Assembly (NCBI RefSeq): GCF_001957135.1
Contig: NZ_MPHK01000001.1
Coordinates: 124,001 to 188,000, forward strand
Source of the DNA: Shewanella sp. UCD-KL21
Lineage (GTDB): Bacteria > Pseudomonadota > Gammaproteobacteria > Enterobacterales > Shewanellaceae
DNA length: 64,000 bases
Direction: 5' to 3'
The notes beneath the pieces were generated by a model that made no database searches, was not told where the DNA came from, and saw only the letters and a program-made list of their open reading frames with translations. The position numbers and the translations under genes are program-made. Shown here one piece after another: positions 1 to 64,000 of the stretch. Position 1 is the first letter of the stretch, and each line of letters opens with the position of its first letter.

Positions 1-1325
<1,325 letters not shown>

Positions 1326-1359
1326 TTATTGTAAGTTGGAATATTTGTAGGGTGAATCG

Positions 1360-1980
1360 TTAATTATTTTTACGGCTACTGATAGCGGTATCCACAATGG
1401 CTTTACGGGCAAAAACTAAGTGACGGCGTTTGCCACCCAGTTGTCGCCATAAAACGGCACTGCGCATAGCTGCTAGCAATAAAGCACGAATTTTTTGTTG
1501 TACTTGCGGTTGTTGCAAATAAGCTGGATTGCCAGAAATTTGCAATTTAGGTCCCAGTTCACTGATGGTATCACTGTAAATACTGGCAAGACTGGCGATG
1601 ATTTGTTCATCAGTAATGGCAAAATGGTGTAGTTGTCGATGCACTTGGTTGATGCGTTCGGCTAACATGCCTAAGCCATTTGCTGAGCGAGCCAGTTTGC
1701 GCTCCAGTGCTAACATACCGACAAGGTAGCGGGTGGTTTCCACATCCTTGCTATTACCATCACCCAATTGATTTTCAATCAACTGATAACCTTTATTGAG
1801 TGCTTGCTTATCGGTATAGATATCACTAATAGAATCAGGATCTGTGACCATGATGGTGTTCAGACTTGCAGCAAGTGCGCTTTCATCTGAATCACCATGA
1901 CGAGCAATATGTTGTACTTGAGCAATAGCTTGTAATATTCCGGCAAACGCCATAGTGCGTTCAAATAAGACTTGGCTCAC
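1360..1980 (-). CDS. hflD: HflD family protein (high frequency lysogenization protein homologue)
   Basis: A 206-residue all-helical protein matching HflD (YcfC) in length and position between mnmA and purB. In E. coli HflD is a membrane-associated factor that binds lambda CII and lowers its activity; its housekeeping role is less clear. The start is a GTG at 1980, supported by an AGAGGA box six bases upstream. Only three bases separate it from the mnmA stop, so it is probably co-translated with mnmA. The C-terminus is basic ([13 protein letters not shown]). No catalytic motif is visible, so the assignment rests on sequence character and synteny. Confidence 0.92.
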
Positions 1981-1983
1981 AGA

Positions 1984-3102
1984 CTATCCTCTAATTAAAC
2001 AATCAATGATTCCGCCGCCAAGGCAGACTTCACCATCATAAAATACTGCAGATTGCCCCGGCGTTACCGCAGCAACGGGTTCATCAAAAATAACCCTTAA
2101 GTTGCTGTCATCGTCATAAGTTACAGTGCAGTGCACATCTTGTTGGCGATAACGGGTTTTAACGGTGATTTTTGCTGGCGCGCTTGGGCCTTTACGGTCA
2201 ACCCAATGTAATTGATTCACCAACATGCCAGTAGACATTAACCTTGGATGCTTACCACCTTGGGCCACAACGAGCACATTGCGGGTTAAATCTTTATCAA
2301 CCACATACCAAGGATCATCGTTACTGTTTTTCAAGCCACCAATACCCAGACCTTTACGCTGGCCTAGTGTGTGGTACATCAAACCTTGGTGGGTACCAAT
2401 GACTTCACCTTCATCAGCGGTTTCAATATCACCAGGCTGAGCAGGTAAGTAGGTTGCTAAAAAGTCAGTAAACTTGCGCTCACCGATAAAGCAGATGCCA
2501 GTGCTGTCTTTTTTATCATGGGTGATTAAGCCCATTTCTTTGGCGATATCACGAACCTGGTGTTTTTCTAATTCGCCCACAGGGAATAAACTTTTAGCCA
2601 CTTGCTCATGACTAAGGGTATAGAGGAAATAGCTTTGATCTTTATTGCCATCAACACCACGTAACATTTGAGTTCCGTCAGCACTGTCATAACGGCGAAC
2701 GTAGTGGCCCATAGCAATATAGTCAGCATCAAGAATTTCGTCAGCGAACTCTAAAAATGCTTTGAATTTGATTTCTTTGTTACAGATGATATCGGGATTT
2801 GGGGTACGACCTGCTTTATATTCCGCTAAGAAATACTCGAATACATTGTCCCAATACTCTGCGGCAAAGTTAACTGTATGAAGTTTAATGCCTAATTTAT
2901 CACAGACGGACTGGGCATCTTTTAAGTCTTCAGAAGCCGCACAATACTCATCGGTATCATCTTCTTCCCAGTTCTTCATGAACAATCCTTCAACTTCGTA
3001 GCCTTGCTGCATAAGCAAATAAGCAGAAACAGAAGAATCTACACCGCCGGACATGCCAACGATGACTTTTTTACCATTTGGATTGGGAGTACTTAATGTC
3101 AT
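1984..3102 (-). CDS. mnmA: tRNA-specific 2-thiouridylase MnmA
   Basis: ATP-dependent enzyme that thiolates U34 of the tRNAs for Lys, Glu and Gln, taking sulfur from the Tus relay. The 372-residue protein has the PP-loop GMSGGVDSS at about residues 16-24. The two working cysteines are at about 107 (in [12 protein letters not shown]) and 204 (in TGICFIGE). The ATG at 3102 is preceded by an AGG box. It heads the leftward run mnmA-hflD-purB, a common gammaproteobacterial arrangement. Length and motifs are complete. Confidence 0.97.
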
Positions 3103-3222
3103 AAAACCTAGAAACCATGAGTGTTTGGGTAGTTAGAGATCATAATGTGGTCGCCGTTAGTGCATTTCAAGTGCGCTGACAAATGAACCTATAAATCTCC
3201 AAAATGTGCGGCGCATATTCTA

Positions 3223-3702
3223 TCATGCATTATTGGTTGCGGCTATGATCTGCAGTTCACTATTAATCAGTGATAATGGGCTGTGGGGTTTATGTAAATA
3301 GTCTTCGATAGATTTGAGCACTAATGGGCTGCGAAGTTGATTTTGACGGGCTTTTACCTGTTCTAGAGTTAACCAATGGCAGCCACTAATAGTAGGGTCT
3401 ATTGGGGTGCATTCAGCGCATTTGTTTACTTGTGCGCAAAAAGTAAATCGCATGAAGGACAATGTGTCTGATGCACTAAATTGGTAGATGCAAACCAGTG
3501 CCGAAATCGTAATATTTAATCCGGTTTCTTCTTTTACTTCACGTAAACAGGCATCAATGATGGTTTCATTGGCTTCTAAATGCCCAGCAGGTTGGTTAAA
3601 GCGCACTTCACCGTCAATAATTTCTTCAACTAGTAAAAATTTATTATCACAATGGATAACACAAGCAACAGTGGTATTGGGTTTATAACGTGGTTTCACC
3701 AT
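3223..3702 (-). CDS. nudJ: NudJ-type Nudix phosphatase
   Basis: Nudix hydrolase of 159 residues. The canonical box GX5EX7REUXEEXGU lies at residues 40-62 (G40, E46, R54-E55, E58-E59, G61), so metal binding should be intact. By synteny (rluE-nudJ-mnmA) it corresponds to E. coli NudJ, which hydrolyses nucleoside tri- and diphosphates and hydroxymethylpyrimidine pyrophosphate. The last 15 residues are poorly conserved in character. The start ATG at 3702 has an AGGA box about seven bases upstream, and part of that box comes from the last copy of a heptanucleotide tandem repeat (3711-3745), so repeat number could affect translation. Confidence 0.93.
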   Translation of the reverse strand: MVKPRYKPNTTVACVIHCDNKFLLVEEIIDGEVRFNQPAGHLEANETIIDACLREVKEETGLNITISALVCIYQFSASDTLSFMRFTFCAQVNKCAECTPIDPTISGCHWLTLEQVKARQNQLRSPLVLKSIEDYLHKPHSPLSLINSELQIIAATNNA

Positions 3703-3710
3703 GACTTATC

Positions 3711-3745
3711 CTATTGCCTATTGCCTATTGCCTATTGCCTATTGC
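3711..3745. repeat. Five perfect tandem copies of CTATTGC in the nudJ leader
   Basis: Five head-to-tail, error-free copies of the 7-mer CTATTGC (GCAATAG on the nudJ strand) lie between rluE and nudJ. The repeat ends eight bases before the nudJ ATG and abuts or contributes to its ribosome-binding site. A repeat of non-triplet length in a leader does not shift the frame but can alter leader length or structure. Confidence 0.97.
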
Positions 3746-3759
3746 CCTAGAGTGACAGA

Positions 3760-4413
3760 TTAACTTTCTTGTTTGTGGACTTTATATTCACCACAATTAA
3801 TGTCATCTAAACTCCATTGACCTATTTTATAGCGAATTAATCTTAAAGTAGGGTGGCCGATATGCGCTGTCATGCGTCTCACTTGTCGGTTTCTGCCTTC
3901 ACAAATTTGAATTTCTAACCAGGTTGTTGGAATAGACTTTCGCTCGCGCACTGGCGGGGTTCTCTCCCAAATTGCAGGTTCATCGATTACTTTTACTTTT
4001 GCGGGCAAGGTCATGCCATCTTTTAGCTCAACCCCTTGGCAGAGTGCTTTTATTGACGCAGCATCTGGCTCACCTTCAACTTGCGCCCAATAGGTTTTAA
4101 AGGTTTTCTTTTTTGGCTGGGTCAGCTTCGCCTGCAGCTTACCGTCATTAGTCAGTAGTAATAAGCCTTCACTGTCTCTATCTAAACGTCCTGCAGCATA
4201 AACGTCTTTTACTGGAATAAAATCTTTTAAGGTTTGGCGACCAGATTCATCGGTAAATTGACATAAAACATCAAATGGCTTGTTAAACAACACAATGACG
4301 GGATCGGATACGGGCTTAGCTAGCGTGCGTTTGAAGCCTTTTTTCATTGGGCGAGTGGATGTTGGAGATGCAAATTTATTACTGAAACGTTTTGGTTTGC
4401 CATTGACTGACAT
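3760..4413 (-). CDS. rluE: 23S rRNA pseudouridine synthase RluE (U2457)
   Basis: RsuA-family pseudouridine synthase of 217 residues, the same length as E. coli RluE. The catalytic motif [17 protein letters not shown] places the catalytic aspartate at about residue 78. A second family block near the C-terminus ([24 protein letters not shown]) is present. There is no N-terminal S4 domain, as expected for RluE and unlike RluB or RluF; instead about 35 basic residues precede the core. It is transcribed leftward, away from icd, and lies upstream of nudJ across the heptamer repeat. The ribosome-binding site is weak. Confidence 0.93.
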
Positions 4414-4655
4414 ATAAAAGCCTTTAATGATGAAATTGATTCATTTTGTATAGTTTACTCGGCATTGGGCCTTAGTGGAATTTGAATCTTGCACATAATG
4501 GTCTATGATGTTGGCCTAAAAATGTGATCTGTACCCGTTTTTTAAAACAAGCAGCCACTATTTATTTTTCAAATTTCATATGGATTTGTGCCGCAAAATT
4601 TCACCTTAACAATAGATTAAGGGTCTTTTTAGGTAGATACTTATTACAATAATAA

Positions 4656-6920
<2,265 letters not shown>

Positions 6921-6963
6921 TCGTTTATTTGTGGCTAAATTGAAGCCATAAAATTGATGCCGT

Positions 6964-6994
6964 AAAAAGCAGAGGGCTCGCTCTCTGCTTTTTT
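6964..6994 (+). terminator. Intrinsic terminator after icd
   Basis: An 11-bp stem AAAAAGCAGAG / CTCTGCTTTTT with an 8-nt loop is followed by more T residues, 43 bases after the icd stop. Confidence 0.92.
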
Positions 6995-7231
6995 GTGTCT
7001 GTTTGCCGGCATAGCTAGTTTGACTGATTTTAATCGCACTCAGTTAATGGGATAAGCTTTCAAGGCTTGAATACTGAAACTAGGCTCAGTGAGATTTAGC
7101 CTCTGTCAGCAAATTTGTTAACGCCGGAGGTTGAAGTTGCTTGAGTTAAGATGAATTGAACCTCAGTTTTATTTACGATTAGGTGTTTTTTTGGGCAAAC
7201 AGTTTAATATTTACTTTTTATTTGCCCAATA

Positions 7232-7263
7232 AAAAAGGCAGAGATTAAAATCTCTGCCTTTTT
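7232..7263. terminator. Bidirectional terminator after cspD
   Basis: A 13-bp perfect stem (arms 7232-7244 and 7251-7263, loop TTAAAA) is flanked by A and T runs. It can stop cspD transcription on the minus strand and any icd read-through on the plus strand. Confidence 0.92.
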
Positions 7264-7281
7264 GATTTATAGTTTCACCGA

Positions 7282-7488
7282 CTATTTTGTTGGTGAAATG
7301 GCTGAAGCATGCATGCCCTTTGGGCCCTGCTCAGTTTCGAAATCGACAGGCTGACCCGCTTTTAGCGTTCTGTAGCCTTCCATTTCAATAGTTGAATAAT
7401 GTGCAAAAACATCTTCGCCACCCTGATCTGGGCATATAAACCCGAATCCTTTGGCGTTGTTGAACCATTTAACAGTTCCGCTTGCCAT
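7282..7488 (-). CDS. cspD: Cold-shock domain protein, CspD type
   Basis: A single cold-shock domain of 68 residues with RNP1 (KGFGFI) and RNP2 (VFAHY) nucleic-acid-binding motifs. Its place, divergent from clpS-clpA, is that of E. coli cspD, a stationary-phase single-strand-binding inhibitor of replication. The sequence could equally be described as a general CspA-family chaperone, so the CspD name rests on synteny. A GGAAGT box lies directly before the ATG at 7488. The 193-bp gap to clpS presumably holds both divergent promoters. Confidence 0.92.
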
Positions 7489-7681
7489 ACTTCCACTTCC
7501 TTCTGTTGCCTACTTACCAGTAAGATAGTAAAACTTATTAAGAGCGGTCTACATGTGCCGCCTGCAAACAGAATGAAATTTGTACGAAAAGATGTCAAGT
7601 AAAAATTAACAAAATGACAACATTTAATTAATTTAATAATATCAATTGGTCTTGTACCAAACTAGAGGCTAGTATTAACAC

Positions 7682-7990
7682 ATGGGTAGATTAGGCAGCG
7701 TAGAGCACACTAAAGAGCGTGTTGAATCGGAGCTACAACCACCTTCAATGTATAAGGTCATGTTAAATAACGATGATTACACACCGATGGATTTTGTTAT
7801 TGAAGTGCTTCAACGCTTTTTTAACAAGGATGAACAGCAAGCCACAGACATCATGTTGGCTATCCATCACCAAGGTAAAGGAATATGTGGTGTTTTTTCA
7901 TTTGGGATCGCTGAAACCAAAGTCTTACAAGTAAATCAATTTGCCAGAGAAAACGAACATCCGTTGCTGTGTACATTAGAAGCCGCATAG
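7682..7990 (+). CDS. clpS: ATP-dependent Clp protease adaptor ClpS
   Basis: A 102-residue adaptor that recognises N-degron residues (Leu, Phe, Tyr, Trp) and delivers substrates to ClpA. The core [19 protein letters not shown], with the NDDYTPM loop that lines the N-degron pocket, is intact, as is the second block [21 protein letters not shown]. It is followed by clpA after 58 bp. The aminoacyl-protein transferases that create such N-degrons, bpt and aat, are encoded 3 kb downstream, making this a functional neighbourhood. Confidence 0.97.
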
Positions 7991-8048
7991 TGAACTTGCT
8001 GTTCACAACCGGTAACTCTGCAGTATTTGAGTATTTTTAGGGGGTGCT

Positions 8049-10307
8049 ATGCTAAACAAAGATCTTGAAGTCACCTTGAATCTCGCTTTTCAACAAGCTC
8101 GAGATTCACGTCATGAATATATGACAGTAGAACATTTATTATTAGCATTAATTAATAACCCATCGGCTAAAGAAGCACTATTAGCCTGTGGTGCAGATCT
8201 GTCTCGTTTACACGAGGAAGTATCTAACTTCATCCAACAAACAACCCCATTAATCGCTGACACCACAGAAGAACGTGAAACTCAGCCTACCTTAGGCTTT
8301 CAACGTGTGCTTCAGCGTGCAGTATTTCATGTGCAGTCATCAGGTCGTAATGAAGTCACAGGTGCCAATGTCTTAGTTGCTATTTTTAGTGAGCAAGAGT
8401 CTCAGGCTGTATATTTACTGCGACGCTGCGAAATAACGCGTTTAGATGTGGTTAACTATATCTCCCACGGTTTACCAAAAGACGATAGTGACGAAGAGAT
8501 AAATAACCCAGAAGCCAGCGAAGAAGGCACTGAAGCCGGTGAAGATAGAAGTTTATTGGCTCAATTTGCTACAGACTTAAATCAATTATCTAAAGATGGG
8601 GTCATAGACCCACTCATTGGCCGTGATGATGAAGTTGAACGAGCGATTCAAACCTTATGTCGTCGTCGTAAAAATAACCCATTATTGGTCGGTGAGGCTG
8701 GTGTGGGTAAAACAGCCATTGCTGAAGGTTTAGCCTACCGTATCGTTAATGAGCAAGTACCTGATGTTATCAAAGATGCTACTGTGTATTCGTTAGACTT
8801 AGGCTCATTACTCGCGGGCACTAAATACCGTGGTGATTTTGAAAAACGCTTTAAAGGGCTATTAAAAGAGCTGGCCAAAAATGAACATGCGATTTTATTT
8901 ATTGATGAAATTCATACCATCATTGGTGCAGGTGCAGCTTCAGGAGGGGTAATGGATGCCTCAAATCTGTTAAAACCTTTGTTATCCAACGGCTCACTTC
9001 GATGTATGGGCTCAACCACATTCCAGGAATACCAAAGTATTTTTGAGAAAGACAGGGCTTTAGCCCGTCGTTTCCAAAAAATTGATATTAATGAACCTTC
9101 GGTGGCTGAAACCACCAAGATTTTGTTGGGACTGAAATCAAAATACGAACAACATCACGGCGTTCGTTACACTCAGGCTGCGATCAGTTCAGCGGCCAGC
9201 TTGTCAGCGAAGCACATTAATGACCGTCACTTGCCTGACAAAGCCATTGATGTGATTGATGAGGCGGGTGCTAGAATGGTTATGCTGCCAGCCAGCAAAC
9301 GTAAAAAAACCATCGGACAGCCAGAAATTGAAGCCATTATTGCCAAAATCGCCCGCATACCGGAGAAGTCCGTATCGTCCACTGACAAAGATTTACTTAA
9401 GAACCTTGAACGTAACCTTAAGATGTTGGTATTTGGTCAAGACAAAGCCATTGAGGGCCTTAGCTCTGCCATACGTTTATCTCGAAGCGGGTTAGGTGCT
9501 GAGAAAAAGCCTGTGGGCAGTTTCTTATTTGCCGGCCCTACTGGGGTGGGTAAAACCGAGGTGACCAATCAGTTAGCATCGTGTTTAAACATGAAGCTTA
9601 TCCGTTTTGATATGTCTGAGTATACCGAAAGGCATACGGTTTCACGTTTAATAGGTTCACCACCCGGTTATGTTGGCTACGAGCAAGGCGGTTTACTTAC
9701 CGATGCTGTAATTAAAAATCCGCATTGTGTGGTGCTGTTAGATGAAATCGAAAAAGCGCATCCTGATATTTATAATTTGCTGTTGCAAGTTATGGATCAT
9801 GGCACCTTAACCGATAATAACGGTCGTAAGGCAGACTTTAGAAATGTGACCTTGGTGATGACCACCAATGCTGGCGTTCAAGAGTCTATCCGTTCTTCAA
9901 TTGGCTTTAAGCAACAAGACAACAGCCTCAATGCGATGTCAGAAATCAATAAAGTGTTTTCACCAGAGTTTCGAAATCGTTTAGATTCGATTATTTGGTT
10001 TAATCATCTTGATATGACCATTATTGCCAAGGTCGTCGATAAGTTCCTTATTGAACTGCAAGCGCAGTTAGATGAGAAGCGTGTCACCCTCGAGGTCACT
10101 GATGAAGCGCGCACTTTATTGGCTGAAAAGGGCTACGATAAAAATATGGGGGCTCGCCCGATGAGCCGTGTCGTAACTGAGTTAATCAAACGACCATTGG
10201 CTGATGAAATCTTATTTGGCAAGCTTGAAGCTGGTGGGATTGCAAAAGTGGATGTCAAAGATAATGAGCTGGTGATCAGTTGCGAATGTGAAGAGAAAGT
10301 CTTGTAA
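8049..10307 (+). CDS. clpA: ATP-dependent Clp protease ATP-binding subunit ClpA
   Basis: HSP100 AAA+ unfoldase that feeds substrates to ClpP. The 752 residues contain the N-domain (1-145, binds ClpS), an acidic linker, a first AAA module with Walker A GEAGVGKT at 215-222 and Walker B ILFIDEIHT, and a second AAA module with GPTGVGKTE near residue 500 and VVLLDEIEKAHPD. Length is close to E. coli ClpA (758), and it lacks the long coiled-coil M-domain of ClpB. A strong AGGGGGTGCT box precedes the ATG. It is the second gene of a clpS-clpA operon ending at the hairpin at 10333. Confidence 0.97.
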   Translation: MLNKDLEVTLNLAFQQARDSRHEYMTVEHLLLALINNPSAKEALLACGADLSRLHEEVSNFIQQTTPLIADTTEERETQPTLGFQRVLQRAVFHVQSSGRNEVTGANVLVAIFSEQESQAVYLLRRCEITRLDVVNYISHGLPKDDSDEEINNPEASEEGTEAGEDRSLLAQFATDLNQLSKDGVIDPLIGRDDEVERAIQTLCRRRKNNPLLVGEAGVGKTAIAEGLAYRIVNEQVPDVIKDATVYSLDLGSLLAGTKYRGDFEKRFKGLLKELAKNEHAILFIDEIHTIIGAGAASGGVMDASNLLKPLLSNGSLRCMGSTTFQEYQSIFEKDRALARRFQKIDINEPSVAETTKILLGLKSKYEQHHGVRYTQAAISSAASLSAKHINDRHLPDKAIDVIDEAGARMVMLPASKRKKTIGQPEIEAIIAKIARIPEKSVSSTDKDLLKNLERNLKMLVFGQDKAIEGLSSAIRLSRSGLGAEKKPVGSFLFAGPTGVGKTEVTNQLASCLNMKLIRFDMSEYTERHTVSRLIGSPPGYVGYEQGGLLTDAVIKNPHCVVLLDEIEKAHPDIYNLLLQVMDHGTLTDNNGRKADFRNVTLVMTTNAGVQESIRSSIGFKQQDNSLNAMSEINKVFSPEFRNRLDSIIWFNHLDMTIIAKVVDKFLIELQAQLDEKRVTLEVTDEARTLLAEKGYDKNMGARPMSRVVTELIKRPLADEILFGKLEAGGIAKVDVKDNELVISCECEEKVL

Positions 10308-10332
10308 ACCTTTTCAATAATTTTGCTCAAAT

Positions 10333-10368
10333 AAAAATGGCTATCTGTTTTCAGATAGCCATTTTTTC
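10333..10368 (+). terminator. Intrinsic terminator after clpA
   Basis: A 15-bp perfect stem (10333-10347 with 10352-10366, loop TTTT) ends in a T run, 25 bases after clpA. Confidence 0.94.
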
Positions 10369-10444
10369 TTGACGTTAATCGCCTAATTACTATTACTAAA
10401 AATTACTGCTAATTCTTAGTATTTGCCAGGATAGCTAGCAAATA

Positions 10445-10472
10445 AAAAACCCGACATTAAAGCCGGGTTTTT
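10445..10472 (-). terminator. Terminator after infA (possibly bidirectional)
   Basis: A 9-bp stem AAAAACCCG / CGGGTTTTT sits 16 bases beyond the infA stop on the minus strand. The A and T runs would allow function in both directions. Confidence 0.85.
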
Positions 10473-10488
10473 AATATATGAGGCAGGA

Positions 10489-10728
<240 letters not shown>

Positions 10729-10791
10729 TCAAATATAAAAAAATTCGCCGTATCATGCCGTAAAAAGCGCGTGCTGTAAAGGCTTGAAACA

Positions 10792-11505
10792 CTAAAGCAT
10801 AGGTTCTTTTTCAATATGTTGCCATCCTTGAGCTGTTAAGATTTGATAAGGACGATATAAACGCTTGTAATTCATTTTACGATTTTCATCAATTTGATAG
10901 CCTAAATAAAGAAATTGCTTATGTTTTTGCTGCGCGAGCTGGCATTGCAATAAAATCATATATGACCCTAAAGAACGTTTTGCATAATCGGGGTCAAAAT
11001 AACTGTAAATTGCTGACATTGAATGCGACATCATATCGGTTACAGCAACGCCAATGAGCTTTTGTTGGTCATAAACTTCAATAAAGGTATCAGGTAGCCA
11101 CTGGCAAGCCAGAAAGTCGTTAAACTGACTTTCAGAGGGAGGATACATAGGACCATCAAAATGGCGACCAATAATATATTTTTCATATAATTGATAATGT
11201 GCCGCCGTACGCTCGTGCGTGACTTTCCAGCTTAAATCTTGATTATTCTTTAAGGTTCTTTTTTGTCTTTTGGATACCTTAAACTGGCCAACATCCACTC
11301 GAATGGACTGACAAGCCTGACAGCTAGGGCATCTGGGTTTGTAAATTGAACTACCATTACGTCTAAAACCCATTCCTAACAATTGTTCGAATAAGTTTGC
11401 GTCAAGTTCAGACTCTTGAATAACAAGTAATTGCTCTTGTAAACCTGCAATATAATTACAATCAAACGGCTGGGTTAGGCCAACGCTAATGCTTCTAGAA
11501 CTCAA
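10792..11505 (-). CDS. bpt: Aspartate/glutamate leucyltransferase (Bpt)
   Basis: GNAT-fold aminoacyl-tRNA-protein transferase that adds Leu to N-terminal Asp or Glu, producing a ClpS-recognised N-degron. The cysteine-rich block YKPRCPSCQACQSIR and the C-terminal LYLGYQIDENRKMNYKRLYR are typical of the ATE/Bpt family. A longer frame reaches an ATG at 11535. I prefer the TTG at 11505: it has AAGAGG six bases upstream, gives a 237-residue protein starting MSSRSISVGLTQPF, and matches the family length of about 238. It overlaps the aat stop by 11 bases, implying translational coupling to aat. Confidence 0.93.
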   Translation of the reverse strand: MSSRSISVGLTQPFDCNYIAGLQEQLLVIQESELDANLFEQLLGMGFRRNGSSIYKPRCPSCQACQSIRVDVGQFKVSKRQKRTLKNNQDLSWKVTHERTAAHYQLYEKYIIGRHFDGPMYPPSESQFNDFLACQWLPDTFIEVYDQQKLIGVAVTDMMSHSMSAIYSYFDPDYAKRSLGSYMILLQCQLAQQKHKQFLYLGYQIDENRKMNYKRLYRPYQILTAQGWQHIEKEPML

Positions 11506-12202
11506 AATAGACCTCTTGTGGTAACCAAGTATCATCGTTAATAACTTGATTTCGTAATTGCTTTAGTTGAGCTAAAAATGCTTTTCTGGGAACGTCTACG
11601 GCGCCTAAATTGGCTAGGTGAGGGTTCATAATTTGTGCATCAATGAGTTTAAACCCCTTGTCGTATAAATGCTGGTTGAGCATAGCAAACGCCGCTTTTG
11701 AGGCATTAGATTGACGATGAAACATTGACTCGCCACAAAACACGCTTCCCACTGCAATGCCGTATAAGCCGCCGACAAGCTCGTTATTATCCCAAACTTC
11801 AATAGAATGTGCTTTTCCCAGTTTATGCAGCTGTATATAGGCTTGCTGTATGTCAGATGAGATCCAAGTGCCTTGCTGCGTGAGTCGGGGTTGTGAGCAA
11901 GCATGGATAACCTCAGTGAAAGCTTTATTAATACTAAAGCGCCATGGACTTTTTTTGAGCAGCTTCAACATACTTTTATTTACTGCATGGCGCTTGGGGA
12001 TAAAAATGGCTCTAGGGTCCGGTGACCACCATAAGATAGGGTCGTGTTCATTAAACCATGGGAATATGCCTTGATAGTAGGCTTCCACAAGGCGTTGCGG
12101 GCTTAAATCACCGCCCACAGCCAGTAAACCATTGGGATCTGACAATGCTTGTTGTGGATCAGGAAACAAAGGCAGTTTATTTAAATAGGACAGTGAGTTC
12201 AC
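11495..12202 (-). CDS. aat: Leucyl/phenylalanyl-tRNA-protein transferase
   Basis: Transfers Leu or Phe from tRNA to proteins with N-terminal Lys or Arg, marking them for ClpS-ClpA-ClpP. The 235 residues carry the characteristic blocks PNGLLAVGGDLSP (residues 23-35), YYQGIFPWF and ILWWSPDPRA. The start is a GTG at 12202. The ribosome-binding site is not obvious, but the N-terminal length fits the family. It shares 11 bases with bpt and is transcribed away from the 12256 gene. With bpt, clpS and clpA it makes a complete N-degron set in 5 kb. Confidence 0.96.
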   Translation of the reverse strand: MNSLSYLNKLPLFPDPQQALSDPNGLLAVGGDLSPQRLVEAYYQGIFPWFNEHDPILWWSPDPRAIFIPKRHAVNKSMLKLLKKSPWRFSINKAFTEVIHACSQPRLTQQGTWISSDIQQAYIQLHKLGKAHSIEVWDNNELVGGLYGIAVGSVFCGESMFHRQSNASKAAFAMLNQHLYDKGFKLIDAQIMNPHLANLGAVDVPRKAFLAQLKQLRNQVINDDTWLPQEVYFEF

Positions 12203-12255
12203 AATTCAGTATATTAATGAGTAGACCTTATGCATACGTTAGCGGAATTTTGCTT

Positions 12256-12738
12256 ATGTTGAAACTCACAAACTGTTCTCGAGCACTTTTTAGTGCGATT
12301 TTGTTTATCTTAACCTCAGCGCCAGCAAGTGCGGCCTACGACCGAAATCAAGCTGTGCCAGTAGAAAAGGTTGTCTACGGCCAAGTTGAATCAATTAAAC
12401 ATGTCACTCAAACCCAGTTGGTGGAAGATAGAAATGTTGGCTGGAAAACATTTGGCGGCGCCTTGGTAGGCGGCGTTATTGGCCATCAATTTGGTGGTGG
12501 CTCAGGCCAAGATATTGCAACTGTGCTTGGTGCGTTAGTGGGCGGCGCTGCAGCGAATCAGTATGGAAACACGACCAGAACCTTAGAATACAAACTCATT
12601 GAAATGATGATAAACCTTGATGATGGTAGCCAAGTGATGGTGATTCAAGATCAAGATCCTGGCATGACATTTAACGCAGGTGACGAAGTGCGGGTGGTAT
12701 ACCTAGAAGGCTATGTCAGAGTTGATTTAGCCATGTAA
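12256..12738 (+). CDS. Glycine-zipper 2TM domain envelope protein (SlyB/17-kDa antigen-like)
   Basis: A 160-residue secreted protein. From the ATG at 12256 it has a signal peptide ending near PASA-AYD. A glycine-zipper segment follows (GGALVGGVIGHQFGGGSG, then LGALVGGAAANQYG) at about residues 75-110, typical of outer-membrane-associated SlyB/Rick_17kDa proteins. Unlike SlyB there is no lipobox cysteine at the cleavage site, so it is probably periplasmic or membrane-embedded rather than a lipoprotein. The frame is open further upstream to 12058, but that part overlaps aat antisense and has no signal peptide. It ends at a shared terminator. Confidence 0.8.
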   Translation: MLKLTNCSRALFSAILFILTSAPASAAYDRNQAVPVEKVVYGQVESIKHVTQTQLVEDRNVGWKTFGGALVGGVIGHQFGGGSGQDIATVLGALVGGAAANQYGNTTRTLEYKLIEMMINLDDGSQVMVIQDQDPGMTFNAGDEVRVVYLEGYVRVDLAM

Positions 12739-12760
12739 GTCTGGATGTGATTTGCCAATA

Positions 12761-12786
12761 AAAAAGGAGCCTAAGCTCCTTTTTTA
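12761..12786. terminator. Bidirectional terminator between convergent genes
   Basis: A 10-bp perfect stem AAAAAGGAGC / GCTCCTTTTT with loop CTAA serves the glycine-zipper gene (plus) and the Lys/Ala-rich gene (minus). Confidence 0.93.
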
Positions 12787-12806
12787 TTGTGTAAACGCAC
12801 CTGAAA

Positions 12807-13169
12807 CTAGAAACCGCGAGGTAAGGTACTTTTACCTGCCGCAGCTAATTTTTCACGCCATAATTCTTTTGGCGTTTTACCACCAGAAGTTGACGCTGCT
12901 GGTTTACTTGCAACTTTAACAGCAGGCTTTTTAGCAACTGCTTTTTTTGCGACAACTGCTTTAACCGGCTTGTCTGCTACAGGCGCAACAGCGGTTTGAC
13001 CTTGTGTGGCTTCAAGGTGCATTTTCTCAAGTTCGCTAAAGCGTATCGACTTGCCGCCATCAATTTTGTACCAACTGCCTTTCTGTTCAATTTCAACAGC
13101 TTTACCAGTTTGATTTTCAAGAGCAGCGGTTAATTCAGCGATAAGCGCTTCTTTTGTCAAGTTTGACAT
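12807..13169 (-). CDS. Hypothetical Lys/Ala-rich basic protein
   Basis: A 120-residue protein of unknown function. Residues 1-55 look globular (MSNLTKEALIAELTAALENQ, then WYKIDGGKSIRFSELEKMHLE). The middle, residues 65-95, is an Ala/Lys/Val/Pro tail of the kind seen in nucleic-acid-associated bacterial proteins. A conserved-looking end (TPKELWREKLAAAGKSTLPRGF) follows. No catalytic motif or signal peptide is seen. It is a single gene with an AGG box before the ATG, ending at the shared hairpin. YebG and ProQ in this window have similar basic tails, which suggests, but does not show, nucleic-acid binding. Confidence 0.8.
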   Translation of the reverse strand: MSNLTKEALIAELTAALENQTGKAVEIEQKGSWYKIDGGKSIRFSELEKMHLEATQGQTAVAPVADKPVKAVVAKKAVAKKPAVKVASKPAASTSGGKTPKELWREKLAAAGKSTLPRGF

Positions 13170-13365
13170 TTTGAGACCTATTTTTATTTATTGAATAGTT
13201 TATTTAATGTGTTCAACATCCCGTGGGCTAATTTTAATGTTTAATGCACTTAAAAGTCCAATTTATGCAAAAATCGCTCAGCTATTAGCCAATCTTAACA
13301 AGGGTTTTTCAATAAGTATTGGTCTGCGTTACACTATTACTATCAATAAATTTAGGGTTAGTTTT

Positions 13366-14133
13366 ATGTCATTAACGTCTGTATCTCGCCAACAATTATC
13401 TAAATATCTCAATGATTTTCTAAATGTGAGTCAGTTTAAAGATTACGCTCCCAATGGGCTACAGGTGCAGGGCACTGAGCACATCAGCACGATTGTGACT
13501 GGTGTTACCGCTTGCCAAGCATTAATCGATCAAGCAGCTGCATTAAATGCAGACGCGATTTTAGTGCATCATGGTTTTTTTTGGAAAAATGAGCCCGAAG
13601 TCATTACCGGCATGAAATACAATCGAATAAAGGCGCTAATGGCTCACGATATGAATTTATTCGGCTATCATTTACCTTTAGATGCACATCAAAGCCTTGG
13701 CAATAACGCAGAACTTGCCAACAAGTTAGGCATTATCGATGTAAAGGTGTGTACCGATATACCGCAAAATTTACTGTGGCAGGGGAAATTTCCTCAGCCA
13801 TTAACTATTGCACAAGTTAACGCATTATTAACTGAGAAGCTTAATCGAGCGCCATTACACATTGGTGACGGGACTGAAGCTATTTCATCGATTGCTTGGT
13901 GTACAGGCGGTGCGCAGGATTATATTGATCATGCTGCAGGCTTGAACGTTGACGCCTTTATCAGTGGTGAAGTGTCAGAAAGGACCTTTCATTGCGCGAT
14001 GGAGCAAGGGATCCATTACTTTGCTGCCGGTCATCATGCAACAGAGCAATTTGGCATAAAAGCGTTAGGTGAACATTTAGCCAATGAATTTGGTTTAACC
14101 CATCACTATATTGATATTGTGAACCCTGTGTAA
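13366..14133 (+). CDS. Nif3-like dinuclear metal-centre hexameric protein (YbgI family)
   Basis: YbgI/Nif3-family protein, a conserved toroidal hexamer with a di-metal centre and incompletely known function; GTP cyclohydrolase-like and FolE2-related roles have been suggested for relatives. Metal-ligand motifs are DAILVHHGFFW, LFGYHLPLDAH and, near the C-terminus, HYFAAGHHATEQFG. The frame is open back to 13207, but the ATG at 13366 gives the family length (255 residues) and has an AGGG box, so I chose it. It precedes the CPA2 antiporter by 47 bp and may be co-transcribed with it. Confidence 0.92.
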   Translation: MSLTSVSRQQLSKYLNDFLNVSQFKDYAPNGLQVQGTEHISTIVTGVTACQALIDQAAALNADAILVHHGFFWKNEPEVITGMKYNRIKALMAHDMNLFGYHLPLDAHQSLGNNAELANKLGIIDVKVCTDIPQNLLWQGKFPQPLTIAQVNALLTEKLNRAPLHIGDGTEAISSIAWCTGGAQDYIDHAAGLNVDAFISGEVSERTFHCAMEQGIHYFAAGHHATEQFGIKALGEHLANEFGLTHHYIDIVNPV

Positions 14134-14180
14134 TGTTTGTCACCTGAGCGCAAAAGTAACTGCAGATAAGGAATAAATGG

Positions 14181-16133
14181 ATGACTGAGTATTTTTTACA
14201 AGCGTTTATATATTTATCAGCTGCAGTTATCGCTGTACCATTGGCTCAGCGTTTAGGGCTTGGCTCAGTGCTTGGCTATTTAATTGCCGGACTGGTCATT
14301 GGTCCCGTTATCGGCCTTGTTGGCAGTGAAACCAGCACCATTCAGCACTTTGCTGAATTTGGTGTGGTGATGATGTTATTTCTGGTGGGCTTAGAGTTAG
14401 AGCCTAAAATGCTGTGGTCCATGCGGCATCGTCTTATTGGCATGGGCGGCTTACAGGTTGGCTTGTCAGTGGGCGGTGTGATGGCCATTGCGATGTTATT
14501 TGATATTCAATGGTCAATTGCATTAACCATAGGTTTGATTTTTTCATTGTCTTCAACTGCAATTGTATTGCAGACCTTTGATGAGAAAGGCTTAACAAAA
14601 ACGCCTGCCGGTCGAAATGCATTCTCAGTGCTTCTGTTTCAAGATATCGCCGTGATCCCCATGCTGGCGTTAATCCCATTGCTAGCGTTACCTGAATTAG
14701 TCGCAGTGACACAAGCCGCGGTGTCTGAGGCTGCGGCCCATAATGAATCGCTATCGTTAGTGGCAGAACTCTCCAGTGGTGTGTATGCCATCGTTTTAGT
14801 GCTCTCAATCGCTTTTGTTATTTTTGGCGGCCATTATTTAACTCGACCCATTTTTAAATTTGTTGCAGATTCTGGTGTCAGAGAGATTTCAACTGCTGCA
14901 GCATTATTGTTAGTTATTGGTATTGCGGCATTAATGAGTTTGGTTGAGGTTTCACCTGCTTTAGGCACATTTTTAGCCGGTGTGGTATTGGCTAATAGTG
15001 AGTTTAAGCATGAACTTGAGGCGAATATTGCGCCGTTTAAAGGTTTATTACTGGGGCTATTTTTCATTACCGTGGGTGCAGGGATTGATTTTGACATCTT
15101 ATGGCAATATCTAGGGCCCATTTTAGCCATTACTTTTGGAGTGATGTTGTTAAAGGCATTGGTGTTATTTATGTTGTCTTTTATATTCCGAATTACGGGA
15201 AGTGATAGGTGGCTGTTTACCCTAAGTCTTGCTCAAGCGGGTGAATTCGGTTTTGTGTTATTAAGCTTTAGCCAACAAAATGATGTATTACCCATTCATA
15301 TCGCCCAGCCATTATCTATTGTGGTTGCCTTGTCGATGTTTTTGACCCCTGGCTTATTCATCTTCTATGAAAAAATTATTGTGCCCAAATATGAAATGAA
15401 CTCAAACGAGAGGGAACAAGATACGGTTGATGAGCAAGGTGTGGTGATCATTGCTGGTATTGGCCGCTTTGGTCAAATAGTTAATCGATTATTATTATCT
15501 AACGGAGTGAAAACGGTAGTACTAGACCGTCAGGCATCCCAAGTGGATACATTGAGAAAAATTAAAACCAAAGCCTTTTATGGTGATGCCACTAGGGCTG
15601 ATTTATTAGAAACCGCAGGTGTTGCCAACGCTGCCGCCTTTGTCGTCGCCATTGATGATCAGCAAAGCAGTATTGAGTTGGTTAAGTACCTTAAACATAA
15701 ATACCCACAGCTTAAAGTCATCAGTCGTGCTTTTGACCGTGGTCATGGGCACTTATTGCGAGAAGCTGGCGCAGATTTTGTCGAGTCAGAAACCTTCCAC
15801 TCCGCCCTGAAAGTTGGCGCAGCGTCGATGCGAGCAATGGGGTTTTCTGATGAATTAGTCAGTCAGCAAAAGCTAACATATCAAAGAGTTGAAAAAGAAG
15901 CGGCAGATGCCTTATATAAAGAATGGTTGAAGCGACCTGAAGGTGAACGCTATGGCAATGATTTTATCAGTCTGTTTATGCTGTACGAAGAGCGAATGAA
16001 GCAAGCCATTGAAGCAGATACCGAGGCTTATAATAGCCGTAACTTTGCCAAAGAAGCGCCTTGTGACAGCCCTGATGATTGCCAAAATCCAAGTCAAGAT
16101 TCAAGTCAAAACTCAAGTCAAAATCCAGTCTAA
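14181..16133 (+). CDS. CPA2-family cation:proton antiporter (Kef type) with TrkA-N domain
   Basis: Inner-membrane potassium/proton antiporter-like protein of 650 residues. Residues 1-385 are about 12-13 hydrophobic segments of the Na+/H+-exchanger fold. From about residue 420 a cytoplasmic RCK/TrkA-N Rossmann domain begins (VIIAGIGRFGQIVNRLL). It resembles KefB and KefC, but no KefF or KefG partner gene is adjacent, so gating by glutathione adducts cannot be assumed. The last 15 residues are Ser/Gln/Asn-rich and are encoded by a 12-bp tandem repeat (16089-16136). An AAGGA box precedes the ATG. Confidence 0.92.
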   Translation: MTEYFLQAFIYLSAAVIAVPLAQRLGLGSVLGYLIAGLVIGPVIGLVGSETSTIQHFAEFGVVMMLFLVGLELEPKMLWSMRHRLIGMGGLQVGLSVGGVMAIAMLFDIQWSIALTIGLIFSLSSTAIVLQTFDEKGLTKTPAGRNAFSVLLFQDIAVIPMLALIPLLALPELVAVTQAAVSEAAAHNESLSLVAELSSGVYAIVLVLSIAFVIFGGHYLTRPIFKFVADSGVREISTAAALLLVIGIAALMSLVEVSPALGTFLAGVVLANSEFKHELEANIAPFKGLLLGLFFITVGAGIDFDILWQYLGPILAITFGVMLLKALVLFMLSFIFRITGSDRWLFTLSLAQAGEFGFVLLSFSQQNDVLPIHIAQPLSIVVALSMFLTPGLFIFYEKIIVPKYEMNSNEREQDTVDEQGVVIIAGIGRFGQIVNRLLLSNGVKTVVLDRQASQVDTLRKIKTKAFYGDATRADLLETAGVANAAAFVVAIDDQQSSIELVKYLKHKYPQLKVISRAFDRGHGHLLREAGADFVESETFHSALKVGAASMRAMGFSDELVSQQKLTYQRVEKEAADALYKEWLKRPEGERYGNDFISLFMLYEERMKQAIEADTEAYNSRNFAKEAPCDSPDDCQNPSQDSSQNSSQNPV

Positions 16134-16136
16134 AAC
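16089..16136. repeat. 12-bp tandem repeat at the 3' end of the antiporter gene
   Basis: About three and a half copies of a 12-mer (16089-16100, 16101-16112, 16113-16124, partial 16125-16136; consensus TCAAGTCAAAAC) encode the repetitive S-Q-N-S/D tail and run over the stop codon at 16131. Confidence 0.88.
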
Positions 16137-16164
16137 ACAGGCTAAAATCATAGTGCTTGCACCA

Positions 16165-16191
16165 TAAAAAAGGCCATCTTTCGATGGCCTT
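16165..16191 (-). terminator. Terminator after metG
   Basis: A 9-bp stem AAGGCCATC / GATGGCCTT with loop TTTC. On the minus strand it runs into TTTTTT, so it primarily ends metG. The plus-strand T run is weak. Confidence 0.85.
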
Positions 16192-16213
16192 ACTATTTAA
16201 GCTTTGTGGCTAA

Positions 16214-18262
16214 TTACATCACTCGCATGCCAGGTTTCGCGCCTGCATGAGGCTCTAAAATCCAGATGTCTTTTCCGCCAGGGCCTGCTGCCAGTACCAT
16301 ACCTTCAGAGTCACCAAATTTCATTTTGCGTGGCGCAAGATTGGCGACCATAACAGTATGCTTGCCAATTAAATCTTCAGGTGCGTAAGCAGATTTAATG
16401 CCAGCAAATACTTGTTTAGTTTCGCCGCCTAAATCTAATTCTAAACGAAGTAGTTTGTTGGCTTTTTCAATATGCTCAGCTTTTGAAATAAGCGCGATAC
16501 GCAAATCAACTTTGGCAAAATCATCAAAAGTAATTTCTGGGCTTAGGGGCTCTTTCTCAAGCTCAGTTTGAGCCGCTTCTGGGGCAGCATCAGCCACTTT
16601 AGTTGCGGTTACTTGTAAGTTTTCAGTTGATGCCTCAATGATAGCTTCAATGCTTTTCATCTCAATGCGCTGCATTAATGCTTTAAACTTAGCAATTTCA
16701 TGGCCTGCTAGATCTACAGCTAAATTATCCCATGTTAATGGCGTCTGTAAGAAAGCTTCAACATTGTCAGCCAGCTTAGGTAGTACCGGTTTAAGGTAAG
16801 TAACTAAGATGCGGAACAGGTTAAGTGCGTTACTACACACTTGATGGGCTTCGTCTTGCTTGTCTTCTTGTTTGATTAACTGCCAAGGCGCGGCATCAGC
16901 AACATAGGCATTTGCCATGTCTGCTAAGGCCATAATTTCGCGCATAGCTTTACCAAACTCACGGGTCTCATATAAATCAGCAATGACATCTTGTTTAGCT
17001 AAAAAGGCCTCAGTCAAAGTCATATCGTTGATTTTAGCCAACTTACCGTCAAAACGTTTACTGATAAAACCAGCGGTACGTGAGGCTAAGTTCACTAATT
17101 TACCAACTAGATCAGAGTTCACTCGCTGTGCGAAGTCTTCCAGATTTAAATCTAAGTCATCAACACGGCTGTTTAATTTCGCCGCGTAGTAATAGCGAAG
17201 ATACTCAGGATCTAAATTATCTAAATAAGTACGCGCTTTAATAAACGTGCCTTTTGACTTAGACATTTTGGCGCCATTTACCGTGACATAACCATGTGCA
17301 TAAACAGCGGTAGGTTTACGAATACCTGCGCCATCTAGTACTGCAGGCCAGAATAAGCCGTGGAAGTTGACAATATCTTTACCAATGAAGTGATAAAGCT
17401 CTGTTGTAGAATCTTTTTTCCAAAATTCATCGAAATCAAGGTCGCCACGTTTATCACATAAGTTTTTAAACGAGCCCATGTAACCGATAGGTGCGTCTAA
17501 CCATACGTAGAAAAACTTACCTGGTTGCTCAGGTATCTCAAAACCAAAATAAGGCGCATCACGGGAAATATCCCATTGCTGCAGGCCTTGTTCGAACCAT
17601 TCTCTTAGCTTGTTGGCAATTTCAGGTTGTAGTGAACCTGATGCCAGCCATTCACCTAACATGGTTTCAAATGCAGGTAAGTCGAAGAAGAAGTGTTCAC
17701 TGTCCTTCATTACTGGCGTAGCACCTGACACGACCGAGTAAGGATTGATTAAATCTGTGGTGCTATAAGTCGCACCACAGTTATCGCAGTTATCACCATA
17801 TTGATCTTCGCTCTTACATTTCGGGCAAGTGCCTTTGACAAAGCGGTCTGGTAAAAACATTTCTTTTTCAGGATCGAATAATTGAGAAATGGTTTTGGTT
17901 TTAATGTAGCCACCATCACGCAACTTCAGATAAATATCGCTGGCAAGCTCACGGTTTTCTTCACAGTGCGTGCTATGGAAGTTATCAAAGTTGATATTGA
18001 AATCAGCGAAATCTTGTTCATGTTCTTTTTGAACTTGAGCAATCATTTCTTCTGGTGTAATACCCAGTTGTTGGGCTTTCAGCATGATTGGGGTGCCATG
18101 GGCATCATCTGCACAAATATAGTGACATTCATGTCCACGAAGTTTTTGGTAACGAGACCAAATATCAGTTTGAATATACTCAAGCATATGACCTAAATGG
18201 ATAGGACCATTTGCATATGGGAGGGCACTTGTCACCAGAATTTTACGTTGTGAATTTGTCAT
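16214..18262 (-). CDS. metG: Methionyl-tRNA synthetase
   Basis: Class I synthetase charging initiator and elongator tRNA-Met. The 682 residues show the HIGH-equivalent HLGH at 22-25, zinc-knuckle cysteines ([18 protein letters not shown], about 144-161), the KMSKS signature in [10 protein letters not shown] near 333, and a C-terminal Trbp111-like tRNA-binding/dimerisation domain from about residue 575. It is divergent from apbC, with a 155-bp shared upstream region. This metG/mrp divergence is common in gammaproteobacteria. Confidence 0.98.
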
Positions 18263-18417
18263 TTTGTCTCAACAATCGATTACACCAAATATATGTTGAT
18301 GATACTAACCGATCAAAGTGATTATTTCATCAAACAACAACAAAATGGGCTAAATTTGCGCTCATTTTTCTTGAATTCTGGTACACTTGAACAAATTTAT
18401 CGCTGGGAGTTCTGCTT

Positions 18418-19533
18418 TTGTCTACTTCGCATACAGATTATCAATTAAGTGCTGACCTATTAGGTCCTGTGTTGAGTATTTTAGATGCATATCAAGATCC
18501 ATATTTAGCCGAAGGGCTAGTATCTGCAGGTTGTGTCACTAAGCTTTCAATTGAAGGCAAACGTTTATCTCTTGGGTTAGTTTATCCATACCCATGTATG
18601 ACGCAATATCGCGATACTGTCATGGATGTGACTAAAAAATTAGCCGTACTTGATGCTATTGATGAAGTAGAGTGCGAAATTGATTTTCAGCCAAGAGTCT
18701 TTTCTGCGGTTAGCTCTGTAGCGCCATTGCCCAATATTAAGCAAGTCATTGCTGTGGCGTCAGGTAAAGGCGGCGTGGGTAAATCAACCACGGCAGTTAA
18801 CCTTGCATTAGCTTTAAAAGCAGAAGGCGCTGAAGTGGGCATCTTAGATGCTGACATTTACGGACCTTCTATTCCTATGATGTTAGGTTTACAAGGTTTT
18901 AAACCGACTTCACCAGACGGGAAAATGATGACTGCAGCCAGTGCCCATGGCATTACTGCCCAATCAATCGGCTTTATGTTGGGTGATGGCGAAGCTGCAG
19001 TATGGCGTGGTCCAATGGCGGCTGGTGCTTTAAATCAGTTATTAACTGAAACCCAGTGGCCAGAACTTGATTATTTGGTTATCGATTTACCACCTGGAAC
19101 CGGTGATATCCAATTAACCCTTTCGCAAAAGTTTCCTGTGAGTGGCACCGTTGTGGTGACTACACCGCAAGATATTGCCCTTGAAGATGCGAAAAAAGGC
19201 ATTACCATGTTCCAAAAAGTGGACATCCCAGTGTTAGGGATTATTGAGAACATGAGTTTTCATTTATGTCCTGAATGTGGCCATAAAGAACACCCATTTG
19301 GTACTCATGGTGGCAGTAAAATTGCCGAGCGTTATGAAGTACCGTTATTAGGCGCGTTGCCGCTTAATATCAACATTCGTGAATCAATGGATGAAGGTAA
19401 CCCTGCAGTTGTGAGTCAGCCTGATTCAGACGTAGCTGGGATTTATCGTGAGATCGCTCGTAAAGTTGGGGCTCAACTAGCCAAGCAACAAAGTAAAAAG
19501 ACAGTATCAATTAGTATTTCAGACGACGAGTAA
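18418..19533 (+). CDS. apbC: Iron-sulfur cluster carrier protein ApbC (Mrp)
   Basis: P-loop ATPase of the Mrp/NBP35 family that binds and transfers Fe-S clusters. An N-terminal MIP18/DUF59-like domain (about 8-90) is followed by the Walker A GKGGVGKST (about 118-126) and the cluster-binding CPEC at residues 284-287. The start is a TTG at 18418 with GGGAG eight bases upstream; no in-frame ATG near that place gives the family N-terminus. udk follows after 11 bp, probably in the same operon. Confidence 0.96.
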   Translation: MSTSHTDYQLSADLLGPVLSILDAYQDPYLAEGLVSAGCVTKLSIEGKRLSLGLVYPYPCMTQYRDTVMDVTKKLAVLDAIDEVECEIDFQPRVFSAVSSVAPLPNIKQVIAVASGKGGVGKSTTAVNLALALKAEGAEVGILDADIYGPSIPMMLGLQGFKPTSPDGKMMTAASAHGITAQSIGFMLGDGEAAVWRGPMAAGALNQLLTETQWPELDYLVIDLPPGTGDIQLTLSQKFPVSGTVVVTTPQDIALEDAKKGITMFQKVDIPVLGIIENMSFHLCPECGHKEHPFGTHGGSKIAERYEVPLLGALPLNINIRESMDEGNPAVVSQPDSDVAGIYREIARKVGAQLAKQQSKKTVSISISDDE

Positions 19534-19544
19534 GGTTTTAAATA

Positions 19545-20183
19545 ATGAATTCTCCGCAATGTGTCATTATCGGTATCGCGGGTGCGTCAGCATCAGGTAA
19601 AAGTTTAATTGCTCAAACTATTTTTGAAGAGTTAAAGCGTGATTTAGGTACCGACCAAATTGGCGTAATCAATGAAGATGCCTATTATCGCGACCAAAGC
19701 CATTTATCAATGGATGATCGTGTTAAAACCAATTATGACCACCCTAAAGCGTTAGATCATCAGTTGTTAGCTGAGCATCTAAAACAGCTAAAACGAGGCG
19801 AGTCGGTTGATATTCCTTGCTACAGCTATAAGGAACATACTCGTATTGGCAAGACCTTAGATATGCAACCTAAAAAGGTGATTATCTTAGAAGGTATCTT
19901 ATTATTAACGGATCCTAAACTGCGTGAATTAATGGATGCCAGTGTATTTATGGATACGCCGTTAGATATCTGTTTCTTACGTCGTCTATCACGTGATGTT
20001 GCTGAGCGCGGCCGTACCATGGAATCTGTGATTTCTCAGTATAAAGCGACCGTTAGGCCGATGTTTTTACAATTTATTGAGCCATCTAAGCAACATGCTG
20101 ACATTATCGTGCCTCGTGGCGGTAAAAACCGTATTGCAACCGATATCCTTAAAGCAAGAATACAGCATTTATTAGCACGCTAA
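19545..20183 (+). CDS. udk: Uridine kinase
   Basis: Phosphorylates uridine and cytidine to the monophosphates in pyrimidine salvage. The 212 residues carry Walker A GASASGKS at 13-20 and the DAYYRDQSH substrate loop. It lies 11 bp behind apbC. The 3' end, including the stop codon, is part of a 15-bp tandem duplication (20169-20198). An intrinsic terminator follows at 20251. Confidence 0.97.
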
Positions 20184-20198
20184 TTATTAGCACGCTTA
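20169..20198. repeat. 15-bp tandem duplication across the udk stop codon
   Basis: TTATTAGCACGCTAA (20169-20183, ending with the udk stop) is followed directly by TTATTAGCACGCTTA (20184-20198), 14 of 15 identical. It looks like a recent slippage duplication. Confidence 0.9.
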
Positions 20199-20250
20199 AT
20201 GTAGCCGTGTTTTGCGGATTAAAATTGTATTAAGATAAAATGATGACACA

Positions 20251-20282
20251 GAACGGCTCCTACAAATGGGGCCATTCTTTTG
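20251..20282 (+). terminator. Intrinsic terminator after udk
   Basis: A 10-position stem with one mismatch and one G-U pair (GAACGGCTCC / GGGGCCATTC, 7-nt loop) is followed by TTTT. Confidence 0.75.
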
Positions 20283-20347
20283 TGTAAAACCGCTTGAATC
20301 GACATGCTAATATCAAGCTGGCAGTCAGATAACACTCAGGAACGAGA

Positions 20348-21163
20348 ATGGCATCAGTATTTGTTAATGGATTACCACAACAGCAAATTAACCCACTGGA
20401 TAGAGGTTTAGCCTACGGTGATGGTGCATTTGCCACCATGCGTGTGTTGCAGGGCAAGGTGTTATTCATTGATGAACATATTGAGCGATTGCAGCAAGCG
20501 TGTTTGCGTTTGGGCTTTGCATTACAAAATCAACTTGAGTTAATAAATCAGCTTGAGCAGCACGGCCAGATTATAAACCAAGGCTGTATCAAAATACTTA
20601 TTAGCCGCGGCGTAGGTGGGCGAGGTTACACAGCCCCTGACATCGTGGAGCAAACAAGCGTCATTTCCTTACATGAGATCCCCGCTCACTATCAGCAATG
20701 GCAGCAGCAGGGGATCAGTTTATCTTTGGCGGCGGTTACGTTAGCGCGCCAACCATTACTGGCAGGAATGAAGCACCTTAATCGGCTTGAGCAAGTGCTG
20801 ATTAAGCAAGACTCATTACCCCAAGGTTGTGATGATTGGTTGGTACTTGACACCGATGGCAATGTAGTTGAATCATCAATGGCCAATGTCTTTATTGTTG
20901 AAGGCCAAAATGTTTATACCCCAGCAATTAGCCACAGCGGTGTATCAGGGGTGATGCGACAACAACTTATTATCGCGTTATTACAAAACAACATTAACGT
21001 TTACGCTGAACCAATCAGCTTATCTAGGCTTAAGCAAGCAGATCATGTTTTTATCAGCAACAGCCTGTTGGGCATTATTAATATTAATAATCTTGATGAT
21101 AACCAATATTCCAGCTGGCCTATGAGCCATAACTTAATTAAACAGTTACAATTATCACTCTAA
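20348..21163 (+). CDS. pabC: Aminodeoxychorismate lyase
   Basis: PLP-dependent fold-type IV enzyme converting 4-amino-4-deoxychorismate to p-aminobenzoate and pyruvate for folate synthesis. The 271 residues have the family opening NPLDRGLAYGDGAFATMR and the PLP-lysine segment GMKHLNRLEQVL (about 140-151). The ATG is preceded by AGGAACGAG. Its stop is one base before the mltG start, so pabC-mltG-tmk-holB form a tight operon as in E. coli. Confidence 0.95.
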   Translation: MASVFVNGLPQQQINPLDRGLAYGDGAFATMRVLQGKVLFIDEHIERLQQACLRLGFALQNQLELINQLEQHGQIINQGCIKILISRGVGGRGYTAPDIVEQTSVISLHEIPAHYQQWQQQGISLSLAAVTLARQPLLAGMKHLNRLEQVLIKQDSLPQGCDDWLVLDTDGNVVESSMANVFIVEGQNVYTPAISHSGVSGVMRQQLIIALLQNNINVYAEPISLSRLKQADHVFISNSLLGIININNLDDNQYSSWPMSHNLIKQLQLSL

Positions 21164-21164
21164 T

Positions 21165-22175
21165 ATGAAAAAAATACTGACCGTTTTACTCGCATTTTTG
21201 ATGACCCTAACCACAGTGGCTTGCATTGTCGGTTACTGGGGATATCAACAGATCATCGCTTATCCCAATCAGACTCTCACCGTGGATGCGCCTGTTGAGT
21301 TAACTATTTCACAGGGCATGAATGTCACAAAGCTTGCTAAAGATTTAGAGCATAAACAATGGCTAACTGATAGCTGGAAATTAAAATATCTGGTTAAGCT
21401 TAAACCTGAATATGCTCATATCAAAACAGGCTTATATCAAATTGAGCCGGGTGACAGCTTGGGATCTTTACTGAATAAGATTAATTCGGGTGACCAAATC
21501 AGCTTTTCAGTAACGTTAATCGAAGGCAAGACCATTAAGGAATGGCAACAAGTGTTGGCCACATCGCCGCACCTAACTTTTGATGAGCAAGTGTTCAATC
21601 GAGTGTTATTGAAAAATGGTGACGATTCAAATTTACCTGAAGGTAAGTTTTTTCCTGAGACTTATCAATATCATGCAGGCGATAATCTAGAGTCGGTGCT
21701 GCAACGCAGTTATGCGTTAATGCAAACCACTTTAGAGGCAGCGTGGCAACAGCGAGATAAAGATCTTAAACTAAAAACACCCTATGAGTTATTGATCATT
21801 GCCTCAATCATCGAAAAAGAAACGGGCAAGCCAGAAGAGCGCGATTGGGTCGCAGCAGTATTTAATAATCGCTTAAAATTAGGCATGCGCCTACAAACAG
21901 ATCCTACCGTGATTTATGGCATGGGCGATCGTTACCAAGGTAATATCACTCGCAGTGATTTACGTGAGCACACGGCATTTAATACATATCGCATAAATGG
22001 TTTACCGCCAACACCGATAGCAGCCCCAAGTAAAGCCGCTTTGTTTGCCGCCGCCAAACCTGCCGAAGTCGATTATTTATATTTTGTCTCAAGAAATGAT
22101 GGCAGCCATGTTTTTTCAAAGACACTTGCACAACATAACCGTGCAGTTAACGAATATCAGAGAAATAGAAAATGA
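21165..22175 (+). CDS. mltG: Endolytic murein transglycosylase MltG
   Basis: Inner-membrane lytic transglycosylase (YceG family) that cleaves nascent glycan strands and probably sets their length. The 336 residues begin with one membrane anchor (about 5-27), then a LysM-like region, then the YceG catalytic block [21 protein letters not shown], whose first glutamate is the catalytic candidate. The downstream segment [16 protein letters not shown] is also conserved. It overlaps tmk by 4 bases (ATGA), indicating coupling. Confidence 0.96.
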
Positions 22176-22801
22176 GTAAAAACAACGCTAAATTCATTAC
22201 AATTGAAGGATTAGAAGGTGCAGGTAAATCCAGCGCAGTTGAATTAGTAAAACAAATTATTACAGATCATTGTCATCAAGCGCCAATATGTACTCGTGAG
22301 CCAGGTGGTACGCCATTAGCAGAAAAAATTAGAGATTTAGTCAAAATTGCTGATGATAGCGATCCATTGTGTGATGAGGCTGAATGTTTGCTGTTTTACG
22401 CTGCCCGTACTCAGTTAATTTCCAATGTCATTAAGCCCGCTTTAGCCAACGGAACTTGGGTCTTAGGCGATAGACATAACCTCTCGTCGTTAGCTTACCA
22501 AGGCGGCGGTAGAGGATTAATGCCATTAGTAAAATCCATTAGTGATGCTTGTTTACAGGGCTTTAAACCGGATTTAACCCTGTATTTAGATATCGAACCG
22601 CAATTAGGCTTAGCCCGCGCAGCCAAACGTGGTGCGTTAGATCGCATCGAGCAACAAGAATTGGATTTCTTTATCCGCGCTCGAGAAACCTTTTTAGCGT
22701 TTGCTGCTGAAGATAGCTCAATTTTAGTTATCGATGCCAGTAAACCCATTGAACAAGTCCATGAACAGATCCGAGTCGCATTAGCTGCCAATCTTGTGTA
22801 A
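22172..22801 (+). CDS. tmk: Thymidylate kinase
   Basis: Converts dTMP to dTDP. The 209 residues contain Walker [10 protein letters not shown] (about 11-19), the dTMP/DRX motif [16 protein letters not shown] and the [16 protein letters not shown] block with the lid. The start overlaps the mltG stop by four bases. holB follows after 42 bp. Confidence 0.97.
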
Positions 22802-22843
22802 TGCTAATGACCTTGATTAATAACAGCGTAAAGTGAGTCATTG

Positions 22844-23806
22844 ATGCAAGCTTTTGGATTAAATCAGTTGCCCTGGTTAGATGAACCGTTTCAGCGATTC
22901 TTAAATGAGTTAGCTAATGGGCATAGTGCCCACGCACAACTGTTAACCATAGATACCGGTCTAGGAGGGCATTTATTTGCTCATGAAATGGCCCATGCTG
23001 CTATGTGCCAACACTTAACCCCTGTGGGCGCATGCGGTCAATGTAAAAGCTGTCTGTTATTTAACGCGGGAACACATCCTGATTGTCATGTGATTAAAGC
23101 CGATGGCAATCAAATTAAGGTCGATCAAATTCGCGATTTATGTCAAAAATTAACGGTCACAGCCCAGCAAGGCGGTCAACGTGTCGCCATTATTCAAAAC
23201 TGCGAGCAATTTAATCTAGCATCAGCCAATGCGCTATTAAAAACCTTAGAAGAGCCGGGTAATAATATTTTAATTATTTTACAAACAGACGTGCCTTCAA
23301 GATTGTTAGCAACCATAAAAAGTCGCTGCCAGAATGTGGCCTTTAATGCCCCCGATAGACGCCAAGTATTAGCTTGGCTGTCTTCCCATCAATTATTACC
23401 ACAACCTCCTTATGGCGAGAAAGCCCATGATGTGACTTGGTGTTTAAGTATGATTGGTGGGCCGTTAAAATTAGCTGAAAGCCTAGGTAATCAACATTAC
23501 CAACAACTACTGCAATATCGAGTCGATTGGGCAAACAGTATTAAATCTGGACATTTGACAGGCAGTTTAATCAAGTTGTCAGAGCAACAAATTATTGATG
23601 CACTTAATGTTTTATATTTGTACTTAAGGCAATATGTGTTAAAAAGTAAGGAGCTCGACGCATTAGCTGCGAGTAACATCATTGGTTTCTCATCGAAAGT
23701 CGCGCAAATGTGCCAAAAATTAGCGACGATGGCGAGTATAAACGCGCCTGCATTATGTCAAGATTACATTCTTGAATTTAGACAACTTATTCATCACAGA
23801 CAATAG
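22844..23806 (+). CDS. holB: DNA polymerase III delta-prime subunit
   Basis: Clamp-loader subunit of 320 residues. The AAA+ core has a degenerate P-loop (as usual for delta-prime), the zinc-module cysteines in CGQCKSC preceded by an upstream cysteine, and the SRC-type motif TIKSRCQ after LLKTLEEPG. The frame also offers a TTG one codon earlier (22841), but the ATG at 22844 matches the family N-terminus (MQAFGLNQLPW). It lies in the pabC-mltG-tmk-holB-pilZ-tatD operon. Confidence 0.96.
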   Translation: MQAFGLNQLPWLDEPFQRFLNELANGHSAHAQLLTIDTGLGGHLFAHEMAHAAMCQHLTPVGACGQCKSCLLFNAGTHPDCHVIKADGNQIKVDQIRDLCQKLTVTAQQGGQRVAIIQNCEQFNLASANALLKTLEEPGNNILIILQTDVPSRLLATIKSRCQNVAFNAPDRRQVLAWLSSHQLLPQPPYGEKAHDVTWCLSMIGGPLKLAESLGNQHYQQLLQYRVDWANSIKSGHLTGSLIKLSEQQIIDALNVLYLYLRQYVLKSKELDALAASNIIGFSSKVAQMCQKLATMASINAPALCQDYILEFRQLIHHRQ

Positions 23807-23815
23807 AATTACACT

Positions 23816-24142
23816 ATGACCGATCTTGTTGTAAATTTTGATACTCTGCACCAATTGTACAGAGCATATATGCCATTCATTAAACCTGCGGGTTTGTTTA
23901 TTTCGACCACAGAAAGCCACTTTCTGGGTCAGGAGTTATCCATAGCTTATAAGTTGCCTGGTACTTCACAAATGGCTGATTTTCAAGGTGTGGTGGTGTG
24001 GATTAACCCACTGGGTGCATCAGGTGGCCGACCTGCAGGTATTGGCGTAAAAATAAAAACCGACCCTGAAAGTCATAAACATCATATTGAAAAGCTGCTT
24101 TCAACTCAGTTATCTTCAAGTGATATGACTTGTACCATGTAA
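23816..24142 (+). CDS. pilZ: PilZ domain protein (type IV pilus PilZ type)
   Basis: A 108-residue single PilZ domain in the position, between holB and tatD, where pseudomonads encode the founding PilZ protein of type IV pilus biogenesis. The core FKGVVVWINP-like segment (FQGVVVWINPLGASGGRPAGIGVKI, broken here by its own loop) is present. The N-terminal RxxxR c-di-GMP-binding motif is absent, as in that founding subgroup. It probably acts by protein contacts (PilB/FimX type) rather than by direct c-di-GMP binding. It is 9 bp behind holB. Confidence 0.9.
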   Translation: MTDLVVNFDTLHQLYRAYMPFIKPAGLFISTTESHFLGQELSIAYKLPGTSQMADFQGVVVWINPLGASGGRPAGIGVKIKTDPESHKHHIEKLLSTQLSSSDMTCTM

Positions 24143-24183
24143 CGGTTAAACAAGGGTACTGTAAAGATTCATCCTCCATCATA

Positions 24184-24241
24184 GGTTTGATTTGGCTAAT
24201 ACAATTAAGCTAAACAAAAAATGTCACAACCAAATCTAACC
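24184..24241. other. Inverted repeat in the pilZ-tatD gap
   Basis: GGTTTGATTTGG (24184-24195) and CCAAATCTAACC (24230-24241) are complementary at 11 of 12 positions, with a 34-base AT-rich spacer. There is no T run after it, so it is not a typical terminator. It could be a leader structure of tatD or an operator. Confidence 0.4.
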
Positions 24242-24341
24242 TTTGATTAAACTGTGGTAACCGCTGAGATGAAAATCAGCTTGAAAGATAATCCTCCCCT
24301 AGGTATTCTTGCTGGCTTGTTTAAGCCTTTAAAGAATCATC

Positions 24342-25130
24342 ATGTTAATCGACTCTCACTGTCATCTAGACCGCTTAAAAGCCGCGCCAGATCAAGCTAG
24401 TTTGCACACTATCGTTGATGCTGCAAAATCTCGCGGCGTTGAATATCTTCTTTGTGTTAATGTTCGCCAGCAAGGTTTTGAAGCCATGCGCGATAAAATG
24501 GCCGACTTTGATAATATATTCTTATCTTCAGGGGTGCATCCGCTTGACGTTCAAGACGGTCTCCATGTCAGTGAAATTAAGCAATTTGCCACAGATAAAA
24601 AAGTCGTGGCAATTGGTGAAACCGGCCTTGATTATTTTTATGCCCCTGAAACGAAAATATTGCAGCAACAATGCTTTGAACAACAAATTTCCTTAGCCGT
24701 AGAGGTGAATAAGCCGCTGATTGTTCACACTCGTGATGCCCGTGAAGATACCATTAACATGCTAAAAGCCGGTCATGCCGACAAAGTGGGTGGGGTATTG
24801 CATTGTTTTACTGAAAACTGGGAAATGGCCAAAGCGGCAATTGATTTAGGTTTTTATATCTCAGTGTCAGGTATTGTCACCTTTAAAAATGCCGGAGAGC
24901 TTCGCAGCGTGATCCGTAAAGTGCCTAAAGACAGATTACTGGTTGAAACTGACTCACCATATTTGGCGCCAGTGCCACATAGAGGGCAAGAGAATCAACC
25001 TGCTTTTGTGCGTGATGTTGCAGAGTTTGTTGCTGAGTTACGCGGTGAAAAGTATACCGATTTAGCCGAATATACCTCGGAGAACTTTTTTAACTTGTTC
25101 AAAGAGGCAGCAATATTAGCCAAGCGTTAA
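24342..25130 (+). CDS. TatD-family metal-dependent hydrolase (YcfH type)
   Basis: TIM-barrel amidohydrolase of 262 residues. Metal ligands are in MLIDSHCHLDRL, GETGLDYFY, VHTRDAREDT, LHCFTEN and ETDSPYLAP. In E. coli the homologue next to holB is YcfH, a putative metal-dependent deoxyribonuclease. The true substrate is not settled. It starts 199 bp after pilZ, so it may have its own promoter. Confidence 0.94.
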   Translation: MLIDSHCHLDRLKAAPDQASLHTIVDAAKSRGVEYLLCVNVRQQGFEAMRDKMADFDNIFLSSGVHPLDVQDGLHVSEIKQFATDKKVVAIGETGLDYFYAPETKILQQQCFEQQISLAVEVNKPLIVHTRDAREDTINMLKAGHADKVGGVLHCFTENWEMAKAAIDLGFYISVSGIVTFKNAGELRSVIRKVPKDRLLVETDSPYLAPVPHRGQENQPAFVRDVAEFVAELRGEKYTDLAEYTSENFFNLFKEAAILAKR

Positions 25131-25430
25131 TTTACGCTTTTGTGTTAAATGTTAGCATTAATTTTAGGCTGAATTTAAGGCAAAAAGAGACCCAAAACTA
25201 TCCAGTTGTTCTGGGTCTAGGGGAACGGCTCTTTTAGAAAAGAGCCTTGCGCTACTGTCGAAAACCAATTTCACTAAAAATCTTACTTCTCAGTATAGAC
25301 AGGTAAATCAGACTCTGCCTGAAAATTGCGCAATTAGCCGGTGTGTATATGCTGCAATAGCTTAACAACTAGCGTCGACTGATTATTGGTAAACGATAAA
25401 AGTCGCTGAATTGTCGGCAATAAAGTGTAT
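25131..25430. other. Gene-free interval between tatD and rsmF with hairpins
   Basis: Three hundred bases lie between convergent genes. A minus-strand hairpin (arms 25188-25194 and 25212-25218, followed by CTTTTTG on that strand) could end rsmF. A compact hairpin GGCTCTTT / AAAGAGCC lies at 25227-25246. No coding frame or recognised RNA gene was found in the remainder. Confidence 0.5.
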
Positions 25431-26861
25431 CTACTCTATTTTATCTTTTACCAATTCTCTGGGTAAATTATTTTTCAATCGATGGCCTAAATGTTTTACC
25501 ACCCCTAATGGACTGCTATGGTGAGTGACAATCATTTCGCCCTTTGGGGTTAAGTCTAAATCGCTAAAGCTATCGGTGGCGATATCACGGCCCATTAAAA
25601 AGTCTTTCGCTTGTTGAGCATCAAGTTCGATAATTTTATCGTCTGAGTTGATATAGCGGCTAAGGCCGATAATGGCTTCATGTTTTACCTTAAAGCCTTT
25701 TTTCATTACATCGGCCAATTTGACTCCAATGCGTTGATAACGCATTAAACCGGTGAAATCGTTAAATTCAGCAGGAAATAACCAATACTCATCATCACGG
25801 ATCATTACCGTATGATCTGTTGGTAACGTGAGATTAAAGGTGGCGCTAAAGTATTGTTCAATGGCGGATACTTGTTTGGCACTTGCAACAGAAAACGGGA
25901 AGTTACGCTGAGGCTTAGGTTGCTTTTTAATTCGTTCAACCGATGCGGTTTTACGGATTTTAGCGATGAAGAATCCTTCGCTATCATAAATTTGCGGCCA
26001 AACGTGTAAAAAGCCTTCTTCGGTACAGGCTTGTTCTGCGCCAGAGAATAAATCAGTTAGCGGAATAAATTCAACAGCACCGGGATAGGTTTGTTTTAAA
26101 AAATGACAAATTTGCTGATTTTCAATCTGACTTAAGGTGCAAGTGGAATAAACCAATGTGCCACCGGGCTTTAAGGCTAAAAAGGCGGATTGGATCAGCT
26201 GTTTTTGAGTCTCAGCAATATCAACAACATCATCTAATTGCCAGTTTTTAAGCGCATTAACGTCTTTTCTAACCGTACCTTCGCCACCGCATGGTGCATC
26301 GAGCAACACAGCATCAAACTTTTCAAATAAATACTCACCAAAGACTTTGCCATCAAAATGGGTTAGAGCACATTGCTTTACGCCCATTCTAAGCACGTTG
26401 GCGTGCAAAATTTTAACGCGACTGGCAGAGTACTCATTAGCAATTAATAAGCCTTGATTATCCATTAAGGCGGCTAACTGAGTCGTTTTTGAGCCAGGCG
26501 CTGAGGCGACATCGAGGATCAGTTTACTTTGGTTATCATTTTGTAGCAGTGCAACAGGCGGCAACATCGAACTGGCTTCTTGGATATAAAATAAGCCTTG
26601 AATATGCTCAATCATATTACCAATTTGCACATCATCGCTGACTGAAATCCAAAAACCTTCAGCGCACCAAGGGATAGCTTCAAACTGCCAGCCATTATCA
26701 GTCATTATTTGGGTAAACTGCGCCACGGAAATCTTTAACGTATTTACTCTGATTGATTTACGTAAAGGACGATTACAGGCAGCAATAAAGTCGTCCATAT
26801 TAAGGTGTGCGGGGAGTTCTGTAGCAATATGGGTTAAGTATTGCGGATTTATTTGAGCCAT
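25431..26861 (-). CDS. rsmF: 16S rRNA m5C1407 methyltransferase RsmF
   Basis: SAM-dependent RNA cytosine-C5 methyltransferase of 476 residues (E. coli RsmF/YebU is about 479). SAM-binding LDVASAPGSKTTQLAA, the motif IV DAPCGGEG with one catalytic cysteine and the motif VI YSTCTLSQIENQ with the other are present. A C-terminal RsmF-specific extension (about 310-476) follows. Its neighbourhood with letB, letA, msrC, proQ and prc is the E. coli order, with one insertion (the SpmAB-like gene). Confidence 0.96.
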   Translation of the reverse strand: MAQINPQYLTHIATELPAHLNMDDFIAACNRPLRKSIRVNTLKISVAQFTQIMTDNGWQFEAIPWCAEGFWISVSDDVQIGNMIEHIQGLFYIQEASSMLPPVALLQNDNQSKLILDVASAPGSKTTQLAALMDNQGLLIANEYSASRVKILHANVLRMGVKQCALTHFDGKVFGEYLFEKFDAVLLDAPCGGEGTVRKDVNALKNWQLDDVVDIAETQKQLIQSAFLALKPGGTLVYSTCTLSQIENQQICHFLKQTYPGAVEFIPLTDLFSGAEQACTEEGFLHVWPQIYDSEGFFIAKIRKTASVERIKKQPKPQRNFPFSVASAKQVSAIEQYFSATFNLTLPTDHTVMIRDDEYWLFPAEFNDFTGLMRYQRIGVKLADVMKKGFKVKHEAIIGLSRYINSDDKIIELDAQQAKDFLMGRDIATDSFSDLDLTPKGEMIVTHHSSPLGVVKHLGHRLKNNLPRELVKDKIE

Positions 26862-27015
26862 AGTAAAAATATCGATAAAACAACTGTGTAATAATACGGT
26901 AGATTATATCATGCATTTCCACGGTGTCGCTCACCCTGTTAAAGAAAGCGCAACCAACACATTTGCTAACCGGTGATGTTGAAAACAACAGCTGTGTAAA
27001 ATAACGGAGTATTCA

Positions 27016-28242
27016 GTGCTAAATAGAGTTTGGTTGTTTTTTTTCTTAACGGCAGCAATCGCCATAATCGTGCAATTGTTTAATGGCCATGTTGAGGTAT
27101 TAGGGGAGTCGGTTAACGCTATTTTTAGTAGCGCCAAGTTAGCTGCTGAAATATCCATTGGCTTAATTGGTGTGTTAGCGCTGTGGATGGGGCTGATGCA
27201 AGTGGGTGAGAAAGCCGGTGTGGTCGCGGTATTTGCTAAATTGTTTGAGCCGTTATTATCAAAGTTAATGCCAGAGGTGCCAAGGGGGCATAAAGCTTAC
27301 GGCAGTATCACCATGAATCTCACCGCAAACATGTTAGGCCTAGACAATGCTGCCACGCCGCTTGGTCTTAAAGCGATGCAAGACTTACAAAGCCTAAATC
27401 CAAATAAAGACGTGGCGACTAACGCACAGATCTTGTTTTTAGTACTCAATACCTCCTCAGTCACTTTAGTGCCAGTGACGGTATTTTTGTATCGAGCCCA
27501 GCAAGGCGCTGTTAATCCTGCAGATGTGTTTTTACCTATTCTATTAGCCACAGTGGCATCAACCTTAGTGGGTTTATCTGTTGTGGCAATTGTTCAGCGT
27601 ATTTCTTTAATCAATAGTGTGGTGCTGGCTTATGGCGCAACTCTGTTTAGTATATTAATTGCGGGTGTGTTTTATTTATTAACCCTATCTGCTGAAGCCA
27701 TTGGTACTTTATCGACGTTATTAGGTAATGGCATATTATTAGCCTTAATTATGAGTTTTATCCTGATTGCAGGTTACCGCAAAGTCGCCATTTATGATGA
27801 GTTTGTCGAAGGGGCAAAAAGCGGTTTTTCCCAAGCAATAATGTTAATTCCATATTTGTTGGCAATGTTACTCGCCATTGGTTTATTGCGTTCATCGGGC
27901 GCCCTTGATTTTGCCCTACAAGGCTTAGCAGGCCTAGTGAGTTTGTTGGGGTTTGACAGCCGTTTTGTCGATGCCATGCCTACGGCGTTAATGAAACCAT
28001 TTAGTGGTTCTGGTGCAAGGGCGATGATGTTAGAAACGATGGAGCATCATGGGGTTGACTCTTTTGCGGGTCGTTTATCGGCGATTTTTCAAGGCAGCAC
28101 AGAAACCACCTTTTATGTACTTGCTGTGTACTTTGGCTCTGTCGGTATTCGAAATAGCCGCCATGCACTGGGCTGTGGTTTAGCGGCAGACGTCGGCGGC
28201 ATAATGGCTGCAATCGCCGTTTGTTATTGGTTTTATGGCTAA
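27016..28242 (+). CDS. Fused SpmA-SpmB-like nucleoside-recognition (Gate) domain membrane protein
   Basis: A 408-residue inner-membrane protein with about 10 hydrophobic segments, made of two Gate (nucleoside recognition) domains in tandem. The first half resembles SpmA (MNLTANMLGLDNAATPLGLKA is its signature, here split by position) and the second resembles SpmB (KPFSGSGARAMM, FQGSTETTFYVLAVYFG). In Bacillus these are two spore-maturation proteins. This organism is not expected to sporulate, so the role is unknown. The start is a GTG at 27016 with GGAG upstream. A terminator shared with letB follows. Confidence 0.88.
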   Translation: MLNRVWLFFFLTAAIAIIVQLFNGHVEVLGESVNAIFSSAKLAAEISIGLIGVLALWMGLMQVGEKAGVVAVFAKLFEPLLSKLMPEVPRGHKAYGSITMNLTANMLGLDNAATPLGLKAMQDLQSLNPNKDVATNAQILFLVLNTSSVTLVPVTVFLYRAQQGAVNPADVFLPILLATVASTLVGLSVVAIVQRISLINSVVLAYGATLFSILIAGVFYLLTLSAEAIGTLSTLLGNGILLALIMSFILIAGYRKVAIYDEFVEGAKSGFSQAIMLIPYLLAMLLAIGLLRSSGALDFALQGLAGLVSLLGFDSRFVDAMPTALMKPFSGSGARAMMLETMEHHGVDSFAGRLSAIFQGSTETTFYVLAVYFGSVGIRNSRHALGCGLAADVGGIMAAIAVCYWFYG

Positions 28243-28267
28243 GCGCAATTGCGGTAAAACGAGCAAT

Positions 28268-28293
28268 AAAAAATCGGCAAATGCCGATTTTTT
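28268..28293. terminator. Bidirectional terminator between the SpmAB-like gene and letB
   Basis: A near-perfect palindrome AAAAAATCGGCA / TGCCGATTTTTT (a realistic loop takes in the innermost pairs) lies between the two convergent genes. Confidence 0.93.
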
Positions 28294-28320
28294 ATTGGAT
28301 GTTATTTATGAGCAGCAAGA

Positions 28321-30960
28321 TTATAAAGGCTTCAGTTGTTCAGGTTTCCACTTACGCCATTCAGCTTTCATTTTGTTATGTAAGGTAAATCTTTCACCCA
28401 GAGCTAATTGATTCGATTCATCCGTTACTTCTTCAGTTACGACTGAAATACCACCTGAAAGCAGCGTTTCAAGAGAGCCGGTTTCAATTTGGGCGCCAGA
28501 GAAAATACCTACCTCAAGTTTAATCCCAGATGCATCCCAGAACTGACTGGTTTGATTCACTAAGTGGGCATATTGCTTTTCAATGTGTGAATACATTAAT
28601 ACTTGGTTGCCATTATAAGATAATGAGTATCCATCCACTTGCCCAATAGCAATGCCTCTAAAGAAAATAGGGGTGCCAATTTTTATCGAACCCAACTGAC
28701 TATCAACAAGGGTCACTTTTAATGCATCTTCATCGATATCCGCATCGTAACGTGCAGCTAAGTGACCATCAAACTGTGTTGCTTGGCGTTCTGACTTGCC
28801 AGGTAGCACGCCAATGTAAGGGCCTGTTATCAAGGTTTCTGGCGCTTTAATACCCACTAACGAAATTTGTGCATCGACGACAAAAAATTCACTGTCTTCT
28901 TTGGTGAAATGTTGGGCGTATTCACCATAAAGATAAGCACTCACGGTTAAGTTGGCTAAATCTTGATTGAGTTTAACTTGTTGAATCACACCCACTTGAT
29001 GGCCTTGATATCGAATCGCTGCTTTTGCAGCAACTTTGGCATCAGCTGGTAGTGATAGTGTGATGGCTTTGGCCTGTTTTAGGGCCAGCTCTTTTGAATC
29101 ATATAAACGAGTTTGATTGCCTTGTTGGTTTTCTGGCAACAAACCTAGGCTAATACTGCCTTTTAAGGCGCCTTCTAATGGAGCGATATCAACATCAATG
29201 CCAGATAAACTGGCATTGATACTGGCGGCATCGTTTCGCCAAAATACGCTGTTACTTCGAACCAAGTTAGTAAACCTTTTTTGAATGGCTACCTTGATTG
29301 AAAACTTATCAGTTTGACTGCTCCAATTTACTTCTGACACAGAGCCAATACGCATTTTTTTGTAATAAACCGGTGAGCCATGGGCTAAACCTGCGCCATC
29401 AATACTGTCTAGCGCTAAGGTGCTCATTGATGATTTATTTAATGCCGTTAAGGCTTGATCTGCAGATTGATATAACGAAAATTTTGTTTGGGGTTTAACT
29501 ACAGCCTTAGCTTTACCTGGCACTAAAGAAACCGCGCCAGCAAGCAGGGTATTAATATCTCGGGTTTTGACCTTTACGCCATCTAAGGAGGCATCTATGG
29601 CAAGCGCGGACTCAGACACAAAATAACTGTCCACAGTGAGTAATGATGAATATTCAGGCTGAATGTCCACTGAGTATTCGACACGGCTAAAGTCATCAGA
29701 TAATTTTACTTGGGTAATCTCACCAATAGCCATTTGCTTGTAACGCACCTCAGCCCCAGCGCTTAAACCGCTGTGTTCATCTGAGGTTAATTTGATGCTT
29801 AACTGGCTTGCTTGCATAAGGTCTGGTGCTTGCGATTGTAATTGATACTCTGGTGGCAACGCGTTGTCACTTACACCAGGTAGCACATTGACCACACTAC
29901 CTGTGATCAACCTTGCAGCGTGCTTGACGCCCTCTAAAGAAATATCAGCACCGGCAATCCAAAATTGGGTATCTGCGTTTAATAAGTGTTGGTATTGACT
30001 ATCAAACTTAGCTAAAAACTTCACGCCGTTTTTAGTTAGTTGGGTTTGATGAATTTTACCCACATCAATGCCGCGATACACTAACGCTGAACCTTGATTA
30101 ATCTCATCAGCATTATCGGCTATCAGAGTGAATTCGATGCCTTTTACAGCACTTTCTTCATCAGGGTAAAGCACAAAGTTGTCACCATTTTGCACCGCGG
30201 CAGAATTAGCGACTGAATTAAAACTTATCCCGCCAGCCAGCAGCGATGCCAAGCTTTCAGTATTGACTTTAATGCCCGACATAGACGCATCGATTTTTAG
30301 GCCCGACACGTTCCAGAACTGGGAGTCTTGTGTCACTAAATGGGCATACTGTTGCTCGATAAACGTGCTGATATTGATGGTGTCGCTGTCGATTAAGCGA
30401 TAGTTTACGACTTTTCCGACAGGTATTTGACGGTAAAACACCATTGAGCCGATATCCAGTGAGCCTAACTTTGAGGTGGTCAGCGTAATTAGAACCCCAT
30501 CGGTATCGGGAAGCATAGTCGGCGCATCTTTTAAGGCGATAAATTCCGTGGCTGAGCTGCCATCACCGGGTTGAACGGCAATATAATTACCTGAAAACAA
30601 GGTGTCTAAACCTTCAATACCGGTGATACTGGCTTTAGGCGTGACCAACCAGAACTTGGAGTTTTTATTGAGAAACGGATCAGAGCGATAATCCATAATA
30701 ATTTTGACATTAACGCCAGACAATTCATTGTCGATACTGATATCCGTTACCTTACCAACGGTCAAACCTTGGTATTTGACTAAGGTTTTACCGATATCGA
30801 TACCAACGGCATTAGGGAAGTGCACAATAATCTCGATACCTGATTCTTTGATGCTTTTTACACCAAGCCAAGCGCCAAGAGCCAAGGCAACAATCGGTAA
30901 TAACCAAATCGGCGAGAATAATTTCTTTTTAACAACTTTTGGTGATTCAATTTGTGTCAT
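28321..30960 (-). CDS. letB: LetB/YebT: seven-MCE-domain lipid transport protein
   Basis: Periplasm-spanning MCE protein of 879 residues; E. coli LetB is 877. One N-terminal membrane anchor (about 13-37) is followed by seven MCE repeats. Each is recognisable by its YxG...VGxV strand: KYQGLTVGKV, FYRQIPVGKV, VYRGIDVGKI, RYKQMAIGEI, YYKKMRIGSV, RYQGHQVGVI and FFRGIAIGQV. In E. coli the stacked hexameric rings form a hydrophobic tunnel for lipids between inner and outer membranes. It overlaps the upstream letA-like gene by 14 bases, so the three genes form one operon. Confidence 0.95.
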   Translation of the reverse strand: MTQIESPKVVKKKLFSPIWLLPIVALALGAWLGVKSIKESGIEIIVHFPNAVGIDIGKTLVKYQGLTVGKVTDISIDNELSGVNVKIIMDYRSDPFLNKNSKFWLVTPKASITGIEGLDTLFSGNYIAVQPGDGSSATEFIALKDAPTMLPDTDGVLITLTTSKLGSLDIGSMVFYRQIPVGKVVNYRLIDSDTINISTFIEQQYAHLVTQDSQFWNVSGLKIDASMSGIKVNTESLASLLAGGISFNSVANSAAVQNGDNFVLYPDEESAVKGIEFTLIADNADEINQGSALVYRGIDVGKIHQTQLTKNGVKFLAKFDSQYQHLLNADTQFWIAGADISLEGVKHAARLITGSVVNVLPGVSDNALPPEYQLQSQAPDLMQASQLSIKLTSDEHSGLSAGAEVRYKQMAIGEITQVKLSDDFSRVEYSVDIQPEYSSLLTVDSYFVSESALAIDASLDGVKVKTRDINTLLAGAVSLVPGKAKAVVKPQTKFSLYQSADQALTALNKSSMSTLALDSIDGAGLAHGSPVYYKKMRIGSVSEVNWSSQTDKFSIKVAIQKRFTNLVRSNSVFWRNDAASINASLSGIDVDIAPLEGALKGSISLGLLPENQQGNQTRLYDSKELALKQAKAITLSLPADAKVAAKAAIRYQGHQVGVIQQVKLNQDLANLTVSAYLYGEYAQHFTKEDSEFFVVDAQISLVGIKAPETLITGPYIGVLPGKSERQATQFDGHLAARYDADIDEDALKVTLVDSQLGSIKIGTPIFFRGIAIGQVDGYSLSYNGNQVLMYSHIEKQYAHLVNQTSQFWDASGIKLEVGIFSGAQIETGSLETLLSGGISVVTEEVTDESNQLALGERFTLHNKMKAEWRKWKPEQLKPL

Positions 30961-31579
30961 TGTTTTTTTCCAAGCGATCCCAAAGTAAACGAGTATCTAA
31001 TACCTTTGCAGCTAACTGAGTCAGTAAAATAACTAAAGCAAATGCGGTTGCTGCAGGTGCGGGTTTAGCATCAAGCAATTGCCCCATATTAACGACGGCG
31101 ACAGTTAACGCAATAACGAATAAATCCAGCATCGACCATCTGCCAATCCATTCAATAATATGAAAACCTACCATGAGTTTCTTTTTTGAAACCGGCAAGT
31201 GAAAACTAATAGCGGTTAAATAAATCGCTAAGCCAACAATTTTAAGCCAAGGCACAAGTATGCTGGCAGTAAAGACAATAATAGCAATGGGGATCATGTC
31301 AGAGTGAACCAAATGCACAATACCGGTAAATATGGTGTCATAGGTGACTTTGCCCTGATTGGTGAGCATTGTAATAGGGTAAATATTGGCTGGGATCAGC
31401 AAAATGGCTGCGGTGATCAACAAGGCCCAACTTTGCTGTAAACTGGCAAGATTACGGGGTTGAATTTTAGAATCACAGCGACGACAATTGCGACTATTAA
31501 TAGTGTTAATTTTTCGGCAAACCGTACATAAACAAAAACCGATTTGTTTTCCTTGCTGAGCTGCAGTGTTAACGCTCAT
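30947..31579 (-). CDS. LetA/PqiA C-terminal half as a separate protein
   Basis: A 210-residue PqiA-domain inner-membrane protein. It starts with a zinc-ribbon (CTVCRKINTINSRNCRRC, about 17-34), followed by about four membrane segments. It matches the second half of the two-domain LetA (about 427 residues in E. coli), which works with LetB in lipid transport. Its ATG lies inside the end of the preceding letA-like gene (11-base overlap) and has a strong GGGGGA ribosome-binding site about seven bases upstream. The split is therefore likely genuine rather than a sequencing error. It overlaps letB by 14 bases. Confidence 0.9.
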   Translation of the reverse strand: MSVNTAAQQGKQIGFCLCTVCRKINTINSRNCRRCDSKIQPRNLASLQQSWALLITAAILLIPANIYPITMLTNQGKVTYDTIFTGIVHLVHSDMIPIAIIVFTASILVPWLKIVGLAIYLTAISFHLPVSKKKLMVGFHIIEWIGRWSMLDLFVIALTVAVVNMGQLLDAKPAPAATAFALVILLTQLAAKVLDTRLLWDRLEKNNDTN

Positions 31580-32219
31580 CGGCCATCCCCCACATATGCT
31601 CTAAATTATATTCTCGTTGTAAAAACAAGATGACCAAAAATAACATACAAAAACAGAAGGTTCCCATACCTAAATAAATATCTGAGAAGTCAGACAAGTT
31701 AAACGCAGCCACCAAAAATGAAATAACGTAAATTTCAAGCATGGTCAGTTGCGATAAAGTGGCATGGTTTTTAAGCAGTGAGCGATATGTCTTTTGCCAA
31801 AAACAGGAGTGCAATTTAAGTTTAACAATGCTGACTTGCAATAAAATCGATAAAATTAATAATCCCGGGGCAATGACCGCTGCCGCCATCACAGCAACGC
31901 CAACTATCCAATAACCCTGCTGCCACACCGCCACAGCCGTTTCAAAAACTGTTGTTGTTCGCACACTGCCTAAAAAGTTGATTTCTATGATGGGTAAAAA
32001 GTTAGCCGGAATATAAAATAATAATGCCGCGATACACAAGGCAAGCATGCCATTGATTGAGCAGTAAGGAACGTCGTAAAGTGCCGTATGACAGCGAGGG
32101 CATAATGCGCGAACATTAGACGGTAAGGCGCGCTTTTGAACGGCTAAGTCACAGGAGCGGCACAATATAATGGTGTTCGGGTCAAGACTTTTCGGCATAG
32201 ATAAAGGCAAACCGTCCAT
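31569..32219 (-). CDS. LetA/PqiA N-terminal half as a separate protein
   Basis: A PqiA-domain inner-membrane protein corresponding to the first half of LetA. The zinc-ribbon CRSCDLAV...CPRCHTAL is followed by about four membrane segments. The open frame runs up to a TTG at 32300, but the first 27 codons there look non-coding. The ATG codons at 32219 (MDGLPLSMPK) and 32198 (MPKSLDPNTI) are more plausible. Neither has a strong ribosome-binding site, so the exact start is uncertain. It is first gene of the letA1-letA2-letB operon. Confidence 0.87.
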   Translation of the reverse strand: MDGLPLSMPKSLDPNTIILCRSCDLAVQKRALPSNVRALCPRCHTALYDVPYCSINGMLALCIAALLFYIPANFLPIIEINFLGSVRTTTVFETAVAVWQQGYWIVGVAVMAAAVIAPGLLILSILLQVSIVKLKLHSCFWQKTYRSLLKNHATLSQLTMLEIYVISFLVAAFNLSDFSDIYLGMGTFCFCMLFLVILFLQREYNLEHMWGMADER

Positions 32220-32373
32220 GTAGTGAAATATTAACGAGCAATAAAATAATAAAAAACGCTTTGTTTTGATTAAAAACACAGTGGAAATATTATTTATCAA
32301 GTTACAATAAAACCTAATAATACCAGAATAATCAGAATACTTGCATCAGAAGTTAGTTCTATGACACTCTATG

Positions 32374-32393
32374 CACTGTATATAAAAACAGTG
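32374..32393. promoter_or_regulatory. LexA (SOS) box of yebG
   Basis: CACTGTATATAAAAACAGTG matches the CTGT-N8-ACAG LexA operator with extended C-A/T-G flanks. It ends 11 bases before the yebG start codon, with the ribosome-binding site (GAGAGG) directly after it. E. coli yebG is LexA-controlled in the same manner. Confidence 0.93.
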
Positions 32394-32404
32394 AGAGGTT
32401 AATC

Positions 32405-32698
32405 ATGGCTGTAATAACAAAGTTTGTCGTGGTAAGAGAAGGGGTTGAGAAGATGACTTTTACATCTAAGAAAGAAGCTGACGCCTACGACAAAATGCTC
32501 GACATTGCGGATAACTTAGTGCCTTTTATTACTGGCGCCGAGCTGGAAATAGAGGAAAATAGTGTCGAAAAACTTGCTTTTTATCTTGCATCTAACAAGG
32601 ATGAACTTGCAAATTTATTAAAAGGGATCGTTAAGCCTAAAGCGGCTACGCCCAAAACAACAACCAAAAAAGCCACTAAAAAAGCGGCTGCAGAATAA
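32405..32698 (+). CDS. yebG: YebG-family DNA-damage-inducible protein
   Basis: A 97-residue YebG protein. The N-terminal domain MAVITKFVVVREGVEKMTF, with KEADAYDKMLDIADNL following, is characteristic. The end is Lys/Ala/Thr-rich (from about residue 78), possibly nucleic-acid binding. The family is SOS-induced in E. coli but its molecular function is unknown. A LexA box sits at the promoter. msrC begins 24 bp after its stop, so SOS induction may extend to msrC. Confidence 0.93.
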   Translation: MAVITKFVVVREGVEKMTFTSKKEADAYDKMLDIADNLVPFITGAELEIEENSVEKLAFYLASNKDELANLLKGIVKPKAATPKTTTKKATKKAAAE

Positions 32699-32722
32699 TA
32701 AAAACCTCATTTAGGATGGACA

Positions 32723-33181
32723 ATGAAAGCTGAGTTTTATGACACATTAAACCGCCAAGTACTGGCGTTAATGGCCGGTGAAGACGACCTTATTGCAGGA
32801 ATGGCAAACTTTTCAGCGTTATTAAATGACAACTTAGATGATATAAATTGGGTTGGCTTCTATATTAAGCGTGAAGAACAACTGGTTCTTGGTCCGTTTC
32901 AAGGAAAAGTTGCTTGTACACGTATTGTGATCGGTAAAGGGGTATGCGGCACAGCAGCGGCAAATGATGAAACACAATTAGTGGCAGATGTGCATCAATT
33001 TGCAGGACATATTGCTTGTGATGCAGCCAGTAATTCTGAAATTGTAGTCCCTGTTCGCCAAGGCAATGACGTAGTTGCAGTATTAGATATTGATAGCCCA
33101 TCATTGAATCGTTTTGATACAGACGACAAAAAAGGCTTAGAAATGCTGGTAAAAAGCTTTGAATCTTGCCTATTTGCTTAA
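32723..33181 (+). CDS. msrC: Free methionine-(R)-sulfoxide reductase (GAF domain)
   Basis: fRMsr of 152 residues that reduces free Met-R-sulfoxide. It is a single GAF domain with the three redox cysteines at about 65 (KVACTR), 75 (KGVCGT) and 99 (HIACDA), matching the E. coli YebR pattern. The AGGATGG box precedes the ATG. It lies between yebG and proQ, in the letA-msrC-proQ-prc neighbourhood known from E. coli. Confidence 0.95.
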   Translation: MKAEFYDTLNRQVLALMAGEDDLIAGMANFSALLNDNLDDINWVGFYIKREEQLVLGPFQGKVACTRIVIGKGVCGTAAANDETQLVADVHQFAGHIACDAASNSEIVVPVRQGNDVVAVLDIDSPSLNRFDTDDKKGLEMLVKSFESCLFA

Positions 33182-33447
33182 TTAGCGACCAAATATAGCA
33201 AATTGCGGGTCGCAATCGCTGCCATGAGCTTTATAATACCGAACAGCGCGCATTGCTATGGATAAAATTTATTTACTGTAAAATTACAGCTAAGTGAGTT
33301 AATTTGTTAAGGCATGTTTCAATTGCTTTAGCAATCGATTAAGAAGTGCTAATTTGAACGTTAAGCAAGATCTGTTTAACGAAAGATAAACGACTGTACT
33401 CGCAAAGAAAGCTGAGACTCAGTCCCTTTTATAACGTGGAAGTAAAA

Positions 33448-34077
33448 ATGGAATCAACAGACAAGTTGACCGACACCAACGCAGTTTTAGCGTATTTATA
33501 TGAAACATTTCCTTTATGCTTTATTGCAGAAGGTGAAACTAAGCCATTAAAAATTGGGTTGTTTCAAGATTTAGCTGCAAGGTTGGCTGATGATTCTAAA
33601 GTAAGTAAAACACAATTACGTGTAGCACTTAGACGTTATACAAGCAGCTGGCGCTACTTGAAAGGCGTTAAAGCGGGTGTTCAACGTATCGATCTTGACG
33701 GCCAAGATTGTGGCGAATTAGAGCAAGAACATATTGACCACGCTCAACAAACGTTGAAAGAAGGTCAAGAAAAAGCCAAAGCTAAGCGTCAAGCTATTGC
33801 GGCAAAAGCGGCGCCTAAAAAGCCAGCAAGAAAACCTGCTGCTAAAGCGCCGGTTAAAAAAGACCGTCCAGCTAAGCCTGCAAAACCTGCCGCACCTAAA
33901 ATTAATTATGTTGCTGCTAAATTTGACGAGCTTAAGCAAAAACAACGTGTTAGTGTCAAGTTAGGGCAAAACCCTGTACCTGGTGTTATCACTGACATCA
34001 AGAAAGAAGATATCCATGTACAGCTAGATACTGGATTAATCGTAAAAGTTCGTGCAGAGCATATTTTATTATCGTGA
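33448..34077 (+). CDS. proQ: RNA chaperone ProQ
   Basis: FinO-fold RNA-binding protein of 209 residues that binds structured sRNAs and mRNA 3' ends. FinO/ProQ domain about 10-120 (LYETFPLCF, LRVALRRYTSSWRYL). A Lys/Ala/Pro-rich linker spans about 105-155 and a Tudor-like C-terminal domain follows to the end. A GTG at 33436 is also in frame, but the ATG at 33448 has GGAAG at the right distance. prc follows, its start lying just 23 bases after the proQ stop. The 266-bp gap after msrC probably holds its promoter. Confidence 0.95.
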   Translation: MESTDKLTDTNAVLAYLYETFPLCFIAEGETKPLKIGLFQDLAARLADDSKVSKTQLRVALRRYTSSWRYLKGVKAGVQRIDLDGQDCGELEQEHIDHAQQTLKEGQEKAKAKRQAIAAKAAPKKPARKPAAKAPVKKDRPAKPAKPAAPKINYVAAKFDELKQKQRVSVKLGQNPVPGVITDIKKEDIHVQLDTGLIVKVRAEHILLS

Positions 34078-34099
34078 TCATTTAAGGAGTAACTTGTTG

Positions 34100-36214
34100 A
34101 TGCGAAAACTCACTTTGGCTGCGTCGATTGCCACTTTATTTGTCGGTTTTTCGGCTTGGGCAATAACACCAACGATTCAAATCAACGAGTTACCTAAACT
34201 TGAGCAAGAGCCTCAACACAAGGTTGCGAGTAAGCGGGTAACGAATTTATTTACTCGTTCTCACTATCATCGCTTTGACCTTGATGATGCTTTTTCTGAG
34301 TTGATTTACGAAAGATATTTGCAACAACTTGATTTTCGTCGCAATGTTCTAACTCAAGCTGATGTTGATACTTTTAAACAGTATCAGCATTTGTTTGACG
34401 ATATGGTCAAATCTGGCAATATCGAACCCGCCTTTGATATGTACTCCCTAGTGCAAAAACGTCGTTATGAACGTTTTGCTTATGCGCTTACTTTACTTGA
34501 TAAAGAATTCGACTTTACCGAAGCCGGCGATGCTTACGAGTTTGACCGTGAAGAAGCTGCTTGGCCAAAAGATGAAGCTGAGCTCAATGAGCTATGGCGT
34601 CAACGCGTTAAATATGACGCACTGAATCTAAAACTTGCCGGTAAAGATTGGAAAGAAACCGTCGAAGTATTAGGCAAGCGTTATAACAATGCCATCAAGC
34701 GTTTAAGTCAAACACAAAGCGAAGATGTATTCCAAGGTGTGATGAATGCCTTTGCTCGCACGGTAGAGCCTCATACCAGTTACTTGTCTCCTCGTAATGC
34801 AGAACGTTTCCAAATGGAAATGAACCTAAGCCTTGAAGGCATTGGCGCTGTACTGCAAATGGATGATGACTACACTGTCATTAAAAGTTTAGTTGCTGGT
34901 GGCCCCGCTGCTACCAGTGAAAAATTATCACCTGAAGATAAAATTATTGGCGTAGGCCAAAAAGACGGTGAGATTGTTGATGTTATCGGTTGGCGATTAG
35001 ACGATGTTGTAGAGTTAATTAAAGGGCCAAAAGGCAGTGAAGTTAACTTACAAATTCTACCGAAAAAAGGTGGCGCCAATGCAAAAGCATTTGAAGTGAC
35101 CATCATTCGCGACAAAATTCGTTTAGAAGATCGCGCAGCAACATCAAAAGTGATTGAGCCAACAGAAGGCGACTACGCCAACCGTAAAGTCGGTGTGATT
35201 CAAATTCCTGGTTTTTACATGAACTTGTCAGTTGATGTAGAAAAAGAATTGGTTAAATTAAAAGAGCAAAACGTTGAAGGCGTTATCATTGATTTACGTC
35301 GCAATGGCGGCGGAGCCTTAACAGAAGCCACATTATTAACCGGTTTGTTTATTGATATGGGCCCTGTGGTTCAGATTCGTGATGCCAACGGCCGAGTTAC
35401 TCAAAACCGTGATAATGATGGTAAGAGTGCATATGATGGCCCGTTAACTGTCATGGTTGATCGTTATAGTGCATCAGCGTCTGAAATTTTTGCTGCGGCA
35501 TTACAAGATTACGATAGAGCGTTAATTGTTGGTGAAGCCAGTTTTGGTAAAGGCACAGTGCAGCAGCACAAGAGCCTTGGCAGAATTTATGACATGTACG
35601 AAAAACCGATTGGTCACGTGCAATACACCATTGCTAAGTTCTATCGCATTAATGGTGGCAGTACCCAGCTTAAAGGTGTTACACCCGATATTATGTTCCC
35701 AAGTGCATTAGAGCCGGGTGAATACGGTGAATCTGAAGAGAAGAATGCACTGCCATGGGACAAGGTTCCTGTCGCGCAATACGGCACTCTAGGTAATATC
35801 AAACCAGAGTTAGTGACTAAGCTTGACGAAAAGCATCAGCAGCGTATTAAAGCAGATGTTGAGTTTGGCTATATCTTTGAAGATATCGCAGAGTTTAAGA
35901 AGCACCACGATGATAAAACCATTTCATTAGTTGAAAGTGAGCGAATCGCTTCACGTGAAGATGATGATAAACGTTTACTTGATAGAACCAATGAACGTCG
36001 TGTTAAAAATGGTTTAGAGCCGTTAGCCTCTTTAGATGACGATGAAGAAATCGAAGACAGTGCAGATACTAGCACTGAGGCAACTGAAGTGGCACAAGCC
36101 AATGAGGCTGACGAAGAAACAGAAGATGAGTTAGTTGTGCCAGATGCTTTCTTAGACGAAACAGCATTAATCACCTTAGATATGGTTGATGCAAAGAAAC
36201 TCGCAGTGAAGTAA
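34100..36214 (+). CDS. prc: Tail-specific carboxy-terminal protease Prc (Tsp)
   Basis: Periplasmic serine protease of 704 residues that processes FtsI and, in E. coli, degrades the hydrolase MepS. A signal peptide (about 1-22, ending near SAWA) is followed by a PDZ domain (about 220-310). The S41 catalytic region has the serine within DRYSASASE (457-461) and the catalytic lysine at 484 (SFGKGTVQ). An acidic C-terminal segment (about 635-690) is notable. I placed the start at the ATG at 34100 because it begins the signal peptide. TTG codons just upstream are nearer the AAGGAG box, so a slightly longer N-terminus is possible. Confidence 0.95.
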   Translation: MRKLTLAASIATLFVGFSAWAITPTIQINELPKLEQEPQHKVASKRVTNLFTRSHYHRFDLDDAFSELIYERYLQQLDFRRNVLTQADVDTFKQYQHLFDDMVKSGNIEPAFDMYSLVQKRRYERFAYALTLLDKEFDFTEAGDAYEFDREEAAWPKDEAELNELWRQRVKYDALNLKLAGKDWKETVEVLGKRYNNAIKRLSQTQSEDVFQGVMNAFARTVEPHTSYLSPRNAERFQMEMNLSLEGIGAVLQMDDDYTVIKSLVAGGPAATSEKLSPEDKIIGVGQKDGEIVDVIGWRLDDVVELIKGPKGSEVNLQILPKKGGANAKAFEVTIIRDKIRLEDRAATSKVIEPTEGDYANRKVGVIQIPGFYMNLSVDVEKELVKLKEQNVEGVIIDLRRNGGGALTEATLLTGLFIDMGPVVQIRDANGRVTQNRDNDGKSAYDGPLTVMVDRYSASASEIFAAALQDYDRALIVGEASFGKGTVQQHKSLGRIYDMYEKPIGHVQYTIAKFYRINGGSTQLKGVTPDIMFPSALEPGEYGESEEKNALPWDKVPVAQYGTLGNIKPELVTKLDEKHQQRIKADVEFGYIFEDIAEFKKHHDDKTISLVESERIASREDDDKRLLDRTNERRVKNGLEPLASLDDDEEIEDSADTSTEATEVAQANEADEETEDELVVPDAFLDETALITLDMVDAKKLAVK

Positions 36215-36230
36215 ACTTTATTTCGTGCCA

Positions 36231-36257
36231 AAAAAACGCGCTCTAAGCGCGTTTTTT
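36231..36257 (+). terminator. Intrinsic terminator after prc
   Basis: A 12-bp stem AAAAAACGCGCT / AGCGCGTTTTTT with a 3-nt loop, 17 bases after the prc stop. Confidence 0.94.
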
Positions 36258-36307
36258 ATTAAGTGAATTTTAGCTCTAACAAGAGCAGTGTTATTCAAGG
36301 ATTACCT

Positions 36308-38872
36308 ATGACTCAAGCACAAGCAAAACATCTTAAAGATTATAAATCACCTTTATTTACCATTAGCCATATTGCATTAGATTTTGACTTAAAAGGTGCT
36401 GAAACTGAGGTCGTTGCAACGAGTAAAATTCAAAGAGTTGGTGAGCACAAAGACGCTTTGCATTTAGTCGGTGAGCAAATACAGTTAACCTCAGTATTGA
36501 TTAACGGTCAAAAAGCTAACTATAAAGTAGACAGCAATGAGCTTATCATTGACACCGAGCTATCTGAGTTTGAATTAACTGTTGTGACAAAACAAGATCC
36601 TGAAGCTAACTCAAGCCTAGAAGGTTTGTATATGTCTGATGGCGCTTATTGCACTCAGTGTGAAGCTGAAGGCTTTAGACGCATTACTTATTTCCTCGAT
36701 CGCCCCGATGTTTTGGCCATTTATAGCGTCAGAATTGAAGCCGATAAAGCAGCGTTTCCGTTTTTATTGAGTAACGGTAATTTAGTCGAGCAGGGCACAT
36801 GTGCTGATGAAAGTCGCCACTTTGTTCGTTGGCAAGATCCTTTTCCAAAACCGAGTTACTTATTTGCGTTAGTTGCAGGTGATTTTGATTTATTACAAGA
36901 TAAATTTATCACTCGTAGCGGACGAGAAGTAAAGCTACAAGTATTTGTAGATAAAGGCAATTTACATAAAGCCAATCATGCCATGGTGTCATTGCAAAAG
37001 TCGATGGCATGGGATGAGTCGCGTTTTGATTTAGAGTATGACTTAGATATCTACATGATAGTCGCGGTAGACTTTTTCAACATGGGTGCAATGGAAAACA
37101 AAGGCCTCAACGTATTTAATACCAAGTATGTATTAGCAGATACAGCTAGCGCGACAGATGAAGACTATCATGGCATTGAATCTGTTGTTGGCCATGAGTA
37201 TTTCCATAACTGGACAGGTAACCGAGTGACTTGTCGTGATTGGTTCCAATTAAGCCTTAAAGAAGGGCTAACGGTATTTAGAGATCAAGAGTTTAGCTCT
37301 GATTTAGGTTCTCGCGCTGTTAACCGCATTCAAGCTATTCGTGTCATGAAGAATCAACAGTTTGCCGAAGATGCAGGACCTATGTCCCATCCTATTCGCC
37401 CTGAATCTGTCATTGAAATGAATAACTTTTATACCGTGACCGTTTACAACAAAGGCGCAGAAGTCATTCGCATGATGCACACCATTTTAGGTGAAGCTAA
37501 TTTCCAGTTAGGCATGAAGTGTTATTTTGAGCGCCATGATGGTCAAGCTGTAACCTGTGATGACTTTGTCAATGCGATGGAAACAGCAAGCGGTATTGAT
37601 TTGTCTCAATTTAGACGCTGGTATAGTCAAGCTGGCACTCCGGTGCTTAAAGTCACAGATCACTATAATGCTGCGACTAAGCAATATTCTCTGACTGTTG
37701 CACAATCTGTGGTGTCTAAAGGTGTAGCAGGAGAGGCATTACATATCCCATTCAGCATTGAGCTACTCGATACTCAAGGTCAGTCAGTTGCTAATACCGT
37801 GCTAGATGTAAAACAAGCACAGGAAACCTTTGTGTTTGACAATATTGCATCAGCGCCAATTCCATCATTATTACAAGACTTCTCAGCGCCAGTAAGACTT
37901 GATTATCAATTTAATGTTGATCAGTTAGTGCACTTAACGCGCTACGCATCAAGCGAAGTGGCTCGCTGGGAAGCATCTGTTGGGTTATTTAGCCAAGCGG
38001 TGTGGCAAAACGTCGCCAGTCTTGAAGCGAAAGAAACAATGCATTTAGATGCCAGAGTCATTGAAGCTGTTAGAGGTATTATCCTCGATGAAAGCATCGA
38101 TAAAGCGCTAGTGGCTGAGATTTTGGCATTCCCAAGTGCTGCAGCATTAATTGAACAAGTAGAATCAGTGAACTTAGATGCCTTGGCGGCAGCAAGAGAG
38201 TTTGTGGTTAATGAAATTGCAGAGTCTTGTTTAGACGAGCTGGTAACGCGCTACCGTAGCTTGATTAATAAAGATAATGCGGCAAGTCGTGCATTTAAAA
38301 ATATTTGCTTAAGTTTGTTGTCTAAAGTGTCATCTGAATATGAAGACTTAGTGATTAACCAATATCAGCAAGCTTCAAATATGACAGATAGCTTAGGCGC
38401 ATTAAAAGCGGCCGTCTCGGGGCAGTTGACTTGTCAGCAGTCATTAATGCAAGATTTTGAGCAGAAATGGCTAACGACACCACTGGTGATGGATAAGTGG
38501 TTTAGCTTACAGGCCTCGCAAAATATCCCAGATGTGTTGGAGGTTATTAAAGGGCTCACTGAGCATGAAAGTTTTAGTTTCAATAACCCTAACCGTGTAC
38601 GCTCATTAATTGGATTTTTCGTAGCGGCGAACACCTATCAATTCCATGATCCTTCAGGTAAAGGTTACCAGTATCTCACTGATGTGTTGATCAAGCTTAA
38701 CGAGTTAAACCCACAAATAGCGGCAAGAATGATCACTCCGCTTATTCAATACAGCAAGTTTGACGAAAACCGTCAGCAACTGATGAAAGCATCGTTACAG
38801 CGATTAAAAGCATTACCGAATTTATCGAAAGATTTATTCGAGAAAGTTGAAAAGGCGTTAGAGCAAGCTTAA
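36308..38872 (+). CDS. pepN: Aminopeptidase N (M1 family)
   Basis: Zinc aminopeptidase of 854 residues that removes N-terminal residues from peptides in the cytoplasm. GAMEN substrate-binding motif at 260-264 and HEYFH...E zinc site at 296-300 and 319 (HEXXH-X18-E). The alanyl-aminopeptidase C-terminal helical domain is present. The frame extends to a GTG at 36263, but the ATG at 36308 is preceded by AAGGA and gives the usual MTQAQAK start. Single gene with its own terminator. Confidence 0.97.
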   Translation: MTQAQAKHLKDYKSPLFTISHIALDFDLKGAETEVVATSKIQRVGEHKDALHLVGEQIQLTSVLINGQKANYKVDSNELIIDTELSEFELTVVTKQDPEANSSLEGLYMSDGAYCTQCEAEGFRRITYFLDRPDVLAIYSVRIEADKAAFPFLLSNGNLVEQGTCADESRHFVRWQDPFPKPSYLFALVAGDFDLLQDKFITRSGREVKLQVFVDKGNLHKANHAMVSLQKSMAWDESRFDLEYDLDIYMIVAVDFFNMGAMENKGLNVFNTKYVLADTASATDEDYHGIESVVGHEYFHNWTGNRVTCRDWFQLSLKEGLTVFRDQEFSSDLGSRAVNRIQAIRVMKNQQFAEDAGPMSHPIRPESVIEMNNFYTVTVYNKGAEVIRMMHTILGEANFQLGMKCYFERHDGQAVTCDDFVNAMETASGIDLSQFRRWYSQAGTPVLKVTDHYNAATKQYSLTVAQSVVSKGVAGEALHIPFSIELLDTQGQSVANTVLDVKQAQETFVFDNIASAPIPSLLQDFSAPVRLDYQFNVDQLVHLTRYASSEVARWEASVGLFSQAVWQNVASLEAKETMHLDARVIEAVRGIILDESIDKALVAEILAFPSAAALIEQVESVNLDALAAAREFVVNEIAESCLDELVTRYRSLINKDNAASRAFKNICLSLLSKVSSEYEDLVINQYQQASNMTDSLGALKAAVSGQLTCQQSLMQDFEQKWLTTPLVMDKWFSLQASQNIPDVLEVIKGLTEHESFSFNNPNRVRSLIGFFVAANTYQFHDPSGKGYQYLTDVLIKLNELNPQIAARMITPLIQYSKFDENRQQLMKASLQRLKALPNLSKDLFEKVEKALEQA

Positions 38873-38893
38873 CTATCGTTTATAACAATTATC

Positions 38894-38931
38894 GCCCACA
38901 AGGATTTTAGTAAATTATTGTGGGCTTTTTT
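38894..38931 (+). terminator. Intrinsic terminator after pepN
   Basis: An 8-bp stem GCCCACAA / TTGTGGGC with a 16-nt loop is followed by TTTTTT. Confidence 0.85.
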
Positions 38932-38952
38932 ATAGGGTTTTACCGAGTCATC

Positions 38953-39168
38953 ATGGAATTTTATTTTTCAATCTATGTAAGCTTTAATGATTTTCTGCCT
39001 TTTTATCAGGGCGTGGTAAAAAACGTTGAAGTTCGAGACCGTAACGGCAAAGTATTACATATTAATGGTAAGTATTTCAGACCATTTGTAACGGCTTCAG
39101 GCATCCATGGCAGTTTCATTTTACGCCTCAATACCTCAGGTAATTTCATTTCACTAAACAAGATTTAG
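38953..39168 (+). CDS. DUF2835 family small protein
   Basis: A 71-residue protein with the DUF2835 pattern: an aromatic-rich start (MEFYFSIYVSFNDFLPFY), then GKYFRPFVTASGIHGSF and a closing F-I-S-L-N. The family is widespread in marine gammaproteobacteria and its function is unknown. The upstream ATG-like starts in the frame fall inside the pepN terminator, so I chose the ATG at 38953. The ribosome-binding site is weak. Confidence 0.82.
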   Translation: MEFYFSIYVSFNDFLPFYQGVVKNVEVRDRNGKVLHINGKYFRPFVTASGIHGSFILRLNTSGNFISLNKI

Positions 39169-39482
39169 AGTATTTACTTCAAACGAGCGATTGATTAGAG
39201 GGTGTTAAATTAGCGAAAAATTATCACCTCTAACTTATTGAAAGTTAACAATTACATTTAATTTTTACTCGTTACTCATATATTTAAGCCATTCAATTCA
39301 AATTAGTCTGACTTTTTTTATCCATAAAATCACCTAACTGCACCAATTCATTCATAAATTTTCTTTTTTTTGAACTTGCCGAACCATGTTAATTGCTGTA
39401 ACAATGGTGTTGCCTGTAGGCTAACAAAATGTTGGTTTAAATCCTATAACAACGAATCCGGCAGGTTACGGAGAGAAGCATA
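39169..39482. other. Upstream region of the DUF1302-DUF1329 cluster
   Basis: About 310 AT-rich bases. A possible hairpin (around 39196-39204 with 39225-39233, TTAGAGGGTG against CACCTCTAA with one bulge) lies near the left end and might end the DUF2835 transcript. A GGAGAG ribosome-binding site sits just before 39483. No reading frame was recognised; the promoter of the four-gene cluster must lie here, but no operator was identified. Confidence 0.5.
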
Positions 39483-41534
39483 ATGAATATTGTTAAAAGA
39501 CGCTTTAACAAGTCGGCACTCGCTTTGGGGGTGGTGTCGGCATTAACTTTGGGGATGAGCAGTAGCGTTAATGCTGTTTCATTTGATTGGGGAGAAGTAC
39601 GTGGTACTTTCGATTCTACTTGGACTGTCGGAGCTAGCTGGCGTGTGTCTGATAGAGATTGGGAAGGACAGATCGGTAAGGTCAACCAACCTCAAATGGA
39701 TTGGTCTGGCTACTCAGCATTTGGCGCACCATTTGGCCAAACACCCATCTATAGCACGGCTCAAATTTGGGACCAAGCAGGTTCTTACTCAAGTAACAAC
39801 GATTTGAGTAACCTACTTTATTCGAAAGGGGATACTACCTCTGAACGTTTCAAAGGGTTACATGAACTGTCTCTAGAGTATAAAAACTTCGGCTTGTTTG
39901 TTCGTGGTATGTACTTCTACGATACTAAAATCAGCGATGGTGATTATGACTTTAATGACCCGCTAACTGGCAAAGAATTTGATCCATGTGAAGATAGCCG
40001 CGCATCAGAAGTGCAATGTAAAGACATTCGCTTATTAGATGCTTTTGTTTACGGTAACTTCGATTTAAATGATGGTAAAAACCCATTATCAGTGCGAGTA
40101 GGTAACCAAGTTGTATCTTGGGGGGAAAGTACCTTAATACCCCATGGTATTGGTGTGATTAACCCAGTCGATTTAAATATTCTTAATGCACCAGGTGCCG
40201 AGCTTAAAGAAGCATTCCGCCCGCAAGGCATGGTCTGGGCTTCATTAGGTCTAACTGAAAATTTAAACGTTGAAGCTTATTACCAATATGATTGGGAGCC
40301 AATTTGGGTACCAACACCAGGTTCTAACTTCGCGACAAACGATTTTGCCGGTTTTGGTGGTTATAGCCAAAATGCACAGTTAGGTTTTAATGCTAACCCT
40401 GATATTAACCTTGAATTCTTAATGTCTGAGTATGCTTCACTTTATGGTGCAGCAGCTGCAGCTAATTTTGACCCTGCATTTGCTGCTTATATGGTGCCAT
40501 ACGCAACTAAAGTTGCATTAATACAGGATGAAGAAGAGCCTGCAGATGATGGCCAATATGGTATCAAGCTAGGTTATTACGCGCCTAATTTCGGTGAAAC
40601 TGAATTTGGCTTGTATTACATGAATTATCATAGTCGCCGCCCTATCATCAGTGGTACAGCATCAAACTTTACCAGTGAAGCTGTGGCTCGTGATTATGGC
40701 CGTTTAGCTGCAAGTGGCGGTGAAATTGACCGCGAACTTATGCTGAGCATGGAAACATTTACTAAAGCTCAGATTGTTTATCCTGAAGATATTCAATTAT
40801 ATGGCGCAAGTTTTAACACTTTAGTGGGCGACACCTCAGTTGCCGGTGAAGTCTCTCATCGTATTGATGAGCCTTTACAAATTGATGATGTTGAATTGTT
40901 ATTTGCTGGTATGCCTGAGCAGCTTGCAAATGCTGGACTTCGTCCTGATCTAGAAGGCCTATCGCAAATCGAAGGTGTACAGCCTGGTGAGACTATTGAT
41001 GGTTTCATTTTATCTGATACCACTCAAGCTCAGTTCACCTTAACTCATTTATTTGGTCCAACTTGGGGGACTGATAATTTAGTCATGCTCGCTGAGGTTG
41101 GTGGTGTGTGGATCCATGACATGCCAGGCTTTGATGAGCTTCGTTTGAACGGGCCTGGAACTTCGCGTTCTGGTGGTAACCCTGATATGCCTGGCATTAT
41201 CGAAGCACTGCATGATGGCCCTGAAACTAATCCGTTCCCAACTGATTTTGCTTGGGGATATCGTTTAGTTGCCAAGGCTGACTTTAACAATGTCTTTGCC
41301 GGTGTGAATATGTCACCTCGGGTGATTTTCTCTCACGATGTTGACGGTATTACACCAGATCCAATGTTCTTATTCACTGAAGGGCGTAAGTCTGTGGCTG
41401 TTGGTCTAAACTTTGACTATCGCAGTCGCTGGGGGGCAGATGTGTCCTATAACAGCTTCTTTGGTGGCGTAGGCACAACTAATGCAATGACTGATAGAGA
41501 TTATGTCTCTTTCAACGTCAAGTATTCGATCTAA
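39483..41534 (+). CDS. DUF1302 family protein, putative outer-membrane beta-barrel
   Basis: A 683-residue exported protein. The signal peptide ends at about residue 31 (SSSVNA-VSFDWG). The mature protein is rich in alternating hydrophobic, aromatic and Gly residues (FDWGEVRGTFDSTWTVGASW) and ends in YVSFNVKYSI, consistent with an outer-membrane barrel. The motif VRVGNQVVSWGES is the kind of block shared by DUF1302 members. No enzymatic motif is seen. It is followed after 13 bases by the DUF1329 gene, then the YCF48-like and MMPL genes. Family membership is confident; the barrel topology and a channel or receptor role are inference. Confidence 0.88.
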   Translation: MNIVKRRFNKSALALGVVSALTLGMSSSVNAVSFDWGEVRGTFDSTWTVGASWRVSDRDWEGQIGKVNQPQMDWSGYSAFGAPFGQTPIYSTAQIWDQAGSYSSNNDLSNLLYSKGDTTSERFKGLHELSLEYKNFGLFVRGMYFYDTKISDGDYDFNDPLTGKEFDPCEDSRASEVQCKDIRLLDAFVYGNFDLNDGKNPLSVRVGNQVVSWGESTLIPHGIGVINPVDLNILNAPGAELKEAFRPQGMVWASLGLTENLNVEAYYQYDWEPIWVPTPGSNFATNDFAGFGGYSQNAQLGFNANPDINLEFLMSEYASLYGAAAAANFDPAFAAYMVPYATKVALIQDEEEPADDGQYGIKLGYYAPNFGETEFGLYYMNYHSRRPIISGTASNFTSEAVARDYGRLAASGGEIDRELMLSMETFTKAQIVYPEDIQLYGASFNTLVGDTSVAGEVSHRIDEPLQIDDVELLFAGMPEQLANAGLRPDLEGLSQIEGVQPGETIDGFILSDTTQAQFTLTHLFGPTWGTDNLVMLAEVGGVWIHDMPGFDELRLNGPGTSRSGGNPDMPGIIEALHDGPETNPFPTDFAWGYRLVAKADFNNVFAGVNMSPRVIFSHDVDGITPDPMFLFTEGRKSVAVGLNFDYRSRWGADVSYNSFFGGVGTTNAMTDRDYVSFNVKYSI

Positions 41535-41547
41535 AAGGATAATAATA

Positions 41548-42912
41548 ATGAAGAAACTGACGATATTATCGGCTGCTGTCATGTTATCGCTGACTGCACC
41601 AGTAGCGATGGCGAAAGTATCAGAAGCCGAAGCTGCCAAATTAGGTACTGAATTAACCCCTTTAGGGGCTGTTATGGCAGCTAATGCTGATGGCTCTATC
41701 CCTGCATGGGATAAGGGTATTACATCAGCACCAGCTGGATATGAGAAGGGCATGCACCACCCAGACCCTTTTCCAAGTGATAAAATACTGTTTACCATAA
41801 CCAATGCTAACAAAGCACAATACGCTGAGTTTTTAACACCGGGTCAGGTGAAGTTATTTGAGCTTTATCCAGATACTTACAAAATGAATGTCTATGAGAC
41901 TCGTCGTACTGCGTCTGTTCCTCAGTATGTTTACGATGCCACTAAAGCGAATGCGTTAAACGCTGAATTAGTCTCAAATGGTAATGGCGTGAGTGGGGCA
42001 TCTATTGGTGTGCCATTTCCTATCCCATCAAATGGTTTAGAGGTGATTTGGAACCATATCTTGCGTTATCGCGGGGTTGATGTGGAAACTTATCGTAGCC
42101 AAGCTTCACCAACAAAAAGTGGCTCTTACACCTTGATCGAAACAGCTGAAGAGATCCGTTTTGAATATAGCCGTCCAGAGATCACGCTAGATAAACTTGC
42201 TGAAACGAATACCTTGTTTTTCTTTAAACAAGTTGTACGTCAGCCTGCACGTCTTGCGGGTACTGCACTGTTAGTAAAAGAAACCATGGATCAAGAAGCA
42301 TTACCTCGTCAAGCATGGACTTACAACACTGGCCAACGCCGCGTTCGTAAAGCGCCAAATGTTGCTTTTGATACGCCGGGTACTGTTTCTGATGGTTTAA
42401 GAACTACAGATGATTTTGATATGTTTAACGGCTCACCAGTGCGTTATAACTGGGAACTCGTTGGTAAGAAAGAAGTTTATATTCCTTACAATGATTACAA
42501 ACTTCATTCTGATGCACTTGAATATGATCAAATCCTAAAGCCTGGTCACATCAATCCGGAATATGCTCGTTGGGAAAAACACCGTGTTTGGGAAGTAAAA
42601 GCAACCCTTAAAGAAGGTATGCGCCATATTTATAAAACCCGTGTTTTCTATATCGATGAAGATTCATGGCAAGTATCGTTAACCGATATGTATGATAACC
42701 GTGATGAGCTTTATCGTGTGGGTACAGCACATTCTATCAACTACTATGAAGTCCCGACTCATTGGAGTACGTTAGAAATTTTCCACGATTTACAATCTCG
42801 TCGCTACTTAGCAATGGGATTAGACAACGAAGGCCGCATGTATAATTTTGATGCCAAGCTTTCTGAAGCTAATTTCACACCTGATGCGCTGCGTCGCGCA
42901 GGTATTCGCTAA
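41548..42912 (+). CDS. DUF1329 family periplasmic protein (LolA/LolB-like fold expected)
   Basis: A 454-residue exported protein. From the ATG at 41548 (AGGA box nine bases upstream) it has a clean signal peptide, cleaved near PVAMA-KVS. The frame runs further upstream into DUF1302, but that part lacks a signal peptide. The DUF1329 family, as I recall, is grouped with LolA/LolB-type lipid-binding folds, which would suit a periplasmic carrier. DUF1302 and DUF1329 genes are regular neighbours in proteobacteria. Conserved-looking features are the mid-protein NTGQRRVRKAPNVAFDTP and DDFDMFNGSP. Confidence 0.88.
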   Translation: MKKLTILSAAVMLSLTAPVAMAKVSEAEAAKLGTELTPLGAVMAANADGSIPAWDKGITSAPAGYEKGMHHPDPFPSDKILFTITNANKAQYAEFLTPGQVKLFELYPDTYKMNVYETRRTASVPQYVYDATKANALNAELVSNGNGVSGASIGVPFPIPSNGLEVIWNHILRYRGVDVETYRSQASPTKSGSYTLIETAEEIRFEYSRPEITLDKLAETNTLFFFKQVVRQPARLAGTALLVKETMDQEALPRQAWTYNTGQRRVRKAPNVAFDTPGTVSDGLRTTDDFDMFNGSPVRYNWELVGKKEVYIPYNDYKLHSDALEYDQILKPGHINPEYARWEKHRVWEVKATLKEGMRHIYKTRVFYIDEDSWQVSLTDMYDNRDELYRVGTAHSINYYEVPTHWSTLEIFHDLQSRRYLAMGLDNEGRMYNFDAKLSEANFTPDALRRAGIR

Positions 42913-42961
42913 GACCGTTATGGGGCGCTCATGCGCCCCAGTTATTCTTAAGGAAGTTTGT

Positions 42962-43972
42962 ATGTCGTTTCGCACACTTCGCAATGTAGCCGTAATCAGC
43001 CTTAGCTGTTTTTTCAGTGTTGCATCCGCAAATGCTCAATTTGATCCACTCAGCGTTCAACTCCAACCCCTTGCTCAATCATCTTTAGTGTTAGATATTG
43101 CTAACGCTGGCGATAAGCTTGTTGCTGTGGGTGAACGTGGCCATGTATTAGTCAAACAACAACAATGGCAACAAGTGACTACGCCTGTTATCGCACACTT
43201 AACCAAAGTATTTTTCCTCGATGAGATGCAAGGTTGGGCCGTGGGTCACGATGCAACCATCATCCATACCCAAGACGGGGGTTCAACTTGGACCTTACAA
43301 TTTCAGTCATATGAAATTGAAAAGCCGTTATTAGATATTTTATTTTTTGATGATAAAAATGGCATTGCGGTAGGGGCATATGGCTTGTTTTATCGCACCG
43401 ATGATGGCGGTCAAAACTGGCAAGAAGAATTCCACGAAGAGCTTTTATTTGAAGAAGATATTGGCTATTTAGCGGATTTAAAAGCTGAAGATGAAGCGCT
43501 GTATTTATCTGAACGCGCCGCCTTACTACCGCATTTTAACCGCGTTATTCAATTAGCTGACAACAGTTTATTAATGGTTGGCGAACTGGGGTTAGTGGCC
43601 ACATCAATTGATAATGGTAAAACCTTTACTGCACATGAGTTTATTTATGACGGTTCAATGTTTAATGCCATTGAAACGGATAAAAATATCTTTTTGATGG
43701 GGCTACGCGGTCATGTTTTTGTTACCGATAAACAATTTTCACAATGGAGTGAAATCCAATTACCGGTTAAGTCAACAATACATAACGCTTATCTCAATAC
43801 AGATGGTTCACTTTACTTAGTTGGTAACGCAGGCATGATTATTGAACTCAATAATAAGCTTGAGGCCAAAGTCATAGCCCGCAGACAAGGTGAAAACATT
43901 GTTGCTGTAGCCAGTGATAATCAAGGGGAACTTTGGTTTGCAGGTACCAAAGGCTTATTCCAACTTAAGTAA
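42962..43972 (+). CDS. YCF48-like BNR-repeat beta-propeller, periplasmic
   Basis: A 336-residue exported protein with a signal peptide ending near SANA-QFDP. It contains repeated propeller blades of the photosystem II assembly factor YCF48/BNR type: GWAVGHDATIIHTQDGGSTW and GIAVGAYGLFYRTDDGGQNW. Later, more diverged copies are LMVGELGLVATSIDNGKTF and LVGNAGMIIELN. The organism is not photosynthetic, so this is an assembly or adaptor factor for the neighbouring envelope proteins. The ATG at 42962 has AAGGAAG six bases upstream. Frame upstream of it overlaps DUF1329 and is not used. Confidence 0.88.
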   Translation: MSFRTLRNVAVISLSCFFSVASANAQFDPLSVQLQPLAQSSLVLDIANAGDKLVAVGERGHVLVKQQQWQQVTTPVIAHLTKVFFLDEMQGWAVGHDATIIHTQDGGSTWTLQFQSYEIEKPLLDILFFDDKNGIAVGAYGLFYRTDDGGQNWQEEFHEELLFEEDIGYLADLKAEDEALYLSERAALLPHFNRVIQLADNSLLMVGELGLVATSIDNGKTFTAHEFIYDGSMFNAIETDKNIFLMGLRGHVFVTDKQFSQWSEIQLPVKSTIHNAYLNTDGSLYLVGNAGMIIELNNKLEAKVIARRQGENIVAVASDNQGELWFAGTKGLFQLK

Positions 43973-44036
43973 CCATCACTAATAGCCATCACACAATGAT
44001 AACTAAAATTAAAACAACAATAATAGGGCCGATAAG

Positions 44037-46391
44037 ATGTTAGAAAAACTGGTCAATGGATTTGAAAGTTACCTCTTTAGACACAGGATGTGGGTAATAT
44101 TTTCATTTATATTAATTACCTTCTTTCTAGGTTACCAAGCTAGCCACTTAAAAATGGATGCCGCTTTTAGTAAGAATATTCCGCTAAATCATGAATACAT
44201 GAAAACCTATACCAAGCATCAAAAAGATTTTGGTGGTGCCAATAGGATCATGGTGGCAGTAGAAGATACCAGTGGTAATATTTTTAACCCTGAGTATTTT
44301 GAAACCCTCAAAAATGTCCATGATCAACTCTTTTTCATTCCTGGGGTTGAGCGCTCTCAAGTTAAGTCATTGTATTCACCTTCGACTCGATTTACCGAAG
44401 TCGTTGAAGATGGTTTTGCTGGCGGGCCGGTTATTCCTGCTGACTTTCGTAATGATGAATATGGCTTAAATACTGTCAGAGACAATATCGAAAAAGCCGG
44501 TATTGTTGGCCGCTTAGTGTCCAATGATTATTCATCAGCGATGTTAACGGCGCAGTTAATGGAGTTTGTGGCAAAAACAGATGAAGAAATGGCCGCATCA
44601 GAAGGCGCTGAAAAGGACGTTACTTTTAAGCCGTTAAATACCATTCAATTTGCTCAGCAGCTTGAAAATGAATTACGTGCAAAATATGAAACCGATACCA
44701 TCAAAATCCATATTATTGGTTTTGCTAAGATGGCTGGTGATGTTGCTGAAGGCGCCAAGGGCGTACTGCTGTTTTTCTTGATTGCTATCGCAATCACAGC
44801 TGTGATGGTTTATTTATTTTCTAAGTCATTAATGCTGACGATTTTGCCTTTAGTATGCAGCTTAATTGCGGTGGTGTGGCAACTTGGATTGTTAACAGTA
44901 GTAGGCTTTGGTTTAGACCCAATGTCAATTCTTGTACCATTTTTGGTGTTTGCAATTGGCGTTAGCCATGGGGTTCAAATGATTAATGCGGTTAGACGCC
45001 GTGTTGGTGATGGACAAGCCACTAAAGCTGCCGCTGCATCCGCGTTTCGTAGCTTATTAGTGCCAGGTGGTATTGCATTATTATCAGACACCGTTGGCTT
45101 TTTAACCTTACTTGCAATCGATATTGGTATTATTAGAGAGTTAGCAATATCGGCATCATTAGGTGTTGCAGTTATTATTTTGACCAATTTGATTTTATTG
45201 CCACTGGTTATTTCTTACACCAAGATTAAACCGGTTAAAGAGAACCAAGCGCAAAAAGATAAAATTGAAGCAATTTGGCGCAGCCTATCTAAATTTGCCA
45301 CGCCTAAATATGCCGTCATTGTGCTGATTTGTACTGCACTGTTATATGCTTTTGGCTTGCAACAAGCCAGTAATATGAAAATTGGTGATCTCCAAGGCGG
45401 TGCGCCGGCCTTGCATTTAGATTCAAGATACAACCAAGATACTTTTTATATTACTGATAATTATTCAATTACCACTGATTATATGACGGTGATTGTTGAA
45501 GCAACCCCTGAAGCTTGTACTTATCATTCAATATTAGCTGAGATCGATCAATTCGAATGGATGGTAGCCAATACCCCCGGAGTTGAATCCACAGCCAGTT
45601 TAGCGTCAGTGGCTAAACAGGTGAATGCCGGCTTTAACGAAGGTAATCCTAAGTGGCAAATATTGCCAAGAACGACCGCAAGTTTAGTGCAAGCGGTAGG
45701 ACGAGTACCAACGACATCAGGTTTATTAAACGGTAATTGTTCGGTGATGCCTATTTTCTTATTTTTAAAAGATCATAAGGCTGAAACCATTGAAGTGGTG
45801 ATTGCTAAAGTCAAAGATGTGACAGAAAAGCTAAACACCGACACATTACAATTTAAATTAGCATCTGGCCCTGTTGGTGTCATGGCTGCGACTAACGAAG
45901 CTGTTAGTGAAGCGCAGTTACCTATGATGATTTATGTTTATGGCGCTGTATTTATCCTATGTTTAATTAGCTTCAAATCACTTAAAGCAACGGTAGCAGT
46001 GATTGTGCCGCTATATGTGGTGTCAACATTAGCGCAAGCATTAATGACTTGGCTTGATATCGGCCTTGCAGTGAGCACTTTACCTGTGATTGCATTAGGT
46101 GTTGGTATTGGTGTTGATTATGGTATTTATATTCTCTCTACCATGGCAGGCAAGCTCAACAATGGTATGGCGGTGCAGCAAGCCTATTTTGAAGCGTTAA
46201 TTGAGCGAGGCAGTGCGGTTATCTTTACCGGGCTGACTTTAGCCATTGGTGTGAGTACTTGGTTCTTTTCTGCGCTGAAATTCCAAATGGATATGGGAAT
46301 TTTGTTAACATTCATGTTTTTAGTGAATATGTTGGGAGCGATAATTATTTTGCCCGCATTATCGGCGGTTTTCTGGCGCAAACCTAAGTAA
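44037..46391 (+). CDS. MMPL/RND superfamily transporter (HAE3 type)
   Basis: A 784-residue inner-membrane transporter with the RND two-fold repeat: one helix, a large periplasmic loop and a five-helix bundle, twice. The first bundle is near residues 240-395 (LDPMSILVPFLVFAIGVSHG). The second is near 625-780 (VSTLPVIALGVGIGVDYGIYI), a sterol-sensing/MMPL-like signature. Such proteins export lipids or hydrophobic metabolites. No periplasmic adaptor (HlyD) or TolC gene is adjacent, and the preceding genes probably take those places. It ends the cluster at the terminator at 46411. Confidence 0.9.
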   Translation: MLEKLVNGFESYLFRHRMWVIFSFILITFFLGYQASHLKMDAAFSKNIPLNHEYMKTYTKHQKDFGGANRIMVAVEDTSGNIFNPEYFETLKNVHDQLFFIPGVERSQVKSLYSPSTRFTEVVEDGFAGGPVIPADFRNDEYGLNTVRDNIEKAGIVGRLVSNDYSSAMLTAQLMEFVAKTDEEMAASEGAEKDVTFKPLNTIQFAQQLENELRAKYETDTIKIHIIGFAKMAGDVAEGAKGVLLFFLIAIAITAVMVYLFSKSLMLTILPLVCSLIAVVWQLGLLTVVGFGLDPMSILVPFLVFAIGVSHGVQMINAVRRRVGDGQATKAAAASAFRSLLVPGGIALLSDTVGFLTLLAIDIGIIRELAISASLGVAVIILTNLILLPLVISYTKIKPVKENQAQKDKIEAIWRSLSKFATPKYAVIVLICTALLYAFGLQQASNMKIGDLQGGAPALHLDSRYNQDTFYITDNYSITTDYMTVIVEATPEACTYHSILAEIDQFEWMVANTPGVESTASLASVAKQVNAGFNEGNPKWQILPRTTASLVQAVGRVPTTSGLLNGNCSVMPIFLFLKDHKAETIEVVIAKVKDVTEKLNTDTLQFKLASGPVGVMAATNEAVSEAQLPMMIYVYGAVFILCLISFKSLKATVAVIVPLYVVSTLAQALMTWLDIGLAVSTLPVIALGVGIGVDYGIYILSTMAGKLNNGMAVQQAYFEALIERGSAVIFTGLTLAIGVSTWFFSALKFQMDMGILLTFMFLVNMLGAIIILPALSAVFWRKPK

Positions 46392-46410
46392 GTTAAAGGG
46401 TTTATGAATT

Positions 46411-46440
46411 AAAGAGGAGCTTAGCTCCTCTTTTTTTTTG
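46411..46440 (+). terminator. Intrinsic terminator after the MMPL gene
   Basis: A 9-bp stem AAAGAGGAG / CTCCTCTTT with a short loop and a run of nine T residues, 20 bases after the stop. Confidence 0.93.
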
Positions 46441-46656
46441 CATAGTTAGTCTATCTAAACGCTTGATTGGTCAATTAGTGACTATAATTCTTGAATTAAC
46501 AAGGGTTTTAGAGGATCTACCACTAAAATTTAGCTCGAAATAGCATGAAATTAGTAATAAACTTTGCGGCAGATCTCAGTTTAGACGGGATCAACAAGCC
46601 GAAGCATCCAATATAATGATAAAAGCGCTGCCATAAACGCTTAAGGAAACTGCAAC

Positions 46657-49600
46657 ATGGCCTTTAAAGATGCAATGCCTTCAGTACTACTAGAAAATGT
46701 AGTCAATTTAATTCATAAAAAAATCCCTAATACTCAAGCAAAACAAGTTGAGCAATTTGCCCATTGTATATACGCCCATATGTCAGAAGACGACTTAAAC
46801 GCTCGTAATGACAGCGATTTGTATGGTGCAGTATTAAGCCTTTGGAATGCCTTAAACAAATCTGCTGCAACCAATAGCCATATTCGGGTATTTAATCCAA
46901 GTCAGTCAAAACATGGCTGGCAGTCAAGTCATAGTATTATCGAAATTATTCAACCAGATATGCCATTCTTGGTTGATTCAGTTGCTATGGCGTTAAATCG
47001 TATGGGGATTACCGCTCATATGATGCTGCACACACCAATGGCGTTGGTGCGTGAAAAAGAATTAGTTAAAGAAGTGTCTTTTATTAAAGATGCAGATGAA
47101 AACACAGAAAATGTTGCGGTGTTTTTGATTGAAATTGATCGTCAAAGCAGTGAAGCCGACATTAAAGCCATTGGCAAAGAGCTTGAATCCGTTTTTGCTG
47201 ATGTGGTGTCGTCAGTTGTTGACTGGCAAAAAATGTCTGACAAATTGTCAGAAACAGTAAAATTATTACCTAAGCAGCCTTTTCCAGGCGCGAAATGTGA
47301 AAAAGAAGAAGCAATTAGCTTTTTAACCTACCTCAATAACCATCACTTTACCTTACTAGGTTACCGCTATTACGAGTTAAAGCGTGTTGAAGGCGATGTT
47401 GAGTTAGTACCAGATTTAGATTCAAGTTTAGGATTAATGAGCCGCTCTGTGAATAAACACAGCGAGCGTGGCTTATTACTGTCTTCGCTTTCTCAATCAG
47501 CAAGAAAAGAAGCTCTCGATGAGAGTCTGTTAGTACTGACGAAAAGCTCGACTAAAAGCCGAGTTCATAGGCCTGCTTATGTGGACTACATCGGTATTAA
47601 GCGCTTCGATAAAAAAGGTAACGTGATTGGAGAAGATCGCTTTTTAGGACTTTACGCGTCCAACCTTTATAACCGTAGCCCGAGAGAAATACCGCTGTTA
47701 GCTGAAAAAGTTGAACGGATTATGGAGCGCTCTGGTTTAGCGCCACGTTCACATGACTACAAAGCGTTGATGAATACCCTAGAGAATTTACCTCGTGATG
47801 AGTTAATTCAGTCTAAAGAAGATGAATTAGCCAGCGTTGCTCGTGGTGTATTACATATGCAAGATCGCGACAAATTAAAAGTATTTGTTCGTAAAGACGG
47901 TTTTGGCAGATTTTTGTCCTGTTTAGTGTATGTTTCAAAAGATCGCTATAACACTAAATTACGTCAAGACACTCAACGTATTTTAGCGCAGCATTTTAAC
48001 AGCACTGAAGATGTTGAATTTACCACTTACTTCTCAGAATCAACGTTGGCGCGTACGCACTACATCGTTAAAGTTGATAATAATAATATGGATGTCGATG
48101 TGGCTGCTATTGAGAAAAACCTAATTGAAGCGGCGCGCTCTTGGGAAGACAAATTACAGAGTTCATTAACTAACTCATTAGGTGAGCAATCGGGTACAGG
48201 CTTAGTTAAACGTTACCTCAATGCGTTTTCGCCAAGCTATAAAGAAGATGTATTACCGAGCTCAGCCGTGGTAGATATTCAGCACCTTGAAGCGTTAAAC
48301 GACGATCATAAACTAGGCATGCTATTTTATCAGCCGCAAGAAACTGCCTTAAATGATAATAAAGTACGTTTAAAATTGTTCCATAAAGATGAACCGATAC
48401 ATCTGTCTGATGTACTGCCAATGCTAGAAAACTTTGGATTACGGGTCATCAACGAGCGTCCATATGAAGTGAAAACTGAAGATGGTGCCACCTATTGGAT
48501 CCTTGATTTCTTAATGATGGTGCAGGGCGCGGCAATTGAAAACTTGGCAGATAGCCAAGATCGATTCCAAAATGCGTTATCTCAAGTGTGGCAAAAGAAA
48601 CTTGAAGATGATGGCTTTAACCGCATGGTATTGGCAACCAGCCTGACCGGCCGTGAAGTGTCTATTTTACGTGCTTATGCTAAATACATGCGTCAAATTG
48701 ATGCAACATTTAGCCAATCATATATCGAAGAAACCTTTAATCGTTATCCACAAATTGCTGATTTATTGGTTAAAATGTTTATTCGTAAGTTTAACCCTAA
48801 GCTTAAAACCCGCACACTCAGTAAATTTTATGAGCAAATCGATTTACGCCTAGAAGATGTCTCTAGCCTTGATGATGACCGCATTATTCGCCGTTACTTA
48901 GATTTGATTAACGCAACGCTGCGTACCAACTTCTATCAAACTATTAACGATGTTGATGTTAAACCTTATATCTCATTCAAGTTTTTACCTGAAGATATTC
49001 CTGAGATGCCGCGTCCATTGCCAAAATTTGAAATCTTTGTGTATTCACCAAGGTTTGAAGGGGTGCATTTGCGTGGTGGTAAAGTCGCTCGGGGTGGCTT
49101 ACGTTGGTCAGATCGTCGTGAAGATTTCCGTACTGAAGTACTAGGCTTAGTCAAAGCGCAACAAGTTAAAAATACCGTGATTGTTCCTGTTGGTGCAAAA
49201 GGCGGTTTTGTGTGTAAGCAGCTGCCTACAGACGGCGGCCGTGAAGCCTTCTTTAACGAAGGGCAAGCGTGTTACCGCTTATTCATTCGCGGGTTATTGG
49301 ATATCAGTGACAATATCATCGAAGGCAATGTTGTACCGCCAAAAGATGTGGTTCGTCATGATGAAGATGATGCCTATTTAGTGGTTGCAGCCGATAAAGG
49401 CACTGCAACATTCTCAGATATTGCCAATGAAATCGCCATTGAATACAACTTTTGGTTAGGTGATGCATTTGCATCTGGCGGCAGTAACGGTTATGACCAC
49501 AAGAAAATGGGCATTACCGCCAAAGGGGCTTGGGAGTCTGTCAAACGTCACTTCCGTGAGGAAGGTATTGATTGTCAAACAACCGACTTTACCTGTCTGG

Positions 49601-51501
49601 CAATTGGCGACATGGCTGGTGACGTATTTGGTAATGGCATGTTGTTATCTCGTCATACTAAGTTAGTGGCGGCATTTAACCATATGCATATTTTCATCGA
49701 CCCCAATCCAGATGTTGAAGCCAGTTATATCGAGCGTGAGCGTTTATTTAATTTACCGCGTTCAAGTTGGGAAGATTACAATACCAAGCTAATGTCAAAA
49801 GGCGGGGTGATATTCCAACGTTCAGCTAAGTCATTAAAATTGACTAAAGAAATCAAGCTGATGCTGGATACTACCGAAAACACCATGACGCCAAATCAAC
49901 TGATGCAAGCATTGCTAAAAATGCGTGTAGATTTGATTTGGAATGGCGGCATTGGGACTTACGTTAAGGCAACAACTGAAAGTCATGCTGAAGTTGGCGA
50001 TCGTGCTAATGATGCTATTCGAGTCAACGGTAATGAACTCAACGCTAAAATCATTGGTGAAGGTGGTAACTTAGGTGCAACCCAATTGGGTCGTATTGAA
50101 TTTGCAGCCAATGGTGGCCGAGTTAATACTGATTTTGTTGACAATGTTGGTGGGGTTGATTGCTCAGATAACGAAGTGAACATCAAAATCTTACTTAATA
50201 CGATTGTTGCAGATGGTGAGCTGACGGTTAAACAGCGTAACCGTTTGCTAGAGTCAATGACAGATGAAGTCGGTGAGATTGTTCTGCAAGACTGTAACGA
50301 TCAAACCCGCACCATATCAGTGACTCTGGCACACGGTGTTGCTCAGTTAAAAGAGCATATCCGATACATTCAGTATCTTGAAAAAGATGGAAAATTGGAT
50401 CGCGCTCTAGAGTTTTTACCAACAGATGATGAGTTAGCCGATCGCTTAGCAAATAACCGAGCGCTGACTCGTCCAGAGCTATCAGTATTGGTTGCTTATG
50501 GAAAAATGGTGCTAAAAGAGCAATTGGTCACAGCTGAAATCACTGAAGATAGTTTTTTAAGTAAATTGCTAACGAACTATTTCCCGCAGCAATTGCAAGA
50601 TAAATATGCAGATAAGATGATTTCGCATCCTTTGCGCGGCGAAATTATCGCAACTTCATTAGCCAATGAACTGGTTAATGATATGGGCTTTAACTTTGTA
50701 CAGCGTATGCAAGATGAGACCGGTGCCTCAGTCGCTGAAGCGGCAATTTGCTACACTATGGCTCGAGAAATATTTAGCTTAACTGAGCTCACACAGTCAA
50801 TTACCAAGCTTAATGGAATTGTGTCTGCTGACGTTCAAAGTGAAATGTTGCACCAATTGCGTCGTAACATGCGTAGAGCTTGTCGCTGGTTAATTCGTCA
50901 CCGCAAGAAAGGTGAAAATATTGAGCAAACGGTAGCATTCTTCAAGCCTGTTTTTGATGAATTAAAAGCTAACGTTGATCAATATATGATTTCTGCAGAA
51001 GTGATGGCTATTTCAACTGAAATTAAATTACTCCAGGAACAACAAGTACCAGAGTCTTTAGCGCATGTTATTGCTAAAATGAGTACGTTATTCTCAGCAT
51101 TAGATATTGCTCAAATTGCCCAACTTGAAGACAAATCAGTAAAACTGGTTGCTGAAACGTATTTCAGATTAGGTGCAAAAGTTGAATTACATTGGTTCTT
51201 AGAACAGATCAGTATTCAACCAGTGTCTAATCATTGGCAAGGATTAGCCCGCGCAGCCTTCAGAGAAGAGTTAGATTGGCAACAGCGCTCATTAAGCTCT
51301 ACAGTCCTTCGAGCCTGTACAGACTCTTGCGATGCAGATGTAATCATTAATCAGTGGATTGATAATAATCAAAAGTTGTTAGAACGCTGGTTTAACCTAC
51401 TGACTGAATTTAAGGTGTCTCAAAGCCATGATTTTGCTAAATTCTCAGTGGCACTGCGAGAACTTAATTTATTGATCCTTCATTGCGAAGGACCGAGATA
51501 A
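46657..51501 (+). CDS. gdhB: NAD-dependent glutamate dehydrogenase, large (180-kDa) type
   Basis: Oxidatively deaminates glutamate to 2-oxoglutarate and ammonium, mainly for amino-acid catabolism. At 1614 residues it is the giant GDH class known from Streptomyces and Pseudomonas. N-terminal ACT-like regulatory regions occupy about 1-500. The catalytic region includes RGGLRWSDRREDFRTEV, PVGAKGGFVCK (about 845-855) and a nucleotide-binding section about 930-1120 with FASGGSNGYDHKKMGITAKG. A long helical C-terminal region follows. An AAGGAAACT box precedes the ATG. Transcribed alone. Confidence 0.97.
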   Translation: MAFKDAMPSVLLENVVNLIHKKIPNTQAKQVEQFAHCIYAHMSEDDLNARNDSDLYGAVLSLWNALNKSAATNSHIRVFNPSQSKHGWQSSHSIIEIIQPDMPFLVDSVAMALNRMGITAHMMLHTPMALVREKELVKEVSFIKDADENTENVAVFLIEIDRQSSEADIKAIGKELESVFADVVSSVVDWQKMSDKLSETVKLLPKQPFPGAKCEKEEAISFLTYLNNHHFTLLGYRYYELKRVEGDVELVPDLDSSLGLMSRSVNKHSERGLLLSSLSQSARKEALDESLLVLTKSSTKSRVHRPAYVDYIGIKRFDKKGNVIGEDRFLGLYASNLYNRSPREIPLLAEKVERIMERSGLAPRSHDYKALMNTLENLPRDELIQSKEDELASVARGVLHMQDRDKLKVFVRKDGFGRFLSCLVYVSKDRYNTKLRQDTQRILAQHFNSTEDVEFTTYFSESTLARTHYIVKVDNNNMDVDVAAIEKNLIEAARSWEDKLQSSLTNSLGEQSGTGLVKRYLNAFSPSYKEDVLPSSAVVDIQHLEALNDDHKLGMLFYQPQETALNDNKVRLKLFHKDEPIHLSDVLPMLENFGLRVINERPYEVKTEDGATYWILDFLMMVQGAAIENLADSQDRFQNALSQVWQKKLEDDGFNRMVLATSLTGREVSILRAYAKYMRQIDATFSQSYIEETFNRYPQIADLLVKMFIRKFNPKLKTRTLSKFYEQIDLRLEDVSSLDDDRIIRRYLDLINATLRTNFYQTINDVDVKPYISFKFLPEDIPEMPRPLPKFEIFVYSPRFEGVHLRGGKVARGGLRWSDRREDFRTEVLGLVKAQQVKNTVIVPVGAKGGFVCKQLPTDGGREAFFNEGQACYRLFIRGLLDISDNIIEGNVVPPKDVVRHDEDDAYLVVAADKGTATFSDIANEIAIEYNFWLGDAFASGGSNGYDHKKMGITAKGAWESVKRHFREEGIDCQTTDFTCLAIGDMAGDVFGNGMLLSRHTKLVAAFNHMHIFIDPNPDVEASYIERERLFNLPRSSWEDYNTKLMSKGGVIFQRSAKSLKLTKEIKLMLDTTENTMTPNQLMQALLKMRVDLIWNGGIGTYVKATTESHAEVGDRANDAIRVNGNELNAKIIGEGGNLGATQLGRIEFAANGGRVNTDFVDNVGGVDCSDNEVNIKILLNTIVADGELTVKQRNRLLESMTDEVGEIVLQDCNDQTRTISVTLAHGVAQLKEHIRYIQYLEKDGKLDRALEFLPTDDELADRLANNRALTRPELSVLVAYGKMVLKEQLVTAEITEDSFLSKLLTNYFPQQLQDKYADKMISHPLRGEIIATSLANELVNDMGFNFVQRMQDETGASVAEAAICYTMAREIFSLTELTQSITKLNGIVSADVQSEMLHQLRRNMRRACRWLIRHRKKGENIEQTVAFFKPVFDELKANVDQYMISAEVMAISTEIKLLQEQQVPESLAHVIAKMSTLFSALDIAQIAQLEDKSVKLVAETYFRLGAKVELHWFLEQISIQPVSNHWQGLARAAFREELDWQQRSLSSTVLRACTDSCDADVIINQWIDNNQKLLERWFNLLTEFKVSQSHDFAKFSVALRELNLLILHCEGPR

Positions 51502-51521
51502 TTATTTATAATAAGTGAACG

Positions 51522-51549
51522 AGCCCTGGCGATAGCCGGGGCTTTTTTT
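51522..51549 (+). terminator. Intrinsic terminator after gdhB
   Basis: A 9-position stem AGCCCTGGC / GCCGGGGCT (one T-G wobble, loop GATA) followed by seven T residues. It lies only 16 bases before the pyrD start. Confidence 0.92.
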
Positions 51550-51565
51550 AGGTTTAGGAGAAAGC

Positions 51566-52588
51566 ATGTTTTTTTATAAAGTTGCACAAAAAGTAATGTT
51601 TCAGATGGATCCAGAGATCGCGCATAATATCGCTATCGGAAGTTTAAAAAATACTGGAAACAACCCTTTAAACCTATTTTACAGTCAAAAAGTTGCCTCA
51701 GCGCCTGTGACTTGTATGGGCATTAACTTTACAAACCCAGTTGGCTTAGCGGCTGGATTGGATAAAGATGGCGAATCAATTGATGCATTTCATGCGATGG
51801 GATTTGGTCATATTGAAGTCGGTACGGTAACGCCCCGCCCACAACCGGGTAATGATCAACCGCGTTTATTTCGCTTAAAACCTGCAAAAGCAATCATTAA
51901 TAGAATGGGTTTTAACAATAAAGGTGTTGATAATTTAGTCAGAAATTTAATGGCGAAGAAAACCGATATTATTGTTGGTGTTAATATTGGTAAAAATAAA
52001 GATACCCCAGTAGATGAAGGTAAGAATGATTATTTAATCTGCATGGAAAAAGTCTACCAATATTCGGATTATATTGCGGTCAATATTTCATCGCCTAATA
52101 CCCCTGGTCTACGTACGCTGCAATATGGTGAGTTATTAGATGATTTACTTTCTTCATTAAAAGAAAAGCAAACAGAACTCGCGACAAAGTACAATAAGTA
52201 TGTACCAATAGCACTAAAAATTGCCCCAGACTTAACCGCTGAAGAAATTGAGAAGATTGCCGAATCGCTATTAAAAAGTAAATTTGATGGCGCGATTGCG
52301 ACAAATACCACTTTAACCCGTGATGCGGTTGTTGGCTTAGACAATGCCAATGAGGCAGGGGGCTTAAGTGGTAAGCCGTTGACGGATCTTTCTACTCAAG
52401 TGATCAAACAATTAGCAGGATATTTGAACGGTGAGATCCCGATTATTGGCGTCGGTGGTATTAATAGTGCTGAAGATGCTTTAGCTAAATTTGATGCTGG
52501 TTCAGAATTAGTACAAATATATACTGGATTTATCTATCAGGGACCGGGTTTAATAAAAGATATTGTGAATGCTTATAAAGCTAAATAA
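51566..52588 (+). CDS. pyrD: Dihydroorotate dehydrogenase, quinone-dependent (class 2)
   Basis: Membrane-associated FMN enzyme oxidising dihydroorotate to orotate with quinone as acceptor. The 340 residues have the class-2 N-terminal helices ([17 protein letters not shown]) and the catalytic serine S175 in [11 protein letters not shown]. The FMN/substrate block [11 protein letters not shown] and the GVGGI phosphate-binding loop are present. An AGGAGAAAGC box precedes the ATG. The promoter must overlap the gdhB end or terminator, or transcription reads through. zapC follows as in E. coli, across the GATC-rich gap. Confidence 0.97.
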
Positions 52589-52596
52589 TATTAGTT

Positions 52597-52673
52597 GATC
52601 TAAAAATAGATCTTTTGATCAAATAAATCAGATCTAATTAAGTTGTGGCGATCGCAATTACGATCTTTCGATC
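52597..52673. promoter_or_regulatory. Cluster of seven GATC (Dam) sites before zapC
   Basis: GATC begins at 52597, 52609, 52617, 52631, 52650, 52662 and 52670, giving seven sites in 77 bp where chance predicts fewer than one. Spacings are 12, 8, 14, 19, 12 and 8. Two lie in larger palindromes (GCGATCGC and TCGATCGT-like). It could be a SeqA-type or methylation-sensitive control region of the cell-division gene zapC; this is inference. Confidence 0.75.
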
Positions 52674-52777
52674 GTTATAACTTAATGATAAATATATCAA
52701 AGTTTTTAAATAATATTTTGATATTGTCTGAAATATAAACTATTATCAGATTGTATTGTCAAAGTAGGTATTTAAAA

Positions 52778-53311
52778 ATGTTATTAATGCCAAATAAGGA
52801 CTGGCAGTGGGAATATAATGAAACGTTTAAGCAATTAAGTATTTCATTAGGTTCCGAGATGGAGTTCTTAACCCCATATAAAACCAAATCTCTTATCCCT
52901 GATGCATTAATGACATCAGAATTTAGTGTGGATCACGCTAAATTCTATATCAACCTACTTGAAAGCCTGCCTAAAGCGTTAAAAATGTCTGATGCTGCAG
53001 TCGTACAAACAGCGCTCAATGCCACAGCTGCGCATTTTATGATCAAACCACAAATGCCAAAATCTTGGTTTTTTGAAATCAGTCAAGAATGTGTTTACTG
53101 CGAAGTAGGTAAGTTATTTTCGTTAAATGCCAATGGAACCTCTGTTTTAGTTTTAGTGGTTGAAAACAGCTTGCAGGCAGCGTTAGTGATGGTGTTATCA
53201 AGTGAGTGCCCTTTAACGGAATCTAAAGTATTACAGCAATTTGATACCATTAAAGTTATGCACAATCGCTTAAATCCCCTAAAGAAGTCCAGGCATGTCG
53301 TTGCGGCCTAA
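52778..53311 (+). CDS. zapC: Cell division protein ZapC
   Basis: FtsZ-bundling Z-ring factor, 177 residues (E. coli about 180). Features shared with ZapC are the N-terminal MLLMPNKDWQWEYNETFKQL, SLIPDALMTSEFSVDHAKFY, and the mid-protein MPKSWFFEI. It follows pyrD as in E. coli. An upstream TTG or ATG extension at 52751 is possible, but the ATG at 52778 gives the family N-terminus. The upstream gap carries the GATC cluster. No clear terminator follows. Confidence 0.9.
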   Translation: MLLMPNKDWQWEYNETFKQLSISLGSEMEFLTPYKTKSLIPDALMTSEFSVDHAKFYINLLESLPKALKMSDAAVVQTALNATAAHFMIKPQMPKSWFFEISQECVYCEVGKLFSLNANGTSVLVLVVENSLQAALVMVLSSECPLTESKVLQQFDTIKVMHNRLNPLKKSRHVVAA

Positions 53312-53556
53312 ACAATATTTGTTAGTTCGTGTTTAATTTACTTGTCTCTTGTTGGGTATTACTTTCAATCAAGAAATAGATTAATTAGAAAGTGCCGTGT
53401 CAGTTATACCTGCCTATAAAACACTCAGCTATATTATGTAATAACCCGAATGACTGTGGCGATACATGCTCAGCTGTAGCGGTTTATCAATCAGACTAAC
53501 AAACTCTCTTTCATGCTTATTGCACTTCTCATCTTGTATCACCTTATTGAATCAGT

Positions 53557-53581
53557 CATGTTGCATTAGCCATGTTGCATT
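53557..53581. repeat. 11-bp direct repeat at the truncated edge of the pseudogene
   Basis: CATGTTGCATT occurs at 53557-53567 and again at 53571-53581, just where the homology to the dehydrogenase begins. It may mark the deletion or slippage site. Confidence 0.6.
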
Positions 53582-53589
53582 CGCGCATG

Positions 53590-54342
53590 GCTACATTTCC
53601 TCGAGCATCAATTTCATTTTGAACAAGCTAAAGCGGCAATTTTAGCAGGCAAGGCAGTGTTATGTGAAAAGCCCATTACTGTTTCTGTCGAAGAAGAAAA
53701 AATTTTATACAGGTTAGCCGCAGAAAAGCAGCTGTATTTAGTCGAAGGAATGTGGACCTATTTTTTACCTGCAATACAACAAGCTCAACAATGGGTTAAC
53801 CAAGGCCGTATTGGTAAATGAAGGCATATCAAAGCCGATTTTGGCTATCCCCAAAAGTACAGCCCTAACTCAAGAGAATACGCAGCTGAACTGGCTGGTG
53901 GTTGTGTATTGATATGGGGATTTACCCCATTGCTTTGGTTCAATTATTTATGGCTCAAGAACCTAAGTCGATGTTTGTTAATTCACACTTAGCTGCTAAT
54001 GGCGTCGAGGATGATGCCAGCTTGATATTTAAATATGAACAAGTTACCGCCACCTTGGGCACCTCCTTTAGGTGTAAATTACCAAACTGGGCTTATATCA
54101 TAGGTGATGGTTATATTGCCATTCCCGACTTTTGGCGTGCTAGTGAATGCCATCTATATCAGCTTGATGAAAAAGTGGCCCAGTTTGACGATAAACGAAA
54201 AACAATAGGCTTTAATTATGAAATAGAAGCCGTTGCTGCTGACATACTTGAGGGGAAACTGGGTTCATCTACCGTAACATCTGCAAATTCACTCATATTT
54301 CAAAAATATATAGAAGCAATTAGAGCAAAGATTTACGCCTAA
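53590..54342 (+). pseudogene. Gfo/Idh/MocA-family oxidoreductase, decayed
   Basis: Remnant of an NAD(P)-dependent sugar or polyol dehydrogenase. The visible order is the segment HQFHFEQAKAAILAGKAVLCEKP (split here: HQFHFEQAKAA then ILAGKAVLCEKPIT), LVEGMWTYFLPA, then AELAGG, then IDMGIYPIALVQLFM and a C-terminal domain ending in EAIRAKIYA. It is broken by a TGA at 53819-53821 (likely a former Trp), by a one-base loss near 53908-53912, and probably by another near 53602. The Rossmann GxGxxG N-terminus is missing. A 441-bp open piece (from 53902) remains but would lack the cofactor domain. Confidence 0.88.
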
Positions 54343-54421
54343 ACAAATGTAATGTCTTTTATTGCGGATTTACTTGATAATCTAGTTTAAATACCGGCCA
54401 GTTAAGTAACATAAAAAGTTT

Positions 54422-54904
54422 ATGAAAATTGTAATTGAACCAATAATTTCGCAGCAAGATCCACAAGTGGCAGCCATCATTAAATCGGTTGGCAAAGAGT
54501 TTGGTGCAATTGGCGAAGGCTTTGGCCCATCAGATGCTGAAGTCGCAAATATGAGCCAATATTATCATGCAAAAGACAGCAGCATTTATTTGGTTGCTTG
54601 TGTTGATAATCAAGTGGTAGGCGGTGCTGGCATCGCTAAGTTTAATGGTGATGACAAGGTTTGTGAGTTAAGAAAACTGTTCTTACTTCCTGAAACTCGA
54701 GGCCTGGGATTGGGTAAGCGTCTTACAGAGCAATGTCTTAAATTTGCAAAACAAAATGGTTTTGAACATTGTTATCTTGATACCTTGGCGACTATGACTG
54801 CGGCAATAGCACTCTATGAAAATCTCGGTTTTACACATTTAGATAAACCTCTGGATGGCACCATTCATGGTGGCTGCGATGTCTGGATGCTTAAGCGTTT
54901 ATAG
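54422..54904 (+). CDS. GNAT family N-acetyltransferase
   Basis: A 160-residue acetyl-CoA-dependent transferase. The acetyl-CoA motif A is LRKLFLLPETRGLGLGKRLT (about 80-99), where the R/Q-x-x-G-x-G/A loop is RGLGLG. Downstream the ACDVWMLK-type C-terminal strand is GGCDVWMLKRL. The substrate cannot be inferred. It lies between a broken dehydrogenase and a LacI-type regulator, in an AT-rich patch. The ribosome-binding site is weak. Confidence 0.88.
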   Translation: MKIVIEPIISQQDPQVAAIIKSVGKEFGAIGEGFGPSDAEVANMSQYYHAKDSSIYLVACVDNQVVGGAGIAKFNGDDKVCELRKLFLLPETRGLGLGKRLTEQCLKFAKQNGFEHCYLDTLATMTAAIALYENLGFTHLDKPLDGTIHGGCDVWMLKRL

Positions 54905-54935
54905 ACTAATTGGCATGGGCAAGGTTTGTTATTAA

Positions 54936-54947
54936 GTTATCGATAAC
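54936..54947. promoter_or_regulatory. Candidate LacI-type operator (CG-centred palindrome)
   Basis: GTTATCGATAAC is a perfect 12-bp palindrome with a central CG, the layout favoured by LacI/GalR-family proteins. It lies in the region upstream of the LacI-type gene. Assignment is inference. Confidence 0.4.
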
Positions 54948-55118
54948 AAATCAATATTAACTAGGCAAGCTGGCTTATTTAAATCGCTTGTGTAAGGCCG
55001 TAGTTAATGGCCTTAAATACTGTTTTTACGTGATAAATATTTATTTTGTCGCGTGATAATTAATTAGATTATACAGCTAGAGTTTTAAGGACTATATCTG
55101 TTATTCTACTCTTTCTAA

Positions 55119-55144
55119 TGTTACAACTACTTTTGTAACATTTA
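55119..55144. promoter_or_regulatory. Perfect inverted repeat just before the LacI-type gene
   Basis: AATGTTACAA and TTGTAACATT form 10-bp perfect arms around a 6-bp spacer, ending 12 bp before the start codon at 55157. It could be an autoregulatory operator or a leader hairpin over the ribosome-binding region. Confidence 0.55.
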
Positions 55145-55156
55145 ACTGACTTTCCA

Positions 55157-56224
55157 ATGAGTTTTTTAATGAGCCCAATAAATAAGACCAAGTCTAGCGC
55201 TAAAACCACAATTCAAGATGTGGCTAAAATTGCTGGTGTTTCAAAAATGACGGTTTCTCGAGTATTAAATAATGATGAAAAAGTCAGTGATAAAACACGT
55301 GCAAAAGTGCAGCAAGCAGCAGATCAACTCAACTATCGGCCTAACATTTCAGCTAGACGTTTAGCGAGTTCGAAATCTTATTTTATTGGCTTACTCTACG
55401 AAAACCCCAGTGAAGGTGGCTATGTGAGTCAATTCATGATGTCGGCATTAAAAAGCTGCCGCCAACGTGGTTATCACTTAGTTGTTGATGAGTGTGAAGG
55501 TACTCAGGCTGAGAAGCTTAAAATCACCCGTGATTTAGTCGAAGAAACACGAGTCGATGGGGTTATTTTATTGCCGCCTTTTTGTAATAACATCGACATT
55601 CTTAATGAGCTCAAACTGTTAAATATCCCATACGTTAGAGTATCACCCGATGTCGAGTTAACCTTATCTCCCTTTGTGTGTATGGACGATTATCAAGCCG
55701 CTTATGAGATGACCAATTTGTTGATTGATAAAGGTCATAAGGATATAGGTTTTATTATCGGTCACCCTGACGTGGGAGCCAGTCGTCTGCGCTATCAAGG
55801 GTTTTTAGATGCTATGCGTTCAAAAAAACTCAACATACCGCCAGAGTTTATTGAGCAGGGTATGTTCAGTTATAAATCAGCGCTTGGGGCTGCTAAAACC
55901 TTATTGACCCAAGACAATAGACCAAGTGCGATATTTGCAAGTAATGATGATATGGCCGCTGCTGTGGTATCTGTGGCTAATTCGTTAGGCTTAAATGTAC
56001 CTAAAGATTTAAGTGTCGTTGGTTATGATGATACCCCTTTAGCCACCACAATTTGGCCACATATCACCACGGTTAAGCAGCCCATTAACGCCATGGCTGA
56101 AACCGCTATCGCATTACTGACATCAGGACAAATGGATAAGTTAGCCGGTGATAACCTTTCAAATTTACGTCATGTTTTAGACTTTGAATTAAAAGAGCGT
56201 GATTCGACGACTGAATTTACTTAA
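55157..56224 (+). CDS. LacI/GalR-family transcriptional regulator
   Basis: A 355-residue repressor-type protein. Helix-turn-helix at about 19-38 (TIQDVAKIAGVSKMTVSRVL) with hinge helix YRPNISARRLAS. The periplasmic-binding-like effector domain runs from about 70 to the end, with ASNDDMAAAVVSVAN and VVGYDDTPLATTIWP. The neighbours, a broken dehydrogenase and a xylosidase remnant, suggest it once governed an oligosaccharide (perhaps xylan-derived) pathway. The ATG at 55157 was taken; a second in-frame ATG at 55169 (MSPINKT) is equally possible. Confidence 0.93.
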   Translation: MSFLMSPINKTKSSAKTTIQDVAKIAGVSKMTVSRVLNNDEKVSDKTRAKVQQAADQLNYRPNISARRLASSKSYFIGLLYENPSEGGYVSQFMMSALKSCRQRGYHLVVDECEGTQAEKLKITRDLVEETRVDGVILLPPFCNNIDILNELKLLNIPYVRVSPDVELTLSPFVCMDDYQAAYEMTNLLIDKGHKDIGFIIGHPDVGASRLRYQGFLDAMRSKKLNIPPEFIEQGMFSYKSALGAAKTLLTQDNRPSAIFASNDDMAAAVVSVANSLGLNVPKDLSVVGYDDTPLATTIWPHITTVKQPINAMAETAIALLTSGQMDKLAGDNLSNLRHVLDFELKERDSTTEFT

Positions 56225-56266
56225 GTTTCTTTCTTGAGCGTTAACTGAATGAGCTATGCGCTAAAA

Positions 56267-56323
56267 ATCTAGCTCTTGACTATCTAGTGTTGAAAATCTA
56301 GCTGCTAATTATCTAACATCTAG
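56267..56323. repeat. ATCTAG-containing imperfect repeats
   Basis: ATCTAG occurs at 56267, 56282, 56296 and 56318, with ATCTAA at 56311, so steps are about 14-15 bp for the first four. It lies in the AT-rich gap between the LacI-type gene and the GH43 remnant. Confidence 0.5.
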
Positions 56324-56439
56324 TTTAGCCATTTTCTGCTGCCTTAATCCATTCTAATCTCGCTTGTAAAATGATTATTTTGCAAGCTAGCTCCTATATC
56401 TTAAAGCTTCATGTCGCTGTTTTTTCTGCATAATTTAAC

Positions 56440-56844
56440 CGTTAATTTTTTGTAATTTGTTATTACAACGCCCACAAGTTTCACTATAGGTACCTTTCTT
56501 ATGATGAATCTCTCGGATTACATCTTGATGTAATGAGCTGTGAGGGAGACCAAAGTTTAGCGGTTAAATTTCCAATTTTTGAAAATAGGTTGGCAGTAAA
56601 GCAATCACAAATATACTTACGAGCTGATGTGCATTATGGGCAATTAATCTTTAAATACTCGTTAGATGGTCAGCAGTGGCAAACATTATCTGAATTAGAT
56701 TATCGGTTTATTTCAGACGAGGCGGGTAAAGGTGAGGGCGCTAATTTTACTGGCGCGTTTGTGGGTGTGTGTGCTCAAGATATGACGGGCAGCAATATAA
56801 ATGCTGAATTTAGTTATTTTGATTATAATGAAAGGCACGACTGA
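56440..56844 (+). pseudogene. C-terminal remnant of a GH43-type beta-xylosidase/arabinosidase
   Basis: The frame read from about 56461 gives YYNAHKFHYRYLSYDESLG, then LHLDVMSCEGD, LAVKQSQIYLRADVHYGQL, FKYSLDGQQWQTL and GANFTGAFVGVCAQDMTG. This matches the concanavalin-A-like C-terminal domain that follows the five-bladed GH43 catalytic domain in bacterial beta-xylosidases. The catalytic domain and start are missing. An ATG at 56533 leaves only 103 residues. The gene's terminator (56891) survives. The left boundary is approximate. Confidence 0.8.
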
Positions 56845-56890
56845 GTAAATATCATCAATTGTCCATTAAATAAGTCATAGCGTACGAGTT

Positions 56891-56920
56891 AAAGGCACCA
56901 TGTATTATTGGTGCCTTTTT
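56891..56920 (+). terminator. Intrinsic terminator after the GH43 remnant
   Basis: A 10-bp stem AAAGGCACCA / TGGTGCCTTT, 8-nt loop, then more T residues. It is the likely old terminator of the decayed gene. Confidence 0.85.
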
Positions 56921-57162
56921 AGTTTTGCTTGATCCCCAAAGGACATTGTCAATTGAGAAAGTCGTTATACAATCTGTAGAAGCGTGGTGATAGATGCTCA
57001 TATGAAGTTTAATACGAATCTAACTCCCATTAATGATATGTCCGTAGAAAATAACAAGCAAAATGAAAATATTTTCGAGTTATGTTGATATGCTCAATAG
57101 AATGGTTATGCAGCAAACTTTTTAGATAGATCGAAAGTATAGGTATTTTCAATGGGCATATT

Positions 57163-57208
57163 TTATATAAATTAGGTTTACCCCCAAGTAAACCTAAAAA
57201 TTATATAA
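57163..57208. repeat. Long AT-rich inverted repeat
   Basis: TTATATAA...AGGTTTAC (57163-57181) faces GTAAACCT...TTATATAA (57188-57208). Sixteen positions pair perfectly in two blocks, with a small unpaired stretch between and loop CCCCAA. No T run follows. Confidence 0.75.
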
Positions 57209-57331
57209 AGTAATGCGATTATAAGATTGGACAATTAAATCAGCCAATAAAAATAGTTAGAGTATCAATTTGTATTGAACTTGAGTCTTTTAGTATGAAG
57301 ATTTTACTATTTAATTTTGGTTCTAGATTAA

Positions 57332-57646
57332 TTATTTTTGTTTGAGTGAAACCATGATTTCAAGTACTTCTTGGTAAGAAATACGATACTCTCTAGACAG
57401 CTGTATTACCTTAGATTTGTAGGTTTGAACTTGCTCTTGCTTCTTTAAGGCTGATTTTTTTTGCTCAACCATTTCTGATACGACTTCATTTAAAATGTTT
57501 AAACGACGTAAACTGTAATCAAGAGAATCAAGATAAGTTTTCATTTGCAGTTTGTTACGGGCACTTTCGAGACTTTTTGTTGTTCTGTTTTCGAAATCTA
57601 ATTCATCAAAGGCGTTAATTACATTTTGTAAATTAATATCAGTCAT
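57332..57646 (-). CDS. Small coiled-coil protein, H-NS N-domain-like character
   Basis: A 104-residue, mostly helical protein. Residues 40-95 (SLDYSLRRLNILNEV, VSEMVEQKKSALKKQEQV, then YKSKVIQLSREYRISYQEVL) are charged with heptad-like spacing. The pattern, including the L-x-x-Y-x-x-x-I and the end -EVL-, resembles the oligomerisation region of H-NS/MvaT proteins. No DNA-binding AT-hook-like C-domain follows. It may be a truncated H-NS-type modulator or an unrelated coiled-coil protein; I could not decide. It is a lone gene in an AT-rich stretch, divergent from rraA. Confidence 0.7.
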   Translation of the reverse strand: MTDINLQNVINAFDELDFENRTTKSLESARNKLQMKTYLDSLDYSLRRLNILNEVVSEMVEQKKSALKKQEQVQTYKSKVIQLSREYRISYQEVLEIMVSLKQK

Positions 57647-57823
57647 ATGGATAACTACTTAGGATTATGAGTAAATGAATGCTATTTAGCATGGGTACTC
57701 TCTATCTTCCATGAATAGTAACAGAGCATTATTGTTAGTTTATTCAGATTAATGATTTGTTTCAATAGAGCATGACGTTTATATTAAACATTAATTTATT
57801 TACTTTAGTACAGGATGTGCAAA

Positions 57824-58318
57824 ATGCTAGATTTATTACCTGATTTATTTGACCACTATGGTTCTGAATTAACCTTGATACCCGCCAATTGGCAAAGTTA
57901 CGGCGCCAAACGGATATTTTATGGTGAAGTGGTTACGGTTAAGTGTTTTGAAGATAACTCTAAAGTGAAGTCAACGTTAGCAACCGCTGGTAAAGGTAAA
58001 GTGTTAGTGGTTGATGGCGGCGGCGTGTGTCGGCGTGCTTTACTAGGTGACATGATTGCAGAGTCGGCGGCCAATAATGAATGGGAAGGTATCATCATTT
58101 TTGGTGCGGTAAGAGATGTGGGCACATTGTCCACCATTGGTATTGGTGTGCAGGCGCTAAGTGCTAATCCCATTAAAACAGAAAAAAAAGATGTTGGCCT
58201 AGTGAATATAAATATCGAGATTGCCGGCGTCTTAGTAAAACCTGCCATGATGATCTATGCCGATGAAAATGGCATAGCCGTTACTGAAAAGCCTTTAGAT
58301 TTAGCGGTATTAAGCTAA
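57824..58318 (+). CDS. rraA: RraA family protein (RNase E activity regulator-like)
   Basis: A 164-residue RraA-fold protein. In E. coli RraA inhibits RNase E; relatives are 4-hydroxy-4-methyl-2-oxoglutarate aldolases. The family core is visible: VVTVKCFEDNSKVK, VLVVDGGG, RRALLGDMIAESA, and GAVRDVGTLSTIGIGVQALS, with the R-D pair of the metal/substrate site. Relative to typical RraA the GGGSMRR becomes GGGVCRR and GYVRD becomes GAVRD. The ATG at 57824 has AGGA eight bases upstream; the frame extends three codons further. Which of the two activities applies is unsettled. Confidence 0.9.
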   Translation: MLDLLPDLFDHYGSELTLIPANWQSYGAKRIFYGEVVTVKCFEDNSKVKSTLATAGKGKVLVVDGGGVCRRALLGDMIAESAANNEWEGIIIFGAVRDVGTLSTIGIGVQALSANPIKTEKKDVGLVNINIEIAGVLVKPAMMIYADENGIAVTEKPLDLAVLS

Positions 58319-58377
58319 ACTTAGATAAATTAATTTATTTTTACATTAAAAATCAATTTGCTTACAAGGATGCAAAC

Positions 58378-60192
58378 ATGAAGGCACTTAAATGGCTATT
58401 AGCTATAGTCGCTAGCGTAATCTTATTGCTGGTGATTTATTTAACGGTATTTTTTGATCCAAATAGTTTTAAACCACAAATTGTCGATGCCGTTAAAAAG
58501 CAAACTGGTCGTGACTTTGTCATAAGCCAAGATCTCAGTTGGAGCTTTTTTCCGACACTTGGGATTAACCTCGGTGGCATTTCACTATCAAACCCTGAGA
58601 ACTTTTCTCCAACGACATTAGTTGAAGTAAACCAAGCGGTCGCCAGTGTGGCATTAATGCCGCTTTTAAGCCAAGAAGTGGAAATTGCGCAATTATCCCT
58701 TGATGGTTTGACTATGAATATCGTCACTAAAAAAGACGGTTCAACCAGTTTTGATGGTTTAGGTGGTGCACAAGCCCCTGAAACCACCACCGCGTCAGAG
58801 CCTGCATCATCAGGTAATAAACTTGAATTTCAAAGTTTACAAATCGGCGGCGTGTCTATTACTAATACCACCATCAACGTAATTGATGAAGCGGCAGATA
58901 CCCAACAAATATTTAGTTTAAACAGTTTAACTCTTGGTGAATTTTCATTAGGAAGCGCTGCAGATTTTGCATATGAATTTACGGCGCAAATGCCTGATAT
59001 GATGCTGGCAAGTTCTGGCAAGGGTCAATTAACCATTAGTAAAGATTTGACTCAGGTTATTATGGCAGACTTAACCATTAATACTGATGTGACCGGCGAG
59101 GCTATCCCTAATAAAAGTGTTAGCAGTCAGCTAATCAGCGACATTAATGTCGCTTTAGATGCCAAAACATTAGATGTTGCTATAAAACAATTAACTGCGA
59201 TGGACATTAGTGCGAGCGGTGATGTTTCCGTAAATTACGGCGCCACAATCCCTAAAATCAACCTGCAATTAGATGTCGGGGATATTGATGTTGATAAATT
59301 ACTGCCGCCATCAGAGACTGAAGCTAAAGCAGAAGAAACTGAGCAAGTTGCCGCGAGCAAGCCTGCTGTAGAGCCTGATTTGTCCGCATTAAAAACCATA
59401 GATTTAACCTTAGGCATGACGGTTAAATCAATCAAGGTCGCAAATCTACTCACTCAAAACTGGGTAATGAAAGCTAAAGTCAAAGATGGCGTCGCCGATT
59501 TAACTCAGTTTTCTGCCAATTTATATGAAGGTAGTATGAAAGCCACAGCACAGCTCGATGGTCGTCAATCAGTACCGAGTTATCGCTTTGATGAAACATT
59601 AACAGGTGTGCAATTTAGACCACTGCTGAAAGATGCTGCGGATATTGATTTAATTTCAGGGGCGGCTAATTTTAAAATTTCTGGTTCTGGTAAAAGCTTA
59701 ATTCCAGATAACTTAAAGAAAAACCTACTGGCACAGGGTAATTTTGAAATTGCCGATGGGTCGTTATACGGAGTGAATATCCCACAAATGATCCGTAGTG
59801 CTCAAGATAAGTTAAAAGGGGATTTATCTGCTAATAATACTGAAGAACTTAAAACTGACTTTACTAGTTTAACCGGTAGTTTTAGTTTGAAAAATGCTGT
59901 TGCGACTAACCCTGATTTAGCAATGGCGTCGCCACTCATTCGCCTTAGCGGTAATGGCAGTGCCAACATTGATAATGAAACCGTGGACTATAAGCTAACG
60001 ACGTCAGTGGTGGGCTCTTTAGCGGGTCAGGGGGGCGAAGATGCCTTAGCTGGCGTGGATATTCCCCTTACCATAACCGGCAGCATGAAAGATCCTAAAT
60101 TTGGTATCGATACCAGTGCATTACTAGATTCTAAAATTAAAGACGAAACCGATAAGCTTAAAGGTAAGTTATTTAAGAAATTAGGTTTTTAA
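58378..60192 (+). CDS. AsmA family protein
   Basis: A 604-residue inner-membrane-anchored protein. One N-terminal helix (about 4-26) is followed by the AsmA N-domain (DAVKKQTGRDFVISQDLSWSFFPTLGINLGG is its typical motif, here split over residues 38-68) and a large beta-rich periplasmic region. A variable Ala/Thr/Glu segment (about 310-335) and the AsmA_2 C-domain (DNLKKNLLAQGNFEIADGSLYGVNI, read in two pieces) follow. AsmA proteins are bridge-like lipid-transfer proteins of the envelope. Starts with AAGGATGC box; single gene, terminator at 60351. Confidence 0.93.
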   Translation: MKALKWLLAIVASVILLLVIYLTVFFDPNSFKPQIVDAVKKQTGRDFVISQDLSWSFFPTLGINLGGISLSNPENFSPTTLVEVNQAVASVALMPLLSQEVEIAQLSLDGLTMNIVTKKDGSTSFDGLGGAQAPETTTASEPASSGNKLEFQSLQIGGVSITNTTINVIDEAADTQQIFSLNSLTLGEFSLGSAADFAYEFTAQMPDMMLASSGKGQLTISKDLTQVIMADLTINTDVTGEAIPNKSVSSQLISDINVALDAKTLDVAIKQLTAMDISASGDVSVNYGATIPKINLQLDVGDIDVDKLLPPSETEAKAEETEQVAASKPAVEPDLSALKTIDLTLGMTVKSIKVANLLTQNWVMKAKVKDGVADLTQFSANLYEGSMKATAQLDGRQSVPSYRFDETLTGVQFRPLLKDAADIDLISGAANFKISGSGKSLIPDNLKKNLLAQGNFEIADGSLYGVNIPQMIRSAQDKLKGDLSANNTEELKTDFTSLTGSFSLKNAVATNPDLAMASPLIRLSGNGSANIDNETVDYKLTTSVVGSLAGQGGEDALAGVDIPLTITGSMKDPKFGIDTSALLDSKIKDETDKLKGKLFKKLGF

Positions 60193-60350
60193 TGAGGCGA
60201 TTAAGCCTTATCTGGGCTTAGTCAGCGGCTATTTTTATCATATGTAAAAATACCCAAGGCATCATTTTTATCACAGCTTTAGTTGTTTTATTGCTTTAAA
60301 CTTGGTGTAGATTGGGTGATTACATCAAGTTTAAAAATCGCTTTATAATA

Positions 60351-60380
60351 AAAAACGGCAAGGATCACCTTGCCGTTTTT
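60351..60380. terminator. Bidirectional terminator between asmA-like gene and mltD
   Basis: A 13-bp perfect stem (60351-60363 with 60368-60380, loop ATCA) with A and T runs, between convergent genes. Confidence 0.95.
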
Positions 60381-60438
60381 TGTTTTAAATCGCGAAATAC
60401 TTACTGCGAAATCCCTAAGACGTTAGCTTATAGATTCA

Positions 60439-61962
60439 CTATGCATTGACTTTGGTGACATCGACAATCAATCTTAACATCTGTCCTGGCTGAATGTACT
60501 TACTGTTTTGAAGTCTATTCCACTCGATCAAATCATTGACTGAAACGTTGAATTTACTGGCAATTCTAGCCAATGAATCCCCAGAGCGAACTTTGTAATT
60601 AACGGTTCTTTCTGCATTGTTTTTGCTACTTGATACTGCGCCAATCTTTAATTGTTTACCAATGCTTAAAGTGCCGTTTTTAGGTAGACGATTCCAGCGA
60701 ATTAAATCATCAACACTGACATTATTTTTTCTGGCAATGACCCATAATGAATCACCAGATTTAACCGTGTAAGTTTTAGCCTTAACTGAGCTTGGTTTTG
60801 CTTGTGCTAATAACTGTTCAGTTGTGAGGGTTGAGCCTTCAGCTGGAACTGGAATAATAAGGTACTTTCCGGCTCTAATATTATTATTTTTCAAGCCATT
60901 ACTTGAACGAATAAAAGAAGCCGAAGTATCAAAACGTTTCGCAATATGGCTTACGGTATCGCCAGATTTAATTTGGTATCTATGCCAGTTTAATTTTGAT
61001 TTAGGATCAAGGCTTGCAAGTTTTTGTTCAAACTGCGGCGCTTTATCAAATGGCACCACCAATGTATTAGGGCCATCTGGTGATGTTGCCCAGCGATCTA
61101 AACCTGGGTTTAATGCTTTTAATTCATTAACCGGCATATTGGCTAAATCCGCCGCAAGTTTAAGGTCAATCTGGCTTTGGGTATCAACCACGGCAATATG
61201 CGGTTCATTGCTGATTGGGGTGAGTTTGATGCCATATTTGTCAGCATTTTGTACCACATCTGATAATGCAATCAGTTGCGGTACGTAGCGTTGAGTTTCT
61301 CTTGGTAATGATAGCGCCCAAAATTCAGTGCTTTTACCCGCAGCTTTGTTGCGTCTAACAGCATTGTTTACCCGACCTTCACCAGTGTTATAGGCAGCAA
61401 TTGCGTATAACCAGTTTTGTCCGGTTCTATCGTATAAGTACTCTAAGAAGTCCAGTGCTGCAGTGGTTGATGCGGGAACATCACGTCTGCCGTCATACCA
61501 CCAATCACTTTTAACACCAAAGTAATTAGAAATAGGTGTGGTTAATTGCCATAAACCTGAGGCTGCACTGGCCGAATAGGCCGCTGGGTCAAATGAGCTT
61601 TCAACAATAGGCAATAAGGCTAGCTCAATCGGCAGATTACGTTTTTCTAATTCTTCGACAATATAATGTAAATACGGCTCTGCACGTTGAGAGACAATTT
61701 CTAGATGTCTTGGGTTCGCTAAATACCAGTCTCGATATTGATTCACCAGTTTTACATCATCAATTGGCATGGTGAGCTGCAAACGGATCCGTTGCCAAAC
61801 ATCGGTAATTTCCACTGGTGCTGCAACTTCTTCTACAACTTTTTCTTGCTTAATTGGCTGAGGAACAACAATCGGTGAAGGCTCGACTTTTGTTGGAGTG
61901 GCAGTTTGGCACGCGGTTAGAAATGCCAAGCTTCCAACAAAAAGGTATAAAGGTTTATGCAT
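60439..61962 (-). CDS. mltD: Membrane-bound lytic murein transglycosylase D with three LysM repeats
   Basis: Outer-membrane lipoprotein of 507 residues that cleaves glycan strands non-hydrolytically. The lipobox LTAC gives the lipidated cysteine at residue 18. The SLT domain has its catalytic glutamate at E121 (IVESSFDPAAYSASAASGLWQ, read in two parts) and AYNTGEGRV downstream. Three LysM modules, at about 335-378, 401-443 and 456-500 (each Y-x-V/I-K/R-S-G-D-S/T), bind peptidoglycan; E. coli MltD has two. It lies upstream of the divergent-looking gloB region but is read the same way (leftward) as gloB. Confidence 0.95.
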   Translation of the reverse strand: MHKPLYLFVGSLAFLTACQTATPTKVEPSPIVVPQPIKQEKVVEEVAAPVEITDVWQRIRLQLTMPIDDVKLVNQYRDWYLANPRHLEIVSQRAEPYLHYIVEELEKRNLPIELALLPIVESSFDPAAYSASAASGLWQLTTPISNYFGVKSDWWYDGRRDVPASTTAALDFLEYLYDRTGQNWLYAIAAYNTGEGRVNNAVRRNKAAGKSTEFWALSLPRETQRYVPQLIALSDVVQNADKYGIKLTPISNEPHIAVVDTQSQIDLKLAADLANMPVNELKALNPGLDRWATSPDGPNTLVVPFDKAPQFEQKLASLDPKSKLNWHRYQIKSGDTVSHIAKRFDTSASFIRSSNGLKNNNIRAGKYLIIPVPAEGSTLTTEQLLAQAKPSSVKAKTYTVKSGDSLWVIARKNNVSVDDLIRWNRLPKNGTLSIGKQLKIGAVSSSKNNAERTVNYKVRSGDSLARIASKFNVSVNDLIEWNRLQNSKYIQPGQMLRLIVDVTKVNA

Positions 61963-62103
61963 CTAAAAAAAATCCTAAATCTTGCAAAGCTGGCAGATCA
62001 AAGGCGTCTACCAAATGTGTTTGGTCAAAATTGAGGCGGCATTGTAGTGTAAAATGGCTTTAATGTCTTTGCTAAGTTAGCAACTGACGCCGCGCTCAAA
62101 GGC

Positions 62104-62931
62104 TTAAAAGTTATTTTTCCATTCTCTGAGTAAAGTAAACGTCTGTAGTGCTGTTGGTTTTTCAACTTGAAACTTAGCAGCGATGACTTGTTTTATTTCT
62201 TTACTGTTAGTTCTTAAAAATGGGTTTATGGCTAATTCTGTTGCGATTGTAGTTGGAATTGTAGCCATATTGTTATTACGAGATAAGGTAACTGACTGAC
62301 TGTATTGCTGCAACGCTTTATTGTTAGGTTCTGCTTGTAACGCAAATTTAAGATTAGCTGCGGTATATTCATGGGCGCAGTAAACTTGGGTGTTAGGTGG
62401 CAAGTCAGCAAGTTTTGCTAACGAGTTTGCCATTTGTTCAGCTGTGCCTTCAAATAGTCTACCGCAGCCACCACTGAATAAGGTATCGCCACAAAATAGT
62501 GCGCCACTGCTATTTGCATCACTAGCGTTTGAGTCACTGTTGGTGTTAGTTAACGGCTGATAAAAATAAGCAATATGACCTGAAGTATGACCGGGCACGC
62601 TAATGACACTTAAAGCGTTATCAAGCCCATTAAGCGTTAGTAAAGCTTCACCTTTAATAGGATAAGTTATACCGGCAATGTGTTCAGTTTCAGGGCCATA
62701 AACCTCGAGCTTATTATTAAAAGCTTGCTGTAATTGCGCAATGCCACCAGTGTGATCTGCATGATGGTGAGTGATCAGTATCCCCGCCAGTTCTAATGGC
62801 GAGCCCTTGAGGTAATCGAGCACACTTTGGCCACAGCCTGGGTCTACAACATAGGCTTGATTGCTATTTTTTTGATGTATAAGCCAAATGTAGTTGTCAT
62901 TAAACGCTGAAATACCGATGACTGAAAGCAT
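62104..62931 (-). CDS. gloB: Hydroxyacylglutathione hydrolase (glyoxalase II)
   Basis: Hydrolyses S-D-lactoylglutathione, completing methylglyoxal detoxification. The metallo-beta-lactamase motif THHHADH (54-60) plus GHTSGHIAYF, the GDTLFSGGCGRLFEGT and HEYTAANLKFAL blocks are intact. The frame begins at 62943 (MDLIMLSV), but homologues start at the M of MLSVIGISAFNDNYIW, so I used 62931 (275 residues). The choice is uncertain; each has a weak ribosome-binding site. Divergent from the YafS-like methyltransferase, as in E. coli. Confidence 0.94.
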   Translation of the reverse strand: MLSVIGISAFNDNYIWLIHQKNSNQAYVVDPGCGQSVLDYLKGSPLELAGILITHHHADHTGGIAQLQQAFNNKLEVYGPETEHIAGITYPIKGEALLTLNGLDNALSVISVPGHTSGHIAYFYQPLTNTNSDSNASDANSSGALFCGDTLFSGGCGRLFEGTAEQMANSLAKLADLPPNTQVYCAHEYTAANLKFALQAEPNNKALQQYSQSVTLSRNNNMATIPTTIATELAINPFLRTNSKEIKQVIAAKFQVEKPTALQTFTLLREWKNNF

Positions 62932-63221
62932 GATTAAATCCATAAGTGAAATCTTACCGCTAGGTTAACGGATTATATGTAAAAGGCCAATAGAGGGAAT
63001 ATGCTTGGGCTGCACTAGTCTTGCATACTGTTACATTTACAACAAACAACAGGCTGAAGTGACTAAATAAGCTTATGTAAAGGCGCTAATTAACAATAAA
63101 TTTAAAACTTTATTCGTCCCTTTTTTAAATGATAACGACCATGGGAAAAATGCTAACGACAAAGAGCTAGAAGTCGTTATACTCAACCTAGGGCTTTTGA
63201 AATTAAGGGAGTATCAGGTTA

Positions 63222-63956
63222 ATGTCGATAAATCAAAAACCACAATCATGGCAAGAGTTACCCTGTGGTGATGAGATTCAATTGGCCCTAGAACAAAAGT
63301 TAACTGATTGGTGGCCGAGGATTTTTGGTTACCATTTATTAAAGCTAGGTGCGCTTAGCGCTCAAGTGTCTAGTTTACATTGCAATATTGCGCGGCATTT
63401 TTCGATTCATGATGCCCAAGGCGCATCCATTCAAGCCGATCCCCATCATTTACCCCTACAAACTAGCACCATGGATGCCGTGCTGATGAGCTTTTTGATG
63501 GAATTTGAACATGACCCATATCGTTTATTACGGGAAGTTGACCGAGTAATGATTTCCGGCGGCTATATTTTTGTTTGTGGTTTTAACCCGGTCAGTACTG
63601 CCTTTATGGGCAAGCTTCTACCTAAATATCAAACTCAATTACCTTGGTGTGGTCAGTTTTTTATGCCTGCAAGGGTAAAGGATTGGTTAGGTTTATTAGG
63701 GTATCAAATCCTGCAGGATGAACGATTTATTTATCACCCTTTGCTTGGACAAATGAACCAAGGTCGCTGGTGGCAAAACCGATTAGAAAAGTGGTTACCA
63801 GGCGTTGGCAGTGTCTATTTGATTGTGGCCAGAAAAATGGAGTCGCCATTAACGCCCATCAGGGAAAAGCGAAAAGCACGTACTCGTCAATGGGCAACAG
63901 CGCCGACAGCAGGCAGAGCAGGTCACAGCAAACACTCTAAAGTGCTCTCAAAATAA
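63222..63956 (+). CDS. SAM-dependent methyltransferase, YafS-like
   Basis: Class I methyltransferase-like protein of 244 residues. The Rossmann core resembles the YafS protein that in E. coli is divergent from gloB: MDAVLMSFLMEFEHDPYRLLREVDRVM is the typical motif (residues 88-114, quoted here in part: LREVDRVMISGGYIFV). The canonical GxGxG motif I is degenerate in this subfamily. Substrate unknown. The C-terminus is basic (REKRKARTRQWA). Stop at 63954-63956, followed by a perfect hairpin at 63964. Confidence 0.85.
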   Translation: MSINQKPQSWQELPCGDEIQLALEQKLTDWWPRIFGYHLLKLGALSAQVSSLHCNIARHFSIHDAQGASIQADPHHLPLQTSTMDAVLMSFLMEFEHDPYRLLREVDRVMISGGYIFVCGFNPVSTAFMGKLLPKYQTQLPWCGQFFMPARVKDWLGLLGYQILQDERFIYHPLLGQMNQGRWWQNRLEKWLPGVGSVYLIVARKMESPLTPIREKRKARTRQWATAPTAGRAGHSKHSKVLSK

Positions 63957-63963
63957 GTTACAG

Positions 63964-63992
63964 CGTATAGCCAATAATGTATTGGCTATACG
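63964..63992. terminator. Perfect hairpin after the YafS-like gene
   Basis: CGTATAGCCAATA / TATTGGCTATACG is a 13-bp perfect stem with loop ATG. No T run follows within the window, so it may be a weak or bidirectional terminator with the next gene beyond the edge. Confidence 0.55.
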
Positions 63993-64000
63993 ACAGATTT

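Follow-up and report, generated by a model that had tools for sequence, protein, structure and literature searches.

The closest described relatives of the locus studied here include those of hydrocarbon degraders. AmeABCD of Castellaniella defragrans, reported in 2018, comprises DUF1302, DUF1329, COG4447/YCF48-like and HAE3 RND proteins in the same order as here, and was interpreted as an exporter on the basis of Nile Red accumulation and monoterpene tolerance (PMC6394551). In a 2024 study of P. putida, growth on Tween 20 required PP_0765, PP_0766, PP_2018 and PP_2019, which combine DUF1302 and DUF1329 proteins with a periplasmic protein and a pump. A co-fold published in that study brings the pump PP_2019 into strong contact with the periplasmic PP_2018 (PMC10866462), which we assume to be YCF48-like. 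The 'Nanopod' cluster of the benzene degrader ORM2a, reported in 2026 and suggested to move benzene, contains a porin-like protein, a DUF1329 protein, a YCF48-related protein and an MMPL transporter; it differs in its anaerobic benzene context, in two extra genes inside the cluster and, in the available part of the report, in that the porin-like protein is not named DUF1302 (PMC13101534). These accounts do not support the view in an earlier note on this DNA that the biochemistry of such proteins is little described. The four-gene set itself is already known.

We analysed a window of 64,000 nt from Shewanella sp. UCD-KL21 (GCF_001957135.1, NZ_MPHK01000001.1, positions 124,001-188,000, forward strand). 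Positions 39483-46391 (+) of the window encode DUF1302, DUF1329, YCF48-like and HAE3/MMPL-type RND proteins on one strand, with intergenic gaps of 13, 49 and 64 bp. AmeABCD is part of a monoterpene island and was read as an exporter, whereas this cassette is flanked by pepN and gdhB and preceded by a weak PsrA-like site. The pepN-gdhB setting is kept in 49 of the 51 loci examined. All four genes occur in the same order on one strand in 108 of 120 related loci, or 106 of 118 once two duplicate contigs (L035 = L145, L051 = L124) are removed, so the arrangement is not due to chance. The earlier note had described four closely spaced genes, three of them with signal peptides, forming a trans-envelope carrier set, and had named rare co-occurrence as evidence against it. 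The layout was as described, co-occurrence proved frequent, and the carrier set is further backed by the protein models below. Signal peptides were recognised at three N-termini, judged by eye alone. For the third gene, the mechanical ORF finder begins at TTG 42848, and the ATG followed by a signal peptide lies at 42962.

The first gene (39483..41534, +) encodes a 683-aa protein with a signal peptide, a predicted outer-membrane β-barrel, for which DUF1302 was the sole Pfam match at E 0.1 (6.6e-159) and no match to FadL/Toluene_X (PF03349) was found. Its AlphaFold2 model (pLDDT 88.9, pTM 0.86) has OprD/Occ channels as best structural neighbours (Z up to 23.5). Because the model aligns to these barrels between residues 35 and 683, the barrel is probably closed, in line with the barrel proposed earlier; a non-barrel model would have spoken against the note's reading. 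OprD/Occ channels import carboxylates. AlgE, MOMP and chitoporin structures follow close behind (Z 19-21), and the predicted fold does not reveal the substrate. Two PF03349 (FadL-type) proteins are encoded elsewhere in the genome, a point against the uptake reading given below.

The second gene (41548..42912, +) encodes a 454-aa DUF1329 protein (Pfam 1.7e-152) with a signal peptide, which also matches Pfam LolA_like (2.5e-8, 34.2 bits against a cut-off of 30). Its AlphaFold2 model (pLDDT 88.8) matches LolA3 with Z 20.8 over 233 residues and the DUF1329 crystal structure 4z48 with Z 18.6. The LolA/LolB-like fold suggested from the sequence is thus borne out by the model on the LolA side, and the protein is predicted to be a periplasmic carrier. 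The third gene (42962..43972, +) encodes a 336-aa protein with a signal peptide that is YCF48-like, as proposed (Pfam PSII_BNR 1.8e-17, from a query carrying one additional leading codon). In the equivalog model of Ycf48, the photosystem II factor, it scores 73.9 bits, below the cut-off of 326.

The fourth gene (44037..46391, +) encodes a 784-aa RND transporter (Pfam MMPL 8.7e-25). Its best NCBIfam match is HAE3 TIGR00921 (160 bits, residues 15-776), below the cut-off of 351.9, and a hydropathy scan gave 13 overlapping peaks, compatible with 12 transmembrane segments, in line with the membrane topology given earlier. As in tripartite HAE1 pumps of the AcrAB-TolC type, an RND motor here has partners in the periplasm and the outer membrane. 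The cassette differs from them in having a barrel in place of a trimeric tunnel and a LolA-fold carrier; as had been noted, the four proteins lack any Pfam match to an HlyD-type adaptor or a TolC-type channel at E 0.1. Weak profile matches link the RND protein to HpnN and BstA of BstABC, HAE3-like RND proteins that move lipids, but its scores lie far under the cut-offs of those models and its partners differ. The TM4 motif S310-H311-x-x-Q314 and the TM10 motif D694-Y695 are conserved at 99% and 99-100%, respectively, in 106 sequences (two duplicate contigs included). The acidic residue in TM4 of HpnN aligns with Ser310, beside the nearly invariant His311.

We searched for control sites with a PsrA matrix trained on 14 sites outside the cassette, which score 19.4-24.8 bits; some of them come from promoters of orthologous genes (psrA, fadB and others), sampled in more than one genome. 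The PsrA-like site TTCAAACGAGCGATTGAT (39178..39195, +), 305 bp before the DUF1302 start, matches 10 of the 12 specified positions of TTNAAACN4GTTTNAA. It is the top score in the 64-kb window, yet a weak one (11.96 bits), and an equally good site occurred somewhere in 12 of 20 shuffled windows. The TTCAAAC half is kept in the window and five other aligned Shewanella loci, and the right half departs from the PsrA consensus, which accounts for low scores in other Shewanella loci: 5.6-6.2 bits in L071, L073 and L074 and 11.7 in L111, with 18.1 bits reached in L072 at a different place (-186). The footprint conserved upstream in Shewanella may therefore be bound by a factor other than PsrA. A weak remnant of a FadR-type palindrome with the core GTCTGAC lies at 39301..39317 (+), for which we claim no function in the window; the fuller palindrome is absent from the window and was found in Colwelliaceae.

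In Colwelliaceae, a predicted PsrA-type box (19.3-24.1 bits) and the FadR-type core TGGTCNGAC precede the cassette in 11 of 11 loci, and the full FadR-type palindrome TGGTCNGACCA in 10 of 11. The C. psychrerythraea genome G369 contains nine sites of the PsrA-type pattern against two of a reversed control pattern. Two of the nine fall within ORFs; the other seven precede psrA, fadB, fadD (where the site overlaps the end of the preceding ORF), the genes for a VolA-type phospholipase, an acyl-CoA dehydrogenase and an alpha/beta hydrolase, and the cassette. In the window genome the pattern occurs seven times, against one control site; psrA, fadB and the genes for an acyl-CoA dehydrogenase and a FadE-type protein are among those with a site. 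A FadR-type core lies 5' of fadI in this genome, and FadR control of fadIJ has been published for Shewanella. Scored with the above matrix, which contains no cassette sites, 25 of 47 loci that share the pepN/gdhB setting have the best PsrA-like site of the whole locus within the 540 bp preceding the cassette (1.2 expected). Sites of at least 11.9 bits occurred there in 18 of the 47, compared with 13 sites in 998 kb elsewhere; none was found upstream in nine Pseudoalteromonas loci, three Alteromonas loci or the scored named loci among L120-L149.

Neighbouring genes in relatives point to the same metabolism. A VolA-related lipase gene lies directly 5' of DUF1302 in five loci (L031, L032, L063, L069, L135), and three loci (L123, L126, L129) have acyl-CoA ligase, FadB-type and thiolase genes immediately 3' of the cassette. 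No fad or lipase gene was found within the flanks examined of the 49 loci L071-L119. Among the other 71 loci (69 distinct; the duplicate pairs contribute no match), homologues of FadD, FadB, VolA or acyl-CoA dehydrogenase are encoded near the cassette in 18 at E 1e-15, compared with 3 of 40 random regions (p 0.017). At E 1e-30 the count is 15, against none of 40 (p 0.0007). The p-values overstate the case, since related loci do not count as independent observations and orthologous promoters are among the training sites. The earlier statement that nothing reveals the substrate holds inside the window; it does not extend to the relatives, whose control boxes and lipase and β-oxidation neighbours suggest fatty acids. 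This likely substrate class, drawn mainly from sequences of relatives, is what is new here. Two of four plasmid cassettes looked at adjoin aromatic-type catabolic genes, so the cassette family as a whole is not specific for fatty acids.

We read the cassette as an AmeABCD-type four-part envelope carrier through which this lineage acquires long-chain fatty acids or the acyl chains that lipid breakdown releases, and give this reading an even chance. An acyl chain supplied by a lipase or the environment would cross the outer membrane through the OprD/Occ-like barrel and be shielded in the periplasm by the LolA-fold DUF1329 protein. The RND protein with a docked YCF48 propeller would then perform a proton-energised hand-over at the inner membrane, where an acyl-CoA ligase would trap the chain. 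Sequence and models back the parts, two of the four folds, the linkage and the control boxes and catabolic neighbours of relatives; we infer the inward direction, the substrate in this organism, the carrier-to-pump contact and the energy coupling. Uptake is most likely in view of regulation in relatives, upstream site enrichment, catabolic neighbours, Tween 20 growth in P. putida and the likeness to OprD/Occ channels. Against it stand the weak PsrA-like site of the window, the related loci without a good upstream site or without fad and lipase neighbours, and the fact that bacterial RND pumps are normally exporters. That last point also favours an export and tolerance pump of the kind argued for AmeABCD, which would clear the inner membrane or periplasm of toxic hydrophobic compounds via the DUF1302 barrel. 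Without AmeABCD, monoterpene tolerance is lower and de-energised cells accumulate slightly more Nile Red, and the mutant is impaired at high limonene even with acetate (PMC6394551); the plasmid cassettes beside aromatic-type genes fit export as well. However, growth of the Ame mutant is poor when monoterpenes are its only carbon source, and acetate relieves this, which poor uptake would also fit (PMC6394551), and the PsrA/FadR-type control and adjacent β-oxidation and lipase genes of relatives fit acquisition better. We consider export rather unlikely.

Efflux of fatty acids under fatty-acid control, as protection from detergent-like fatty acids freed by the cell's own lipases, would also explain the PsrA/FadR-type regulation, and the lipase neighbours speak for it as they do for uptake. 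Both RND and MFS pumps that expel fatty acids are known. Nevertheless, such efflux would be wasteful if co-induced with fadD and fadB, and the P. putida genes are required for growth on a fatty-acid ester, where detergent protection is still possible (PMC10866462); we regard it as improbable. Trafficking of the cell's own lipids between membranes, as by HpnN or the sterol system BstABC, would suit the LolA fold, the weak HpnN and BstA matches and the stable pepN-gdhB setting expected of a housekeeping role, but is slightly more improbable again given the catabolic regulation and neighbours in relatives and the catabolic plasmid cassettes.

In the NPC2/NPC1 pair, a soluble carrier passes a lipid to an RND-fold membrane protein, and the carrier-to-RND hand-over proposed here would follow a similar logic. 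The uptake reading would make the pump an inward-working bacterial RND protein, driven by protons, served by a LolA-fold carrier from an OprD/Occ-like barrel and using an unusual Ser-His site in TM4, an idea we hold tentatively, at somewhat less than even confidence. Its extension, a bacterial NPC2/NPC1 counterpart taking up fatty acids here and other hydrophobic growth substrates in other lineages, is put forward with the same reserve. If true, the published AmeABCD 'efflux' phenotypes would be uptake phenotypes, the separate monoterpene, benzene, phenanthrene and Tween reports would have a single explanation, and the notion that RND proteins of bacteria act solely as exporters would be challenged. 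The marine Alteromonadales examined here would have kept, at one locus, a second, four-part uptake route in which a soluble carrier works with an energised pump.

The transcription unit has further features of its own. A conserved leader/promoter block (39390..39476, +), seen in an alignment of six Shewanella upstream regions, lies just 5' of the DUF1302 start; an Rfam search of it gave no match at E 0.1. An intrinsic terminator (46411..46433, +), with a 10-pair stem followed by a T-run, lies 3' of the cassette. The earlier note's single terminator stands at this end, and a second, GC-rich hairpin of eight pairs (42921..42940, +), without a clean T-run in the window, lies inside the operon between the DUF1329 and YCF48 genes. 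In related loci, this gap contains a stem of at least 9 pairs in 39 of 47 cases, whereas five shuffles gave 3 to 6 of 47; its folding z is -2 or below in 43 of 47. Because the hairpin recurs in relatives above shuffles, the operon may be divided into two expression halves; in P. putida the genes occupy two loci, judged by their numbers, and the split falls where the window operon has this hairpin (PMC10866462).

The earlier note had proposed that the four genes encode a trans-envelope carrier, and this is borne out: the four parts form one, as has also been published. The genes for DUF1302 (39483-41534, 683 aa), DUF1329 (41548-42912, 454 aa), a YCF48-like protein (42962-43972, 336 aa) and an HAE3/MMPL-type RND transporter (44037-46391, 784 aa) are co-directional on the forward strand, with intergenic gaps of 13, 49, and 64 bp. 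In the host genome of 4.6 Mb, DUF1329 and DUF1302 have one match each. The nearest relatives of the DUF1329 protein among the named loci (the best 80 of 590 confirmed) are those of Shewanella electrodiphila and S. metallivivens (92% and 88% identity). The cassette is flanked by pepN and the NAD-glutamate dehydrogenase gene. This pepN/gdhB setting is kept in 49 of 51 loci (L071-L119, with L056 and L062, two loci of the window's own order among the other 71), including two unclassified gammaproteobacterial MAGs (L079 and L091); the exceptions are L086, which ends at a contig edge, and the unrelated L117. In this setting the cassette is thus an old locus of the order, not a recent island. L117, from a MAG labelled Flavobacterium (Flavobacterium sp. 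Ww433), encodes a DUF1329 protein 62% identical to that of the window, without partner genes or the pepN/gdhB setting, and its organism label or binning looks doubtful.

Of 120 related loci, 108 have the order DUF1302-DUF1329-YCF48-RND on one strand (106 of 118 once two duplicate contigs are removed); this figure holds for close relatives, because the loci were either the best named ones (80 of 590 confirmed) or picked from strong DUF1329 matches. Those with this order come from Alteromonadales, among others, and some of their records bear the labels Deltaproteobacteria, Opitutaceae, or Nitrospirota. Four of the 12 loci without the complete order are broken by contig ends (L064, L086, L127, L133). 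DUF1302 is placed after DUF1329 in L045 (a short contig), L046, and L048; a DUF1302 match is absent from L047, only the DUF1302-DUF1329 pair is present in L070, and partner genes are absent nearby in L043, L044, and L117.

The DUF1302 model (52 sequences used, pLDDT 88.9) resembles outer-membrane barrels, with OprD/Occ channels as the best matches (Z up to 23.5, with about 305 residues aligned), followed by MOMP, AlgE, and chitoporin (Z 19-21). The DUF1329 model (30 sequences used, pLDDT 88.8) resembles LolA-fold proteins (Foldseek E 3e-17 to 2e-14), among them LolA3 of P. gingivalis (Z 20.8, with 233 residues aligned), 4z48, a crystal structure of DUF1329 (Z 18.6), and 3bk5 (Z 18.2). Its structural matches are confined to residues 159-454. 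PDB chains related by sequence to DUF1302 or DUF1329 were not found at E 1. The RND proteins of the window and related loci (106 sequences, including two duplicate contigs) keep an Asp-Tyr pair in TM10 (D694 100%, Y695 99%), whereas TM4 keeps Ser310, His311, and Gln314 (99% each), so the putative proton site is asymmetric. Ser310 aligns with the acid of the HpnN segment, and the His adjoins the position of the usual TM4 acid; this site may relay protons. Two roles were considered and rejected: the YCF48-like protein as a photosystem factor, its score being far under the Ycf48 cut-off, and DUF1302 as a replacement for FadL, two FadL-type proteins being present in the host genome.

The same four-gene cassette is AmeABCD of Castellaniella defragrans. 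Its deletion led to poorer growth on non-functionalised monoterpenes and to slightly more accumulation of Nile Red, and export is the function suggested in that study (PMC6394551). The Foldy study (PMC10866462) describes PP_0765 (DUF1302), PP_0766 (DUF1329), PP_2018, and PP_2019 of Pseudomonas putida as essential on Tween 20; co-folds of the four proteins gave weak to strong contacts, and the set was termed a novel transport system. Near PP_0765 by gene number is a P. putida acyl-CoA synthetase, PP_0763 (PMC3538555). A 2026 study of a benzene degrader reports a porin-like/DUF1329/YCF48/MMPL cluster with high expression, and cites work in Delftia in which deletion of DUF1329 impaired growth on phenanthrene (PMC13101534); Delftia nanopods include DUF1302 and DUF1329 proteins (PMC3110197). 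The mutant reports share the finding that cells lacking these genes grow less well on a hydrophobic carbon source, an outcome that uptake explains at least as well as export does. In the literature searched, no paper joined at least three of DUF1329, DUF1302, PsrA, MMPL, and fatty acid degradation; Kazakov et al. 2009 and RegPrecise may list the PsrA assignment.

We then examined the control sites of the relatives. In all 11 Colwelliaceae loci, the upstream region contains AAACRGTGGTCNGAC, a FadR-type core (extended to the full palindrome TGGTCNGACCA in 10 of the 11, with L082 missing the last base), and about 100 bp past it an AAACN4GTTT palindrome with A/T-rich arms. The corresponding PsrA-type pattern TTNAAACN4GTTTNAA occurs at nine sites in the genome of C. 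psychrerythraea GAB14E (reversed control, 2). Two of them lie within ORFs, and the remaining seven stand before the genes for the PsrA repressor, a VolA/Pla-1 phospholipase (divergent from yciK), an acyl-CoA dehydrogenase, FadB, an alpha/beta hydrolase, FadD (the site overlapping the end of the preceding ORF), and the cassette. In the window genome the pattern gave seven sites (control, 1), associated with psrA, fadB, an acyl-CoA dehydrogenase, a FadE-type gene, and an alpha/beta hydrolase, with one near a chemotaxis receptor and one within an ORF (L182). A third genome (G370) has 10 sites (reversed control, 4); we inspected the cassette's own and five others, one of these five being within an ORF. 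This gene set agrees with the published role of PsrA, which in Shewanella, as in other Gammaproteobacteria, governs the breakdown of fatty acids (PMC5343134, PMC3223726). Of two Pseudoalteromonas genomes, one has a single site of the pattern (reversed control, 4) and the other has five (reversed control, 2), so the absence of the box at Pseudoalteromonas cassettes says little.

A matrix was built from 14 PsrA training sites, with the cassette excluded and orthologous promoters included. Across 47 loci (L071-L119 without L086 and L117), the best site of the entire locus fell within the 540 bp before the cassette in 25 (expected, 1.2); because the loci are related, the binomial p of 1e-27 should not be read literally. 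Sites of at least 11.9 bits lie in these 540 bp in 18 of the 47 loci, compared with 13 sites in 998 kb elsewhere. No upstream site of 11.9 bits was present in the nine Pseudoalteromonas loci, the three Alteromonas loci, or the scored loci of L120-L149. Among the scored loci picked from strong DUF1329 matches, L062 is the sole one with at least 11.9 bits upstream (23.3).

The top-scoring position of the whole window is 39178-39195, 305 bp before DUF1302. Its 11.96 bits are below every training site, and a score at least as high was found somewhere in 12 of 20 shuffles. The TTCAAAC of this site is identical in six aligned Shewanella loci amid poorly conserved surroundings. On its right side the footprint reads mostly GATTG, which is not a PsrA half-site. 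Upstream of the cassette, the other Shewanella loci score at best 18.1 (S. atlantica, at a different place), 11.7, 6.2, 6.1, and 5.6 bits. In the window itself, PsrA/FadR-type wiring of the cassette is only weakly visible. A small ORF (38953-39165), presumably DUF2835-like, ends just before the PsrA-like site, and 39 of 51 loci have a related ORF. A strongly conserved leader block (39390-39476), found at the same place in L071-L074 and L111, lies a short way upstream of the DUF1302 start and contains in Shewanella an imperfect dyad like GTAACA-N4-TGTTAC.

The first Colwelliaceae palindrome is FadR-like, because a core of this type stands upstream of fadI in the window genome (FadI by NCBIfam, 892 bits, cut-off 712) and FadR is reported to control fadIJ. 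The strict pattern RGTGGTCNGACCAY was rejected as a regulon marker, since in three Colwelliaceae genomes it matched the cassette alone, once per genome. A relaxed pattern gave one site in C. psychrerythraea GAB14E (control, 1); the window genome has two, with fadI the location of one (control, 1). TTRGTCNGACYWA occurs at two sites in the window genome against 3-4 in the reversed control, neither of them at the cassette. Separately, seven Pseudoalteromonas loci (L093, L095, L096, L098, L108, L110, L113) carry a TGGTAAGACGTCTTACCA-like palindrome upstream of DUF1302, with one occurrence per genome in the two genomes scanned.

The genes adjoining the cassette were compared with five query proteins from the regulon sites in the 71 other loci (69 distinct), with 40 arbitrarily placed regions in genomes of the same set as controls. 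Homologues were found in 18 of 71 loci and 3 of 40 controls at E 1e-15 (p 0.017), and in 15 of 71 and 0 of 40 at E 1e-30 (p 0.0007). With 20 controls, the same queries gave 18/71 against 2/20 (p 0.12) and 15/71 against 0/20 (p 0.017), respectively; an initial comparison (20/71 against 2/20) used four queries picked after the neighbours were known. VolA-related lipase genes immediately precede DUF1302 in L031, L032, L063, L069, and L135 (Nitrospirota). The L032 gene is of the same family as that of L031 and is spread over two reading frames, and two VolA-related neighbours scored 368 and 375 bits with NCBIfam, slightly under the VolA model cut-off of 384. In L123, L126, and L129 (labelled Deltaproteobacteria, Desulfuromusa), the RND gene is immediately followed by genes of ligase, FadB-type, and thiolase proteins, and a wax-ester-synthase gene follows the cassette in L039. 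Fad or lipase genes were absent from the flanking sequence examined in the 49 loci L071-L119. A Pfam survey of 261 neighbour proteins of 120 to 900 aa (none contributed by L038 and L046), in two halves and counted among the 25 commonest families of each, found AMP-binding 4 times in the first half and 5 in the second, and Lipase_bact_N 3 times in the first; the second half also had four 3HCDH, four enoyl-CoA hydratase, and two thiolase matches. One control region with a VolA-type match, L204, also carries a second DUF1302 gene, linking VolA and DUF1302 again.

The best explanation, to which we give about an even chance, is an AmeABCD-type carrier that acquires fatty acids or lipid-derived acyl chains; the low upstream scores of three Shewanella relatives weigh slightly against it and toward its export and efflux rivals. 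This substrate class, suggested by the relatives' control sites and neighbours, would be the addition to published work. Uptake is favoured, because the cassette of the relatives is wired to genes that burn the incoming substrate. Export of toxic hydrophobic compounds is a live rival: the Ame mutant is sensitive to high limonene with acetate present, which fits export better (PMC6394551). Fatty-acid efflux, in which the same substrate class would leave the cell, is a live rival as well.

The cassette appears to be a module that serves growth on several hydrophobic substrates, given its occurrence on plasmids, its varied order there, and aromatic-type catabolic neighbours. A DUF1329 search matched 42 plasmid records, and all four cassette genes were present in 4 of 4 plasmids inspected. 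DUF1329 leads on the plasmids of Vibrio alfacsensis and of Cupriavidus; on the latter, RND also precedes YCF48. By their annotations, aromatic-type catabolic genes adjoin the cassettes of Massilia sp. WG5 and V. alfacsensis. Several Pseudomonas aeruginosa plasmids carry DUF1329 genes (records H2-H4, H7, H8, H18, H34, H35).

Finally, the DUF1329-YCF48 gap contains a hairpin (42921-42940 in the window). Stems of at least 9 pairs were found in 39 of the 47 loci as they are and in 3-6 of the 47 after shuffling, those with a T-rich 3' flank in 31 and 0-3, respectively, and the folding z of the gap is at most -2 in 43. The looser count of at least 7 pairs (47/47 against 14-22/47 after shuffling) is partly chance; the stricter counts hold. 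An RNA family within or before the cassette was rejected, the one Rfam match being sub-threshold (E 0.078) and inside DUF1329. The hairpin sets a DUF1302-DUF1329 half of the operon apart from a YCF48-RND half, at the boundary where the P. putida pairs (PP_0765/PP_0766 and PP_2018/PP_2019) have separate gene numbers. The natural reading would be that the barrel and carrier are made in more copies than the pump.
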